Source of the DNA: Dermatophagoides farinae | Taxonomy: Eukaryota > Arthropoda > Arachnida > Sarcoptiformes > Pyroglyphidae | Reading direction: 5' to 3' | NCBI RefSeq assembly: GCF_024713945.1 | Contig: NC_134684.1 | Location: forward strand, 2,275,001-2,339,000 | DNA length: 64,000 nt | Shown here: piece by piece, positions 1-64,000 of the stretch | How positions within the stretch are numbered: the first letter of the stretch is position 1 | Layout: every line of letters begins with the position of its first letter | Translations under genes and position numbers: made by a program | The notes under the pieces: model-generated | What the model was told of the DNA's origin: nothing | Seen by the model: the letters and a program-made list of their open reading frames with translations, nothing else | The model's database searches: none

Positions 1-1173
1 GGCCGTACTCATTGCTTGATATAGTGATTGTATATGTGATCGTATATGTGTTCCGAATTGTTCACGATCTTCAAGCATTGCAATCCATGATCCTTCATCA
101 TTGGTATAGCCATAAAGTATGGACAGATTCTTTTTGGGTAAGTTGTTTAAAAGTTTGATTGGATTATTCGGTTGGAAATGACCATCAATCATAATCGGAA
201 TGTTTACAAATAATTTATCATCAGCCAATTGTTTCACCATTTCCATTGAAACTAAACGGCTTCGATTCTTAGCAATTTTAGAATCAACGCAATCGATCAT
301 ATTTTCGGTATTATAGCAATTCATATAATGAAGATAATTTGACCAAAATTTGTCAACTTGTTCAGGTTCATTTAGCTCATTAACTTGTAATGGCGAACCA
401 CTCATCATAATGGCTTGACTAATCAAACCTTGACTTAATGGTGAAACAATGTGCATTCCTATCGATAGAGCTGCTGACGATTGACCTACCAATGTAATAC
501 GATTTGTATCACCATTGAAATATCGTATGTATTTATGAATCCATTTAAATGCTTCTACTTGATCTAACATTCCGACATTCGGTACAATATCGGTCATATT
601 GGATCGATAGAAAAACCCATAGAAATTAAGACGATAATTAAAAGTGACAACAATGGCTTCGGCATGATGTGCAAGAAATAAACCGTTGTATTTGGATTCG
701 GAAGCCGATCCAAATACAAATGCTCCAGTATGGATAACAACGATCACTGGTTTTAGTGAATCATTGCCGCCTGGTGACCATATGTTTAAATAAAGACAAT
801 CTTCACTAAAATTATAATTATTCAGCTGCAATGATTGATCAGGTTGCATGCAAGGATTCGGCCAATTAATTGCATCGATTGTTTCATTCCATTGCTGTTT
901 AGCTTTGGGTGGCTGAAATCGTAATTTACCGATCGGTGCTTCGGCATATGGTATACCCAAAAATACCTGCATTCGATCATCATTAATTTTTTGATTGAAA
1001 CCGGCAATTTTTCCAGATTCAGTATCGATGATGATTTTGTGCACATTCAATTTGGTTTTTATTCGATCATTGTTAGAAATTGGCGTTCGATAATATAGAA
1101 CATAAATGATGACCAAAAGAATAGCATTCACCGTAGTTAGGCCAACAAGTGATTTATTGTAAATTTTAGACAT
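1..1173 (-). CDS. Carboxylesterase-family protein, membrane-anchored, 3' partial
   Basis: The open frame runs uninterrupted from the ATG at 1173-1171 to the left edge, giving 391 residues; the C-terminal part, including the expected catalytic His, is outside the window. The start has a short N-terminal hydrophobic segment (about residues 8-28) without a clear cleavage site, suggesting a signal anchor or signal peptide. Family landmarks are visible: FLGIPYAEAPIGKLRF, the SEDCLYLNIWSP block, the nucleophile elbow GQSSA (consensus GESAG) and the acid motif YGYTNDEGSW. The oxyanion stretch reads HTGAF instead of the usual HGGGF or HGGAF. Family members hydrolyse carboxylic esters (detoxification, juvenile hormone, acetylcholine) or act as non-catalytic adhesion proteins; which applies here cannot be decided. 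It diverges from ASCC1, the start codons being about 230 bp apart. Identification as the family is firm; the substrate is unknown. Confidence 0.85.
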   Translation of the reverse strand, partial: MSKIYNKSLVGLTTVNAILLVIIYVLYYRTPISNNDRIKTKLNVHKIIIDTESGKIAGFNQKINDDRMQVFLGIPYAEAPIGKLRFQPPKAKQQWNETIDAINWPNPCMQPDQSLQLNNYNFSEDCLYLNIWSPGGNDSLKPVIVVIHTGAFVFGSASESKYNGLFLAHHAEAIVVTFNYRLNFYGFFYRSNMTDIVPNVGMLDQVEAFKWIHKYIRYFNGDTNRITLVGQSSAALSIGMHIVSPLSQGLISQAIMMSGSPLQVNELNEPEQVDKFWSNYLHYMNCYNTENMIDCVDSKIAKNRSRLVSMEMVKQLADDKLFVNIPIMIDGHFQPNNPIKLLNNLPKKNLSILYGYTNDEGSWIAMLEDREQFGTHIRSHIQSLYQAMSTA

Positions 1174-1402
1174 TTCAAATGTTTACCATAGAAATATTGA
1201 CGATGAAATGATTGTTTTCATCTTCATTTTGCATCCATTTACTTTAGAAGAAATATTTGTGGTTAAGATTTCGAATTCCAATTGCTATGATATCTATGGA
1301 CAGACTATCTGAAATCAAATGAGTGAAACCTTGAATCTTCTTTGTTTATATATTTATTTTTAATTGTTTTTATTAAATTTCGATTGCAAAAACACTAGAA
1401 AA
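1174..1402. promoter_or_regulatory. Shared upstream region of divergent esterase and ASCC1 genes
   Basis: Only 229 bases separate the two start codons, so both promoters and 5' leaders must lie here or overlap the neighbouring gene. A TATA-like run (tttatatatttattttt) sits near 1345-1361, upstream of ASCC1. No other recognisable motif was seen. The shared-promoter role is inferred from spacing alone. Confidence 0.35.
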
Positions 1403-2721
1403 ATGGATTATAATGCATCATTCGCAATGTCTCCTAAATTAATTCAAGTAGGAAATTCCTGCTATCGAAGATTGGATTGTAATCCCGATGGAATTATCGA
1501 TAATTTGACTATCAATACACGAAAACTTGCATTGCAGCAAAATGTTACACAATCAGGTATTTTATCTCCAATTATATCAACTATATTTTGAATTATTCGC
1601 CCTGTATAGGACATGGTAATCCAAATAATTATTCCATTGATCAAATTGAAAGCGAAGATTATATCACATCGAATTCAATGGTTGATGATGATGGCGAAAA
1701 TTATCAATTTCAGCTAGATGATGGTGAAGAATTGCGTTTTGATGAAAACTCTAAACGATTCATATTGACCATACATTTATGTAACACTTTTTTCGGTTAC
1801 TTAATCGGTAAAAAAGGACAAACCAAAATGAATATCGAAACCGAAACTCGTACAACGTTGAAGATTCCAAAATTAAGTCAAAATGATAATCGTAATTATA
1901 TTCAAGTTCAAGGCATGAACAAATCGAATGTGATCAAAGCTTTTAAACGTATTCGAGATTTAGAACATAGTTTTCGTTTGAAACAATCGTTAACACATTT
2001 TATCTCCATACCATTATCATTTGAGCCGAATATTAAGAAAAGTTTTATCAATTTCAAAACGGCAATTCTTTCCGATCCAAAATTATCGATTACCAAATCC
2101 ATTGATGAGTCAGTATTTCAGTCTGAACATCGATTACATTTAACATTGCGTATATTATATCTCGGGGATTTATATGAACAAAAGAAAGCGATGAAATATT
2201 TGGAAAATTTTTATCAATCATATTTAAAATCTTTTCTTGCGGAATATCAACCAATAATGTTACATATGAAAGGAATAGACATTATGAATGATGATCCATC
2301 AGCAGCCAATGTTCTATATGCTAAAGTATTTGAAATTGGTCAACAAGATTTATTTCGTCAAATTGTCAACAAACTATATGATTGGTTCAGTCAATCTGGT
2401 TTAGAATGTGAATCAGATCGTTATGAATGTAATAATGAATGGAAAGTTAAAATTCATTGTACATTAATGAATACAAGATATCGTAATAAAAACAATGATG
2501 ATGATGATGATGATTATGGATCAAATGATAAAACAACAATCGGTAATAGAAATGAAAGAAAATTACAATCAAAAATGAATGTTAATGCCATTCTGGAACA
2601 ATTTGGTGATTATGATTTTGGTCTTGTCCATATGAATGAGATACATTTATCAACATTAGATTTTTATGATGAACAAAATCATCAACATTATTATTATCCA
2701 TTGAATAAAATTTGTTTCTAA
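1403..2721 (+). CDS. ASCC1: Activating signal cointegrator 1 complex subunit 1 (KH + 2H phosphoesterase)
   Basis: Two exons, 1403-1556 and 1610-2721, with a 53-nt intron (gtattt...tatag), encode 421 residues. An upstream in-frame ATG exists at 1364, but the 1403 start gives an N-terminus (MDYNASFAMSPKLIQVGNSC) that matches the start of vertebrate ASCC1. A KH domain follows, with the GKKG loop in YLIGKKGQTKMNIE. The C-terminal half is the AKAP7-like 2H phosphoesterase fold with both HxT motifs intact (HLTLRIL and HCTLMNT). In animals ASCC1 belongs to the ASCC complex, which acts in transcription coactivation, alkylation repair and ribosome quality control. An Asp-rich low-complexity insertion lies between the second HxT motif and the conserved C-terminal block. 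A polyadenylation signal AATAAA is at 2748. The gene converges with the FABP gene. Confidence 0.93.
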
Positions 2722-3322
2722 AATAAAATAACGGAACTTTTGATAATAATAAATGCGAATGAAAAATGAAAAAAAGATTTCTATAAAAAAAAATATTGAA
2801 TGGACACTGATGTGTGTGGCCCTGACCGTTCTTCTTCTTCTGATGATGATGACCTGATTATACATTCAAACTGTAAACATGTTGTTTTGTTGATAATCAT
2901 TATCATCATCATCATCTTATTATTATACTCGAAGGCATCATTTGTTGATCAATCAAATTAAATTTTTTGTGTTTTATTTCAGATTCGGTGTGAAATGATC
3001 ATGATGATGAACACAAATTGTTTTTTTTTTGTTGTTTGAATACATTTAAATGTATATAATATTTACAATAGAATTAAATTACGTAATAAAATAATAATAA
3101 ACGTAACGTCTGTTTTTATTATTTATCATCAATCGAATATTTATAAATCATATATGTCAAGTTTGAAATATGTGTGTATGTGTATGTTTTGTTTTGTTTG
3201 TTTGTAATAAATTATTGCACGTGTTCACACGGATGGCCAAATATTTTTCTCTCTATGTATTTATAATGATGATGATTGTCGTCATAAATATATATATGTT
3301 ATGTTATGTTATCATTTATTTT
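2722..3322. other. Convergent intergenic spacer with 3' UTRs
   Basis: About 600 bases between the ASCC1 stop and the FABP stop. It holds the ASCC1 polyadenylation signal (2748), a minus-strand AATAAA just past the FABP stop (3315-3320 on plus), and GAT/ATC and GT microsatellites. No further gene was seen. Confidence 0.6.
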
Positions 3323-4343
3323 CTATTCAGCAACTCGTTGATATACACGAAGACATTTGACATCATTGGCAATCGATGTCTATTGTCAATCGATTGGTTG
3401 ATTGATTGATTGATTGATAACAATATTGAAAGAGAAAAAAAATTTCAAATAATCGATTATTAGTTCAGAACAAAAAAAAATTTGATAGAAAAAAAAACAC
3501 TTACCACTTTGATTTGTTCACCATTAAATTCACGAATATATTTGATTTCCATATCACCATCACGTTGTGTTTGAATTAGTTGATTTCCTCCAACAAATTC
3601 GACTACAGACTATTGAACAAGAAGAAAAAAACAAACAAACAAACAAACACCATTTTTGTTACATTGATCAAAAATTTAAAATTTTCATGGTCATTATTAA
3701 GAAAATAGGATTATAGCTAATTGAAAATGTGAATGACATATAAACACTAATGACACGTATACGCAATGTAATGTCATAAAACGGAAATGAGAAAAAAAAG
3801 ACATGAAGAAAGGTTAAAGATAAATATAGCTTTTGTTGTATTGTATCCAGGAAAATCGAATGAGTCACTCAATATTTGTATGTGTTCGTGTGTGTGTGTG
3901 TGTAAATGAAGTTTCGAAGTTCGAACAGATCAATGACATCGAACATAAAATGAAAAATATGAAATAGAAAAAAATAGAAAAATCTCACCTTGACCCGTTT
4001 ACCATCAAGCCGGTCTTCATCGAATTCTTCGCCCAATTTAAATTTAGTTTCCGATGTTTTAATAACCGTATGTGATTTAAAAATTAGACTATCATTTTGA
4101 TCTTTTATGAATTCAACCGTTGGATATGTTGTGTTGGCTAGTTTACGTTTTACAAGACCAACACCTTTTTCGTTTGGTTTGATTGTAACAAAAACAAAAT
4201 ATTTTATTAATCAATCAAAAAAAAAAAATTCTCAAAAAATGATAATAATCAGACTTACCAATTTCTTTGAGAAAGTTATCAAAATTTTCACTTGTAGCAA
4301 GTTTATATTTGCCATAAAAATTTTCAGGTATTGCTTGCAACAT
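3323..4343 (-). CDS. Cytosolic fatty-acid-binding protein (mite allergen group 13 family)
   Basis: Four exons read on the minus strand: 4343-4259, 4164-3989, 3609-3505 and 3379-3323. Phases agree at every junction and the donors are gtaagt, gtgaga and gtaagt. The product is 140 residues, slightly longer than the usual 130-137. FABP hallmarks are the N-terminal FYGKYKLATSENFDNFLKEI block, the central FKLGEEFDEDRLDGKRVK block, and a C-terminal strand with the lipid-carboxylate Arg and Tyr (CLRVYQR). Four exons is the classical FABP gene structure. It carries long-chain fatty acids in the cytosol. It resembles Der f 13/Blo t 13 but differs at many positions, so it is probably a paralogue. The acceptor of exon 2 (cgaaaaag) lacks a pyrimidine tract and is the weakest junction, though the join restores the family sequence. 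Confidence 0.9.
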
Positions 4344-4488
4344 TTTTTTGTTTGTTTGTTTGTTTCACCAAAAAAAAAATTTATCAATTTGAATATTTCA
4401 GAACACCAAGTGTCAATTTCTTTTTATGTGACTGGATGGATTCGTAACCAAAATGATTATGACAAATCAGATGAATAATATACACGGT

Positions 4489-4503
4489 ATTTATATATAA
4501 ATG
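4489..4503 (-). promoter_or_regulatory. TATA-like box upstream of the FABP gene
   Basis: On the minus strand the sequence reads tttatatataaata about 150 bases upstream of the FABP ATG. This is a strong TATA match and would leave a leader of roughly 115 bases. In a region this AT-rich a chance match is possible. Confidence 0.35.
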
Positions 4504-4517
4504 ATGAATTCATGTCT

Positions 4518-4578
4518 GCAACAACAGCAACAACCACAACGACAACAACGACAACAACAACAACGACAACGACAACGA
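4518..4578 (+). repeat. (CAA/CGA)n trinucleotide tract
   Basis: A compound run of caa and cga triplets about 60 bases long lies just upstream of the FABP promoter region. It is non-coding. Confidence 0.8.
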
Positions 4579-5968
4579 TAACAATGTCAAGACATTACCG
4601 AACAAACAGATAAGAAAAAAAAACAAAATTTATCAGTCAAATATATAAATATTAGCATTCGATAATTTATCAATCACTAATTTGATTTGGGTGTAACAAA
4701 TTCAAGCGCACACACTCATACACACACACACACACACACATACATACAACAATATCAACAATCAATGAAATGAGATAACAGAAGTAAAAAGAGAAAAAAA
4801 AACGGATGCGAACAAAAGAAAAAAAAATTCAAAAAAAAGAACCGTTTTACGATCTATTTATCTCAACATTATTCATTTCATACATGTGTGTTTTTTTTCT
4901 CGTGTGTTCATTTATATATACAAAAAAAATGATGATCGCTAACGACGACAAAATCATCATGAATGGCATGGTACCCAGGATTTTGTTTTGTTTTGTTTTG
5001 TTTTGTTTTTAGTCCATAGTAAACAAAAACAAAACAAAAAAAATCAAATGGACTGAAATTCTATATATATATTCTGTATATTCACTGATCACCGGACTAT
5101 TCTGATATTTTGGATGACACACACACACACAGATACAAAAAAAAGTGCATGCTCCAATTGAATCGTCAGCAATATAAAATCAGATTCAACAATATATAGA
5201 TTGGATATAAAGCGAAAATTGTCATACAATATTAGTCATCATTTATAAATACAAAATATAACTAGAACAAGCAACAAGTAATCAAAAAAAAAAAAAAAAA
5301 AAATGAATCTAATCGATGAGATTAGAACATGCCATATTTCAATCGATGATCATCATTTATATTAATCGTCCAATTTTTTTTCTTATTGATTGATTGATTG
5401 ATTGCAATGTACAAATGTACCCGAATTGGAATTATTTTATATCCAGTTTTAATAGGATAACCTCTTTGTTCAACAACAACAACAACAACAACGAAATGAA
5501 CGATAATAAATCAAACATCATTTGGATGAATGATCATAAAGATCAAATATTGAGTTGTTTTAGCTTTAACGATCACAAGTGAAACCAATAGTCATCAATA
5601 AAAATTATTTGATGATAATAATACTGGTTTAATGTCGATGTTCACTGAAATGTCATATCATATCATTCGCAATTAATCAAATTCAAAGAAAAAAAATTGC
5701 ATTCATACAGAACTGATTTTTTTCAGTTATCAACAAGAATGTTATGTTTCAAAGTTCAAACAAACAAACAAACAAACAAAAACACGAAAAAAAAATCATA
5801 TCAAATATCAATAAAGTTTTAGATTCAATTTTTGTTTTCCATGATGGAATATGAATCAATTTATACATACCACAGGCACATATTGTTACCTTGATCTGAT
5901 GAAAAACACAACATTATTTAAACCGATAAAAACAAAAACACACACACAAGGAAACGTGGAAACGCGCC

Positions 5969-6001
<33 letters not shown>

Positions 6002-6688
6002 AAATGTTATTTGTCTTGACAACAATTTGACATCGAATGAAGGAAGAAATGATGATCAATTATTTGATTTTGTCATATATGAATATGAATGATAATAATA
6101 TATGTAATAATAGCCATTTCTGATTTGAGATTCATTTTTGTTTCAATTCAAATGATCAAATCGAATAGTAGTAGTAGAATCATTTTATTTGCCATAATGT
6201 CATTTGTGACAAATATAATAACAAGAAAAAAAACAAATACAAAAATGATCTCTTTTTTTCTTGTTTCTTTCTCTTTTTTTTTGTTTGTTTTGTTTTGTTT
6301 TACTAATGAATCTTCATTCTCTTCATATACATATGAATGGAATGGAATGGAAAAACAACAACAACAACAACAAAAGCAAAAGAAAAGCTATGATGTAACA
6401 ACTTGTATATTGATGCAGGATGATGATGATATTGTGTACTTGACCGACTACAATTTAAGAAAAAATTTTTTTTTATTTGATCATGATAATGATTGATGGA
6501 TGAATGACCATTTTTTTTTTGTGTGTGTATGTACACACACATGTGTTTATATTGAACTAAAATTAGACCACATATGTGGTTGTTTATTATTCAAAATTAT
6601 TGATTGTCAATTCAATGCCATTTTCAATATGTTCGATTTGAATATTATCATTCGAATTCAAATTCGGATGTTTTTTTTTGATTCAGAC
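4579..6688. other. Gene-free spacer left of the inverted-repeat element
   Basis: No supported gene. It contains AT-rich DNA, (CA)n tracts near 4711-4740 and 5971-5999, a TTTTG pentanucleotide run near 4984-5008, and CAA and ATG/GAT tracts. Open frames here are broken by low-complexity sequence and show no domain. Confidence 0.6.
5971..5999 (+). repeat. (CA)n microsatellite
   Basis: 29 bases of perfect CA repeat, preceded by a short GC-rich stretch (cgcgcccg). Confidence 0.9.
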
Positions 6689-6870
6689 CGAAAATAGCGA
6701 AAAATAAAATAGCGAAAGTCGAAAATAGCGAAATCCGAAAATAGCGACTGACGAAAATAGCGACTGACGAAAATAGAGAAAGCCGAAAATAGCGAAAACC
6801 GAGAATAGAGAAAGCCGAAAATAGCGAAAGCCGAGAATAGAGAAAGCCGAAAATAGCGAATGAAGATACG
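6689..6870 (+). repeat. Left tandem array of 16-bp units
   Basis: About a dozen copies of the 16-bp unit gaaaatagcgaaagcc and its variant gagaatagagaaagcc, with the outermost copies diverged. The array reads open in several frames on the minus strand and gives repetitive peptides, which are not believed to be real proteins. Confidence 0.9.
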
Positions 6871-6960
6871 TATACGAAAAAAGCGAAAGTGATCAAACAT
6901 ATATAAATGAAATGAAATGTCGCTGCGAACAGTTCTCAAAAGCATTGTCAAAGTTACAGG

Positions 6961-7033
6961 CACGAAAATCATACCACATTTTACCCTCTTTTAGCGCTGT
7001 ACCACTGTTTCTTTCTGTGGTATGATTTTCGTG
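6961..7033. repeat. Hairpin with 18-bp perfect arms
   Basis: cacgaaaatcataccaca at 6961-6978 is the exact reverse complement of 7016-7033, with a 37-nt loop. It lies in the spacer of the inverted-repeat element, immediately inside the left arm. Confidence 0.9.
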
Positions 7034-7270
7034 TGTATACGCTTGTTTAGATTTTTCATAATTTGATAGTCCTGATAACAACTGTTGAATTTTTTTGTTT
7101 TTTATGTTAATGATAAAAATATTTTTTAATCAACAACTTATGGATCCAATTGACATTTAATCAAAAGGTCCTTCTTAGGGCCGAATGCTTTTCACAAATA
7201 TTTCAATTTCACATCATAAGGCACCGATGAACCGATTTATAGTATTTTAGATTTTGCACCTAGATTGTTT

Positions 7271-7339
7271 GTCTCGGTTCATTAGTTTTCTCCAAACCTC
7301 ACCGAAGGTGAGGTTTGGATTAAACTAATGAACCGAGAC
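7271..7339. repeat. Hairpin with 33-bp arms and 3-nt loop
   Basis: Arms 7271-7303 and 7307-7339 are reverse complements with two adjacent mismatches. The outer 18 bp (gtctcggttcattagttt) and inner 13 bp (tccaaacctcacc) pair perfectly around the loop gaa. The telomere-type repeat begins two bases after the right arm. Confidence 0.92.
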
Positions 7340-7341
7340 CA

Positions 7342-7387
7342 CCTAACCTAACCTAACCTAACCTAAACTAAACTAAATTAAACTAAA
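7342..7387 (-). repeat. Interstitial telomere-type (CCTAA)5 tract with degenerate tail
   Basis: Five perfect ccctaa-type pentamers (cctaa) occupy 7342-7366, followed by degenerate actaa/attaa units to about 7387. On the minus strand this is (TTAGG)n, the canonical arthropod telomere repeat. A further cctaacctaaa occurs near 7443-7453. The tract lies inside the inverted-repeat element, far from any chromosome end visible here. Confidence 0.85.
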
Positions 7388-7669
7388 CACATTTTTGATA
7401 CATCAATATTCGTTCGGCAATCCACCGGTGTAGTTCATCCGCCTAACCTAAACCATCATCATAAGCAAAGTTGAATTCGGACATAAAATTCTACTGAGCA
7501 TTCGAGCTTTCTCTTTTATTCCACATTTTTATTCTTATGTGTTGAAATTTGAATTGATTAATTTAAATTAAATTGATTGAATAAAAAATTCATTTTTTTT
7601 ATTTATTGTGTTAAATGGACATTCATAAATGAAATCATAAGTTTATGTTTGATCACTTTCGCTTTTTTC

Positions 7670-7850
7670 GGATACGTATTTTCATTCGCTATTTTCGGCT
7701 TTCTCTATTCTCGGCTTTCGCTATTTTCGGCTTTCTCTATTCTCGGCTTTCGCTATTTTCGGCTTTCTCTATTTTCGTCAGTCGCTATTTTCTTCAGTCG
7801 CTATTTTCGGCTATCGCTATTTTATGCCATCGCTATTTTTTTTTTCGCTG
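7670..7850 (-). repeat. Right tandem array of 16-bp units, inverted relative to the left
   Basis: The reverse complement of this array aligns with the left array, including the same order of unit types and the same actgacg variants near the outer end. The two 32-bp higher-order units are shared, with one base difference in the left copy. Confidence 0.9.
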
Positions 7851-8337
7851 TTGTTGGTATGAACCTTTTTTTTTCTCTTTCCAATAACCACATATATGGT
7901 GTCGCAATCTAGTGATGAAAATAAGAACTAAGGTTTCAAAAAAAAAAAAAAAATTCATTTTATCAAAAAAAAAACAAAAAAAAAATTAAAAATTTAAATT
8001 ACCCTACCATAATCATCATTTCAATTGAAAAAGGATGTGAAATTAAAAAAAAATTTTTTATATGATCACAGATTATGGATAAAAAACGCAAATATTGTAA
8101 TAAAAATGAATATAGATGATAGATTACAAATGAAAATTAAAAAATAAAAATAAAAAATTTTACAACCTGATGATTCATTTTGATATATTTTGACATTATA
8201 AAGGTTGAACAATAACCATATTGTTTTTTTGGATATAAAAATCAATGTCATTTTTGGGATAAAAAATTCATTCTTAATCTCTCATATATTTTGAGATTTT
8301 TCTTGTTTGAACAAAGAAGAAAATCATCAATTTCATC
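7851..8337. other. Spacer and promoter region of the group-9-like protease
   Basis: A- and T-rich sequence with no gene. A TATA-like tataaaa at 8234-8240 lies about 100 bases upstream of the protease ATG and is the best promoter candidate. Poly-A runs occupy 7938-8000. Confidence 0.4.
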
Positions 8338-9313
8338 ATGAAATTCGCCACCATTTTTGTATTTATTGCTATTGGAACATCCGTAGTGATCGGTGATCAT
8401 AGTGAAGAACAAGCTATTCGTCTTCCATTGCCTAAAGCTATAAATGAACGTTTTCCATGGATGATCAATGAACCAATCACAAATGGTGAAAGAATCGTTG
8501 GCGGTGAAAATGCATCACCCGGTGATGCTATTTATCAAATTGCATTGTTACGAAAAGATTCATTTACCTGTGGTGGTTCACTTATATCATCAAGAACCGT
8601 ATTGACTGCTGCTCATTGTGTTTTTGGGTGAATAATTACCTTAATGGTTACCTTTCTAGGATTAAATTTAAAATTGATTTTTTTTCCATTTTAAATAGTG
8701 ATGAAGCATCACCATCATATTTCAAGATCCGTTACAATACATTAGATCGAACTAATGGTCCAACGATTGGTGTTAGTAAAATTTATCGCCATAGTTTATA
8801 TTCATCAACGACCATTGATTATGATGTTGCTACATTGATTTTATCTGAACCATTTACACCATCGGCAAATGCCGATATTATTTCATTGACCACAGCCGAA
8901 CCAGCTGATAATACACAACTTCAACTTACTGGCTGGGGTAGACTTAAATCCGGTGGTACAATACCTACCCTTTTACAGATTGCAACTATATCGAAAATGT
9001 CTAGAACAAAATGTTCGAATATTTGGGGTTCAGTAAATGCCATCACTAATCGAATGTTGTGTGCACATAGTAAAAAACAATCAGCATGCAATGTAAGTAT
9101 CTAACTGTAACAAAATCAAAACAAAAAAATAAACTAATTTCAAATCACAACAAAAAAAATCAACAGGGAGATTCTGGTGGTCCATTAGTTTACAATGGAC
9201 ATCTGGTGGGAGTTGTTTCTTGGGGCCCGTCCACCTGTCTGTCAAACACTTATCCAACCATTTATAGTAATGTTGCAACTCTACGTAATTGGATCATTTC
9301 GAATACAGTTTAA
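8338..9313 (+). CDS. Chymotrypsin-fold serine protease, mite allergen group 9-like
   Basis: Three exons, 8338-8627, 8699-9092 and 9167-9313, with introns of 71 and 74 nt, encode a 276-residue preproenzyme. A signal peptide covers about residues 1-19. A propeptide follows, ending at GER, and the mature chain starts [18 protein letters not shown], which differs from the published Der p 9 N-terminus at only two of 18 positions. The catalytic triad is complete: TAAHC, the Asp in TIDYDVATL, and GDSGGP. The residue at chymotrypsin position 189 is Ser (SACNGDSGGP), so a basic P1 preference is not expected; Der p 9 has been described as collagenolytic and chymotrypsin-like. It is probably a secreted digestive protease shed in faeces. 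Polyadenylation signals AATAAA lie at 9446 and 9466. Confidence 0.92.
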
Positions 9314-11150
9314 ATGAAATATTATTAATTAATTATTGTCATTGTCATTCATCCATTAAGTCGCTTATTTTTTTTTTATTCATTATGACACTTGTTTTTG
9401 TGTGTGTCACATTTTTTCAAAATAATCCGGTTTACACTGTGCAAAAATAAAAATACTTGCCTTTTAATAAACAAAAAATTACAAGAATTGATTCTGGCGA
9501 AAAAATTTATTGTTTTTTCAAATATTCTCAATATTGTTCATTGATTCTTTTGGTTTTATTGATGATTTCATTGAAATTTTCAAAACAAAAAAACAAATCC
9601 GAAATTCAAGAATGAACATTGTTCATGAAAAGCTCCATCGGAATACATTTGAATTGTTCATTGAATAGTGCTGCTAGCTTTGCAATAGTGTTGCAAGCAG
9701 CTCATTTGTCATGATGATTAAATTCGATTCGAATTCGAATTTGCCAAAGATTTTTTTTTTCTTCAAACTTGATCATCAATTCATCATTTGATCAGTTTGT
9801 GTTTGCAAGTTTTGTATGTAAAATTATTATTGCATTACAATATATATCAAACACATTCGATTTGACTAAATATTCTTTCCAAAGTTATTGTGATTTATCT
9901 GAATTTTTCAATCAATCATCAACCGAAACTAAACGATTTTGATTTTTTTTTTTAAAGGTAATTATATATTGTAATTAAATTAAATTTTAAAGTGATCTTG
10001 GAAATCGTCGCGGTTTTTTTCAAGCGATATATTTTTTTTTGTGAGAAACTGGTTGTTTGATAGGGGTAAATCAGTTTTTTTATCTTTTCTTTCAATCTTC
10101 GTTTTTTGGTATCTATATGGAGAATAGACCACAAACTAAGAAGAATTTCTAGTTTTTTTCTTCCTGTTTTATTGTTTCTGCTCTATATACATGAATGATA
10201 GTGGATGTTTTTTTTCATGTATATTTCGGTTCATTGAAAAATATAGCATTTATTTATTAGTGGCACCATTTTTTATGAATTTTTTCGAAAAGAAATTTCT
10301 GTATAGAGTAGCACACTATATATCCTAAACAACAAAAAAAAATCGACCTAATCATCATTTTGAATCTTTTGGTTGTACATAGTTGGTGCATATAGAATTT
10401 TTTTTCCCCGAAAGTGCCTATTTCTATTTCTTGCTTGACAACGCAATTATTATATTGGTTGGTTGGTATATATACCAGAAAGTCTTGTATCCCGTTTATT
10501 TTGCTTGATGTGTTTGTGTGTGTGTGTTTGTTTGTGGATTATGCTCATCATCATCATTGTTGTTCGATGATGTTCATGTTTCATGCGTAATTCATTCGAT
10601 TGTGAGTGTGTGTGTATATTTCATTTCATTTCATTTTGTTTTGTTTTTTTTTCGTTGTTTATTATTATTGTGATTCGATTTGTGATCGACTTGGTGGTTG
10701 ACGATAATTATTATTGCCAGACATTATTTGTTATTGATTTTTATTTGATTTTTTATTATTATTATCCGAAATCAAAAATATAAATTTCATTTGTCATCAC
10801 GAATCATATAATCAATCAAATACGCGTTTATAATACAACAAGAGGTTTGTATACGATATCTGATTGGTTGTTGATTGGACAAAAATTTTTCTTGTCATCA
10901 AATCAAACAAAATAATTTTTTTTTATTAGTTTCAATTTGAAGATTGCGATTTAATATATTGTTTTTTATATTCAATTTTGAATTTTATTGGTAAATCAAC
11001 TGTTGTCATTCGGTAATTGGTCGTAGCCAAGAAAATTATTTTAATTTTATATATTCTATCTATAATTTTAAAACTAATTAATTAATGATTGATATTCATA
11101 TCTTTTTTGTTCATATTTCCAGATTGGTTTCCCTTGAAAAGCATATAATA
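9314..11150. other. Intergenic region between protease and TMEM59-like gene
   Basis: The protease 3' UTR is on the left and the TMEM59-like 5' region on the right. A likely 3' splice site (catatttccag) ends at 11122, so the start codon at 11151 probably follows a 5' UTR intron. GT and T tracts are frequent. No other gene was recognised. Confidence 0.5.
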
Positions 11151-13129
11151 ATGAAGATTCGCTTTGTCCTTTTGATCGTGGCATTCGTGCTTTGCACGAA
11201 TCTTATTCATTCAACTATTGCCATGCCAGAACAATCAACAGTGGCCACAACCACAACGGCTACATCAAATAATGTGGATGAAAATAAATCTAAACTACAT
11301 CGTGTACGTTTGATTTCATCATTGGATGATGATAATAATGATGAAAAGCAAAAAACATGGTCATCATTATTTGATGAATCAATGGTGACTTCTGATGAAA
11401 ATAATAATAAACAGATTAATGCGACTAGTTGTTCAGAACAATGTAAAGATTTTTTCGGTACCACCAATGACGATTCGGAAAAATTTCAATCCTGCATCAA
11501 TGGCTGTAGATATTATACAATCAATTTGATATTGACACAAAAAAACATTTCGGCCGGTTATACATCATCTTTGTCATCAGTTAAATCGGAATGCTTTAAT
11601 TCCTGTGTAAAAGTCTATCCAAATGATACGAAATCAATAAGTATCTGTAATTTTGGTTGCCGATTAGCCGATAATGCTCAATCTGAAAAATCAAAAACAC
11701 GACCAATAATAACGATTTCATCCGTAGCTACACACGACGAGTCCACTGACAATAATACGGTAATTGACGCTACTGAATCGGTAAAATCTGCATCAAATGA
11801 TGGAAAAGACGAAAAGAAACGAACATTTTCAATGTTCATTCCGATTCGAACAATAACATCGGCAAATGAATTGGATGATAATTCACAACCGGAAAGTTTG
11901 GACAGAGTTTTCGCTCAAAACAATATGCCATCATCTTTATCTCAAATGATGATGTCTATGGTTCGTTCGATGGCTGAACGAGCTCGACAAATGATCGATT
12001 TCGCTCGTACACAACAACAAAAAATGGAAGATGACCGATTCTCAATGGATTTCGATTCATCGTCTAACACTGGTGAAGCTGGTGGCGAAGCTGTTTCCTA
12101 TGAACGTTCAATGTCGGTAATGATGACCAAAGATAAGGATGGCAATAATAAATTGGTCGTAATGCGTGAACCACCAAAAATAACCATTCATCGAGCTTGG
12201 AATCCGTTAGGATTGGATTTTGATCGATTCAAAACTGAAAAAGCAACTGATCTTAATCAGCGTCTAAAACAGTTAGAACATGAGGGAGAAGAACGATTGA
12301 ATGGTAATAAATTGAGAGTATTGATGCCATGGAAATGGTCTGGTGGTTGGGATAGCAATCGTGTTCAGCAAGAACAAAATGCTGATGAAGATCGATTAGG
12401 AAATCTTATATTTCACCGAATAAATTCGTTTGGTTTGCCTCAAAATCAACAAAACAATGATGATGTCAACCATGATGCTGATGATGATGATGTAATGGTT
12501 ATCAATACTGTTGATCCGAACAAATCTAATTCACTTCCTTGGTCAACTTGTTTGATTTCCATGATGCCCTTGCTTTATTTGTTAATGGTCATTCTATTGT
12601 TGTACATCATCATCTGGCTTTTCTATTCTGTGCCAAACTATGTCATTTGCAAAAATCGACGGGGCCGTTCACATCCATCATCCTCAACGAATGGACGTAA
12701 TTCATCGGAAACGATTCTACCATTGTCATTAGATGATGATAGTTATCGTGAAAGACGTCGTCGGGTAAGTGTTGACAAATAATCTTATCTATGGTCATTT
12801 AACCATTTGTACATTCAACAAAATCTTTATAGCTTTTCCAGAAATTATTCCACTTGAGTAGAGCACAACGTTATTGCAAATTATCAGCATTCACTGGTTT
12901 TGGCGAGAAAACTTCACCAATAACACCTGCTACTAAATCACCAAGCAGTGCAACAGGAAATGATTTAAGTCCAACTGGTTCAACATTATCGTTTCCTCCA
13001 CCATATGCTGAAGCAGCAGCTTTTGATAAAACATTTTCTGTTCCTGAAACCACATTAAAGGTTAACGAATTGCTTACAACATTAAATTCATTTCCAGTTA
13101 TCCAAAAGAAAAATGAATCGAACAAATAA
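11151..13129 (+). CDS. TMEM59: TMEM59-like type I membrane protein with extended ectodomain and PPPY tail
   Basis: Two exons, 11151-12764 and 12833-13129, separated by a 68-nt intron (gtaagt...tatag), encode 636 residues. The ATG at 11151 begins a clear signal peptide (MKIRFVLLIVAFVLC). The ectodomain contains two paired-Cys blocks (CSEQC...CINGC and CFNSC...CNFGC) spaced as in TMEM59. A single membrane segment lies near residues 464-490 (PLLYLLMVILLLYIIIWLFY). Human TMEM59 is 323 residues, so this protein is about twice as long, mainly through Asp/Asn/Ser-rich inserts. The cytoplasmic tail carries FPPPYAE, a PPxY WW-domain ligand. TMEM59 works in Golgi glycosylation control and autophagy/LC3 lipidation in vertebrates; the role here is inferred. 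A polyadenylation signal is at 13201. Confidence 0.7.
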
Positions 13130-14069
13130 TTTGATTTGTTTGTGAAAAAAAAAAATTTTTTGGCTTGAAGTGATCGATTATATCCCCAATATATATGGAT
13201 AATAAAGAAAGAACTACATATGAGCATAGTAATAATAATTATTATAATAATAATAACAACAATTATTATAATGAATAACGATAATATTCTTAATCTTTCT
13301 TCCTGTTTTTTTTCTATCATAATAACATATATAACACTAATACATACACACAAGAAGAATGAAAACAAATGATTGATGAAAAATTGATTTATTATTATCC
13401 AATTATGTTTGATATATATTATTAAGATTTCCACTTCATTATTTTCAGGATTATAATCCTTCAAAAATAAACACACACACACCACCATCACCACCACCAC
13501 CACCACCATTCTATTCGTAAACACAAACGACATAATAATAATTAATAATCAAATATTATAGTTTAAAAAAAAAGATGAATAAAAATCTTAATTGTAATTA
13601 AAAACAAGAAGAAAAAGTTTTCAGTCTCTTGAAATTCATCATCATAATTTTTATTTTTCATTGATAAAAATATCATTAATAATCATCGTTCAATAATAAT
13701 ACAATTAAATTAGCCATTTCGGTGGTAATGGTGAATTTTTTTTTTTTTTTTTTTTTTTTGATTAGAATATTTGAAATAAAATAAATATATAATTCATAAC
13801 TATTATAGATAGCCATTTTGTCCATCATCATCATAAATCAATAATATCGATATATATATATCGATTTATGATTCGCGATCATCAATAAAATAAAATCAGA
13901 AAAAAAAATTTCAATTGAAAAATCATAAGAATTCAAAAAAAAAATGACATCCATCAGTGTGTGTGTGTGTGTGTGTGTGTGTTTGGAACGTTCACACAAT
14001 ATTACAATTATAAGTACAAATATATAATATAATAATCTTATCTCTTTTTCCATATTTTTTTTTTAATTT
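13130..14069. other. Convergent spacer
   Basis: Holds the 3' UTR of the TMEM59-like gene and, on the minus strand, that of the next gene. It has a 20-base T tract near 13738-13759, a CACCAC tract near 13482-13509 and a (GT)n run at 13957-13981. The longer open frame opposite the TMEM59-like exon 2 is a shadow. Confidence 0.6.
13957..13981 (+). repeat. (GT)n microsatellite
   Basis: 25 bases of perfect GT repeat. Confidence 0.85.
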
Positions 14070-15437
14070 TCAAACTAAATTAACCACAACATCGTCACCA
14101 TCAATATCATCATCACGTTCAATATGTTTGATATTATTTTTATTAACATTTATTGAATTTGGCTGTGGATTTAATACTTTTAATTCTTCAGAATCAACAT
14201 TATCTAATGTTTCTTTGGTTGGTTGTTTATGGCTTAGAATAGTTTCAATAGAATTATTTTGATGATGATTATGTTTATGATGATTGTTCTGTTTATCACA
14301 ATGATAATGTCCATTATGATTTTGATGGTTATTATTACGATAGGAATTTATTCCATTCATTTTATTTATTGGACCTAATCCATTTTTATATGATGTTGAT
14401 GATTTTTGTATTGTTGTCATTGTATATGATCTTTGATCACCTGTTGGTGGAAGACCATTAGCACGATATCTTTGTTTATTAATTCTTCGTCGTATACAAT
14501 AAATTATACCACAACAACAGGATAATATTAGTGTACAAACCACAGTGATAACCACTATAATTAACCAAATCGGTAATGAACATTTACCCGATTCAATTGT
14601 ATATTCTTGACATTCTTCAACCAATGCTGGCATTATTAGATCAGGTAATTTAAATACCATGTCTGCTTGTATTTTTGTACATTTTTGTCTAGCTGCTTTC
14701 ATCCAACAATCACGTAATTTCCATGTACCACAGCATTTTAATCGTCTATTCCATTCCTGTGATAATTCAATTTGTCCCAGAAATGATTTGGCTTTTTCTG
14801 CACCTTTTTTATTACATTGTTCAAACTCTTTGTGCATTTGTCCGAAACATGATACCTAAATAATTCATTTTTTTTTATTTTCGGGATGACAATGGTGATA
14901 AAAAAAAAATCAGAGAAAGAGAGAGAAAAAAAAATTAGAAATAATAAGGAAGTTTATTATCAAATTTTGACATGGCAACTTTTGCTCTACCTATCGGTTG
15001 GCTTGAGATAGTGGGTTTGTGTGTGTGGGTGTGTGTAACAAATATTTGTCTATTATGATCACTCATAACTTTATGAGTTTTCATCATCTTTACTGTTATT
15101 ATTTTATTATTACTTGAACTTATCATCACACATCAAATAAAGTGAGCAAACATAAGTATTTTTCAATCATTGTGTCCACACCCTTAAATGAAACTCCTAT
15201 CATCTTAGATCTGATAATTCCGTTATTTTATTAGGATTTTTTTTTTATGTGAATAAAATTAAATATATGATGATGTTGCAACAACAAAAAAAAATCAATA
15301 CTCACAAGTTCATTATATTCCAATAGTTTATCGATATTGAATGTATCACTTTTTGATTCGGCTGCTATCACCGTTCTAAATGACAATGATGAGATCATCA
15401 TGACAAGAATGATTATTATGATGTTGAGCATGGCCAT
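14070..15437 (-). CDS. Single-pass membrane protein with Cys-rich ectodomain, unrecognised family
   Basis: Two exons, 15437-15306 and 14855-14070, joined in phase 0 across a 450-nt intron (gtgagt...tttag), give 305 residues. The start was chosen because it opens a strong signal peptide (MAMLNIIIIILVMMISSLSF). The ectodomain of about 130 residues has eight Cys, including KCCGTWKLRDCW, consistent with four disulphides. One membrane segment (LPIWLIIVVITVVCTLILSCCC) is followed by a basic stop-transfer run and a His/Asn-rich cytoplasmic tail. I do not recognise the family; it could be a receptor or adhesion protein. A well-formed donor (ataacag|gtaagt) on the same strand at 15989/15988 suggests an upstream non-coding first exon, so the real promoter may lie near 16 kb. 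Confidence 0.72.
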
Positions 15438-16149
15438 TTTGATTGATGATGATGATGATAAACAATTGGACAATGATGAATGTGATAATTGTGAATTATT
15501 ATGACAATGATGATATTTCAATGATTGGTGATTCGAATGTTTTACATTCATTGTTTTACATTCAATCCTCCTGTTATCAATATTGTTATCATTGAAAAAT
15601 TCATGATTCAACATAGAATTTGTTAATATTCTCATTTTATGAAATTTTCTATTGATAAAAACTGATGTATAACAAATACAACGATTGGATATTGATGAAT
15701 TTTTGGCACAAAAATTTCGTTGATTATTTTCTTTGATCGGCATTTTATGTTTTGAACTTTGAAATTTTTTCAATCAATTTTTCATATTGATCTTTTCATT
15801 ACGTTGTTTGGCACGGCAAAAAAATTTTTTTATTTTTTTCAAAATCAACAAAATCCAACGTCAAACTACTGGATAGGTAATCAATGATAAAAGAGTATAT
15901 AAAAAAATAAAAATAAAATCATTTGATGTGGCAATCAAAACGGTGATGATAAAAAAAAATCATCAACAAAAACACAGTGTTTACTTACCTGTTATAGATA
16001 ATAATTAATAAAAAGGGGAATTTATTACTATCAACAATGAAAAAAAAGAAAAAAAACGATATAGCACTGTTTAGCAACAAAAATAATCATTCAATCAGTT
16101 GATCATTTTGTAATTTTATGGCCATAATAATAATTTTCAATCATAATTC

Positions 16150-16191
<42 letters not shown>

Positions 16192-19100
16192 TCGCGAATT
16201 ATAGAAGAAAAATTCGATCCGAAATTCGATCTTAAAAATTAATTCTTCAACAACAATGATAATTCAAATGACGATAACAATGAAAAAACTATAGTAATCA
16301 CCAAATGGATTGAGAATCATATTAACAAACTGAAAAATTCATCTCTCTCTCTTTCTCTCTCTCACTCTATAAATGATTTATATTATCAACACATATCAGA
16401 CATAAGACAATCATCTATTGAATGAAATTTTTCAATCAACAATCGATGACAAACATTGCAGACAATGTCCTTGTTGATGATGATGATGATGATGATGGCT
16501 ATTCAAATGTTTGATTTAGTATTTTTACGTTTGTTGTTTGATGATGATGATGATGAAATATAAACAACGAATGAACCAAAAGTTGAATAAAAAGTACACT
16601 ATGGACCACGTTTTTTTTATATATACTGATCATTATCATTCCAGATGATGATGATGATGATGATGAATAATAAAATAAACCTTTTCGGTCACGTTTGCAA
16701 TGGCAATATGAATAAATAAAATAAATATATATTCGATTCGAAAACAGTAAACGATGAGTAGAGAGGATTGGAAAAAAAAGTGAAAAAAGAGACATAAATG
16801 TTTAAAAACACATAGACACAAACACACACACATATACACAAACAATCAAACAATACAATACAAGGTAATATATAAGATTCATCAATATAAATGTCTTGAA
16901 AATGATCACATCATCAACACTAAAAACATCATCTCATCTTCAATGGGCAGCAATGGACGGCTATGATTGAATAACTTTTGTGGGAAATGGAGAAAAAAAG
17001 AAGAGAAGATGGAAAACATACAACAGAAAAACCGGCTCTTGAATTTTTCTTGAATTTACCATTACACTTTATTTCGTCGGTCAATGATGCTGATCATCGT
17101 TTCTCATCATCGATTTTTTTTCTTTGACTTGAATCAATAGAGATAATGAATGACGATGGTTTCAATGTTCCAGATTTCTTTTTTTTTCCAAAGAAAAAAA
17201 ACCTGATAGTTTTACCATCAATCAATTTGATTTGATTAATTTGATTATATGATTGTCATGTTATATGGATAAAAAATAAATCACACGTTTTTCAAACGAA
17301 AAAAAAAACCATTTATGATAAAAAATAAAATAAAATTCTCATATTCACTCACAATAATAATGATCAATCATGAGTAAAAATAATGATACTAATAATAATA
17401 ATAAAAAAAATAAAAATGGACAATTTTCAGTCAAGACAGAGAGAATTTTTCTATATAGATTTTGGTTTAAATTTTTTCTTTTATAACATATATATATATA
17501 TAGAGGATGTATTCAATGGATGCGGTTTCATTGATATATTCATTGAAATATATAATAGAATATATACAGAATCAAATAGAAGTAGAATCAAACAGAATGT
17601 TTAAGATATGATGATGCTACTAGAACAGATGTTGTAATGATAATGTCCAATGATTGGACCGTGTTGCTGTTCGTTGTTGTTGTTGTTGTAAAACAAGCAG
17701 TCTAGATAACCGCGAAATATACAAAACAAAAGTTATTTTTGGGTTCCACGGACACTGTAAACACATAGAGAAAGAGAGTACAAAGCGAGACAAACAAAGA
17801 AAGCAAATCTAGCTTGCTCGATAGTTTTAAATTGCTGGCCATTTTTGTTTAAACTGAAAAAAAAATATGCAGCCATGGACGAGTTAGTTCATGTGTGTGT
17901 GTGTGTGTAATTGACCTCGACAAGACATTCAAACACACACACACACAGACACACACAAACACTCTAAAGTACGAAGCCAATTCTTTTGAATAATGGCTAG
18001 CATATGCAAGGTAAATCTAGTTTAATTTGTATTTCCATTCACAAGTAAAAAGAAACAAGTGAGAGCTTCAGGATAGGGTAGCCTCATATACCTGTAAATG
18101 TAAATGCAACAACTGGCCATCATCGTGTTGGCGTCATCATTGGGGGCAATACAATCGTTTTCGGTGAATCATTATTATTGATTGCGTAAAAAAAAAGGTG
18201 AAATTTTTCGGATTATTTAAATGGCCAAACATCTTCAATTTAAATAAATTTTAACATATTGTAGACGCATGCGTGATTTAAAAAAAAATGTAAAATTCTC
18301 ACAAACACAACAATGTGCGACAATCAATCATTGATCATTTGAAACATTTGAATTTGAATCGATTATTGCAATATATATGGTTTTTTTATTTCGAAATAAT
18401 AATAAAAAAATTGGTTTCCATTCAATTAGATAAAAAAAACTATTACAGAATAATAGCTAGCAGAATTTTGGTGATTTTAATAAATTGAATGTCAATTACA
18501 ATAATATGAATGTAGAAAAAGAGAGAGAGAGAGAGATGCTATATCAAATATATTCGATGTATATGTAAGGTTTCGATTCTGGATCCAGATACAACATAAT
18601 AGGCCATGATGATGTCAACACAGACATACACGATCATTTGATTATTAACCGGTGTGTGTGGGTATTGTTTATCAACAATGAATTAATTTAACAAAAAAAA
18701 AAAAAAATATCTAAACATGATCTGTATGAGATGATGATTTGAAAAAAAATTCTTTTTCTATATACTTTTTTTTAAAGTGTATGTGTCAACAAAGTTGAAT
18801 AATCAATACATTAATATTCGATAATCGGTATTATGTTAATAGTATCGAATGTTTGTTTGTAGTTGATGTGGATTTTGAGCAAATTAAATTTATTCATGTA
18901 TGATGATTACATCTAAACAAAATAATATTATTATATCATCATTATATTAGAATTCTGTATTTTAGAAATCTGTATCTATTATCATTGTGTGTATGTTGTT
19001 TTTTTTGTGTGTATAATAATAAAATGCAGACAAAAATATAATGAAGATTCATCGTTATCGATTTTGCAAAAAAAAAATTGATAATGATAACTGTATAAAT

Positions 19101-19843
19101 AATAAGAATATATATAAATTCCTGAAGTATAACGTAAATGAATATGATGATGATGATGAATATCAATTATTGTGGCTGGATGATATGGGGGGGAAAAAGA
19201 ATTGGATTAGTATGTCGATTTGGTCGCTAGAAAGATTTGTTGTGGATTTAAAATAATAATAATTGAAATTGAAATTAAATGTATGGTAAAGATTTCTATT
19301 GTTTTTTTTGTTTTGTTTTCACATTTCACATTTATGTGTTACGGGTGTAGGCGTTGAATTTCATTATCATGATGTATGTCATGGACATTTGCATTATCAA
19401 ATCAAATTGTGTGTTCATGTACTTAACATATGTGAATCATGTATGGATTGTGAGCTGAAGTAATCATCATCATCATTTCTTATGGTATGGAATTCATGTG
19501 AAGGAAACAAGCAAGCAAAAAAAAAATAGGGAAAACGAAATACAAAATGAAACAAATCATAAATTCTATATATGTTATCACAACAAGATGATTTTGTTTG
19601 CATTATAACAATAAATTTTGCAAAAAGAAAAAAAAATTAAAAACAATTTTTTGAAGTGAAATGAAATTACGAAAGAGAGAGAGAGAGGTAACATGTTCGA
19701 ATGGTTTTTTTTTTCTTAGTTTGTAGAATCTGTTTCTGTGTATTCGGTGTTTGTTTTTTATTTATCATAAAAAAAATGTTCGGTTCTAAATATGTAATGA
19801 ATTCAATAAAATGACTAAGTTTATCGTCCTTTTTTAGTTATCG
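15438..19843. other. 4.4-kb gene-poor spacer
   Basis: No coding gene could be supported. It contains the possible upstream non-coding exon of the minus-strand membrane-protein gene ending at 15989, a long (AAT)n tract at 16150-16191, GAT tracts near 16478-16497 and 16643-16664, CT tracts near 16341-16361, and CA/GT runs. A stretch with less simple sequence (about 17640-18150) shows no recognisable domain. Confidence 0.55.
16150..16191 (+). repeat. (AAT)n microsatellite
   Basis: About 14 perfect AAT units, the longest trinucleotide tract in the window. It lies in the spacer upstream of the Cys-rich membrane protein gene. Confidence 0.92.
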
Positions 19844-21912
19844 TTAATCACAGGGTATATAATATTTATGTATCAACTTTTTTAAAAAAAAAAATTTATT
19901 AGAATTCACAAAAAATTTATTGAATATGGTCATTATAGATCCGGGAAATCGATTCGGATCTTCAGTATAATCGGCTGGAATTTCAAACATGTTGGCATCA
20001 AGTTTATCATTGTAATTGAAATTTAAAAATGTAACTCTTGCCAATATAGTTGCGATCATCGGAATGTCTGTAAAATTAATATAAGAATTTAGTCATCTGA
20101 GTTGTTGAATAAAAAATTTCTGTTAATTTACCAATTTTAACAGGAAATCCTGGTGGTAAATTTAAATTTATGAATTCTTTCAATTTTTTGAAATGTTTAA
20201 ATGTTGCGAAAACTTCTAATATGTTCAACAATGATTCAATGGACAGTGGAAATTCTTGACTCTATATGAAAAATAGATACAATAAAAATTCTGAATAAAA
20301 AAAAATCTGAATATTACTTACCATAGCAATGGTAGCTTTTAAATTTTTTGTTCGTACTTTAAGATCCCATTGGCGACCAAGACATGGTGGCATACCTTTT
20401 GGAGCATTAATGTATTGCTCCCATGTGACATTAGTTTGTGTTGGCGGAGGAAGGGACCGCCGTGGTTTAATTGGTAATTGATCATCCTGACCGGACATGG
20501 CCGAAACCATAGCTGCTTCGATAAGATTTTCTTCATCATCAGTTTCTTCTCCACCATCACCACCAGAATGATGATCATCAGCATCCGTTTCATGAGATGT
20601 ATCACCATTAATATGATTATTACCTCCATTGTTAGTCGATAATTGCTGTGTATTATTAAACTTGGAAGGTTGATCGATTTGGGCGATATCATCGAACGAT
20701 GATGATGATTCTTCCAAAGATTTTTGCGATGATTTTCGGTGATTTTTTTGCTGTTCCAAAGATTTTTTCAATGTCTCATAAATTGCTTTATTCGCATAAA
20801 TATCTTCTTCACTCAGATGTTCACGACGTTTTTTTGTTTCAATCATAAATCCATTTATGTTGTAGAAATCAGCATCGAATTGACCAACTTTTTCCTAACA
20901 TTTTTTTTGGTAGCAACACAATAATTGATTCAGTAATATAAATAAAAAATCATTCTTACCGTCTTGTTATAACGATTGAAAAACCAGCCACTTTGTGCTC
21001 TTGAAAATGAAATCGCTTTGGTATTGGGTTGAAGATAAACTAAATCCGTGCTCATTAACATGTCGACATCTTCATCAATGTCCATTTCTTCATTATAACG
21101 AATGTATTGATAAACTTTAAGCTCATTATCCATGATAACCAATGAATGGCGATCGGCGGCTGTATTAGAACTTGAAGATTTTTTTCCAACATTATTACCG
21201 ATAAACAAAAAGGTTAAATTGCCACGTCGCCAACGGCGATCATTAAAATCTAAAAGGGTTGTATCCAAACGAAATGAACAGCCACGTTTAGATATAGCAC
21301 AAACATCCGATGGTAAGAAACGTTTCAATAAAGGAATCCACGAATGAAATTCCCAACGTAATTCCATTTGAAAATCTTTGATCGCTCGTAATGTTTCCAT
21401 CAATTTAGGTGATCGATTACCCAATGATTGTCGAGCTTGTTTACGGCCAAGCAATAGAATACTTTTGACTATGAGTACAAAGAATTTTTTTTTTGATAAA
21501 AATTATCACAATAAAATCAATTTTAATTACTTATTTTACGATCTCCATAACTGATAGCTTCATCTAACGGTGTCCATCCTTGAATATTTTTCGTTTTGAT
21601 TGGTGCATTCTGTTGAAGTAAAAAATTTATATGATCACGATGACCAAACATGACTGCCAAATGTAATGGCGTATTGCCATGAAGATCTTTTTGTCCAACA
21701 ATATCGGCAATATCCATAGATTTGTTCCGTTTAGTAATGGACGATAATAATTCTGTAAGAAAGTGCAGTGGCCGATTTTCAAATACGGCACGATGAAGAG
21801 GAAAGGGTTCATTTTCAAAATCAGTAATGTTTATTGTAACCGGTGTTGTTTGAACATCATCAACAGCATCGACAAAATCTTCCGATTCTTCCGAACATGT
21901 TCCATCGGACAT
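19844..21912 (-). CDS. ANKRD13C: Ankyrin repeat domain-containing protein 13C homologue
   Basis: Five exons on the minus strand: 21912-21531, 21468-20960, 20894-20322, 20261-20132 and 20067-19844. All phases agree and introns are 62-66 nt except the 3-4 (60 nt) and 4-5 (64 nt) introns of similar size. The product reads as 605 residues. Ankyrin repeats lie at the N-terminus (GNTPLHLAVMFGHRD, GWTPLDEAISYGDRK). The GPCR-chaperone domain follows, with landmarks LRWEFHSWIPLLKRFLPSD, SFRLDTTLLDF, RKRREHLSEEDI-like KKRREHLSEEDI, SQEFPLSIESLLNILEV and LPPGFPVKIDIP. Vertebrate ANKRD13C is an ER-associated chaperone for receptors. A Ser/Asp/Gly-rich insert separates the last conserved blocks. The usual end RFPDL-stop is lost here by one extra base, giving a 31-residue different tail (see findings). 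A likely 41-nt 5' UTR intron (about 21940-21980) removes an upstream in-frame ATG. Confidence 0.92.
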
Positions 21913-22464
21913 TTTTATGTAAGAAACTAGCGATAAAACTCTATCAATCAAAAGATGATTAACATGAAAATTAATTATTACCTCAAATGATGAACGAAAA
22001 ATTGATTCGTGGATTTTTTTTTTTTTTTTTGGAAAAAAAATGAAACTTAACTAAAAAATCACTTGGCCTTATTTGGATGAATAATGATGATCGTTTCAAT
22101 CTACTAAAAGATTGAAAAATTGGTTTGTACACCTGTAATTAGCAAGAAAACAAACAAATGTTGAACAAAATCTGATGAATTGATCAATGAGAGAAAGCAA
22201 TTATAACAGTAAATAAAAACCTGATCGATACTTATGGAAAGTAAGGCAAACAGATTGACCCGAAATCCGAAAAAAAATATTTCCTTCAAACTACCCCTAC
22301 CCAATCCGATGAACTTTATCATGATAGAATGCCACTACTATTACTATATGTCATATATGAAAAGGCATTTGCATTTTTTGCTCAATTCATCATCTGTTTA
22401 TATATAAATCATTTATTTTCGAAAATCAACGAATGAAATTTTCTTGAATTTTTATGTTCCAAAA
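21913..22464. promoter_or_regulatory. Divergent promoter region between ANKRD13C and ARL14EP-like genes
   Basis: About 550 bases between the two start codons. A minus-strand donor (tttgag|gtaataat) near 21981 supports a 5' UTR intron of ANKRD13C. No distinct core-promoter motif stands out; tatatataa near 22401 could serve the plus-strand gene. Confidence 0.35.
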
Positions 22465-22480
22465 ATGGATCATTTATCCA

Positions 22481-22511
<31 letters not shown>

Positions 22512-23947
22512 GTCGTCGTCGTCGTCGTCGTTTAACATTCCATTCAATTTCGATACTGTTCGTCCTTCACCACAGAATCCAATTGTTAAAGAAATGATTT
22601 CCAAATTGAATGATCGAGATTATGCTAGATTCTATGGCTATTCGATCCGTTATCGAAACGATGCTTTTTTATTTATGCATCAAATACGTAAAAAAGGTTG
22701 GGATCGAAAAAATGATAATGAAACATTGGAATCATATCAACAGCTATTGAAACATCCAGAATGGATATTGTTTGAATTAATATATAAAATCAATCAATCA
22801 CGATTAATAGTAACACCTTTAAATGCTGGTGATGATAGAAAAATGAAGCTATTTTATATAGAATTTTTGCTTTCAATATTGTTGACAATAATGCTGAAAA
22901 TGAGAGCACTTTCCATGCATAAAATTCATCTACTATTAGAGACAAAAAAAATTTATGCTGATTTGCTCAAGACAATGAAACTTTCTGAACAAGATTTCTT
23001 ATTGCAAATCGACAAATGTTGGCTGGAAGATTATTTCGTTAAATATGATAAAAATTTTGAGTTAAGATTTAATATTCAAGGTTGCTATATGACAGAAGAA
23101 GAATCAGAATTTATAGCTGAAGAATCCAATGCTTTGATGTTTGGTTTTCGTTCGCAAATTCATAATTCTTCTGGATCAAGAATTGCATCGTTTTTTCGAA
23201 ATGACAAAACAAAGACCAAAACCAATTCGAGAATATAATGGCAAAAAACATGAATTACCTCAATTCTTATTTATTGATTCAGTTTGTAATTCAACACCAA
23301 TATTTTACACCAATGACGATGATTTTCAATTTGAAGATGAAGATGATTTAGCATTGAAAAATACTGAAGCTTTCAACAATGATTTACATCGAATTACATT
23401 GAGTACATCACCATTTCCTAAATCGATTCATAATTTATTTATAAATGACAAAACTATTTGTGATTGTGGCCGCAATGATTGTAATGGATGTTATCCAACA
23501 TGTTTAAAATGTGGAGAAAAAAAATGCTTTGCAATTTGTCGATACAATGTAAATTACAGCTATTATGATGTATTTCATCAAGCTCAAACCATTAATAAAT
23601 ATGATCCATTATATAAGTCAAAAGATTCTATGAATAATAACAATGTAAATCAACAACAACAACAACAACAACAACATCGACAACAAGAAGACATGATGGA
23701 GACTGATGATGATAACAGTGTGGAAACACCGGTCGAACAATTATCACAATCAGACAGTATTGATGATGAACTTACTATCCTATCAACTGTGCCATATGGC
23801 CCGCATAACCATGACAATTTTTCATCCGAATTTCCGTCTCAATCTCTTACCGGTGATGAGGTGGAATCATTTTTCACTTGTTCACCTCCAACTGAATCTA
23901 ATAAAAATTTTCATGAAAATAATAATGGAGAAACAAATTCAATTTGA
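22465..23947 (+). CDS. ARL14EP-like Cys-rich domain protein, reading frame interrupted once
   Basis: A coding region begins at ATG 22465 and stays open to 23238; a second open frame, one register off, runs from 23138 to 23947. The C-terminal part holds ICDCGRNDCNGCYPTC then LKCGEKKCFAICR, which reproduces the Cys spacing of the ARL14EP C-terminal domain exactly. The N-terminal part begins with a 16-Ser tract and is unrecognised. The two parts can be joined by a short intron: 23139-23214 (gtttgg...caaag, 76 nt) or 23144-23180 (37 nt), both in phase but with weak signals; a one-base indel is the alternative. ARL14EP in vertebrates links ARL14 GTPase to myosin-1E; its role in mites is unknown. 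A poly-Gln tract lies near 23650-23676. The polyadenylation signal is at 24054. Confidence 0.6.
22483..22530 (+). repeat. Poly-Ser coding tract: (TCA)9 then (TCG)7
   Basis: Sixteen serine codons made of two pure blocks, nine TCA followed by seven TCG, near the N-terminus of the ARL14EP-like protein. Confidence 0.9.
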
Positions 23948-24086
23948 AATGACATTTTTTTTAAAAAAAAAAAATCTGCATAATCATTTTCATTTTTAAA
24001 TAACACATAACTTTTACCATCATAATTAATATTTAGTTTTTGAAATTTTTATAAATAAAGGTTTAAATTTAAAAAAAAACTTTCAA

Positions 24087-25202
24087 TCAATTATTGATAA
24101 AATGAGTTTGTTGTACATGTCTATGTAATAGATGTGATCGTGTAAATTGTTTATTTGGACAATGTGGACATTGAAATTGTTTGATTTGGCCACTATGTAT
24201 TAATTTGTGATTGTCAACATCGATTCGACGACATGAATTATAATTACAACCAGGCCAATCACATTTAAATGGTTTGTTAGCCTGATGAATCATTTCATGT
24301 TTACGAAGGTGAGCATTTTCCACGAATGTACGGCCACAATTTGGATGATCACAGACAAATATTTTCAAACCACAATGTGCTTTGCGATGATGTTCAAGAT
24401 TACCTTTGACGGCAAAATTGGCCTCACATCCGGGCCAATCACAATTGTATGGTCTTTCACCAGTATGTTTACGCATATGTACTTTGAGATTACTTTTCTG
24501 AGTAAAACGCATATTACAATCAGGCCAATCACATTCATATGGACGTTCGCCAGTATGTGTTCGAATGTGTCTAATTTTAATGAAATGAAAAATGGAAAAT
24601 TAATCTAAGAAAAAAATCTTAAATAATTGAAATTAATTAAGCACATACAATCGAAGCGATGATAATTGTGTAAAACTATGGCCACAATCATTCCAATCAC
24701 AACGATATGGCTTCTCTCCACTATGTATTCGACGATGATCTTTTAGATGAACTGAATTGCTTGCAACATAATCACAATCGGGCCAATCACAGGGATATTT
24801 TCTTTTCAAAGATTTTCTTGGCTGTTGTAATCGTTTTTTTGTTTTTTTATTTTTTAATGATCTATTATCGATATTTTTATTACTTTTTTCTTGATATGAT
24901 GTATGGATATTACTGGAATCAATGAACAAAAGTTTCGGAATTTCTGTTTGATTTCCATTTTTATGTACAATAATATGATGATTATGAATTTCTTCGAATG
25001 AATCAAACATTTGTTCACATGATTTACATTTATATTTTTTGATTATGATTATTTCGTAAAAATCTTTGGATATTTTTTCATTTGGATCCAATGAACTGGG
25101 TATGATGTCCAAATTTATATCATCATGATTTAGTATAAAATTTTCCGACAATTTGCCATCATCAAAATCAACATGTTTTTGATCTATCGTTGTTTTGGAC
25201 AT
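24087..25202 (-). CDS. C2H2 zinc-finger protein, eight fingers
   Basis: Two exons, 25202-24649 and 24570-24087, joined across a 78-nt intron (gtatgt...attag) inside finger 3, give 345 residues. An in-frame ATG 99 bases upstream (25301) is an alternative start. An N-terminal atypical finger (CKSCEQMF...H) precedes a basic linker and seven tandem C2H2 fingers. Five of them have the CDWP/CDWN-type knuckle (CDWPDC, CDWNDC, CDWPDC, CDWPGC, CDWPGC), linked partly by TGEKP/TGERP-like linkers, and the last is CPHCPNKQF. This is a sequence-specific nucleic-acid-binding protein, probably a nuclear transcription factor. I cannot assign an orthologue. It converges tail-to-tail with the ARL14EP-like gene, the stop codons being about 140 bases apart. 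Confidence 0.85.
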
Positions 25203-25416
25203 TTTTTTTGACACCAAAAAAAATGAGTTTTCGATACTGTTTTTAGGTTCGTCAAACAAACACAAAGAGCTTTTAATGTCGAAATAGAATGAAAATTTCA
25301 AGAAAAATTTATTTATTCAAACTTTAAAAAGATATATTTATCTAATTTTATTTTTTTTTACATATGGATTAAAACAGAATTGCCGAGCTGATAGTTGTAT
25401 CATAAGCAAAAAAGTA

Positions 25417-25707
25417 TCAATCATGTTGTTGTTGTTGTTGTTGCCGATATTTTTCTACCAGATCTCGATCGGTTATATATTTGAGTGGATATTTCTGTAA
25501 ACGAACATCATCAGGTCTGATAACGATATAACGAGTCTTATGTCGTTTAAATGATTCATCATCAGGAATTTTAGTTAGATAATGATAAGCAACGCCAATG
25601 CAACTAATTCCAACCATTCCGAGTGAAAAATAAAAATAAGGAACCTGGTACCAACCACGGATTATTTCATTTTTCAATTGCTGTAATCGAAGCCTCAGAA
25701 AAATCAT
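25417..25707 (-). CDS. Small single-pass membrane protein, possibly a mitochondrial complex I accessory subunit
   Basis: An intronless 96-residue frame. A basic N-terminus (MIFLRLRLQQLKNEIIRGWY) leads into one membrane segment (YFYFSLGMVGISCIGVAYHYL), then a charged C-terminal part (KRHKTRYIVIRPDDVRLQKY) and a short poly-Gln end. The layout resembles small single-pass respiratory-chain subunits such as NDUFA3/B9, but the match is only by general pattern. Codon use looks like its neighbours. It lies 500 bases from the divergent GBA gene and has its own short 5' region. It may be wrong to name it; that it is a real gene is likely from the conserved-looking composition and the clean frame. Confidence 0.55.
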   Translation of the reverse strand: MIFLRLRLQQLKNEIIRGWYQVPYFYFSLGMVGISCIGVAYHYLTKIPDDESFKRHKTRYIVIRPDDVRLQKYPLKYITDRDLVEKYRQQQQQQHD

Positions 25708-26153
25708 TGTTTCTATGTTTGGATTTAAAAATTATTAAAATTTTTATAGTAAATAAATTAGATTCAGAAGAATATCGTACCAGTTTTTTGATTATGATCA
25801 TCAAATGATGAATTTATCAAACTTGAAAATAATTTTTTTTTTTTCGTAAATAAAAACCAAACAACCTTTACCAAAACAAGAGTATATATCGTGACTATCG
25901 ATAGTTGTTTACAATCGATTATTTTTTTTTTATTCAAAAAAAAATGTCTTTAGCCAATTTTTTTATCAGAATCTTTTTCAATCATTATCAAAATGGAAGA
26001 AAATTGTTGTTGCGAACGATATATTTTTTCAAGTGTTTTGATGTTTAAAGGCATGAATGTGATTGATACAATTGATTAAATTTTAAAAAAAACACTTGAA
26101 AAATAAATTTCATTGTTTTTATCACAACTAGACAACAATAAAAGCTTAAAAAG

Positions 26154-26161
26154 TATATAAA
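26154..26161 (+). promoter_or_regulatory. TATA box of the glucosylceramidase gene
   Basis: tatataaa lies 47-54 bases upstream of the GBA ATG, a normal distance for a short leader. It sits in otherwise mixed sequence. Confidence 0.5.
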
Positions 26162-26207
26162 ATCCAGATCGAATAGTTAGTTGTGTGAAAAAATCTCATC
26201 ATTTACA

Positions 26208-27864
26208 ATGGTCGTAAAAATGTTTATCGTTCTTTTTTTTATTGTATTTTGCGTTTCCGGTAATTTTTCATAATAATCAATAAATAATTGCGAATAAAAT
26301 TCTTTATACATTTCATTTAGATGTAACTTTTGCTGCGATCGGTTGTCAGCACAAAAGTTTTGGCCAAGAATCTACTGTTTGTGTTTGCAATTCAAATCAT
26401 TGTGATACAATTGATCCAATTCAAAAGTCAAACCCGGGTATTATTCAACAATTTTCTACCAGTAAAAATGGAGATCGTTTTGCACGGAAAGAATTGCATT
26501 TTGAACAATCTTTATCCGGTGGTATTGAAGTGAATTTATATCCAGATCAGAAGATGCAAAAAATTATCGGCTTTGGTGGTGCTTTAACCGATACATCTGG
26601 ATACAATTTTAATCGTTTATCGCATCAACTACAAGAACATTTGATTCGAGATTATTTTGGTGCAAATGGTATCGAGTATTCAGCTGTTCGTGTTACGATC
26701 GGTGGTTCGGATATGTCACAACGTGAATATTCTAATGATGATTCCAACGATGATGATACAGAATTTCATCATTTTGCTCTTCAACAAAAAGAAGATTTAC
26801 AATACAAGGTATGAAGAACAAGAAATCAAATTTTTCGGTGATTAAATTTGTTTTTACTTGCGAAATAGATTCCATTTTTGAAAAAAGCACAAAGTACAAA
26901 TCCTCATATGAAATTATTTGGCAGTGCATGGAGTGCACCAGCATGGATGAAAAACAATCATGATTTAGCCAATGGTGGTCATCTACGAGATCAACCTGGT
27001 GGTAAATATCATCGTGCATTTGCACAATATTTGGTTAAATTTATGAAAGCCTATCAACAACATAATATTTCCTGGTGGGGTTTGACCGTTTTAAATGAAC
27101 CGGGTATAATAGTTCCCTATAATAGTTTAGAAATGAGTGGTGAAGAGCAAAAAAATTTTATCAAAAAAGATCTTGGTCCAGAATTGGAAAATCAAGGATT
27201 TAAAAATATTAATCTAATGATTTATGATTTTAATATTCCTGGAATGAAACAATTTGTCGAAACCATATTACATGATCATGATGCAGCTAAATATGTAAAA
27301 GGTATTGCTTATCATTGGTATGCTTCTAATGATCAAAATCGTCATGATTTGAAAGCAATACATGAAGAATTTCCCAAATATTTTGTATTATCCACTGAAG
27401 CTTGTGAATTTGGTTTTAGTGGCGAAAGTAGTCTAGGCGTATGGCATACTGCCGAAAATTATGCTAATGATATAATCAAAAGTTTAAAAAATTATGTCAC
27501 CGGTTGGATTGAATGGAATATGATTGTCGATATGAATGGTGGTCCTAGCTGGATTAATCAACGTCTAAATGCACCGATTATTTTAAGTGCCGATCATCAT
27601 GAATACTATAAACAACCTGCATTCTATGTTCTTGGTCATTTTAGTAAATTTCTTCCACCAAATTCTGTTCACATTCATTTGACAACAAATTCAAATCATT
27701 CTGATTATGATTTAATCGCATTCGAACGTCCAGATGGCGGTACTGTTATGATCATCTTTAATAAAGGAAATAATGAACAAAAATTTTTGATCAATGATCC
27801 ACGACACGGTAAATCACATATTCATGTACAGGCAAATTCAATACAATCATTAATTTGGTATTGA
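26208..27864 (+). CDS. GBA1: Lysosomal glucosylceramidase (GH30)
   Basis: Three exons, 26208-26259, 26321-26808 and 26869-27864, with introns of 61 and 60 nt, encode 511 residues (human GBA1 is 536). A signal peptide spans about residues 1-23. The mature N-terminus keeps the disulphide-rich start (CQHKSFGQESTVCVCNSNHC), which closely follows the human one. GH30 landmarks are GFGGALTDTSGYN, SAWSAPAWMK, the acid/base Glu in TVLNEPG and the nucleophile Glu in LSTEACEF. The C-terminal beta domain ends in IQSLIWY. The enzyme cleaves glucosylceramide to ceramide and glucose in lysosomes; a secreted digestive role is also possible in mites. Polyadenylation signals lie near 27962-27984. Confidence 0.95.
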
Positions 27865-28614
27865 ACAATAGGTAATCCCGGAAATTTGCTGAAAACAAAA
27901 CAAAACAAAAAAAAATTCCATGTTTTTTCATTTGTATTCACACAAAAAAAATAATGATAAAAATAAAAATGAAATAAAAATAAATTCTTTTGCTTGAAAA
28001 TCTGTCGTTTGACCGGAATTATTATTGTTTGCGTGACCTTTAGTCATTAGGCAACAAAAAAAAATACATGGCAACACGACACAATTTTTTTTTCTTTCCT
28101 ATCCTCATTGAATCAAATGAATCTCAAGTAGGAAGATTAAAATAAAAATCACCAAAGAAAAAAAAACATTATTATTTTCATTGTATACATATATAGTCAC
28201 ATTTGGAAGCCATAAAATTGTCACTAAGTACTAATCAAAGAAGTTTTTTTTTTGTCTGGAAAGAAAATCAAATGAATTGGCCAGCAATCTTTTGTGGTCT
28301 TCTTTTTTATTTGTGGAAAATAAAATTGAACCAATTTTTTTGATTTAATTTCTGATCATTCACCATTGTTATTTATGGCTTGAAGATGGACCATCTAACC
28401 AATAAAAACAACAACAACAACAACAGCCTAAGAATCTTTTTCCAATTATTATTGTTCTTGTTGTTCCAATGTGATCGATATCAATTCTTTATACACATAC
28501 ACACACACACACGTACATACAGAATAAAGAATCGCGCCAAACACTTGGAACTTTTATTTGTGCATCATATTACCATGCGCATAAATCCATGAAATCTATT
28601 CATTTATCTGGATC

Positions 28615-28649
<35 letters not shown>

Positions 28650-29043
28650 CGAAAAAGAAAGAAGAATGACGGCGCCGAAACACACAGTGGCTGTCTTTAT
28701 ACAGAATTCAGTCAACATTCAAACACCGGCACGGATAGAACATTCATTGAAATGTGTTTTTAATGTGATCCATAATAAAAAAAAAAAATAAAATGTTGTT
28801 GTTGTCATCTTCTATTTTGTATTATAATATCGATTTGTTATAATGATAATATTCATGATGATGGTAAATGATGATAAATGTATAAATCTGCTTATATGAC
28901 AATTGAATATGTATAACAGAATATGTATTCAGAATAGCCACAATAATTATACCTGTATTATTATGACCATTAATCAAGGTAGAGGAAGACACTTTTTTTT
29001 GGATATAAATTTCCGATATTATCTGCTGTTGTATAGATCCTAA
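27865..29043. other. Intergenic region between GBA and NAV
   Basis: The GBA 3' UTR, then AT-rich sequence with a (GT)n run at 28617-28646 and a CAA tract near 28408-28425. The NAV 5' region is presumably at the right. A splice-acceptor-like tgttgtatag precedes the first NAV exon, so an upstream non-coding exon is possible. Confidence 0.5.
28617..28646 (+). repeat. (GT)n microsatellite
   Basis: 30 bases of perfect GT repeat. Confidence 0.9.
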
Positions 29044-32000
29044 ATGGTGGCCATGTCACAAAATGTATGTTTAGTTCAACAACCTACGGTAGCTACCACC
29101 GTATCAGCATCAAAACTACCACCATCATCATCATCATCATCATCACAATCGTCATCCTCATTATCATCAGCATTCAATTTGGATTCTAATGAATTTAACA
29201 ATACAACATCAACGACAATCATTGATTATTATACAAAAGAACAATGGTCAAAATTTTTATCATCACGCATAATCCTACGTAAACAGCTTCAAGTAAGAGA
29301 ATTTGATTTTGATTTTGTTTTCGTAAATTTAATTTCCGTTTATTTTCATCTCATCATTTAGTTTTATTGTGTGTGTTAGGTTATTCAAATGCAAATTTGA
29401 AAATTCTTATTTAAAATGATAATGATGTACGTGTGTGTGTGTGTGTGTGTGTCACCATTGGCAATATATGATGATGATAAACAAAGATAAAAAAAAATGT
29501 CAAAGATTCTCTTCGTCCAGAGTAGGTGGATGTGTCTGTGTGTGTGTTTGTGTGTGTGTATGGGGAATTAATTATTTTTTTTTCTCTTTTCAATTTCCCA
29601 TTGGGAATTTCTTTCATCTTTACTCATCATGTTCTGAAATTGGAACTGAACTGTAGGCAAAACTGTAAGAAATGGAAAACATTCTTTTGTTTGATTTTAT
29701 TGCGTGTAGCCAGAATTTTCAACTGGAAACATTTTTATTACATTTCTATATTCAATACTGTCGTAAATGTGTTTGGAGAAAACTTTTCACTTTTTTTCTC
29801 CCCCCCCACTGCATTTATTTACGCAATCATCAATGATTTTCAACCAATACTCGGTGTTCGGGAATATGAACATTTGTTACAATTAAAATGTACTGCATTC
29901 TAAATCGATTCGTAATCGATTCGTATGATTTTTTTTTGTTTCTCATTCTTTACTTATTTTCTGTTGATTATTGTCAATTGAACGATCGAATAATTTTCCT
30001 TTTTTTCATTTGATTTTTATTTTGAACAAAAAAAAACTTTAATTTTGAATGATTTATCTTCATCAATTGATTCCGAATTTTAAATTCTTTTTTTTTTTTT
30101 TTGGTCAACTGGAAAAAAATAGAAGAAAATTCGATGAACATTAAACAAAGAATTCACGAAATATCATTTGTCATCATTTTTTTTTCTTCACATTTTCCTT
30201 TTCAACCGGAAAAAAATGATAAAAATTATTTGTTCCGGTAACAATATTGAACAAAAAAAAAACAAAATCAAAGTTTTGGAAAATCTATTCAATCAGAATC
30301 TTTTACTTGATTCATCATCATTTATTCCATGACAATAAATATAAAAATGCTGAGATGTATGGAAAAAAAATTCCATAAAAATTCTTTATCATTACATAGT
30401 GATAAGAATCTATCTATAGAAAACTTGTAAAAAAAATGAATAATTAACCAGCATCAATAGTTGTTGTTGTTGTTGTTCATTTGATAAGTTCATTGTATGT
30501 TGTGAATTATTTATGATTATATAACCTTTTTTTTCATTTCAATTCACTACTAGAGTATACTACAGTAGTCAGGGTCATCAAATTTAATTAAGTCTATCAT
30601 ACACACACACACACGCAGACACACAAAAGATACACATCTCATTGACATCAGAAAAAAAACGTAAAAAAACTTTACCTGTCGTATTTCAATACCTCATTTA
30701 TATATACAATATTGTTTGGTTGATGTTGTCAATTATTTATCATTCTCTCACTCACTCACACACACAAATTTTATCGATGTGACATGGATGAAATCCGGAA
30801 ATTATGGAAAAAAAACGACAACATCTTTACATTGTTATTATGATAAATTTCTTATATTTATTCGATAATTTTATATCACATTCATTCGAGTTTTCTTTTT
30901 TTTTTTTTTGGTTTACTTTATACAAAAATTTGAGAATTGAAAAAAAAGAATTATAAATTATTTAAATATTATTTCAAACTAATATGGAAATGATGATTCG
31001 ATTCTTATTTGAATTTGAGTTTTTTCAACATCAATTCGATTCGATGTTTCATAATGTTCTTTCAATAATGCCACGTATCCATGGTAGATAGGACCATGTT
31101 TTCATATATACACCAGGTAAATTTGGTTCAGCACATTTTATACCATGTGATACGGTACCAATCAATGTCCAAACATCATCACGTTTCATCATTAATGGTC
31201 CACCACTATCACCTTCACATGTATCACGGCCACCTTGTGTATAACCGGCACAAAGAAAACTATTTCGTATATATTTATAATGGCCAGCATCGGCAAACAT
31301 TGTCTGACATAAGTTATTATCGATGATCGGTAATCGTACTGTTTGTAATACACTTGGTATCGTACCACCATAGCTTAATTTTCCCCATCCAGCAACATAT
31401 GCTAATTGACCTACATAATCTTCATCTTTATTCGGCATACATATAGGCACAATATGTGGTTGCATTTCAAATGGTGTATCTAATTCCAATAAAGCAATAT
31501 CATTATCAAATGTATCCGGATCAAAATCACGATGTACAATCATTCTTCGTACAGTTTTAACAACCGGTCGTAGTTGTCGTGAAGTACCATGAAGTTCATG
31601 TTGACCTAACATTACTATCAATGATCCCATCATACCTGGTTGACAATGTGCAGCCGTAAGAATCCATTTATAATCGATCAATACACCACCACATTTAGAT
31701 TTGGTAAAAAATCCTAACCATGATTTTTCTTTGATCAACACTTGCCATGGCCATTCACCAAATTGTGCATTACGGCCACCAACAACACGTCCAGTTGGTC
31801 TTAACGGTCTTACACCGCATAGTTTTGGTGATGAAAAAGATCTGGTTGTCGTAGTCGTCGTGGTTGTTATACTTGCAGTAGGTGTCGGTGAAATTATCGG
31901 AAAATGTATGGGAATATCTTGAATAAATAAATTTTGATTCGAATTCGATGAATGATTATTATTAGTGATTGTTCCTTTGGTCATTGTTGTTGCTGATCGA

Positions 32001-35000
32001 TTCAAAATAATTTCATAGAATTCATTTTGATTGATTTCAATTGGTCTTGGCGTTGAATATGCATTCATTTTTGTTGCTGTAATGATGGATTCTTCCATCG
32101 ATCTGGTTGTTGGCAATGAACTTGACCAATTGTTGTTTTTATTATTCGTAATTGAATTGAAAGTCGAATTCAGATCCAATGGAATTGTTGTTGTAGTAGC
32201 TGTTTTATTCGAATTAATTGGATTTTGAACGTTTTCATTGCCATTATCTTTATCATTATCCATACAGTCAGCAAAATTTTTGGTTGTCATATTATTAGTG
32301 ATGGCTGTTTGGTTTTTGATCATAATGATCTGTTCAGTAGTTATTGTTGTTGTAGATGTGAGTAAATCATCCGTTGGAATAGTTTTCTGGTTGAACAAAA
32401 TTAAATAATTAAATTTTCGGTTTTTCATTCTCTCATTTTTTGGTCTATATAAATAGTGCTAAAGTACATTTCCTACCGAATGATGATTGCCTTGAGCATC
32501 GCCAGAATCGACAGCCGATATATGTTTACTTTGTATTTCTGCATGGTCAACGTTCGGGACATTGACCAAAAAAAAATAAAATGAAATTAAATCAAATAAA
32601 ATTAAAAAAAACCGAATCTAAAACAAACAAACAAACAAAAAAATAATACCATTATTATTTGGATGATCAGAATTGATTTTGAAATGAAAAAATGTTTGCC
32701 TATGAAAATTGAGTATATCATCTTGTGGATCTGGTAACATACAACAACTAGCCACAACTAGATTAGTGAAACAATGTCCAATCGATATGCCACGATTTTG
32801 TACACATTCATAATGTGGTATACAACGTCCACGAAGATGTTCTAATCGTCGTGAACCACGACACCATTGACGGCGACCTTGACGAACTTGAAAAGTGATA
32901 TTTTTTTTATAAATTATGATCATAATCATCATCATTAATATGTCATAGAAAAACATAAACTTACCACGAATTCTTGATGCATCGATCGATGTAAAAATCA
33001 ATGATAATCCGATTATGATTATGATGATGAAAATAGTACAACAATATGATGAAATAAGCTTCATGATTATTATTTTGATTTTTAAAAAAAAATCAAGTAC
33101 AGATAAAAAATTTATTGATAATAATGTTGTTGACTAGTAATTTGTACAAGATATTGAAGATCAAGTTGTTGTTGTTTTTTTCAACAAAAATGAACAAAAT
33201 CCAGAAATTGAAATGAAAAAAAAAAATAATTTCAATATCAAATGATGATCAGATTTAATTATTGGATTCATTCATTCATTCATTTTGAACATAATCATTA
33301 TGATCATCACTGTAGATGCGATCATCATCGATGGTAATGAAAAAAAAAAAATTTTTTTCGTTCAATTTGACAAACTTTTCAACGTTGTTTTATGAATGAC
33401 AGTTAATTATTAACCAATGAAGACAGATCCTGCAAGCAACTAACGCACTAATAATAATAATAAAAAGATGTTCTTGTTTGATCAAAAATAAGGAAATGAT
33501 TACAAATGAATGGGTGATTGTTGAATGTCAAATGTGCGTATGTGTGTGTATGGACCTACCATCTCTATATCCAGACTCTATCAACCGATTCACGACGAAC
33601 TTCATCATCATGGTTATACCGTCTATATCGAGTCATATGTCAAGTTAACAACCTGTTTGATTAAATGATTGTCCGTGTGTATGTATGTATGTATGATGTA
33701 CATCCCCGTAACTTGATTTTGGTCAAACTGAAGCAGGTATCCATCATCCAATAGCCAGAACAAAATATAAATTGAATATGTAGTGAATGAAAGAGAGAGA
33801 GAGAAAGAGAATGAGAATGAGAAAAAAAAATTTGAAAGAGTCGTAGACCGAGCAAAAAGATGACGAATTGAAAAAAAATTTCAAATACAATTGAATTGTG
33901 GAATAATACTAATATATATAATGATGATATTCAATTCGTTTCAAAAAATCAATTGAACAAATGAATTACTATTCAACGGGCTATTGGCCTCTCCACACGA
34001 ATACAATTGAGTGAGAGAGAGAAAGAAAGAAGAATTTTCTCTTTTCAATAATTATTATATCACTAACAACAGATGTTTATGGCATAAATTTGAGCATTAT
34101 CATATGTTGTTATTGTTGTTGTTTTCAATCCATTGAACATATATCAACAATATATTTTTTTGTGAAATAAAATCAGCAACAATGTTATTATTATATTACT
34201 AAAAAAAAAAAAAAATACATAAATTATTCGATTCCGGATCGAAAAATGCCAAAACATCAATAAGGCACGAATAAAAAAGAATCACTACATTCACACACAC
34301 ACACACAGTAGTCCAAACACTAATATATTTATTTACAATATAAATATAAAACATGCTTGAGAAGATATTCTCTATACATTTTCTCTTTGATATTTTGTTT
34401 GTTGTCAATTTTCTAGATACATACATTTAGTATTTATTGTCTTTGTCAATTCCATAGTGTGTGTGTGTGTGTGTATATATGTTGAAAAGTTCATTAACAT
34501 CTTTCATCGACATCGACATCACATCACATCGGTGGTATCCAATAATTGACTACTACTGGATTTTATTCTCACTAATTGATGAACCATTCTCTATTGTTGT
34601 TGTTGTTGTTGTTGTTGTTGATGATGATGGAATAAATAACACATGGAGAACAAAAAAAAAAGAAAGACATTGATGATGATAATAATAATTTATTACACGA
34701 ACCAAAAAAAAAACCGTTTGATTCCCATCTATAAATATGGAAAATAAAGATTTTTATTATAAAATTAAATGATGAAAAGAGTTTCCGTTTTTTTTGGTTG
34801 TTTTTTTTCTATCGATCAATTCGATCGATAATCATCGATAATGAACGTTAAAAATGTCTCGAAGATTTGCTGCTGTTGTCGATGTTGTTATTGTTCTGTT
34901 CTTCTTCCGCCAATGATAATGGTTAAACAAATGTTTTCGATTACAAAGAACGATGAACTTGTAATGAATCTAAAAATAGAATATTTTCACTATTAGTATC

Positions 35001-38000
35001 CGTATGTCATTTATTAATTCTTGACCTTTTGAACAGCATCAAACTTTTGCTGCTTTTCATTGCATCATTTACACATGAAGATGATGATTACAACTGTAAC
35101 AATATTGTTTCAACATCTTCTGTATTCAATTGTTTTGTTTTTTTTCTGTTTCTAGTTATTTGTTATCGAGCCAAAAAAAAAATGGAAAAGAAATTCTACA
35201 ATTTCAATTATTATAATCTAAAGAATTTTGAATTGTGATTTGTCATCAACAGATTCTGATGTTAAATGCACACATTTATAAAACTAGGTCAGAATTTATA
35301 AATTACATCATTCAAATTTTTTTTTGGCCATTTTTTTTATCACAACATTTGATAAGAACACAACAGCTTTCTCTTTCATAAGCAAACAAGAATCAAATAC
35401 TTACAATAAGAATGTAAATGATGCTAAAAATTGTCACCGCATCGTTTCTATCTTTTTTTTATTATTATTTTCATCATCATCATCATTAGTTCTATTTATA
35501 TATATATGAAAAAAAAGAATTTATTATTCTCAAAACTACTAAGCATAAGAATCTAAGAATTGAATAAGATGAATGACGACGACATGATACTTATGTCGCG
35601 CTATTCTTTTAAATGATGATGATGATGAAAACAAACTATGAACCTTACCAGTAACTGAAAATAAAAATTGGTGGTACACATGAATGGAAAGAATATCAGT
35701 TCGTCGTAAATATTATATGTTCGTATGATGCTTCTTAACAATTTTATACTGTGGCTACTGGGCGGCGGTTCCCCATTTTATGGTGAACGATGGCAAAATA
35801 GAAGTGGTTTTTTTGATGTGTGATGCAAAAAAAAAGTCGTAGGAGTCATCGCCATCAAAAAAAAAAACTTTGTTTGTCTCTTTAGGACACAAAATGATGA
35901 TGATGATGATAATAATTATAGAAATAAGAATCATCTAACAAACAGCTAAGAAGAATAGTGTAGAAGTAATAATAATAATAAATAAAACAAAAACATTCTG
36001 TCCAATGTGTCTGGATTATTTAGAAATTTTTTTTTCTTGTTCTGTAAAATAAAACAATATTCATTGTGTTTTGGATGGAAGAAAACCGCGAAAACAAATC
36101 GAGATCGAATTTTCATCGATTGTGGTCAACTATGATCCAGTAGTTTTTTGTTTACTTCACTTTGTGTGTGTGTGTGTGTCTTCAATAATTTTGGATGCCA
36201 GATCAAGATCGAACATGTGTGTGTGTGTGTGTGTGTTTGATGATTTTTTTGTGTGCGGCAAACTGATTGATTGACTGAATTTAAACTTGAGTTTATAAAA
36301 TAAACATTTCTTCTTGACTTTGAGATTTAATTTTGGATGATGATGATGATGATTTGAACAAAACAAAAGAAAATTTTTAGTTGATAAATTTCATTACCAT
36401 CATCATCATCATCATTGAATCAAATAGAATTTTCATTTCAAAGTCCAGAAAAATGAAATTTTCATCATTCAACTAAACATTGTGAAAGAATTCATCTTTT
36501 TTCAATAATTTTTTTGGCTGTGAACAATGTGGATTATTGAAAAGAAGAATTTGTCTTTATGATGACATTTGTCGTTGTTGTTGTCATTGATGGCAGCAAC
36601 TGTTGTAGAAAAAAAAATTATCATATCAATTTCAACACAACACAACAATGGTGATCAAATTTATTGATGAAATTAAGTCGCTGGATTCGTAAAGAATTTT
36701 ATTTTTTTTAAAGAAAAAATAAATAAAATTCCTTGACCAGACGAATTCGAAGAACAAATGGTATAGAAATGGAATGGAAAAAATTTTCCGTAATGATCAA
36801 TCATTAAAAGTTGGAAAATATTCCGTGCAACAAAATTATTTAGTTGATATTATGAAACCATTTTCATGACGAAAATTACTTGTTTTTTCTAGTACAATGA
36901 ATGAAAATGAATCAAATTGGTGAAATGAATTCTTCGATAACATCAACAAATATCAACGAAATGATACAGAAACAAAAACAGACAATCATCAAGGTGTGAT
37001 GATTGATTGATTGATTGATATATTGATATTATTTTGAATATATGCTGATTATCATTGATGTATTTTATCTAATTTCCGATTGTTTGTTCTATTTCCATAA
37101 TAAACAGATTTATACTGATTGGGCTAATCATTATCTTAAAAAACGTTACTATGAATTAGATAAACAGCAAAGCCAATTATTATCCAACGACCAATCATCA
37201 TCAAAAATTCCGGCAGCATCATCATCGAAATTGTGTAATAATCGAAATAATCGTCCATTAATCACGTCATTAATCAATGATTTACATGATGGTGTACTAC
37301 TCATACATCTAGTCGAATCAGTTAGTAAGTAGAATGTTTTTTTTTCTCATTTTTTTTTTTTTTTTTTTGATGATAATTTTTGATTCTTCATCACCAATAA
37401 CAAATAATTGATAATTATTTATAACGAATGAATGAAACGAAATTCTTTATACACCAAAAAAAAAATTTATGGCCCAAATTCCATTTTTAATATATGGCAA
37501 GAATTTCACTAACCATGATGATGATGACGGTGGTGGTTGAAATTCAAGATTATAATCATCATCATCATCATTATTATGGAAATTTTTTTTTCAGTAGAAA
37601 AAAAGGGAAAAATAGCTGAAAAATGATATTATACAGCAACTACAGCAACAACAACAACAATATTTCACCATTTGAAATGAGGTTTTTTATTGTTGCCAAA
37701 AAAAAAATGAAAAAAAATCATAACAATAATGATGATGATGATAGCTAATGGATGGTCATATAACCATTATAATGATAGATTCGAAATCATTATGTAGAGA
37801 TGCATTGTCCATCTTGAATTGAATTTTTTTTTTTTTTTGTTCACTAGAATCAATTGTTCTGTTTCATCAGGTCATCTGTACTGATTCTTTTTGTTCAAGA
37901 ATATTGAATTTAATTCAATTTCTGTCTTCAATTTGATTGATTGATTGATTGTATCGATCGAATCATTATTATTATATTCGATTATTACGAATTGCAATTC

Positions 38001-41000
38001 ATCAATTCAATTTTTTTTTTCTTTTCGAGAGGAAAAAAAAGAAAAACAAAAACGAAAAAACAACAATTATGATGATGATAATGTCGAATAAATCAAAATT
38101 AAATCATAAATCGATTCATCTTGAATTCGGTACAACAACAATGAATATATTGTGTACGTCGCAAAAATTCCACAAAGATTTGTGTATTAGTCGTCGTCGT
38201 CGTCGTCGTTTTTTTTCTATTTGATTGATCATTTTTTTGTTTGTTTGTTTGTTTATCCATTTGTTTAAATTGTGTGTGTGTGTGTGTGTATGCTGAGGAT
38301 TCTCTACTCTCCTTGATATAATGATGATGATGCTTTTACGAAAAAAAACCTAAAATTCATTCATTTATTTATTAATATCCTTGGCAAAGAATATTCTCTC
38401 TCTCTTTTTTTTGCTTTGATTCTTGATCGGTAAACGATTTATTAATTCCTTTTTTTTCTTATTCTTTTTCTATTCATTCGTCATCATCATCATCATCATC
38501 ATCATAATTCTCTCTTTCTTTGTAAATTTAGCTGATTCAACATTATTAACGAAAAATGTTGATCATCATACATCAGCTGGAGAAGCTTATAACAATCATC
38601 AAACATCAACAACAACATCATCATCATCACTTACGTTGTCGACGATTACGTTGATGCCAAAAAATGTGAATCAAATGGTAAGTCTATATATATTTAATGA
38701 AAAAAAAGTACTGATCTCCTGGATCTTAGTATGGATTTTTTTTTGTTTGTTTGTTTGCTCCATGTGCGCTAACTTGCCTGACATTCAGATTCTCATTCAC
38801 CACTTTGCTTAGATTCATTCAGGATCATTTGACTGAACATTTGAGGCTTACAGGAGCCATTTGAATGAATGGGGCAAATAAAAAAGGCAACATCACCACC
38901 ATCATCATCATCAAATTTGAATTTATACCGGTGACTCACTTTATTATGGTCATGATGATGATTAGTATACATTCTAACTTTGTTAAGTCTTTTTTTTCTT
39001 TGGATCTTTTTAATAATTCTATATCCTGCAGTGAAAAATGTTATGCTTCAATGTGTTTGTGCATGCTTTGAACACATGGATGTTATGTGATTATTATATG
39101 TGTTCTATCAAAAAAAAAAAAAAAAAAAATTTCAGCAGTTAGTGTATGACTCACACATTTTATTCATTCGTTCATTCACCACTTATACGGTCAGATTGAA
39201 TTCGATTATTGGCATCATTGTGTATTGAATTGGGATTTTTTTTTTGAATTGGTTTAATACTCTCGTACACACACACATGATGGTTCCAATTGATGGAACC
39301 AAAAAAAAAAAAAAAAAAAACGTTCAACATGATGCTTAGTCATACCTTCTCGATACGTGCTACAGTGTGTACGTTTTTTTTTCATAATCGTCATCATGTT
39401 ATTATTATATTCTTATTATGAATTGAATTCTTTTTTATGTTATCTTTCAATTTCATTGTTTTATATTATTCTGGTTTCAGTGTGCACACCAGAATCGATG
39501 ATGACTTTTTGGCTTGTCATAATAATAATTATTTTCTTTTTTTTCATAATGATAATGATCATAATGCTGTTATAATTGTTGCGTGAATTAATGAGTGAGA
39601 ATAATAATAAAAAAAAATTCCTTCAAGCTTCTGTGTGTGTGTGGATAGTGGAACAATTTTTTTTTTGTTTTTGATTCACCACATCACTACTTATTAAACC
39701 ATTTTATTGTGATTGTCTACCCACGTATATTCTGTGGTTACTACACATTACATTTCTAGTTTTTATTTTCATCAATTTTTTTTCCAGGTCAAAATATGAC
39801 AAATTATTAGTCTTATTACTGTTTTTCTTCTGGTTGTTAGCGTAAAAGTGTTCATGAGTCTCATTCTTGTTTGACAAAAAAAAATATCAAATAACATCAC
39901 TATCATTATTGTCATTCTGGTGAATTGAAATCTAAGCAATATGATGATGATGATGATGATGATGATGATAAGCCAAATGTCGCCAGAATTTTTTTTTCTC
40001 TAGTTTACCAAGTTTTTTTTTCTTTTTTGTTATCCAATGAATTGTTTAGGTAATAATAATACAACTAACGAATGGAAATGACGATGATGATGACGACGAT
40101 CCAATTTTATTTCTAATATACACACACATACACACACACACACACACATGGTATACATCGTTTTTATGTAGGCGCCTAATTCTGGGCGTTATTGTACATG
40201 TGTGTGTGTGTGTGTGTGTGCATTGCCCTGGCATCCCATGATGGCTGTTTTGTTCTAATTCTATGTCATGTCTTTCCTTTTCAATCTCTCTATGTTTTGA
40301 TGTGATGTGAAAGTTTAGAATCAAATTCTATCTCTATCTATCTCTCTCTCTCTCTCTATGTACATGTGTGAATGATTCATTCATAGGATGATGACTCACA
40401 TATAGAACAACAACAACAATAACGTATAGAGGTATGTTGTACAAACAGGCAAACATCAATTCCATACGGCAATATATGGTTTGGTCCTGAATTATTTTTT
40501 TTTCTTTCACCCTGTAACCGTTATTTTATAAACATTCAACAGAAATAAAAATGGCCAGGCTATACTATGCACATCATCTCGTTTGAAATATTCGATTTTC
40601 TTACAAAGAATCAATTTTCTCTCTGTACACACACACACAGTAGGAACATTTTGTGAATGACAGAGAAAATAATTTTTTTTTTTTACTATTATTCTTAAGC
40701 ATCTGCATCATTTAAAACATTTTTTTTTACATGTGTGTTTCTGTCTGTTTTTCCTCGAAATATACTTAAATTAAAAATAAGAAGCCGAAAAAAAACATCA
40801 GCTTTTTTGTTGGCTTCTTTCTTCATTTTATTCACTTTGTTTCGTTGTTGTTGTCGATGTATGTAGGCCATGAGGTGATTACCGGCAAACATTTTTTTTT
40901 TCGTTTGTTGTTGTTGTTATTGTTGGTTATTGAACCTATAGTGATCGATTTGATAATTCAACGATGACAGCATCAATTTTTCATTTCATTTGACAACATT

Positions 41001-41118
41001 TATTCCGTTTATATACAATGTAGGTAATATTTGCTTTAAAAATTCATTGGAATGTTTTTGAATCTAATCAATCAACCATCGTCATGTAGTGTCCTTTAGG
41101 GCAAACAAGTTGATTTTT

Positions 41119-41150
<32 letters not shown>

Positions 41151-44100
41151 ACAACATTTTTAATGTTGTAGTATTTTCAATTTTTGCCAGATAAAGAGAG
41201 ACAGATAGTGAACATTGCATAACCACCTGAGCCATTCATTTTTTTCCCCACTTTCCAAATGTAATGTTGTATGAAAATTTGATTCATTTGCATGTGTGTA
41301 AGCACGAACAAGAACAATGAAAGAAGAAAAAAAAATTCTTCAATTTCAGTTCCGGAACATTACCGGATGATGGAAATGAATCTGGAATTTTTCATTGTTT
41401 TTCTCTTTTGATTATCCTGTGTATATGATGACCTGTTTATATCTGTTTCTGTGTGTGAGAGGAGAGAATAAAAAAAAATTTCAAAGTTTCATTTCTTTTC
41501 CATTGAGATTGAGAGAGTTGGTTGAATTTGATTTTTTTTTCTTTCTTTCTTCACAACTTTCTTTGCATCCATTCTTTTTATTTTTATTGTAAGTTTTTTT
41601 TTCTACTTTTGTCATTATAATAATATCCATTCTATAGAGCATATGTATGGCTCCCGGAATTGTTTCGAATGAATAGAAAACCCAACAAAAAAAATAAAAA
41701 ATAGTCGGGTGAGAGCCGGCTATTTTTATGTATGGTTTGAGTGGTTAAACCAATTCGACCGAATAATCGTTGTGTATGACGATTCTGTCGATTCTATTCA
41801 TTCATACTATATCACTATTGTATCATCATCATCATCATTAATTCCAGTTGAATTCTTGATTCTATTCTATATACATGTTCAGATTGTAATAGAATTTTTT
41901 TTCCATCTTTATTCTTGAATTTTTTGTTTTGTTTTCATCATCATTATCTGGTGGATCTTATTTTCATGAATTCAAGTGCATTCATGTGATGAAACATTGT
42001 TCATGTGTGTATCATGATGCCGGAGTATATCAAGATTATGTTTCTGATTCCACTGATTCTGTGCTATTAGTTGTGATGAAATTGTCTTGAAATAATAATA
42101 ATTCTGTTTTATTGTTGTTAACTATTACTTTATGGCTAGCCACATTTTCATGATGATGATGATAATGATCATATATGGCCAACAAACATTAATGAAAAAA
42201 AAACAAAGACAATTAAAAACTATGTACCGGAACTGTTGTTGTTGTTGTTGTTGTTATTGTTCGGATGTGAAGATTGTAGTTTGCAATATATGCAATTTCT
42301 AATTTTTATCTATCCACAATGTGTGATGACTTTATTTCTAAATTTTCATTTTTTTTCTGATTTCATATTCATTGCATCATCCATTTGTAGTAATGTTTAT
42401 TTTTTTCGGAAAACAAAAGTTTTCTTTTTTTTTCGTTTGTTTGTGTTTTCACAACAACAACAACAACAACAACAACAACAGAACATAATCCAATTTATAT
42501 ATTGATCAAATGGTTTCAATTTGTTCATTTTTATTTAGTTTATCCTTGTGGTATTCTAGTAGTAGTAGTAGTAGTGGTGGTAGTTGTGTTGATTTTTCTT
42601 TTGTTTTTCGATAACCAGAAAAAGCGAAAGGAAAAAAAATTCAATTATCATTTGTGTACTGAAAAGAAGAAAAAAAACATTCAAGTCAATTTTCAATAAA
42701 AAGGAAAATTGAAAATAAATTTCAAATGTACCCATGTACCATGTTTCAATCATCAACCATGAATTTTCTTATATATTCGATCGATACTAATGATGATGAT
42801 GATGATCTTTATTGTGCATGTGGATACAAACATCATCATTATAATATGTATGTGTGTATTCAATATCTTAAGGGCATGATTACTTGGAGGATAATCATAA
42901 GCAGAAGAAAAAATGAAAAAAAAAATTCCTTTATTTGCCACAAAATTGTCATCATCATAAATACACAGGATATACAGGATATACAGGTACACAAGTAGTA
43001 GTATCCTGACAAATAAACAAACAGCAAAAAAAAAGTGAAAGAATTTCCGTGTGGCATCCGAATGATATTTTCATCATTGAAAATGAGGAGAGAGAGAGAA
43101 AGAGAGAGGCTAACCAAACAATCAAACTCTACAATGGTGTGAATGACCAAAGTGAAGGTATTCTATTTTTTTTTTTTTTTAGGCAATGTTGATCATAGCG
43201 ACCACCCAATATGAATTTGTGTTTCCATTCTCTCCTGTTTGATTTGGTTTGGTCATTTTTTTTTTTTTTTGGTTCATCTATAGCTTAATTTATGAATGAA
43301 AGTGATTTTGTTTGGGTTTTAGAGGAAAAAAAAACTCACAACAACAAAAATAAATGAATGAATGAATGATGGCCATGGGAAACGTGAAATAACATTTTTT
43401 TTCATTTTCATTTTGTTTCTTGACGACAACGACATAAAGTTGTTGTTGTTGATGATGATGATGATGGTAAACTACCATAATAATCATTATGGCCATCATC
43501 ATCATCATCATCGTAATTCATGTAACATCAAATTCATGCTTGTATATAATGTGGTGTGGTATAAAGAATTTTGATGCACTACACACACACATGAATAAAC
43601 AAACAAACAAATGTAATGTACATTGGATCATCATCGTCATTTTTTTTTCTAGATGAACTTTGTTCTTTTTATAATATTTGCCAGTAAATTTGAATACGTG
43701 AGTATGTAGCTTGAATATACACTTCAACGAAAAGTATATAAAGGTGTATTGCATGTTTATTAATGCAGTGGTTTTCAACCAATTTTTTTTTCTTTGTTTG
43801 TTTGTTCACGATTTTTTTGCATTTATGTTTCCATTAAATTTTGTGATCAAAGGGTAACATTTTTTTTTGTTTTGTTTGTACATAGTATGGAAACGCTTAA
43901 ATCACTGCTTCTATATCGTGTTAATGAATGAATGAATGAATGAATGAAACATTCCAAAGTGTAAAATCTATGATTATCAATCAATCATTTTGTTGCTATT
44001 CCCCATACACTTGTGAATGGCAAAAAATCATGATGTTTTCTTCATTCATAAGAAGAAGAAGAAGAAGAAGAAGAAAATCAAAATCTAATCGAATCAGTAA

Positions 44101-47100
44101 AAAAAAACAAAAATTCATTCAGATCAAATCATTATTATGGCCAATCATTATTTCTTTTTTTTTTTATTCGATTTCGTGATCACGTTCACCATTTATTATG
44201 TATGTGGATCAACAAAAAAAAATTTTTTTTTTGTTTGATTTTCGTGTGATTGTTGCTGTTGTTGTTGTCGTTGTTTTTTTTACTTTGACGGATCTAGAAA
44301 CTCTTTTATATTTCTCATTCTAAATCAAATATAAGAATTAGAAGGGAATTTTGTCCATGTTGTTTTCCATCTCCTGCTGCTGTTGCTGCTACAGTTTTCT
44401 TTTGATCTCCAATATCAGTATTTGTTGAATAATATTCAATACACTACACTACCTACCTAACATGTCGATGATTATCATCGACATTTGCTATAATGATGAT
44501 GATGATGATAATGATCATACAGTGACAAACTAAACCGACAAAAAACATTGGTGGCCGCATCCAATGGCAACGTATGTTTGTAAATATATTTATATATATC
44601 GGTGTGATGTGTCTGTGTGTTTTTATGTCGCGATCGCAGTATATGAGGACATTCAACATTATATCGGTGAAAGAACGATGCTGATACTGGTGGTGATGAT
44701 GATGATTTTGATTTTGATTTCGAAGGAAACAAGATACCACACCATTATATTGAAAATATTTCCTTGAAACACACACACAAACAAACATAATCAGTGCAAA
44801 TTAATTCATTCAATATTTGATTATATTTTACGGCCACAAATAAAAAAAAAACGGATTGATTGATCCATCTATAATTGATCAATTCATTCATTCATCGATT
44901 GATATTATTTGTTAAAGAAAAAAAAATCTAAATCTAAAGTTTCCATTCATTATACACCATTGATTGTATATGTATGTATTTGGTGGTTATTATCATGATC
45001 ATTGATAGTCAGTTTTTTTTCAGTTTGACATTTTCGAATTATTTTGATTTTTTTTTTCAATGTTGTGTGTGTGTGTGTGTGTTTGCAATTGATGATTAAA
45101 GCCATTGCCTTTGAACACAAGAGAATCTGTGTTATATTATTTTTTTGGCTTCATATTTTTTCCTTCTCTCTGTTCAAATTCTGAATTCTTTCGTGATTTT
45201 ATAATTCTGTGTCAGTCATGTATGTGTGTGTGTGTGTTAGCTGTCAGACAAATGTCTTGAGATTTTTTTTTTGTTCGAGTTTCTCAACCAACATCACCAC
45301 CACCAACCATCATCGTCATTTTTTTTTTCGCAAACATTTTGAAATTTTAGTTTGTTGCCTGTAGTTTTCTTCTTTATTTCATTCATTCATTCATTCATTC
45401 ATTGCTGTTCGATAATTTTGTGTTTTAGTATTAATTTCATTCTCGTGTATTTTTTTTCATTCTTTCTTTTCTTTTTTTTCTGTTGAAAATAAATAGATTG
45501 CCAACATTGACAGCTGCATTTGTTTTCTGGAACGTTTAGGCATCAACACCAAAGGAATCTATGCAAAAGGTTTGGACATTTTTCAATTGTAAATAAATAT
45601 ACAAAACGATAGATTTTGGGACATATTTTTTTTTTTTGCATTCGTATACCTTGTAGTTTTTTTTAGCTTGTATATCATTTTAAATCGTTTGATGATTCGT
45701 TCGTTTGGTTTTTTTTCTGCTTAGGTTTGCTTAACTGGTTTTTTTTATTCTTGATTTTTTTTTCTCTTTGCCTGTTTCGTGTGAAAAATGACCAAATGAT
45801 GTGTATAATGCTTAAGAATGCTTCGTCTATATATATATAAACTCTTGTGCTCTACTTTTCAATTTCAAAATTTTGATTCTCACCAAGAAAAATTTTCTTT
45901 TTTTCTTTCTTTTTTTTTCTTTACTCATTCTCCAATATTACTACGTAATGTGTGTGTGTGTGTGGTATTTATTAGATATCCATGAAGGAAATTTGAAATC
46001 AATATTGACCCTATTTTTTAACATTTCAAGATATAAACAAAGTTTGAAAAAACAGCAGCAGCAACAACAACGATACACATCCGGAGCCGGAACTCCGCCT
46101 ATAGTGAAAAATCCACATCAAAGTTTATATCATAATGGTGATCTAATGACCATATCATCATGTACAAGTGGTGAAGAAGATGATAATAATACGGCTGGTG
46201 GATTTATGACAGATTTTTCCATTTCATCATCAACACAATCATTAATACTATCTTCATCATTGCCATCATCATCGAATGGTAAAAATTTCATAATATCTTC
46301 ATCCAATATGGCACCACCACCGACATCTGGTGTTACGATTTCGAGGTAAGTTTTCAAAAAAAAATTTCTATCAAAAATTCTATACAAAATTGAAAATTTA
46401 AAACAAATATAATAGAACCAATCTTTCGGTGTGGTCGCTAGAATGTTCTATATTTATAAAAATCATTACGGGTATGACCGATACCCGGCACTATTATATT
46501 AGGTTGTAGTGGCAAAGTTCGTTGTCCTGCCTTTGTTTGTGTGTGTGTGTGTGTGTGTCTGTTCATGTGGATTCTGCTCCTGGAACACACACACACACAC
46601 ATAAAAAAGATCAATAGCCTCGTCTTTTATTTTATATTCTGTTTTATTTAATCGATTTTTTTTTCTAAATTCTTTGTCCATAATATAAATAGATTGCCTA
46701 ACCAGAATCATATCAACAATAATTTCACTGGTTCAGGAAATCATGGTAATAATCATAATAATAAGAACAATAATACAGCAACAACAACAACAAGTAAACT
46801 TGTTCAACCAACAATCAACAACAATAATAATAGTGGCAACAGTAGTAGTATACCAACCATTCCCAGTATCCAGCAGCAACAAAATAATCGAAAATCTTCA
46901 TCAACTAATGCCAAAGGTTTGTATACTATTTTTAAATTTTTGTTTTCCATGACCATTTTCCATAATCTACATTATAATGTTTCATAAGATGCGCATAAGA
47001 TCTGTGTGTGTGTGTGTGTGTGTGAAGCTAAACACTTTCAATCTTAATGATGATTGATAGGATTGAATCGATTTAATTTTTTGAATTACAATTCAATTTT

Positions 47101-50100
47101 TTTTTTCTATTGTACAAGTCTAATTAATCATATCATCGCCGATGGGCGTTCATGCATAAAATATCATCATGGTAATCTGGTTAATGGTCCGAATCAGATT
47201 GTCCGTGGGAATTTCCTTCACACACAAACACACACACACACACACACGTATATTGTAACTATTTCTGACAAACTTTGAAGTTAATTTTTTTTTCGTTTTC
47301 AATGCAAAAAAAAACCATATGGTCAGCGAATAAGAAAAATATTGTTCGGATAAAATGATTTTAATTATTTACATTGAATTGTGTGATTAATTATAGTTGA
47401 ATTTGATTAAATTGCTGATTTGTGTAATGTGTAATTAATCATTGAGTTCGCTTGTCCTTATATCTAATGACAATGATATTACAATGAGATAACATTGGTT
47501 CGAAAAATTTTTTTTTTCATTTCGTTTTTTTGAAATAAAGAAGAAAATAGTTCGCTAAATTTGGAACTTTAATACACACACATACACATGGGTGTATTAA
47601 AGTATTTGTTTTTATTATGAATGATAAGTGCATAATTATGTTTGAAGCAAGATTCAATTGTTCCAATTATATATATTATTACACATTTGCATGTTAATAA
47701 TGACAATAACACTAGTATCATTGATCATTCCCAATGAAGGCAATGCTTGCGAGATTTTTTCATTTTCATTTTCTTTTGTTTTTTTTTTGCAATTATTTTC
47801 AATTGTACATCTTTCGTAAATTCATTTCATTCATTCATTCAGTTATTTCATTTCATCATGATGGTAAAAACATTAAATTTGATCGATACACATAATTCTT
47901 GTCATTTCAATTGCATTTAAATACAAGGGATTTTCCAATTTCATGTGTGTGTGTGTATGATGTGATGTTTAGTTTCACTTTTTCTATTGCATCCTATCCG
48001 GTAAATTTTGTCTAGGTCTTTTTGGTTTTTTTTTCACTGCATTATCGACAAAAAAAAATAATAATAATTCTATGAATTGATCGCGCATGACAATCTACTG
48101 AATGGATACTGAATCCATGCCTGTATTTGGTTCGTCGGTTTTTTTTTGCGCGGCTAGACATATATATTGTTGTATAAATATCATTTGGGTGTTTGTGTTT
48201 GCGTGTGTGTGTGTGTGTGTGTGTATGTATCTGTGACCATAGATGCGACAGACTGGAACATGGTCTGAATCCATCAAATGATGAAGGATGATATACATTT
48301 AGGCGTGTCAAACATCATCATGTGGTTTTGTTGTTGTTGTTGTTGTTGTTGTATTCAGGGCACTTTACATTTGTTGTCATTGATTGTTAGACTTAATTTT
48401 ATGTGGTGGATAGCTAGTAAAATGTTCTTTGTCATTTACCATTTTGCCATTTAATTGACAAAATGGTAAATGTCGTTGAATCCATCCAACAGTTCAAATT
48501 CATTGAATCATTTAAAACATTCGATTTTCCGATGTAAAAAAAACACATCATTTCATATTATCATGAATAAAGTGATTTTGTTCATTTTTCCTATGTGTGT
48601 GTGTGTGTGATCGGTGAAAATGGTCAACTATTCTATTCTATCTTGCATCCATCTAAACAAATTGATTCATTCATGATTTTTTTTTTGAATTATCATTATT
48701 ATGATAATAAAAATGATATAATTTCAATCACATCAATCAATACAATCTTTGATAGAACAAATGAGATAATAGCAATGAGAATCACGTGTCAAAAAAAAAC
48801 TGAATGAATGAATGAATGAATGAACTGCCCTGTTGTTTATTGAATTTCAATTTTCAAAAGAAAATTTTTTTTATCTTGGAACACTTATAAAGGCTGTCAT
48901 TTTTGATTAAAAAAATAAAAAAAAAATAAAGAAAATCCGCTGTCATTCATTCATATTTTACATCAAATTTTTTTTTTCATTTGATTTGATTTTATTTGAT
49001 TTGATCTGTCCAAATATGAACAAAATAAAGGCGTTACATTTGTTTTTCATTTTGATTTTCAGCCACCATCAATGGTGGATAACCAATTTTGACTATAATA
49101 ATGTGAATTTATTCTTTGAAAATTTGACTATTTGAAATCGACATCTTCTTGTCAAAAAAATTAAGTTATAGTCAATATCTTGCACCGTTTTTTTGTTTGT
49201 TGTTTGTTGTTGTTGTTCGTGTGGCCTTTTTGTAAAAAAATTTCTACAACACACACACACACATCTACAAATATGAGCAAAATGGCAAAATGAAAAATTC
49301 GTTTACTTTTTTTTCCATTTCTTTTTCTCTACATTATTATGTTAGATTTACTCTCTGAATTAAATGTTCCACATTTTTGATCCACCATTGTGTGGTGGTT
49401 GTTTTTTTCTGTTTTTTTTATTTTTTTTTTTGCCATGAACATTCGAAAAAAAAATCGCGTAACAAATTCATTAACACACAAATGTTAAATGTTGTTCAAC
49501 AAGTGAATATTTTGTTTGTGGGCCAGGTTTGTTTGAAATATTTTTTGTTTTTTTTTTCAGTGAGAGTTATTGTCGGTTTCCATTCAACCGCTTATCACAA
49601 TATGTGATAATGGCGCCGAAATATCTGTTTGTATAAGAAGAGGTGCTAACAACGAATCCTTTTTCACTAATCAATTGATCCATCAATTGATTGATTCGGA
49701 AAAGAAGTGTCAAATTATTCACTTATAGTTATCATCAACATTTTTTTTTTTTTTGTTGCCTTGAAGTAATTGAATGATGAAAAAAAAGTAAAATGAAAAT
49801 AAAGTATCCAATGAATGAATAAATGAATGTGATTTGATTATGAAACGATTTTTTTTCTCGCTGTTGCCATGACCCAAAGATCTGTGTCTATGTGTGTGTG
49901 TGTGTGTGTAAATTTCCGCATTTAATACAAATCATATCATATTATGTGTGTGTGTGTGTGTGGACACCTACACGTTTTTTTTATTTTGAATTCTCGTTAT
50001 TTTTTTCCATCTTCATTGATCATTTAATATAGTTTTATATGTGTGTGTGTGTAGAAAGAGTATGAATTAAGTTAAAATAAATAATAGGAAAAAAAATGTC

Positions 50101-53100
50101 TTCAACTTGGACATCATCGATGTTAGATTTTTATTACAATTTATCATCATCATCATCATCACCTTCATCATCATTGATTTCGTTGTCCACCACCACCACC
50201 AGCAACAACATTTACCATTTTTGTCCACAACAACAATTACAATTACGATCACGATTTGATCATTCAGCACATCGTCGTGCTACATCACAGTATTTCATTC
50301 TCAATGATCTTCATGATGGTTTGTTTTTTATTGTCATTTCGAGATTATTGGTCATTTATTAAATCTTAATCATATATTTTTTATGTCTGATAAAAACAAT
50401 CAAAAATAAATTAATTGTTTTCATTTCTATTTTTTTGTTTTCATCATCCGCTTTCCAATCGGTTCGATTACAAAATATTTCCGGATCTTTCGATCTAGTA
50501 ACAACAACAAGTTCCTCAAATCTTCAACAACAATCAAATAATAATAATTCAACATCCAATATTACATCATCGACTGCTTTACCACAAATCAATCGAATAC
50601 AGCAACAACATCATCATCATCATCATAATCATCATAATCGTACGACTACACCACCATCAGATAGATTTGTTTCATCAAACACTAATCATTCACGGCCATC
50701 ACGTCCACAATCGACATCATCTATACCGCAGATTGGTAATCTATCTTCGGTAGTTAAACCTGCTGTTGTACCGACAAAAAAATCTACTTCATCAACAAAT
50801 TCTCGAATCACAACAAAAAATTCAAAATCTTCTAGTGATAATGAAAGTGTAAAAAATAATAAAACAAAATCATCCAATGGTCTGAATAATTCGGTATCAC
50901 GTTTGAATCCATCACAAAGTGAACTAAATCTTCGTAAATCAACGACTACAACTGTTCCCGGGAAAAGTGGACGACAGCTTCAATTACGTCGACTACCAAC
51001 ACCAACAACAACCACTAGTGGAAATTCAAATCAACCTAGACGGCCAATATCGACCATAATTGAATCATCGATACCTTCAATGATAACAATGATGACAACA
51101 AGTTGTCCAAGTAGTACAACAACAATTACCAATGGTATCACTACAACAATGATGAATCCACAGCAACAACAACAACAACAATCAACTATGAAACCAACGG
51201 CCACCGTAAAAGGTTAGCAAAGAAAAAAATTATTTGGCCTGATGTTTAATGTCTTTTTTATTGAATATATTTCATTTCACATAATAGCCATGGTGACGCC
51301 AATAATGTCTACAATTGATTCTCCGAATCATAAAATTGATAAACAAACTAAATGTCCACAAAAAGGAATAATATCATCTCGATCGACTGATTCAACACAA
51401 TCTTTGAATTACAAGAATGATGTCAATTGTAGTAACAATGATCATCATATGAAAAACAATAACATCAATGGATCATCATTGTCGTTGAAAAAAGATACAA
51501 ATGATATGGATTTACAATTATCATTGAAAAAGAAATCAAATATTAATAGACGTCAAAATTCATTAGGATCTACAAACAGTGTTGGCAATGGTGGTGGTGA
51601 TAGTACAAGCGATGGTGATGGAAATATTAGTGAAGATATGGAAACACCACCCATTATTCCACCAGTAATGGAACGGCCTTTACAAACAATTTCCTATCTT
51701 AAATCCAATGCAAATGTTTCAACATCAAATTCGACTACAAACATTCAAAATGGTAATTTTCATTTGATCATCATCATCATCATCATCTGCAAATCAATTC
51801 AATTTCTTATCATTTTTCTATTGATTAGCTTATCATTCACTTAGATTTTCAAATTTAAACTAGTATTTTTCCATTGTTTATCTTATTGTCATATTTTTTT
51901 TTCTCTCTCTCTCCGTTCTTATCAATCAGTTGTTGTACAACCAAACATTGGTTCATCGAGGACGACCACACCGACGATCATGTATCGTAAACCGGAAAAT
52001 CAACAAACCCATTATCAACGTACAGGACGATCACATTATGAACCATTATATTCAAATGGTACGATGAATGTTCCATCCAATATACATCGATTAAGTCAAG
52101 GTGCCGATTACTATGGTTCAGATAATGATGATAGGTAAGATGAAAAAAATTGTTGTTGTGTTTGAATTTGTTTTTCTAGATTTTCCATACACGATCCATA
52201 TAAAAACCCCGAATTTAGTAATAATACGGTTGATTTTCATAGTGAACCAGAATCACCAATGAAAAATCATCTCAGTGATTCAACAACATTGCTAAATTTG
52301 CACGTTATTCGCCATTCATCATCATCATCATCATCATCAACGTCTGCAACAAAATCAACTAAACAGCAGCAACAGCAACAACAACAACAACAATTGAATT
52401 CTCGTACAGATATTGGTCGTGATGGATCCCAGAAAAACATGATCCGTTTGAAACATTCATTTTCAAATCATAATCATTCTAAAAATAGTAACAATATAAT
52501 ATCACATGGAACCACAAATAATCGAGGGTAAATCATAAATTTTCACTACGAAAAATAAAGCTGGCTGAATGTTTTTTTTTTTTTTTTTTTGACCATCTGT
52601 CCGATCCAAATTGTCAACATAATAATAATTATCATAATAAATTGCATTGCATTAACAAATTGCAACTTTCAAATAAATAATCACTGAAATGGTGTTTTTT
52701 CTGTTGTCTTTGTGGTCATAATAATAACTGTTACATTCCATATGTGTTATATATTTATAAGAACTAAAAATTCTTTTCACTCATGTCTAACATAAACACA
52801 TTGCTTTTATTTTATTTGAATATTTATTATATAAATAATCAAACATATGCCAACCATATTGTACTAATCAATTTTTTCAATGTTTTTTTTTCTTCTCTTT
52901 TTTTTCCTATAGTTTTGAAGAGAGTAGTTCATTAAGTTCTGATACCGGTGGTGGTGGTGGTGGTGGTGGTATTTGTGGTGTTGCCAATTGCAACGGTGGT
53001 AATGGTAGCCATTGTTCGGATGTTAGTACAACAACAACAACGACAACATCCTCTTGTTCATCATCATTAGATCCTCGTGTTAATCATATGCCAAAATCGT

Positions 53101-55074
53101 CCATAAAATTCAATCAGAATCAACAAAATCGATCAAATTCTAGTCCAAACAAATCATTATCGAATTCAACTACTGAGCTTTATAAAACAATTTCACCACC
53201 ACAACCAATAACAATGACTAAATTAATGGGTCAGTCTGGAACATTACCAATGAATAGTAGTGGTAGTGGTCATTATACGAAGAATAATAATATCACAAAT
53301 AATCGTTCAAATATTGTAAATCAAAATCAACGATTTTTGAAAAGTTCAAAATTACGTTCACAAACATTGGCCAATGATGGATCGGTAATCTATTCAGATT
53401 CTGAATGTCAACAGCCACAAAATCATCAATCACAGTCTCGTTCAACATTTTCACTATACAAACTTCCAATCGGTCCACAATCATCAAACGTTAATAATTC
53501 GCAACAAGTCGGCAATCAATCAACAAATATGATCCAAAACACTACTAACTTTTGTTCATCATCAAAAGATGGCGGCCATTATAGTGAATTGATTTATTCA
53601 AACATACATAGCGGCAATAATAGTAGCCGTCCAACTACGGATACTGATTCAATTGATTCATTAAATACAATTGGTTCGGATCGAGCTTCATCAATTGCGT
53701 CACAATCAATTTATGGTGTACATCCATCATTGTCACATCATACAAACAACCATCATCATCATCATCATCATCCATTATCTAAACCAGGTGATTTAATTTG
53801 TGAATATGAATCTGTAAATCGTTTACGTGAAACTATGTCAGCATCACCAACATCGAATAAAATGTTTACAAATTCAAATGGTGTTTATTCGGATACAAAT
53901 TCTGGTACAAGCGGTAATAATAATAATAATACAGCTCATATAGGCCGTAGTGGTTCATTTCGTCTTCCAGGAACATCAACTAATCATCATTTACCACCGA
54001 TACCGGCTCATTTGAATAAAATCAAACAACAACAACAACAACAACAACTACAACATGATCAACAACATCTGCCGCCAACATCAGAACATTCAGCATCATC
54101 ATTATCATTATTATCATCAAATTCATCGGCAATTTTTACAACGGTAAATAATAATTTTATTTTTTTTTTGGTCCAATAAAATCAATTGCATTGCCGAAAA
54201 TAATTGTTTGTTTTCTTTTCCGACTTAATTGAATTGTCATTTTTTTTATCATAATGATAACCAGGTTAGGTTGTGTAGCTAACTATAATTATTACTATAC
54301 CTCATAATGACAAGTACTTTCTGATCATTCGAATATCATTATTGAATCGAATGATTTGTGGCCTGCCTGTTTGTTGTTGATGTTGTTGTCAAAAATCTAA
54401 TCAGTTTTGTTAATTAATAGAGATTATTGTGAAGAAAAAAATTATTACTTGAACATTTCATTTGACAGCCAACTACATTTGATGTATGTATGTGTGTTTA
54501 GGAAGATATAAAATAATAATATCACTATGGTGATGATGGTCGACCTCATTCTTCATCATAATCATCATCAATATGACCATCATCATCATCATCATCATCA
54601 TTATCATTAATATGTTGGCATTTTTAACGATGTGAACTTGAAATTTTGGTTTTTGCCACTTTTTTTTGAACTCATCATATTCTGAATGAAAATAGACTAA
54701 AAGAAGAGAGAAAAAAAGGGTTAATACACACACTCATACACACATTGTTATGGAGGCTGTGAATGTTCCTGAATTTTTTTTTCCTTTCACATTATTTTGC
54801 TTTGTCATTATGGCCATAGAATAGAATAGAAATTCGATTGCACTAGATTGTGAATAAGAAGAAGAAGAAGAACAGAAAAAAATTGTCATAATTTAACAAC
54901 AAAAAAAATAAAATTAATTTTTTTTCCACTTGTCATTTTATTCTTTCACTCGCACACACACACACACAATTGTAGCCCGAAGAGAAATACATACATGAAA
55001 TTCGACGTTTACGGCGAGAATTGGATCAAGCAAATGAAAAAATCTACACACTTACATCACAATTGACGGCAAAC
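29044..55074 (+). CDS. NAV: Neuron navigator (NAV/unc-53/sickle) homologue, 3' partial
   Basis: Twelve exons join in phase: 29044-29292, 37108-37324, 38532-38677, 45497-45569, 45976-46345, 46693-46916, 50499-51212, 51288-51752, 51930-52134, 52180-52527, 52913-54143 and 54976-55074, about 1447 residues. Exons 2-5 form the CH domain: IYTDWANHYLKK, INDLHDGVLLIHLVESV, MPKNVNQMIANIDSCICFL, GNLKSILTLFFNISRYKQ. Exon 6 opens with SRLPNQN, matching NAV SRLPGP. Then comes a long Ser/Thr/Asn/Gln-rich region with the NAV block GFEESSS (start of exon 11). Exon 12 (IHEIRRLRRELDQANEKIYT then LTSQLTAN) begins the NAV coiled coil. The AAA+ ATPase part is beyond the right edge. NAV proteins act at microtubule tips in axon guidance and cell migration. 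Weak points: exon 1 (phase fits, no recognised domain) and exon 7 acceptor (gatctag). Confidence 0.88.
29293..31048. other. NAV intron 1, left part
   Basis: AT-rich with (GT)n at 29431-29452 and 29531-29558 and CA runs near 30600-30625. Open frames are microsatellite artefacts. No further gene seen. Confidence 0.6.
31049..33064 (-). CDS. Filzig-like CLIP-type trypsin serine protease, inside NAV intron 1
   Basis: Four exons on the minus strand: 33064-32965, 32886-32650, 32538-32477 and 32386-31049. Phases agree throughout and the product is 578 residues. A signal peptide covers about residues 1-29. Exon 2 has a Cys-rich CLIP-like module (GRCIPHYECVQNRGISIGHC ending in ASCCMLP). A Thr/Asn/Ser-rich linker leads to the activation site GRVVGGRNAQFGEWPWQVL. 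The triad is intact: LTAAHC, DNDIALLEL, and GDSGGP preceded by DTCE, so position 189 is Asp and trypsin-like cleavage after Lys/Arg is expected. The catalytic domain closely follows Drosophila filzig (CGVRPLRPTGRVVGG, HIVPICMPN, GTVSHGIKCAEPNLPGVYM). Filzig is a secreted or membrane-linked protease of the cuticle and epidermis. The gene runs opposite to NAV. Confidence 0.9.
33065..36900. other. NAV intron 1, right part and promoter side of the filzig-like gene
   Basis: Low-complexity AT-rich sequence with GT runs (34456-34473, 36163-36177, 36214-36235), a TTG tract near 34592-34620 and several GAT tracts. No coding sequence recognised. Confidence 0.6.
36901..36993 (+). CDS. NAV: Possible alternative first coding exon of NAV
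   Basis: An ATG-initiated 31-residue frame (MKMNQIGEMNSSITSTNINE then MIQKQKQTIIK) ends at a gtgtga donor in phase 0. A 114-nt intron would join it to the CH-domain exon at 37108. It cannot be an internal exon after exon 1 because the possible acceptor upstream leads to an in-frame stop. The donor is weak, so this is tentative. Confidence 0.3.
37325..38531. other. NAV intron 2
   Basis: 1.2 kb, donor gtaagt, acceptor aatttag. Contains T tracts, GAT/ATC tracts and a GT run near 38271-38288. Nothing else seen. Confidence 0.7.
39942..39969 (+). repeat. (GAT)n microsatellite
   Basis: About nine GAT units in NAV intron 3. Confidence 0.85.
41121..41150 (+). repeat. (TCA)10 microsatellite
   Basis: Ten perfect TCA units in NAV intron 3. 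Confidence 0.92.
42451..42480 (+). repeat. (ACA)10 microsatellite
   Basis: Ten perfect ACA units in NAV intron 3. Confidence 0.92.
46917..50095. other. NAV intron 6 and upstream region of the internal ATG exon
   Basis: 3.2 kb of AT-rich sequence with GT/CA runs (47002-47023, 47219-47247, 48203-48226). A 14-bp hairpin lies at 48433-48472. This region would contain the promoter if the exon at 50096 is a real alternative start. Confidence 0.55.
48433..48472. repeat. Hairpin, 14-bp perfect arms
   Basis: catttaccattttg at 48433-48446 pairs exactly with 48459-48472 around a 12-nt loop, in a NAV intron. Confidence 0.85.
50096..50318 (+). CDS. NAV: Probable alternative first coding exon of NAV (short isoform lacking the CH domain)
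   Basis: An ATG frame of 74 codons plus one base (MSSTWTSSMLDFYYNLSSSS start) ends at a gtttgt donor, the same donor type as NAV exon 6. The leftover base matches the phase required by the next NAV exon at 50499. In-frame stops just upstream show it cannot be spliced in as an internal exon from exon 6, so it would be a transcript start. Vertebrate and fly NAV genes are known to use internal promoters giving isoforms without the CH domain. Confidence 0.5.
54144..54975. other. NAV intron 11
   Basis: 832 bases, donor gtaaat, acceptor ttgtag after a CA run. ATC and CA tracts only. Confidence 0.65.
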
Positions 55075-58000
55075 GTAAGTGTCACCTTTTGTTATATCAA
55101 ATTTTTTTTTTGTTCATTATTATTGTTGTTGTTACCTCGATTTTTAAAAAAAAAAATAAGAAAAAAAATTGAATTCAATGAAAAAACGAAAAATTTCTTG
55201 ACCATTTTTTTCCAATGATTATGATGATGATGATGATGATGAAATTTTTTTTTCTGGGCCATCTCATCAATAAAAATCATAGCAGCAGGTGTGTGCATAT
55301 TAGATGAAGGCTTGTGTGTGTGTGTGTATGTCCGATTCGATTACTTTATCTGAATATTATATTATATTAAAAATCAAAAAAGCTAATTCATCACCCATAT
55401 ATTTACTTGATATTAAAATACCTGATATAAATTATGTAGTAACAGAAACAGAAAATGTTTTCCATTGGACATTGGTTGTAATCAAATTTGATTTTGGATA
55501 ATGATGATGTTATATAGATGATGGTATAAATACAAAAAAAAACATTTCTGGTCTATCATCATCCTACAGATTCAGGTGGAAATTTTTTTTTTCATTTTTT
55601 TTCTGGTTGATTACTGATCAACTCATTCATCATAGAGATGCAGAAAAAAAACTGGTTTTTTTTCTGTCAAATTTACGTTTTTGAGTGGAAAAGAATGAAA
55701 AAACATTCATGTAAATAAACGAAAAAAAAAAATTTTTTTTTGTCTGTTTAATTTTTTGCAATTAAAATTCCAATCATTTCTTCCTGTATTTATATCAGTT
55801 TCGTTTTTCTCCCCCCACAACCAGAAAAGACATTTTAATGGACATTTGAATTTTTTTTCTGATGGTCAATCATTTTCTTTTCAATGTATGTTAGCATTTG
55901 ATGATCGATTTCAAATCATTAAAAATTTTGTAATTGATTTTCTATTTATGGAATATCAATTATTTTGGATTCGATTTTTCTTTGATTCAATTACGATTTG
56001 AATTGAAATGGAGTGGCTGAATGAATGCATTTTTTTTTGCTACAAATTTTTTTTTCACATTGTAATCTAATCTAATCATGTTATTTTGTGTTTGTGTGTG
56101 TGTGTGTGTGCATGGTTAAAACTTGAAATGTTGAATTCCGATTCATCACAAAATGTCAGTTGCTTGAAGGTTTCATTTTTTTTTCTAATCCTAAAACCTG
56201 ATTGAATGAATTCACCGGCATCTTTCTTCATTGTGTTTTGTTTCCAAATTGATAGGATTCTTTTTTTTGCTCCACTTTTTCTCATTGAAAGTGATGGAAA
56301 ATTGAATTGAAAATTTTTGTTCATTTTTCATGATTCTCTCATATTAATTTCAAATCAAATTGCCAAAGGATTAAAATGACAAAACAATCAAAAAAAAATG
56401 TGGATTTTGATCTTGTCAGAAACAAATTTATGACATGAATGGATTTGAATTTATATTAGTAGAATTATGATTAAGTTAAGATGAAATGTTTTTTTTTCGT
56501 TGAAAACTTTTTTTTTACACCTCTATTTCACTGTTTATGTGAATATATTTATACATTAATTTGATCCCAATGGTTAGTTAGTTTTTCTTGCCATCAGGTA
56601 GTAAACATATGATGGCCATCCATGTATCTATCATCATCATCAGGGATGTAATGTTGATTATCATGATGATGATGATTATGCGTGTGTGTGCGTATAGGTT
56701 GCTTTACATTTTTTTTTGCACACCTTGATTTTGATTTTGATTTTGATTTTTTTTCATCTACCAATCCATCCATCGGTTGACCTGGTTGATTCTCTATTTC
56801 TATGTGATTTTGATGTTTGTTCACAAAATTTGATTATGATGTGTGGATGATGTTCATAAGCCGGATCAATTCATCATCCGGTGAATTAAATTTTTTTTTT
56901 TCTTCTCTCATGTTGAAATTTCAAATTATAATTTATTCCGTTTATTTGTTTGAATATTCGTTAAATATCTTCAAGTTTTAAAGATCAACAAGTGATTTTT
57001 TTTCTCAAGTTGTTTGTTTGTTTGTTTTTATAGTGAAAATCATCATTCTCAATATATCATATCATTTTTAAATTTCGCGCACAATACACACACACACGCA
57101 TACAAACAACTGAGATGAGACTAGATTAATGAATCAAATATAAAAAAAAACCATATCCATGCATAAATTAGTGCACAGCAGCCAAATTCGATTGTCGATT
57201 CAATGACAATTTGACCAATTTTCTTAACTTTAGTCTTCAATCTCTAACTCATTATTATTACCATTGTTGTTGTTGTTGTTGTTGTTTTTCGTTTCTTGTT
57301 AACTAACCGTTGATTTGTCAATGATTATTCTCATATCCATTTGTTTTTTGTTTTTTTTTTTGCTGATGGTGATAATAATGATCATGATGATGATGATGAT
57401 GATGATGATAATGATGATCATTTGATTCGATATTTACAGGAAACGTATGTAGAAACACAATTCGTTTATTTTTCATTTTGTCCTAGTTTTTTTTCCTTTT
57501 GTTTTCACAAATTATGTATACCTGTGTGTGTGTGTGTGTGTGTGTCAATTCATTTTATCCTAGATCATTCATCTCTGTTTGCGTGTGTGTGTTTACTACC
57601 TGATAACCGAATCTAGTTTTGCTTCATGCATGTGTTGATTTTTTTAGTTTAATTTTCAATCCAATTAACTTTTTTTTTGTTTGTTTGTTGTCTTTTACCT
57701 CATCATTGATCTTTTATTTGTTTGATGATGATGATGATGATGGCAATTATTATAATGATGATTAAAATCATCATCATCATCATCATTAGCAATCGAAAAG
57801 ATTTTTTTTTTCTTCAATCGGTTTATGTTTGAGGTGTTTTAAATGTTTTTCGTTTTAAAATTTTTTTTTTTTCATCTAACCATGGCATTGTGAAAAGATT
57901 TTTTTTTCTCTCCCCGTAATGGTGGTAAACGGTCAAATATATTGATTTTGAGTTAATAGAAAAAAAAGATGTTTTCTGCGTCCATTTTAAATCCTCTTTA

Positions 58001-59387
58001 ATTATCTTTAATTCATTCGATATTGAATAATAATAAGATGGTTGATTGATTGAATCCTACATTCAAATAATTTCTCTTTTTCATTTTTTTTTTCATTATT
58101 GATTTTAGTTTCAGTAAACAAAAAAAACAAACAAAAATGTAATTGACTAGTAAGTGTTGGAATTATTTAGACAGACAGATGTTTTACACCTGGCTAGTGG
58201 TCAAGTCAAGTTTGTTTGTGTTTGTGTGTGTGTGTAACGATTATGTTCAAAGTTCAAATGTGTTCTCATTGAATTTTTTTTCAATTTTTTGTTGTTGTTG
58301 TTGTTTGAAATTTTTGTCCATATAGAATTTGAAAATCAATCAACAAAACAAAACAAAAAATTTATTCGACTTATCTTGCCATATTTATATATTGATTTTA
58401 TTATGTTCGTGTATATATGGTGTATTACGCCATAATAATCAACTACTATGTAATCAATTAATCACTGACACATATGTGTCTTGTGAACAATTGAATTCAC
58501 AAAATTTTCTTTTGGCACGATCCACAGAAGAAAAATAAAAACACGATTAATTTGATTCAATTTCACAATTCTCATAGGATTATTGTGGTATCTATTTTTA
58601 TCAAAGATAAATTTATTTGTAGATAACTTTTTCGATCTTGATAGTGATTTTTTCTGTTTTGTTTTGTTTTGTTTGGCTGGAAAAAAAATATATTACCACA
58701 TCATAGTTTTATCAGTGTTAATCTCATTGGATTTTGAATGTGAATGAATGTGAAATTTTTCTCTCTTTTTTTTTCCTCCTTGTAACAAATATTTCCATAA
58801 TGATTAAATACAGTGGATAACTTGGTTATATAATAATGATGATAAAGCCACAGCTAATGATTAGATGATTTGAGGATTTTTACCATTTTTTTTTTGCTGT
58901 CATCTTGCTTCCTATTCACAATTGTCATCCATCAATGGTTCATTCGATTTACATTCATTTAATATAACAATGGAAACTTGATGCTAACAGAGTAGTATAT
59001 ACCACGAATATTATCGTTCCTATTTCATTCATGGTATGAATGGTTTTTTCTTTCACATCCAAAATCCGCTTTATGGTAAATTCAATAATAATTTTTTTTC
59101 TTCTTCATCAGGTACATTTCAATTGTCAATTGTTTTATGGATTATGGATATTCATTTTTGTTGTGTTCATTCTATTTGACAATCATTAATAATCGTTATT
59201 CTAATATACCACATTGTAGAATTTTTTTAAATTCCATTCCATAAATATATATGAATCGAATCTTGAATAATATCCATAAATTTCTGTACATCTTATCAAT
59301 GGTTGGATTTAAAAAGGATGGATCACCATCTTGATTTGATTTGATTGTAATGGAAAAAGAAATTGAGAACTCTTTTTTTCTACATTA

Positions 59388-59425
59388 TTGTTGTTGTTGT
59401 TATTGTTGTTGTTGTTGTTGTTGTT
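59388..59425 (+). repeat. (TTG)n microsatellite with one interruption
   Basis: About 38 bases of TTG units, interrupted once by TTA, followed by GTGTTG variants. Confidence 0.85.
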
Positions 59426-62400
59426 GGTGTTGGTGTTGATGATGTGCTATTGATGTTGGCCCCATTATAAAAAAAAACGGTTTTTGTTATCCGGTAAATA
59501 TATTTTCATATATAAAAAGCTTTTCAACATCATCAACACATTTATTTTCAATGATGATGATGATGATGATGATCAAAACAAAAAAAATTTTTTTTTCATC
59601 GTTTACTGCTCTAATAGCCTCATTATTTTATTTTTTTTTCATCAATCCATTACAATTACATTAAATCTTTGTTCATTCATTCATTCAAACAAAACATTAC
59701 GAATAGAGTAATTTGACAAGAATGATGAAAGCCAAATGTCATCATCATCATCAATACATTGATATGAAACAAAAAAAAAAAAAATAACAAACCTCCCACC
59801 ATTCTGGTCACATTGTTGTTGTTGTTGTTTTCTAGTATCATTTTAGCACCAGTGAATAACTTGTTGAATGGTTTTTCTTTTCTTTTCACAAAATTTTTTT
59901 GTATTTTTTTTTCTGATAATGACACCTGTCATTATGCACAACCATTTTTTTTTTTTTGCCACCAACATTGTTAACATTTTTTCTTTTTTTTTTTTTTTTA
60001 CTCGATTGATTCAAATTATTGCCTGTTTTTTTCTGTGAATATAAATCATCGTTCTATATATAATAATCATAATGATTGTTATTGTTATTGTCACATAGAT
60101 TTGTCAATTTGTTCGTTCAAATACTTGTGTGTGTGTGTGTGTGTGTGGGGAAAAAAATAGATCACACACACACACACGCTCATTCATACAAGATAATCAT
60201 CATAGTATTTTATATGAATTTATTCAAATCTCGATACAACAACAACAACAACAAAAAAAATGATGACAAGAATCAAATGATTAATCATCATCTTCTTCTA
60301 CTTTTTTTTACAGCAAATTGAATAATAATCATTTCAAATCACGATTGATTCCAATGAACTTGATGATGTCGTGCTTGGCAGTGTTATCGATTCAATAAAT
60401 AGAATATCCAGAAAAATAAAAATTGCTAAATTCAAATTCATTCATCAATTGATTTATGGCTGCTGCCATCAAACAGCAAAAAAAAAACAAAAACAAAAAT
60501 CAATTGAAACAACCAAAATACTATAGTTATTTTTTTCTGGTTGTTTTCAATTTAACACCGTCAATCTTTTTATTTATTTTTTTTTTTGCTGGTGGTGATC
60601 GTTATTTTTTTTCCAATTTGACCGACTTTTTTTCACGAAAAAAAAAATAAATATATTTGGAGCTTCTAAATATATATAAGAAGAAAAATAACTGATAAAA
60701 TTTTTTTTTTCTCTTGGTGGTATACAGTATTATTGAATTGCCAAACATCGATTTCGATGATGATATGGTGGCGGTGATTGAAAAACGAGTTTTTTTTTGT
60801 CTTTCATGTGAAAATGTCTTATTTTACACTGTTGTAGTTTGATTTTCATCAGACACACACAAACACACACACACCTGTATCATCATCATCATCATCTTTA
60901 TACAAAAGGCAATCGACATTTGTTATTTTATTTTTTATTTGGTAATAGAAATTGATGATAGAAATAGAAAGTGGCCATTTTTTTCCTAGTAGTTTTGAAA
61001 ATCAAAAAAAAAAATTTTACTTTTTTTTGGAAAAAAAAGTGAAAATAATCAGTCCAATCTCTTTCAAACTACTTACCAGTTATGTAGGAAAATCTCGTGT
61101 GTTGTGCTTTATTTCACGAATTTATGTTTGAAAAAAGTTTGCAATCCAATTGACACATAACGAGAGAGTGAAGAAATGAAAAATCAAAAAACAACAACAA
61201 CAAACCATCATCTGAAAGATTCACAGAATGATAAGCAAAACGAAATGAACAAAAATAAAATAAAAAAAAAATCAGAAATAAATAAGATACAAAAAAAACT
61301 TTTTAATGTTTTCATTCAATGATGTCAATAATATGATGATGATGATGATGATTGTAATACATCAGCAATATACATGATTAGATCTTTCAACGCTAAAATA
61401 ATGTCTCTCGGTGTGTGAAAGAAAATCGAAAAATCCGATGTCAAATTCACTTTCATTTCGTTGTCATTTTGGAACCGAATTTTTTTTTCACTTGTCATCC
61501 CAATTTATTCATCGTGGGAAACTTGTATTTCCTATGACGATGACGATAATAATCATCTTCTTACTCGATTATATAACAAAAAAAATAATCAAAAATATGA
61601 AACTATCCAAATCAAATGGCATTTGTTTTCGTTTGTTTTTTTTCCACAACCGAGAATTATCGTTTTTTGTTTGAGAATCCGATTGTTTGCTTTTAAGTGC
61701 AACAACAACCACAATAACAACGAAAATCTTTTAATGAATAATGGGCAAAATTCCATCAAAATCAAGAAATAAATTTCTTTTCAAAATTCACATCCTTGAA
61801 CGAATGGTATTTGAGTTTTTAAATTTTAAACTCTAGAAAAAAAAAACAATAAACATAATGACCATCACATTAAAACTATAGTCTGATCTGTTTGTTTTAT
61901 TGTTTTTTTTGTTTTTGTTTGGAAAAAAGTGACCAAAAAAAAAATTGTTTGGTTGAACAATCATCAGTTTGTGTCTAAACTTGGAACATTATCATCATTG
62001 ATAACGTTATTGTGCCGTAAATCACCTTGACGTTTTTACAATTTACTGATGTTATAATTAATTTATTTACTGGCTATTCACTAGTAGTTGCATATATGGA
62101 TATTTCTGGCAATTTTTTTTTTTTGCTATTTTTCATATATGTTTTCATATCATAATAATTGTATATATAAAGGAGAACAAAAAATAAGAAAAAAATGTTG
62201 CACATTCTTAAAATAGAAAAAAGTCGAAAATTTTTCACAGTTGTCCAATTTTTTTTTTGTTTTTTTGTTTTTACTGTTTTCCATTTTTTCGCCCTATTTC
62301 TTTTGATGATGATCAATTTATTTCTGTGGCAAATTACCATGGATGATGATGATGATGATGATGATTAGGACCAATCGATTTAATCTATGGCGTCAATTTG

Positions 62401-63505
62401 TTTTTTAAAAAAGAATTAATTGATTGCCAATCAAATTGATATGAGTGTCGATCAATTTTATTTTTTTTTCAATCATCAATGTACACCAATAGGTATGTTA
62501 ATGAATTTTCCATAATAAAATTCCTTTAATATCCAAAAAAAAAACGCCCAAAGGAGATCAAATCAACAGGTTGTTGTTGCTGTAGTTGTTATTGTTGTTT
62601 CTAATTTGTTGATTCTAATAAATCTTTTAGCGGGATTTTCTTTATCAACGATAATAATGATGATGATGATGATGGTTGCTTTACAAAACCGGCTAAACAA
62701 TTTACTTGAAAATGATGTTGATGTTAATGTTAATGATAATGATGATGGCTCTTACACAATATATTATCAATTTAATTAATTACATTGACCGACGCCAACA
62801 CTGCCATCGAATGAAAAAAAAAGAAGAAAGAAAACTGGTATTGTAATCTTCTTTCAAGGATTTGATCTTTTTTTTTTGGCAATAAATTTTTTTTTTCATC
62901 AAAAAATACCCAATATTATAACCAGATTATTGTAGCAGTGAATCAGTTCAATTGATTGAATGTAAATTTTACAATTTTAAATGTATTTAAACTAAACAAT
63001 TGAAATAGATAAAAAAAATATGCAAATTTTCTGGTTGAAAAAAAAAATTTAAATCAACTCAAATCATCATTATTATTCAACAATCATAATAATAATCATC
63101 ATCATCATCATCTCTTCTTTGTTCCTGATGTCAGTGTTTGCGTGTGTGTGTGTGTATGTTTATGCTATTCCATAAAATTCACTGTTCCAGATCGTGTCAT
63201 TGCATTTTGTTGGCTTTTGCTTTTACATTCCACGTTTGATTGTTACTGCCGTTGTTGTTGTTGTTGTTGTTGTTTTTAATGTTTAATGTTCCGAAAATAG
63301 TCAAATATATCAAATATCTATCTAGTAAAAAAAAACGTAACGAAATTATATGGACATTGTTATTTAATGACGATCCGATACGTATCATCATAACAACAAC
63401 AACAACAACAAAAAAACAACAAGATCCAATCGTATTTTTTTTATCTCTTTCCATGATATGGTGATGATATCGTATGTTTTCCTTTGGATCAAAGATAGAC
63501 AGACA

Positions 63506-63572
63506 GACAAACAAACAAAACAAAACAAAACGAAACTAAACAAAACAAAACGAAACGAAACTAAACAAAAAT
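63506..63572 (+). repeat. AAACA-type minisatellite
   Basis: Imperfect repeats of aaacaaaac, aaacgaaac and aaactaaac over about 65 bases in the NAV intron, following AGAC and AAAC runs. Confidence 0.75.
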
Positions 63573-64000
63573 AACGAAAATAAATAAAAAAAAAATTTCA
63601 TGCCATGGACCACTATGAAGACGGTAAATTGTCCAAACAAGATTCAATTCGTTTGGAATGTATTTTAATGGTAAAATTAAAAACAAACTTTTTTTTTATA
63701 CATACCATGTCAAAATGGCATCACTAAATTGAATATATTTATTTATTTTTTTCATGAAAAAAAACATTTTCTGTTTTCGGTTTTGTTTTAAACAAATTTC
63801 TAAATATAATATGATGATGACCAAAAAAAAAAAAAAAAATCAAGAATCTCAATGATCATTCGATTGGAGAGAAAAAAAATGATTATTTTATTGATTAAAA
63901 TTGGTTTATTCGGACACACATGCACACGCACACACATACAAACAAAACCTACGCTACATAATTTTGGGTTTTTCATCATCATCATCATGATATCATTTCC

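What the first reader, a model, noticed from the sequence alone, without database searches (positions are those of the whole stretch)
6689..7850. Nested inverted-repeat element: foldback arms made of 16-bp tandem repeats
Two arms of about 212 bp are near-identical in inverted orientation and each is itself a tandem array with 32-bp higher-order units in the same order. Inside the 744-bp spacer are two further hairpins (18-bp and 33-bp arms) and a telomere-type repeat. This matches the architecture of Foldback-type elements, which carry no transposase when non-autonomous. If transcribed, the locus would fold into long double-stranded RNA; dust mites are reported to lack piRNAs and to use siRNAs against repeats, so it could also be a small-RNA source. 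High arm identity suggests recent origin or gene conversion.
Basis: partly seen in the sequence, partly recalled or inferred. Interest (0 to 1): 0.75.

Follow-up and report, generated by a model that had tools for sequence, protein, structure and literature searches.

The report
Dust-mite Mutator-type foldback transposon relic
This is a stranded, transposase-less copy of a jumping gene whose two mirror-image ends are built from 16-base repeats; it belongs to a set of related foldback elements in the dust mite Dermatophagoides farinae, one of which looks recently active.

Summary
The element runs 6680-7865: two 222-bp arms (205 of 222 bases alike, no gaps) of 16-bp units, a 742-bp spacer with two hairpins and a CCTAA tract, and nine T on each side. 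It is not a local inverted duplication: pieces of the same arm lie at 18 other places in the genome (Dermatophagoides farinae). One copy, with both arms, encloses the only match to Pfam Mutator transposase (PF20700) found in this assembly, a broken fragment. The spacer's hairpin core recurs in three further foldback families with different arms; two of these show clean 9-bp target duplications. So this is most likely a non-autonomous Mutator (MULE)-type foldback element, closest in build to Tm1 of root-knot nematodes, now apparently immobile. The arms' outer 57 bp differ by side and tend to match other copies by side, while the inner 165 bp are 97.6% alike and share a 32-bp repeat seen nowhere else; the core hairpin is more perfect here than in 13 other loci. 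Both suggest inverted-repeat-templated correction. The window's own 9-bp duplication is a homopolymer, hence weak, and a small-RNA role could not be tested. A new member of a known kind.

The parts
6671..6679 (+). left copy of a possible 9-bp target duplication (TTTTTTTTT)
   Evidence: identical to 7866-7874, exactly outside the conserved ends; homopolymer, T9 at 265 of 64000 positions
6680..6901 (+). left arm, outer end GATTCAGACC, array of 16-bp units, inner motif
6680..6736 (+). side-specific (left-type) outer part of the arm
   Evidence: 44 of 57 against the right arm; nearest to L020 and, on average, to other left ends
6866..6901 (+). conserved inner motif ATACGTATACGAAAAAAGCGAAAGTGATCAAACATA
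   Evidence: found at other loci
6914..6959 (+). middle-domain piece shared with L012, L013, L023, L024 and others
6962..7034 (.). hairpin 1 (about 18-bp arms), a separate small repeat with relatives at L025, L043, L044, L045
7117..7235 (+). middle-domain piece shared with L027 (which has a left-type F1 end)
   Evidence: 81.5%
7222..7388 (+). core shared with families F2, F3 and F4: hairpin 7271-7339 and CCTAA tract 7341-7376
7457..7643 (+). right-hand middle domain shared with L015 and L016
   Evidence: 84.7-85.7% matches running into the arm
7644..7865 (-). right arm, outer end GGTTCATACC read from outside
7809..7865 (-). side-specific (right-type) outer part of the arm
7866..7874 (+). right copy of the possible 9-bp target duplication

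Best explanation
A non-autonomous foldback element of the Mutator (MULE) superfamily. An element with these ends was inserted by a Mutator-type transposase acting in trans, which duplicated 9 bp of target (nine T here). The 16-bp units of the arms presumably served as repeated transposase-binding sites. The inner arm arrays and the core hairpin were made alike, here or in the parent copy, by inverted-repeat-templated correction (gene conversion or template switching between arms). It is now apparently immobile: no transposase of its own, and only a broken fragment of the right kind seen in the genome. Shown: arms, siblings, a transposase fragment between the arms of a sibling, the shared core, 9-bp duplications in two sister families, side-specific ends and near-identical inner arms. 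Inferred: that a PF20700-type enzyme moved this copy, that the units bind it, the correction mechanism, and present immobility.
For: Arm pieces at 18 other loci. PF20700 fragment between the two arms of L010, above Pfam's cut-off and the only match in the genome. Exact 9-bp flanks in 7 of 10 F2 and 4 of 4 F3 copies scored, and in 2 of the 3 F1 copies scored, one of them post hoc. All 13 other core matches of 140 bp or more lie in (12) or beside an array of (1, L026) F2-F4 elements. Terminal 24 bp of F1-F4 agree in register. Side-specific ends, private 32-bp repeat in both arms, uneven arm differences. Core hairpin pairs 31 of 33 here against 24-27 in 13 other loci.
Against: The window's duplication is a T run. 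L048, L010 and L012 (F1, two ends each) show no duplication (L010 and L012 by eye). The transposase fragment covers only profile 1-103 of 357 and has a stop; a nested origin inside L010 is not excluded. No catalytic MULE domain was found between F1 arms; the one PF10551 match lies in a gene without arms. F1 against F3 ends are weak (10-11 of 24), and the start of the F4 end was set by its likeness to the others. F3 arms differ in unit number in 3 of 4 copies, so matched arms are not a rule.
Confidence: 0.82

Rival explanations
1. A foldback element moved by another transposase (for instance P-type, as Galileo), its arms convergent with Mutator-type elements.
For: Foldback build arises in different superfamilies (PMC3169594 and PMC3573991, passages); the PF20700 piece is short.
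Against: PF20700 piece between F1 arms; exact 9-bp duplications in F2 and F3. P-type transposases were not searched for.
Confidence: 0.1
2. A retained hairpin-RNA locus: the inverted arms are transcribed and diced into siRNAs that silence relatives, and are kept for that.
For: One long stem in the fold; dust-mite siRNAs come from dsRNA master loci (section 9 of PMC5805368); the arms have stayed alike.
Against: No transcript or small-RNA data here. The homogenised pattern is explained without selection. It could be true besides the transposon origin.
Confidence: 0.1
3. A local inverted duplication of a small satellite-like array, not a mobile element.
For: The arms are longer here than at the other F1 loci read.
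Against: Siblings at 18 loci, conserved ends, two-ended copies, a 112-bp miniature L048.
Confidence: 0.02
4. Assembly artefact (one arm a misassembled copy of the other).
For: Inverted repeats can mislead assemblers (general knowledge); no reads or second assembly were available.
Against: The arms differ at 17 of 222 sites and end in the two side-specific types seen apart at other loci.
Confidence: 0.02

Closest known systems
Tm1, Mutator/Foldback family of root-knot nematodes (PMC3169594; passages seen)
   Same: Composite arms of a variable number of short tandem units (13-15 bp there, 16 bp here), unlike outermost motifs at the two ends, a conserved inner motif, a hairpin in the middle of some elements, 9-bp target duplications, mostly transposase-less copies, a Mutator-type transposase in the family.
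   Different: No sequence relation was tested. The Tm1 transposase is Phantom-like (FLYWCH + MULE); the piece found here is PF20700. Tm1 arms of one element often differ in unit number; here they match and share a private repeat.
Tetris of Drosophila virilis (PMC4079207; passages seen)
   Same: Non-autonomous foldback with tandem repeats in the arms, 8-10-bp duplications, autonomous partner not found.
   Different: 220-bp units that seeded satellite DNA; here 16-bp units and no large array seen.
FB / NOF of Drosophila melanogaster (recalled; nothing read)
   Same: Foldback arms of short tandem repeats, Mutator-type relative.
   Different: Not compared by sequence here.
Galileo of Drosophila (PMC3573991; passages seen)
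   Same: Foldback build, subfamilies with differing arms, chimeric copies.
   Different: P-superfamily transposase; the repeats of its two arms vary independently in the F subfamily, unlike the matched arms here.

Membership tests
Foldback elements (structural class) | long inverted ends made of tandem sub-repeats | tested here: met
Foldback elements (structural class) | dispersed copies sharing the ends | tested here: met
   18 other loci
Mutator (MULE) superfamily | 9-bp (8-10) target duplication | tested here: inconclusive
   Window: T9 on both sides. F1: 2 of 3 scored exact (L014 with a post hoc right end), L010 and L012 none by eye. F2 7 of 10, F3 4 of 4, F4 0 of 1
Mutator (MULE) superfamily | a Mutator-type transposase in a family member | tested here: met
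   PF20700 fragment between the arms of L010, above cut-off but broken and only profile 1-103 of 357
Mutator (MULE) superfamily | catalytic MULE domain encoded between such arms | tested here: inconclusive
   PF10551 search: one match in the genome, 26.5 bits, below the cut-off of 27.6, in a gene without arms; six frames without introns only
Phantom subclass of MULEs | FLYWCH + MULE transposase between the arms | tested here: not met
   Such a gene relic exists at C3:1396392-1397278 but no arms were found around it
P superfamily (Galileo type) | P/THAP transposase | not tested
   no search made
siRNA hairpin locus | Dicer-type small RNAs mapping to the locus | not testable with these tools
   no small-RNA data held

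The most novel reading that the evidence does not exclude
In this mite one transposon lineage keeps its end pattern and an inner hairpin core but exchanges or rebuilds what lies between: four families with different arm units (15-17 bp, or 38 bp) share the core and, in register, the ends. Arms and core are kept palindromic by repeated self-templated correction. If so, palindrome repair, not transposase selection alone, shapes foldback elements, and the core hairpin has a job of its own (in transposition, replication or as RNA).
Probability: 0.25. Interest if true: 0.6.

Novelty: new member of a known kind. Interest (0 to 1): 0.45.

Why it matters
It places a Mutator-type foldback lineage in a dust-mite genome whose published repeat table lists 0.09% DNA transposons and, in the table and passages seen, names no such family (PMC11074847). 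It gives a compact natural series (old, young and miniature copies in one 62-Mb genome) for asking how foldback arms grow and stay matched. The sister family F2, with three copies identical over 928 bp and a fourth rounding to 100%, raises the question of what transposase moves it. In an animal without piRNAs, self-complementary elements are natural test cases for siRNA control of transposons.

Tried and rejected
Local inverted duplication: rejected by sibling copies. Empty site from paralogous flanks: the 300-bp left flank matches only itself; the 470-bp right flank matches itself and seven short places (38-80 bp), none across the insertion point. The CCTAA tract as a telomere seed: it sits in the core of dispersed elements and related tails lie in matches near contig ends, so capture or descent is likelier than telomere healing. 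FLYWCH/MULE gene at C3:1396392-1397278 as the F1 transposase: no arms found around it. A tRNA-like stretch between arm pieces in L018: not pursued. Literature, all in the open-licence library only: no paper holds Dermatophagoides with foldback; Acari with foldback and transposon gave one tick paper, not opened; a search for at least two of Dermatophagoides, Mutator-like and MULE gave 163 papers, 8 listed, none of those 8 with Dermatophagoides; the main text of the 2026 arthropod MULE survey PMC13359780 holds mite, Acari and foldback 0 times (passages only); quasipalindrome with template switching and terminal inverted repeats gave none.

Full report
Where it is. The window is contig C8, 2275001-2339000, of a 62,435,336-base genome. 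The element lies about 470 bp before a frame at 8338 that looks like a trypsin-type protease (my reading; no family search was run on it).

The observation. Two arms in inverted orientation, 229 nt and 91% complementary by the repeat finder, are each an array of 16-bp units. Using ends seen in other genomic copies (GATTCNGACC at the left, GGTTYCGACC at the right), the arms are 6680-6901 and 7644-7865, 222 bp without gaps and with 17 differences. The spacer holds an 18-bp-arm hairpin, a 33-bp-arm hairpin and a CCTAA tract. The RNA fold of 6680-7865 is one long stem closed over these, -520.18 kcal/mol, without shuffles at that length.

A family, called F1 here. A genome search with the element gave 88 matches, itself included (40 of 43 candidates scored). 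Patterns with up to three mismatches gave 44 array, 34 left-end and 36 inner-junction matches, against 0, 5 and 13 for the control patterns, so some of the weaker end and junction matches are chance. In the fetched loci, 18 places besides the window carry a recognisable piece of an F1 arm: L009-L022, L027, L048, L049, L050 (L017 is divergent). L009 and L011 are two sides of an inverted segmental duplication, so not independent. L010, L012, L014 and L048 have two ends; L012 has two left-type ends. L048 is a 112-bp miniature. Arm arrays are shorter at the other two-ended copies.

The transposase link. Between the two arms of L010 lies an open stretch that matches Pfam Mutator (PF20700), 28.6 bits against a cut-off of 26.5. 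The same model finds only this place in the genome (30.6 bits, profile 1-103 of 357, one stop inside). It is a broken fragment, and a nested origin is not excluded. L082, from a further array-bearing locus, matches the stretch just before this frame at 77% over 258 bp and, by eye, the first bases of the frame. A separate FLYWCH plus MULE gene relic, as in Phantom transposases, lies at C3:1396392-1397278, with no arms found around it.

Sister families. The core 7222-7388 recurs elsewhere: of the 13 other matches of 140 bp or more, 11 lie in F2 elements, one in F3 and one beside an F4 array. F2 (L030-L040): 928 bp with 225-bp arms 96% alike, three copies identical over 928 bp and a fourth rounding to 100%, degenerate 15-bp units (measured in L072, L076, L078, L079 and L081). 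F3 (L073-L075, L077): arms of 412-510 bp with 15-bp and 38-bp units; the core was found in L077 only. F4 (L026, L079, L080): 16-17-bp units AAAATAGCCAA; L080 has two arms, and L079 and L080 keep only part of the core. The terminal 24 bp of F1-F4 agree in register (mean 14.0 of 24, the better of the two F1 ends being taken); 0 of 20,000 draws from whole loci and 4 of 20,000 from the arms do as well. Caveats: F1 against F3 is 10-11 and F3 against F4 9 of 24, and where F4 begins was set by likeness to the others. Three short core fragments (L083-L085) were looked at and are degraded; L083 carries an F4-like unit.

Target duplications. Exact 9-bp flanks: F2 in 7 of 10 copies scored (L034 and L036 show 8 bp shifted by one base; L072 none), F3 in 4 of 4, F4 in 0 of 1. 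L032 and L037 were not scored because their ends were misplaced or truncated; the end of L030 was moved by one base. In F1 the window has nine T on both sides exactly at the conserved ends. The chance of nine T at a given place is 265 of 64,000, so this is suggestive and no more. L014 has TTCAATTTA on both sides, with the right end taken 6 bp inside the usual one, a choice made after seeing the match. L048 (5 of 9), L010 and L012 (by eye) have none. Random pairs of 9-mers from the window agree at a rate of 1.3e-4.

Arms made alike. The differences between the arms are uneven: 13 in the outer 57 bp, 4 in the inner 165 bp (Fisher p 6.8e-6; the cut was placed after seeing the alignment). The outer ends are side types: mean scores between ends of the same side at different loci (30.1 and 30.8) exceed those across sides (20.3). 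The window's right end is nearer to other right ends (30.1) than to left ends (17.4). Its left end leans the same way less clearly (28.7 against 23.9, with two right ends, L013 and L048R, scoring above five of the nine other left ends). Ten left and six right ends were used, the L009/L011 pair included; two of the 12 left ends (L012a, L027) were left out. The 32-bp higher-order repeat with GAGAATAGAGAAAGCC occurs twice in each arm and in no other locus then held, nor in the other matches. So the inner arms were made alike after the sides had parted, here or in the parent copy.

The core hairpin tells the same. In 14 rows from 13 other loci the stem pairs 24-27 of 33; here 31 of 33. The left side here reads TCTCGGTTCATTAG, the mirror of the right side, where the others read TCAATACAATAG. 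Only copies with an exact central motif were counted; diverged ones (L010, L011, L012, L076, L079, L080) were not. The loop reads GAA in nine of the 14 rows and in the window, and its reverse complement TTC in five. This is what template switching in a quasi-palindrome, or gene conversion between arms, would leave (mechanism recalled, not tested). Against a general rule: F3 arms differ in unit number in three of four copies (10.1 and 8.1; 5.1 and 7.1; 13.5 and 8.5; but 7.1 and 7.1 in L074). In Tm1 the arms of one element often differ in size, and in the Galileo F subfamily they vary independently.

The inner hairpins. The 18-bp-arm hairpin (6962-7034) is a separate small repeat with relatives at L025 and L043-L045; L009 and L013 have the surrounding sequence without it (by eye). 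The core hairpin is bounded by ATGAACCGA on both sides, and L027 has the same neighbourhood with one ATGAACCGA and no hairpin (by eye): either an empty site with a 9-bp duplication or a deletion between repeats.

How it works, most likely. A Mutator-type foldback element moved in trans and then stranded, with arms and hairpin made alike by templated correction. That the arm units bind transposase is inference; secondary binding sites in such repeats are reported for Galileo (passage). The siRNA idea is open: dust mites make siRNAs from dsRNA master loci (section 9 of PMC5805368) and a read-through transcript would be double-stranded, but nothing here shows transcription.

Novelty. The kind is known (Tm1, Tetris, FB). 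I found no description for mites in the searches named under Tried and rejected, which cover only the open-licence library. A new member of a known kind, with an unusually clear record of arm and hairpin correction.

Noticed in passing
L030-L040 (C1, C2, C3, C4, C6, C7), e.g. C4:3130229-3131156, C3:4113851-4114778, C2:1407398-1408325: A young foldback family (F2), 928 bp, three copies identical over their whole length, 9-bp duplications in 7 of 10 scored: a sign of recent activity with no intact Mutator transposase found by PF20700 or PF10551.
   Followed up: partly
L073, L074, L075, L077 (C2:3183570, C4:828690, C5:2408359, C1:4311802): A third foldback family (F3) with arms of 412-510 bp, 15-bp and 38-bp units, and exact 9-bp duplications in 4 of 4.
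   Followed up: partly
C3:1396392-1397278 (L070:6393-7279): FLYWCH plus MULE reading frames (Phantom-like transposase relic) followed by a LEM-3-like GIY-YIG frame and next to a Pao-type retroelement relic.
   Followed up: partly
L018:1506-1590 and L017: tRNA-like stretches lie between two F1 arm pieces: ARAGORN calls an unassigned tRNA in L018; in L017 seen by eye only.
   Followed up: no
C1, C2, C3 and C10, mostly near contig ends: Part of the L010 interior (query 819-1040) matches repeats near contig ends at 73-77%: exchange between foldback interiors and subtelomeric repeats.
   Followed up: no
L009 and L011 (C6:2866500-2870500, C6:2902000-2907000): Two F1 copies lie in an inverted segmental duplication about 35 kb apart, 96.5% alike over 1.2 kb.
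   Followed up: no
L010:3163-3506 and L012:1031-1379: Two F1 copies share about 350 bp of sequence just outside an arm (88%), as if both sat in copies of another repeat.
   Followed up: no
L060 (C2:8393400-8394931): The end of this contig, where shown, is almost pure C and T without telomere repeats; possibly an assembly or sequencing artefact.
   Followed up: no
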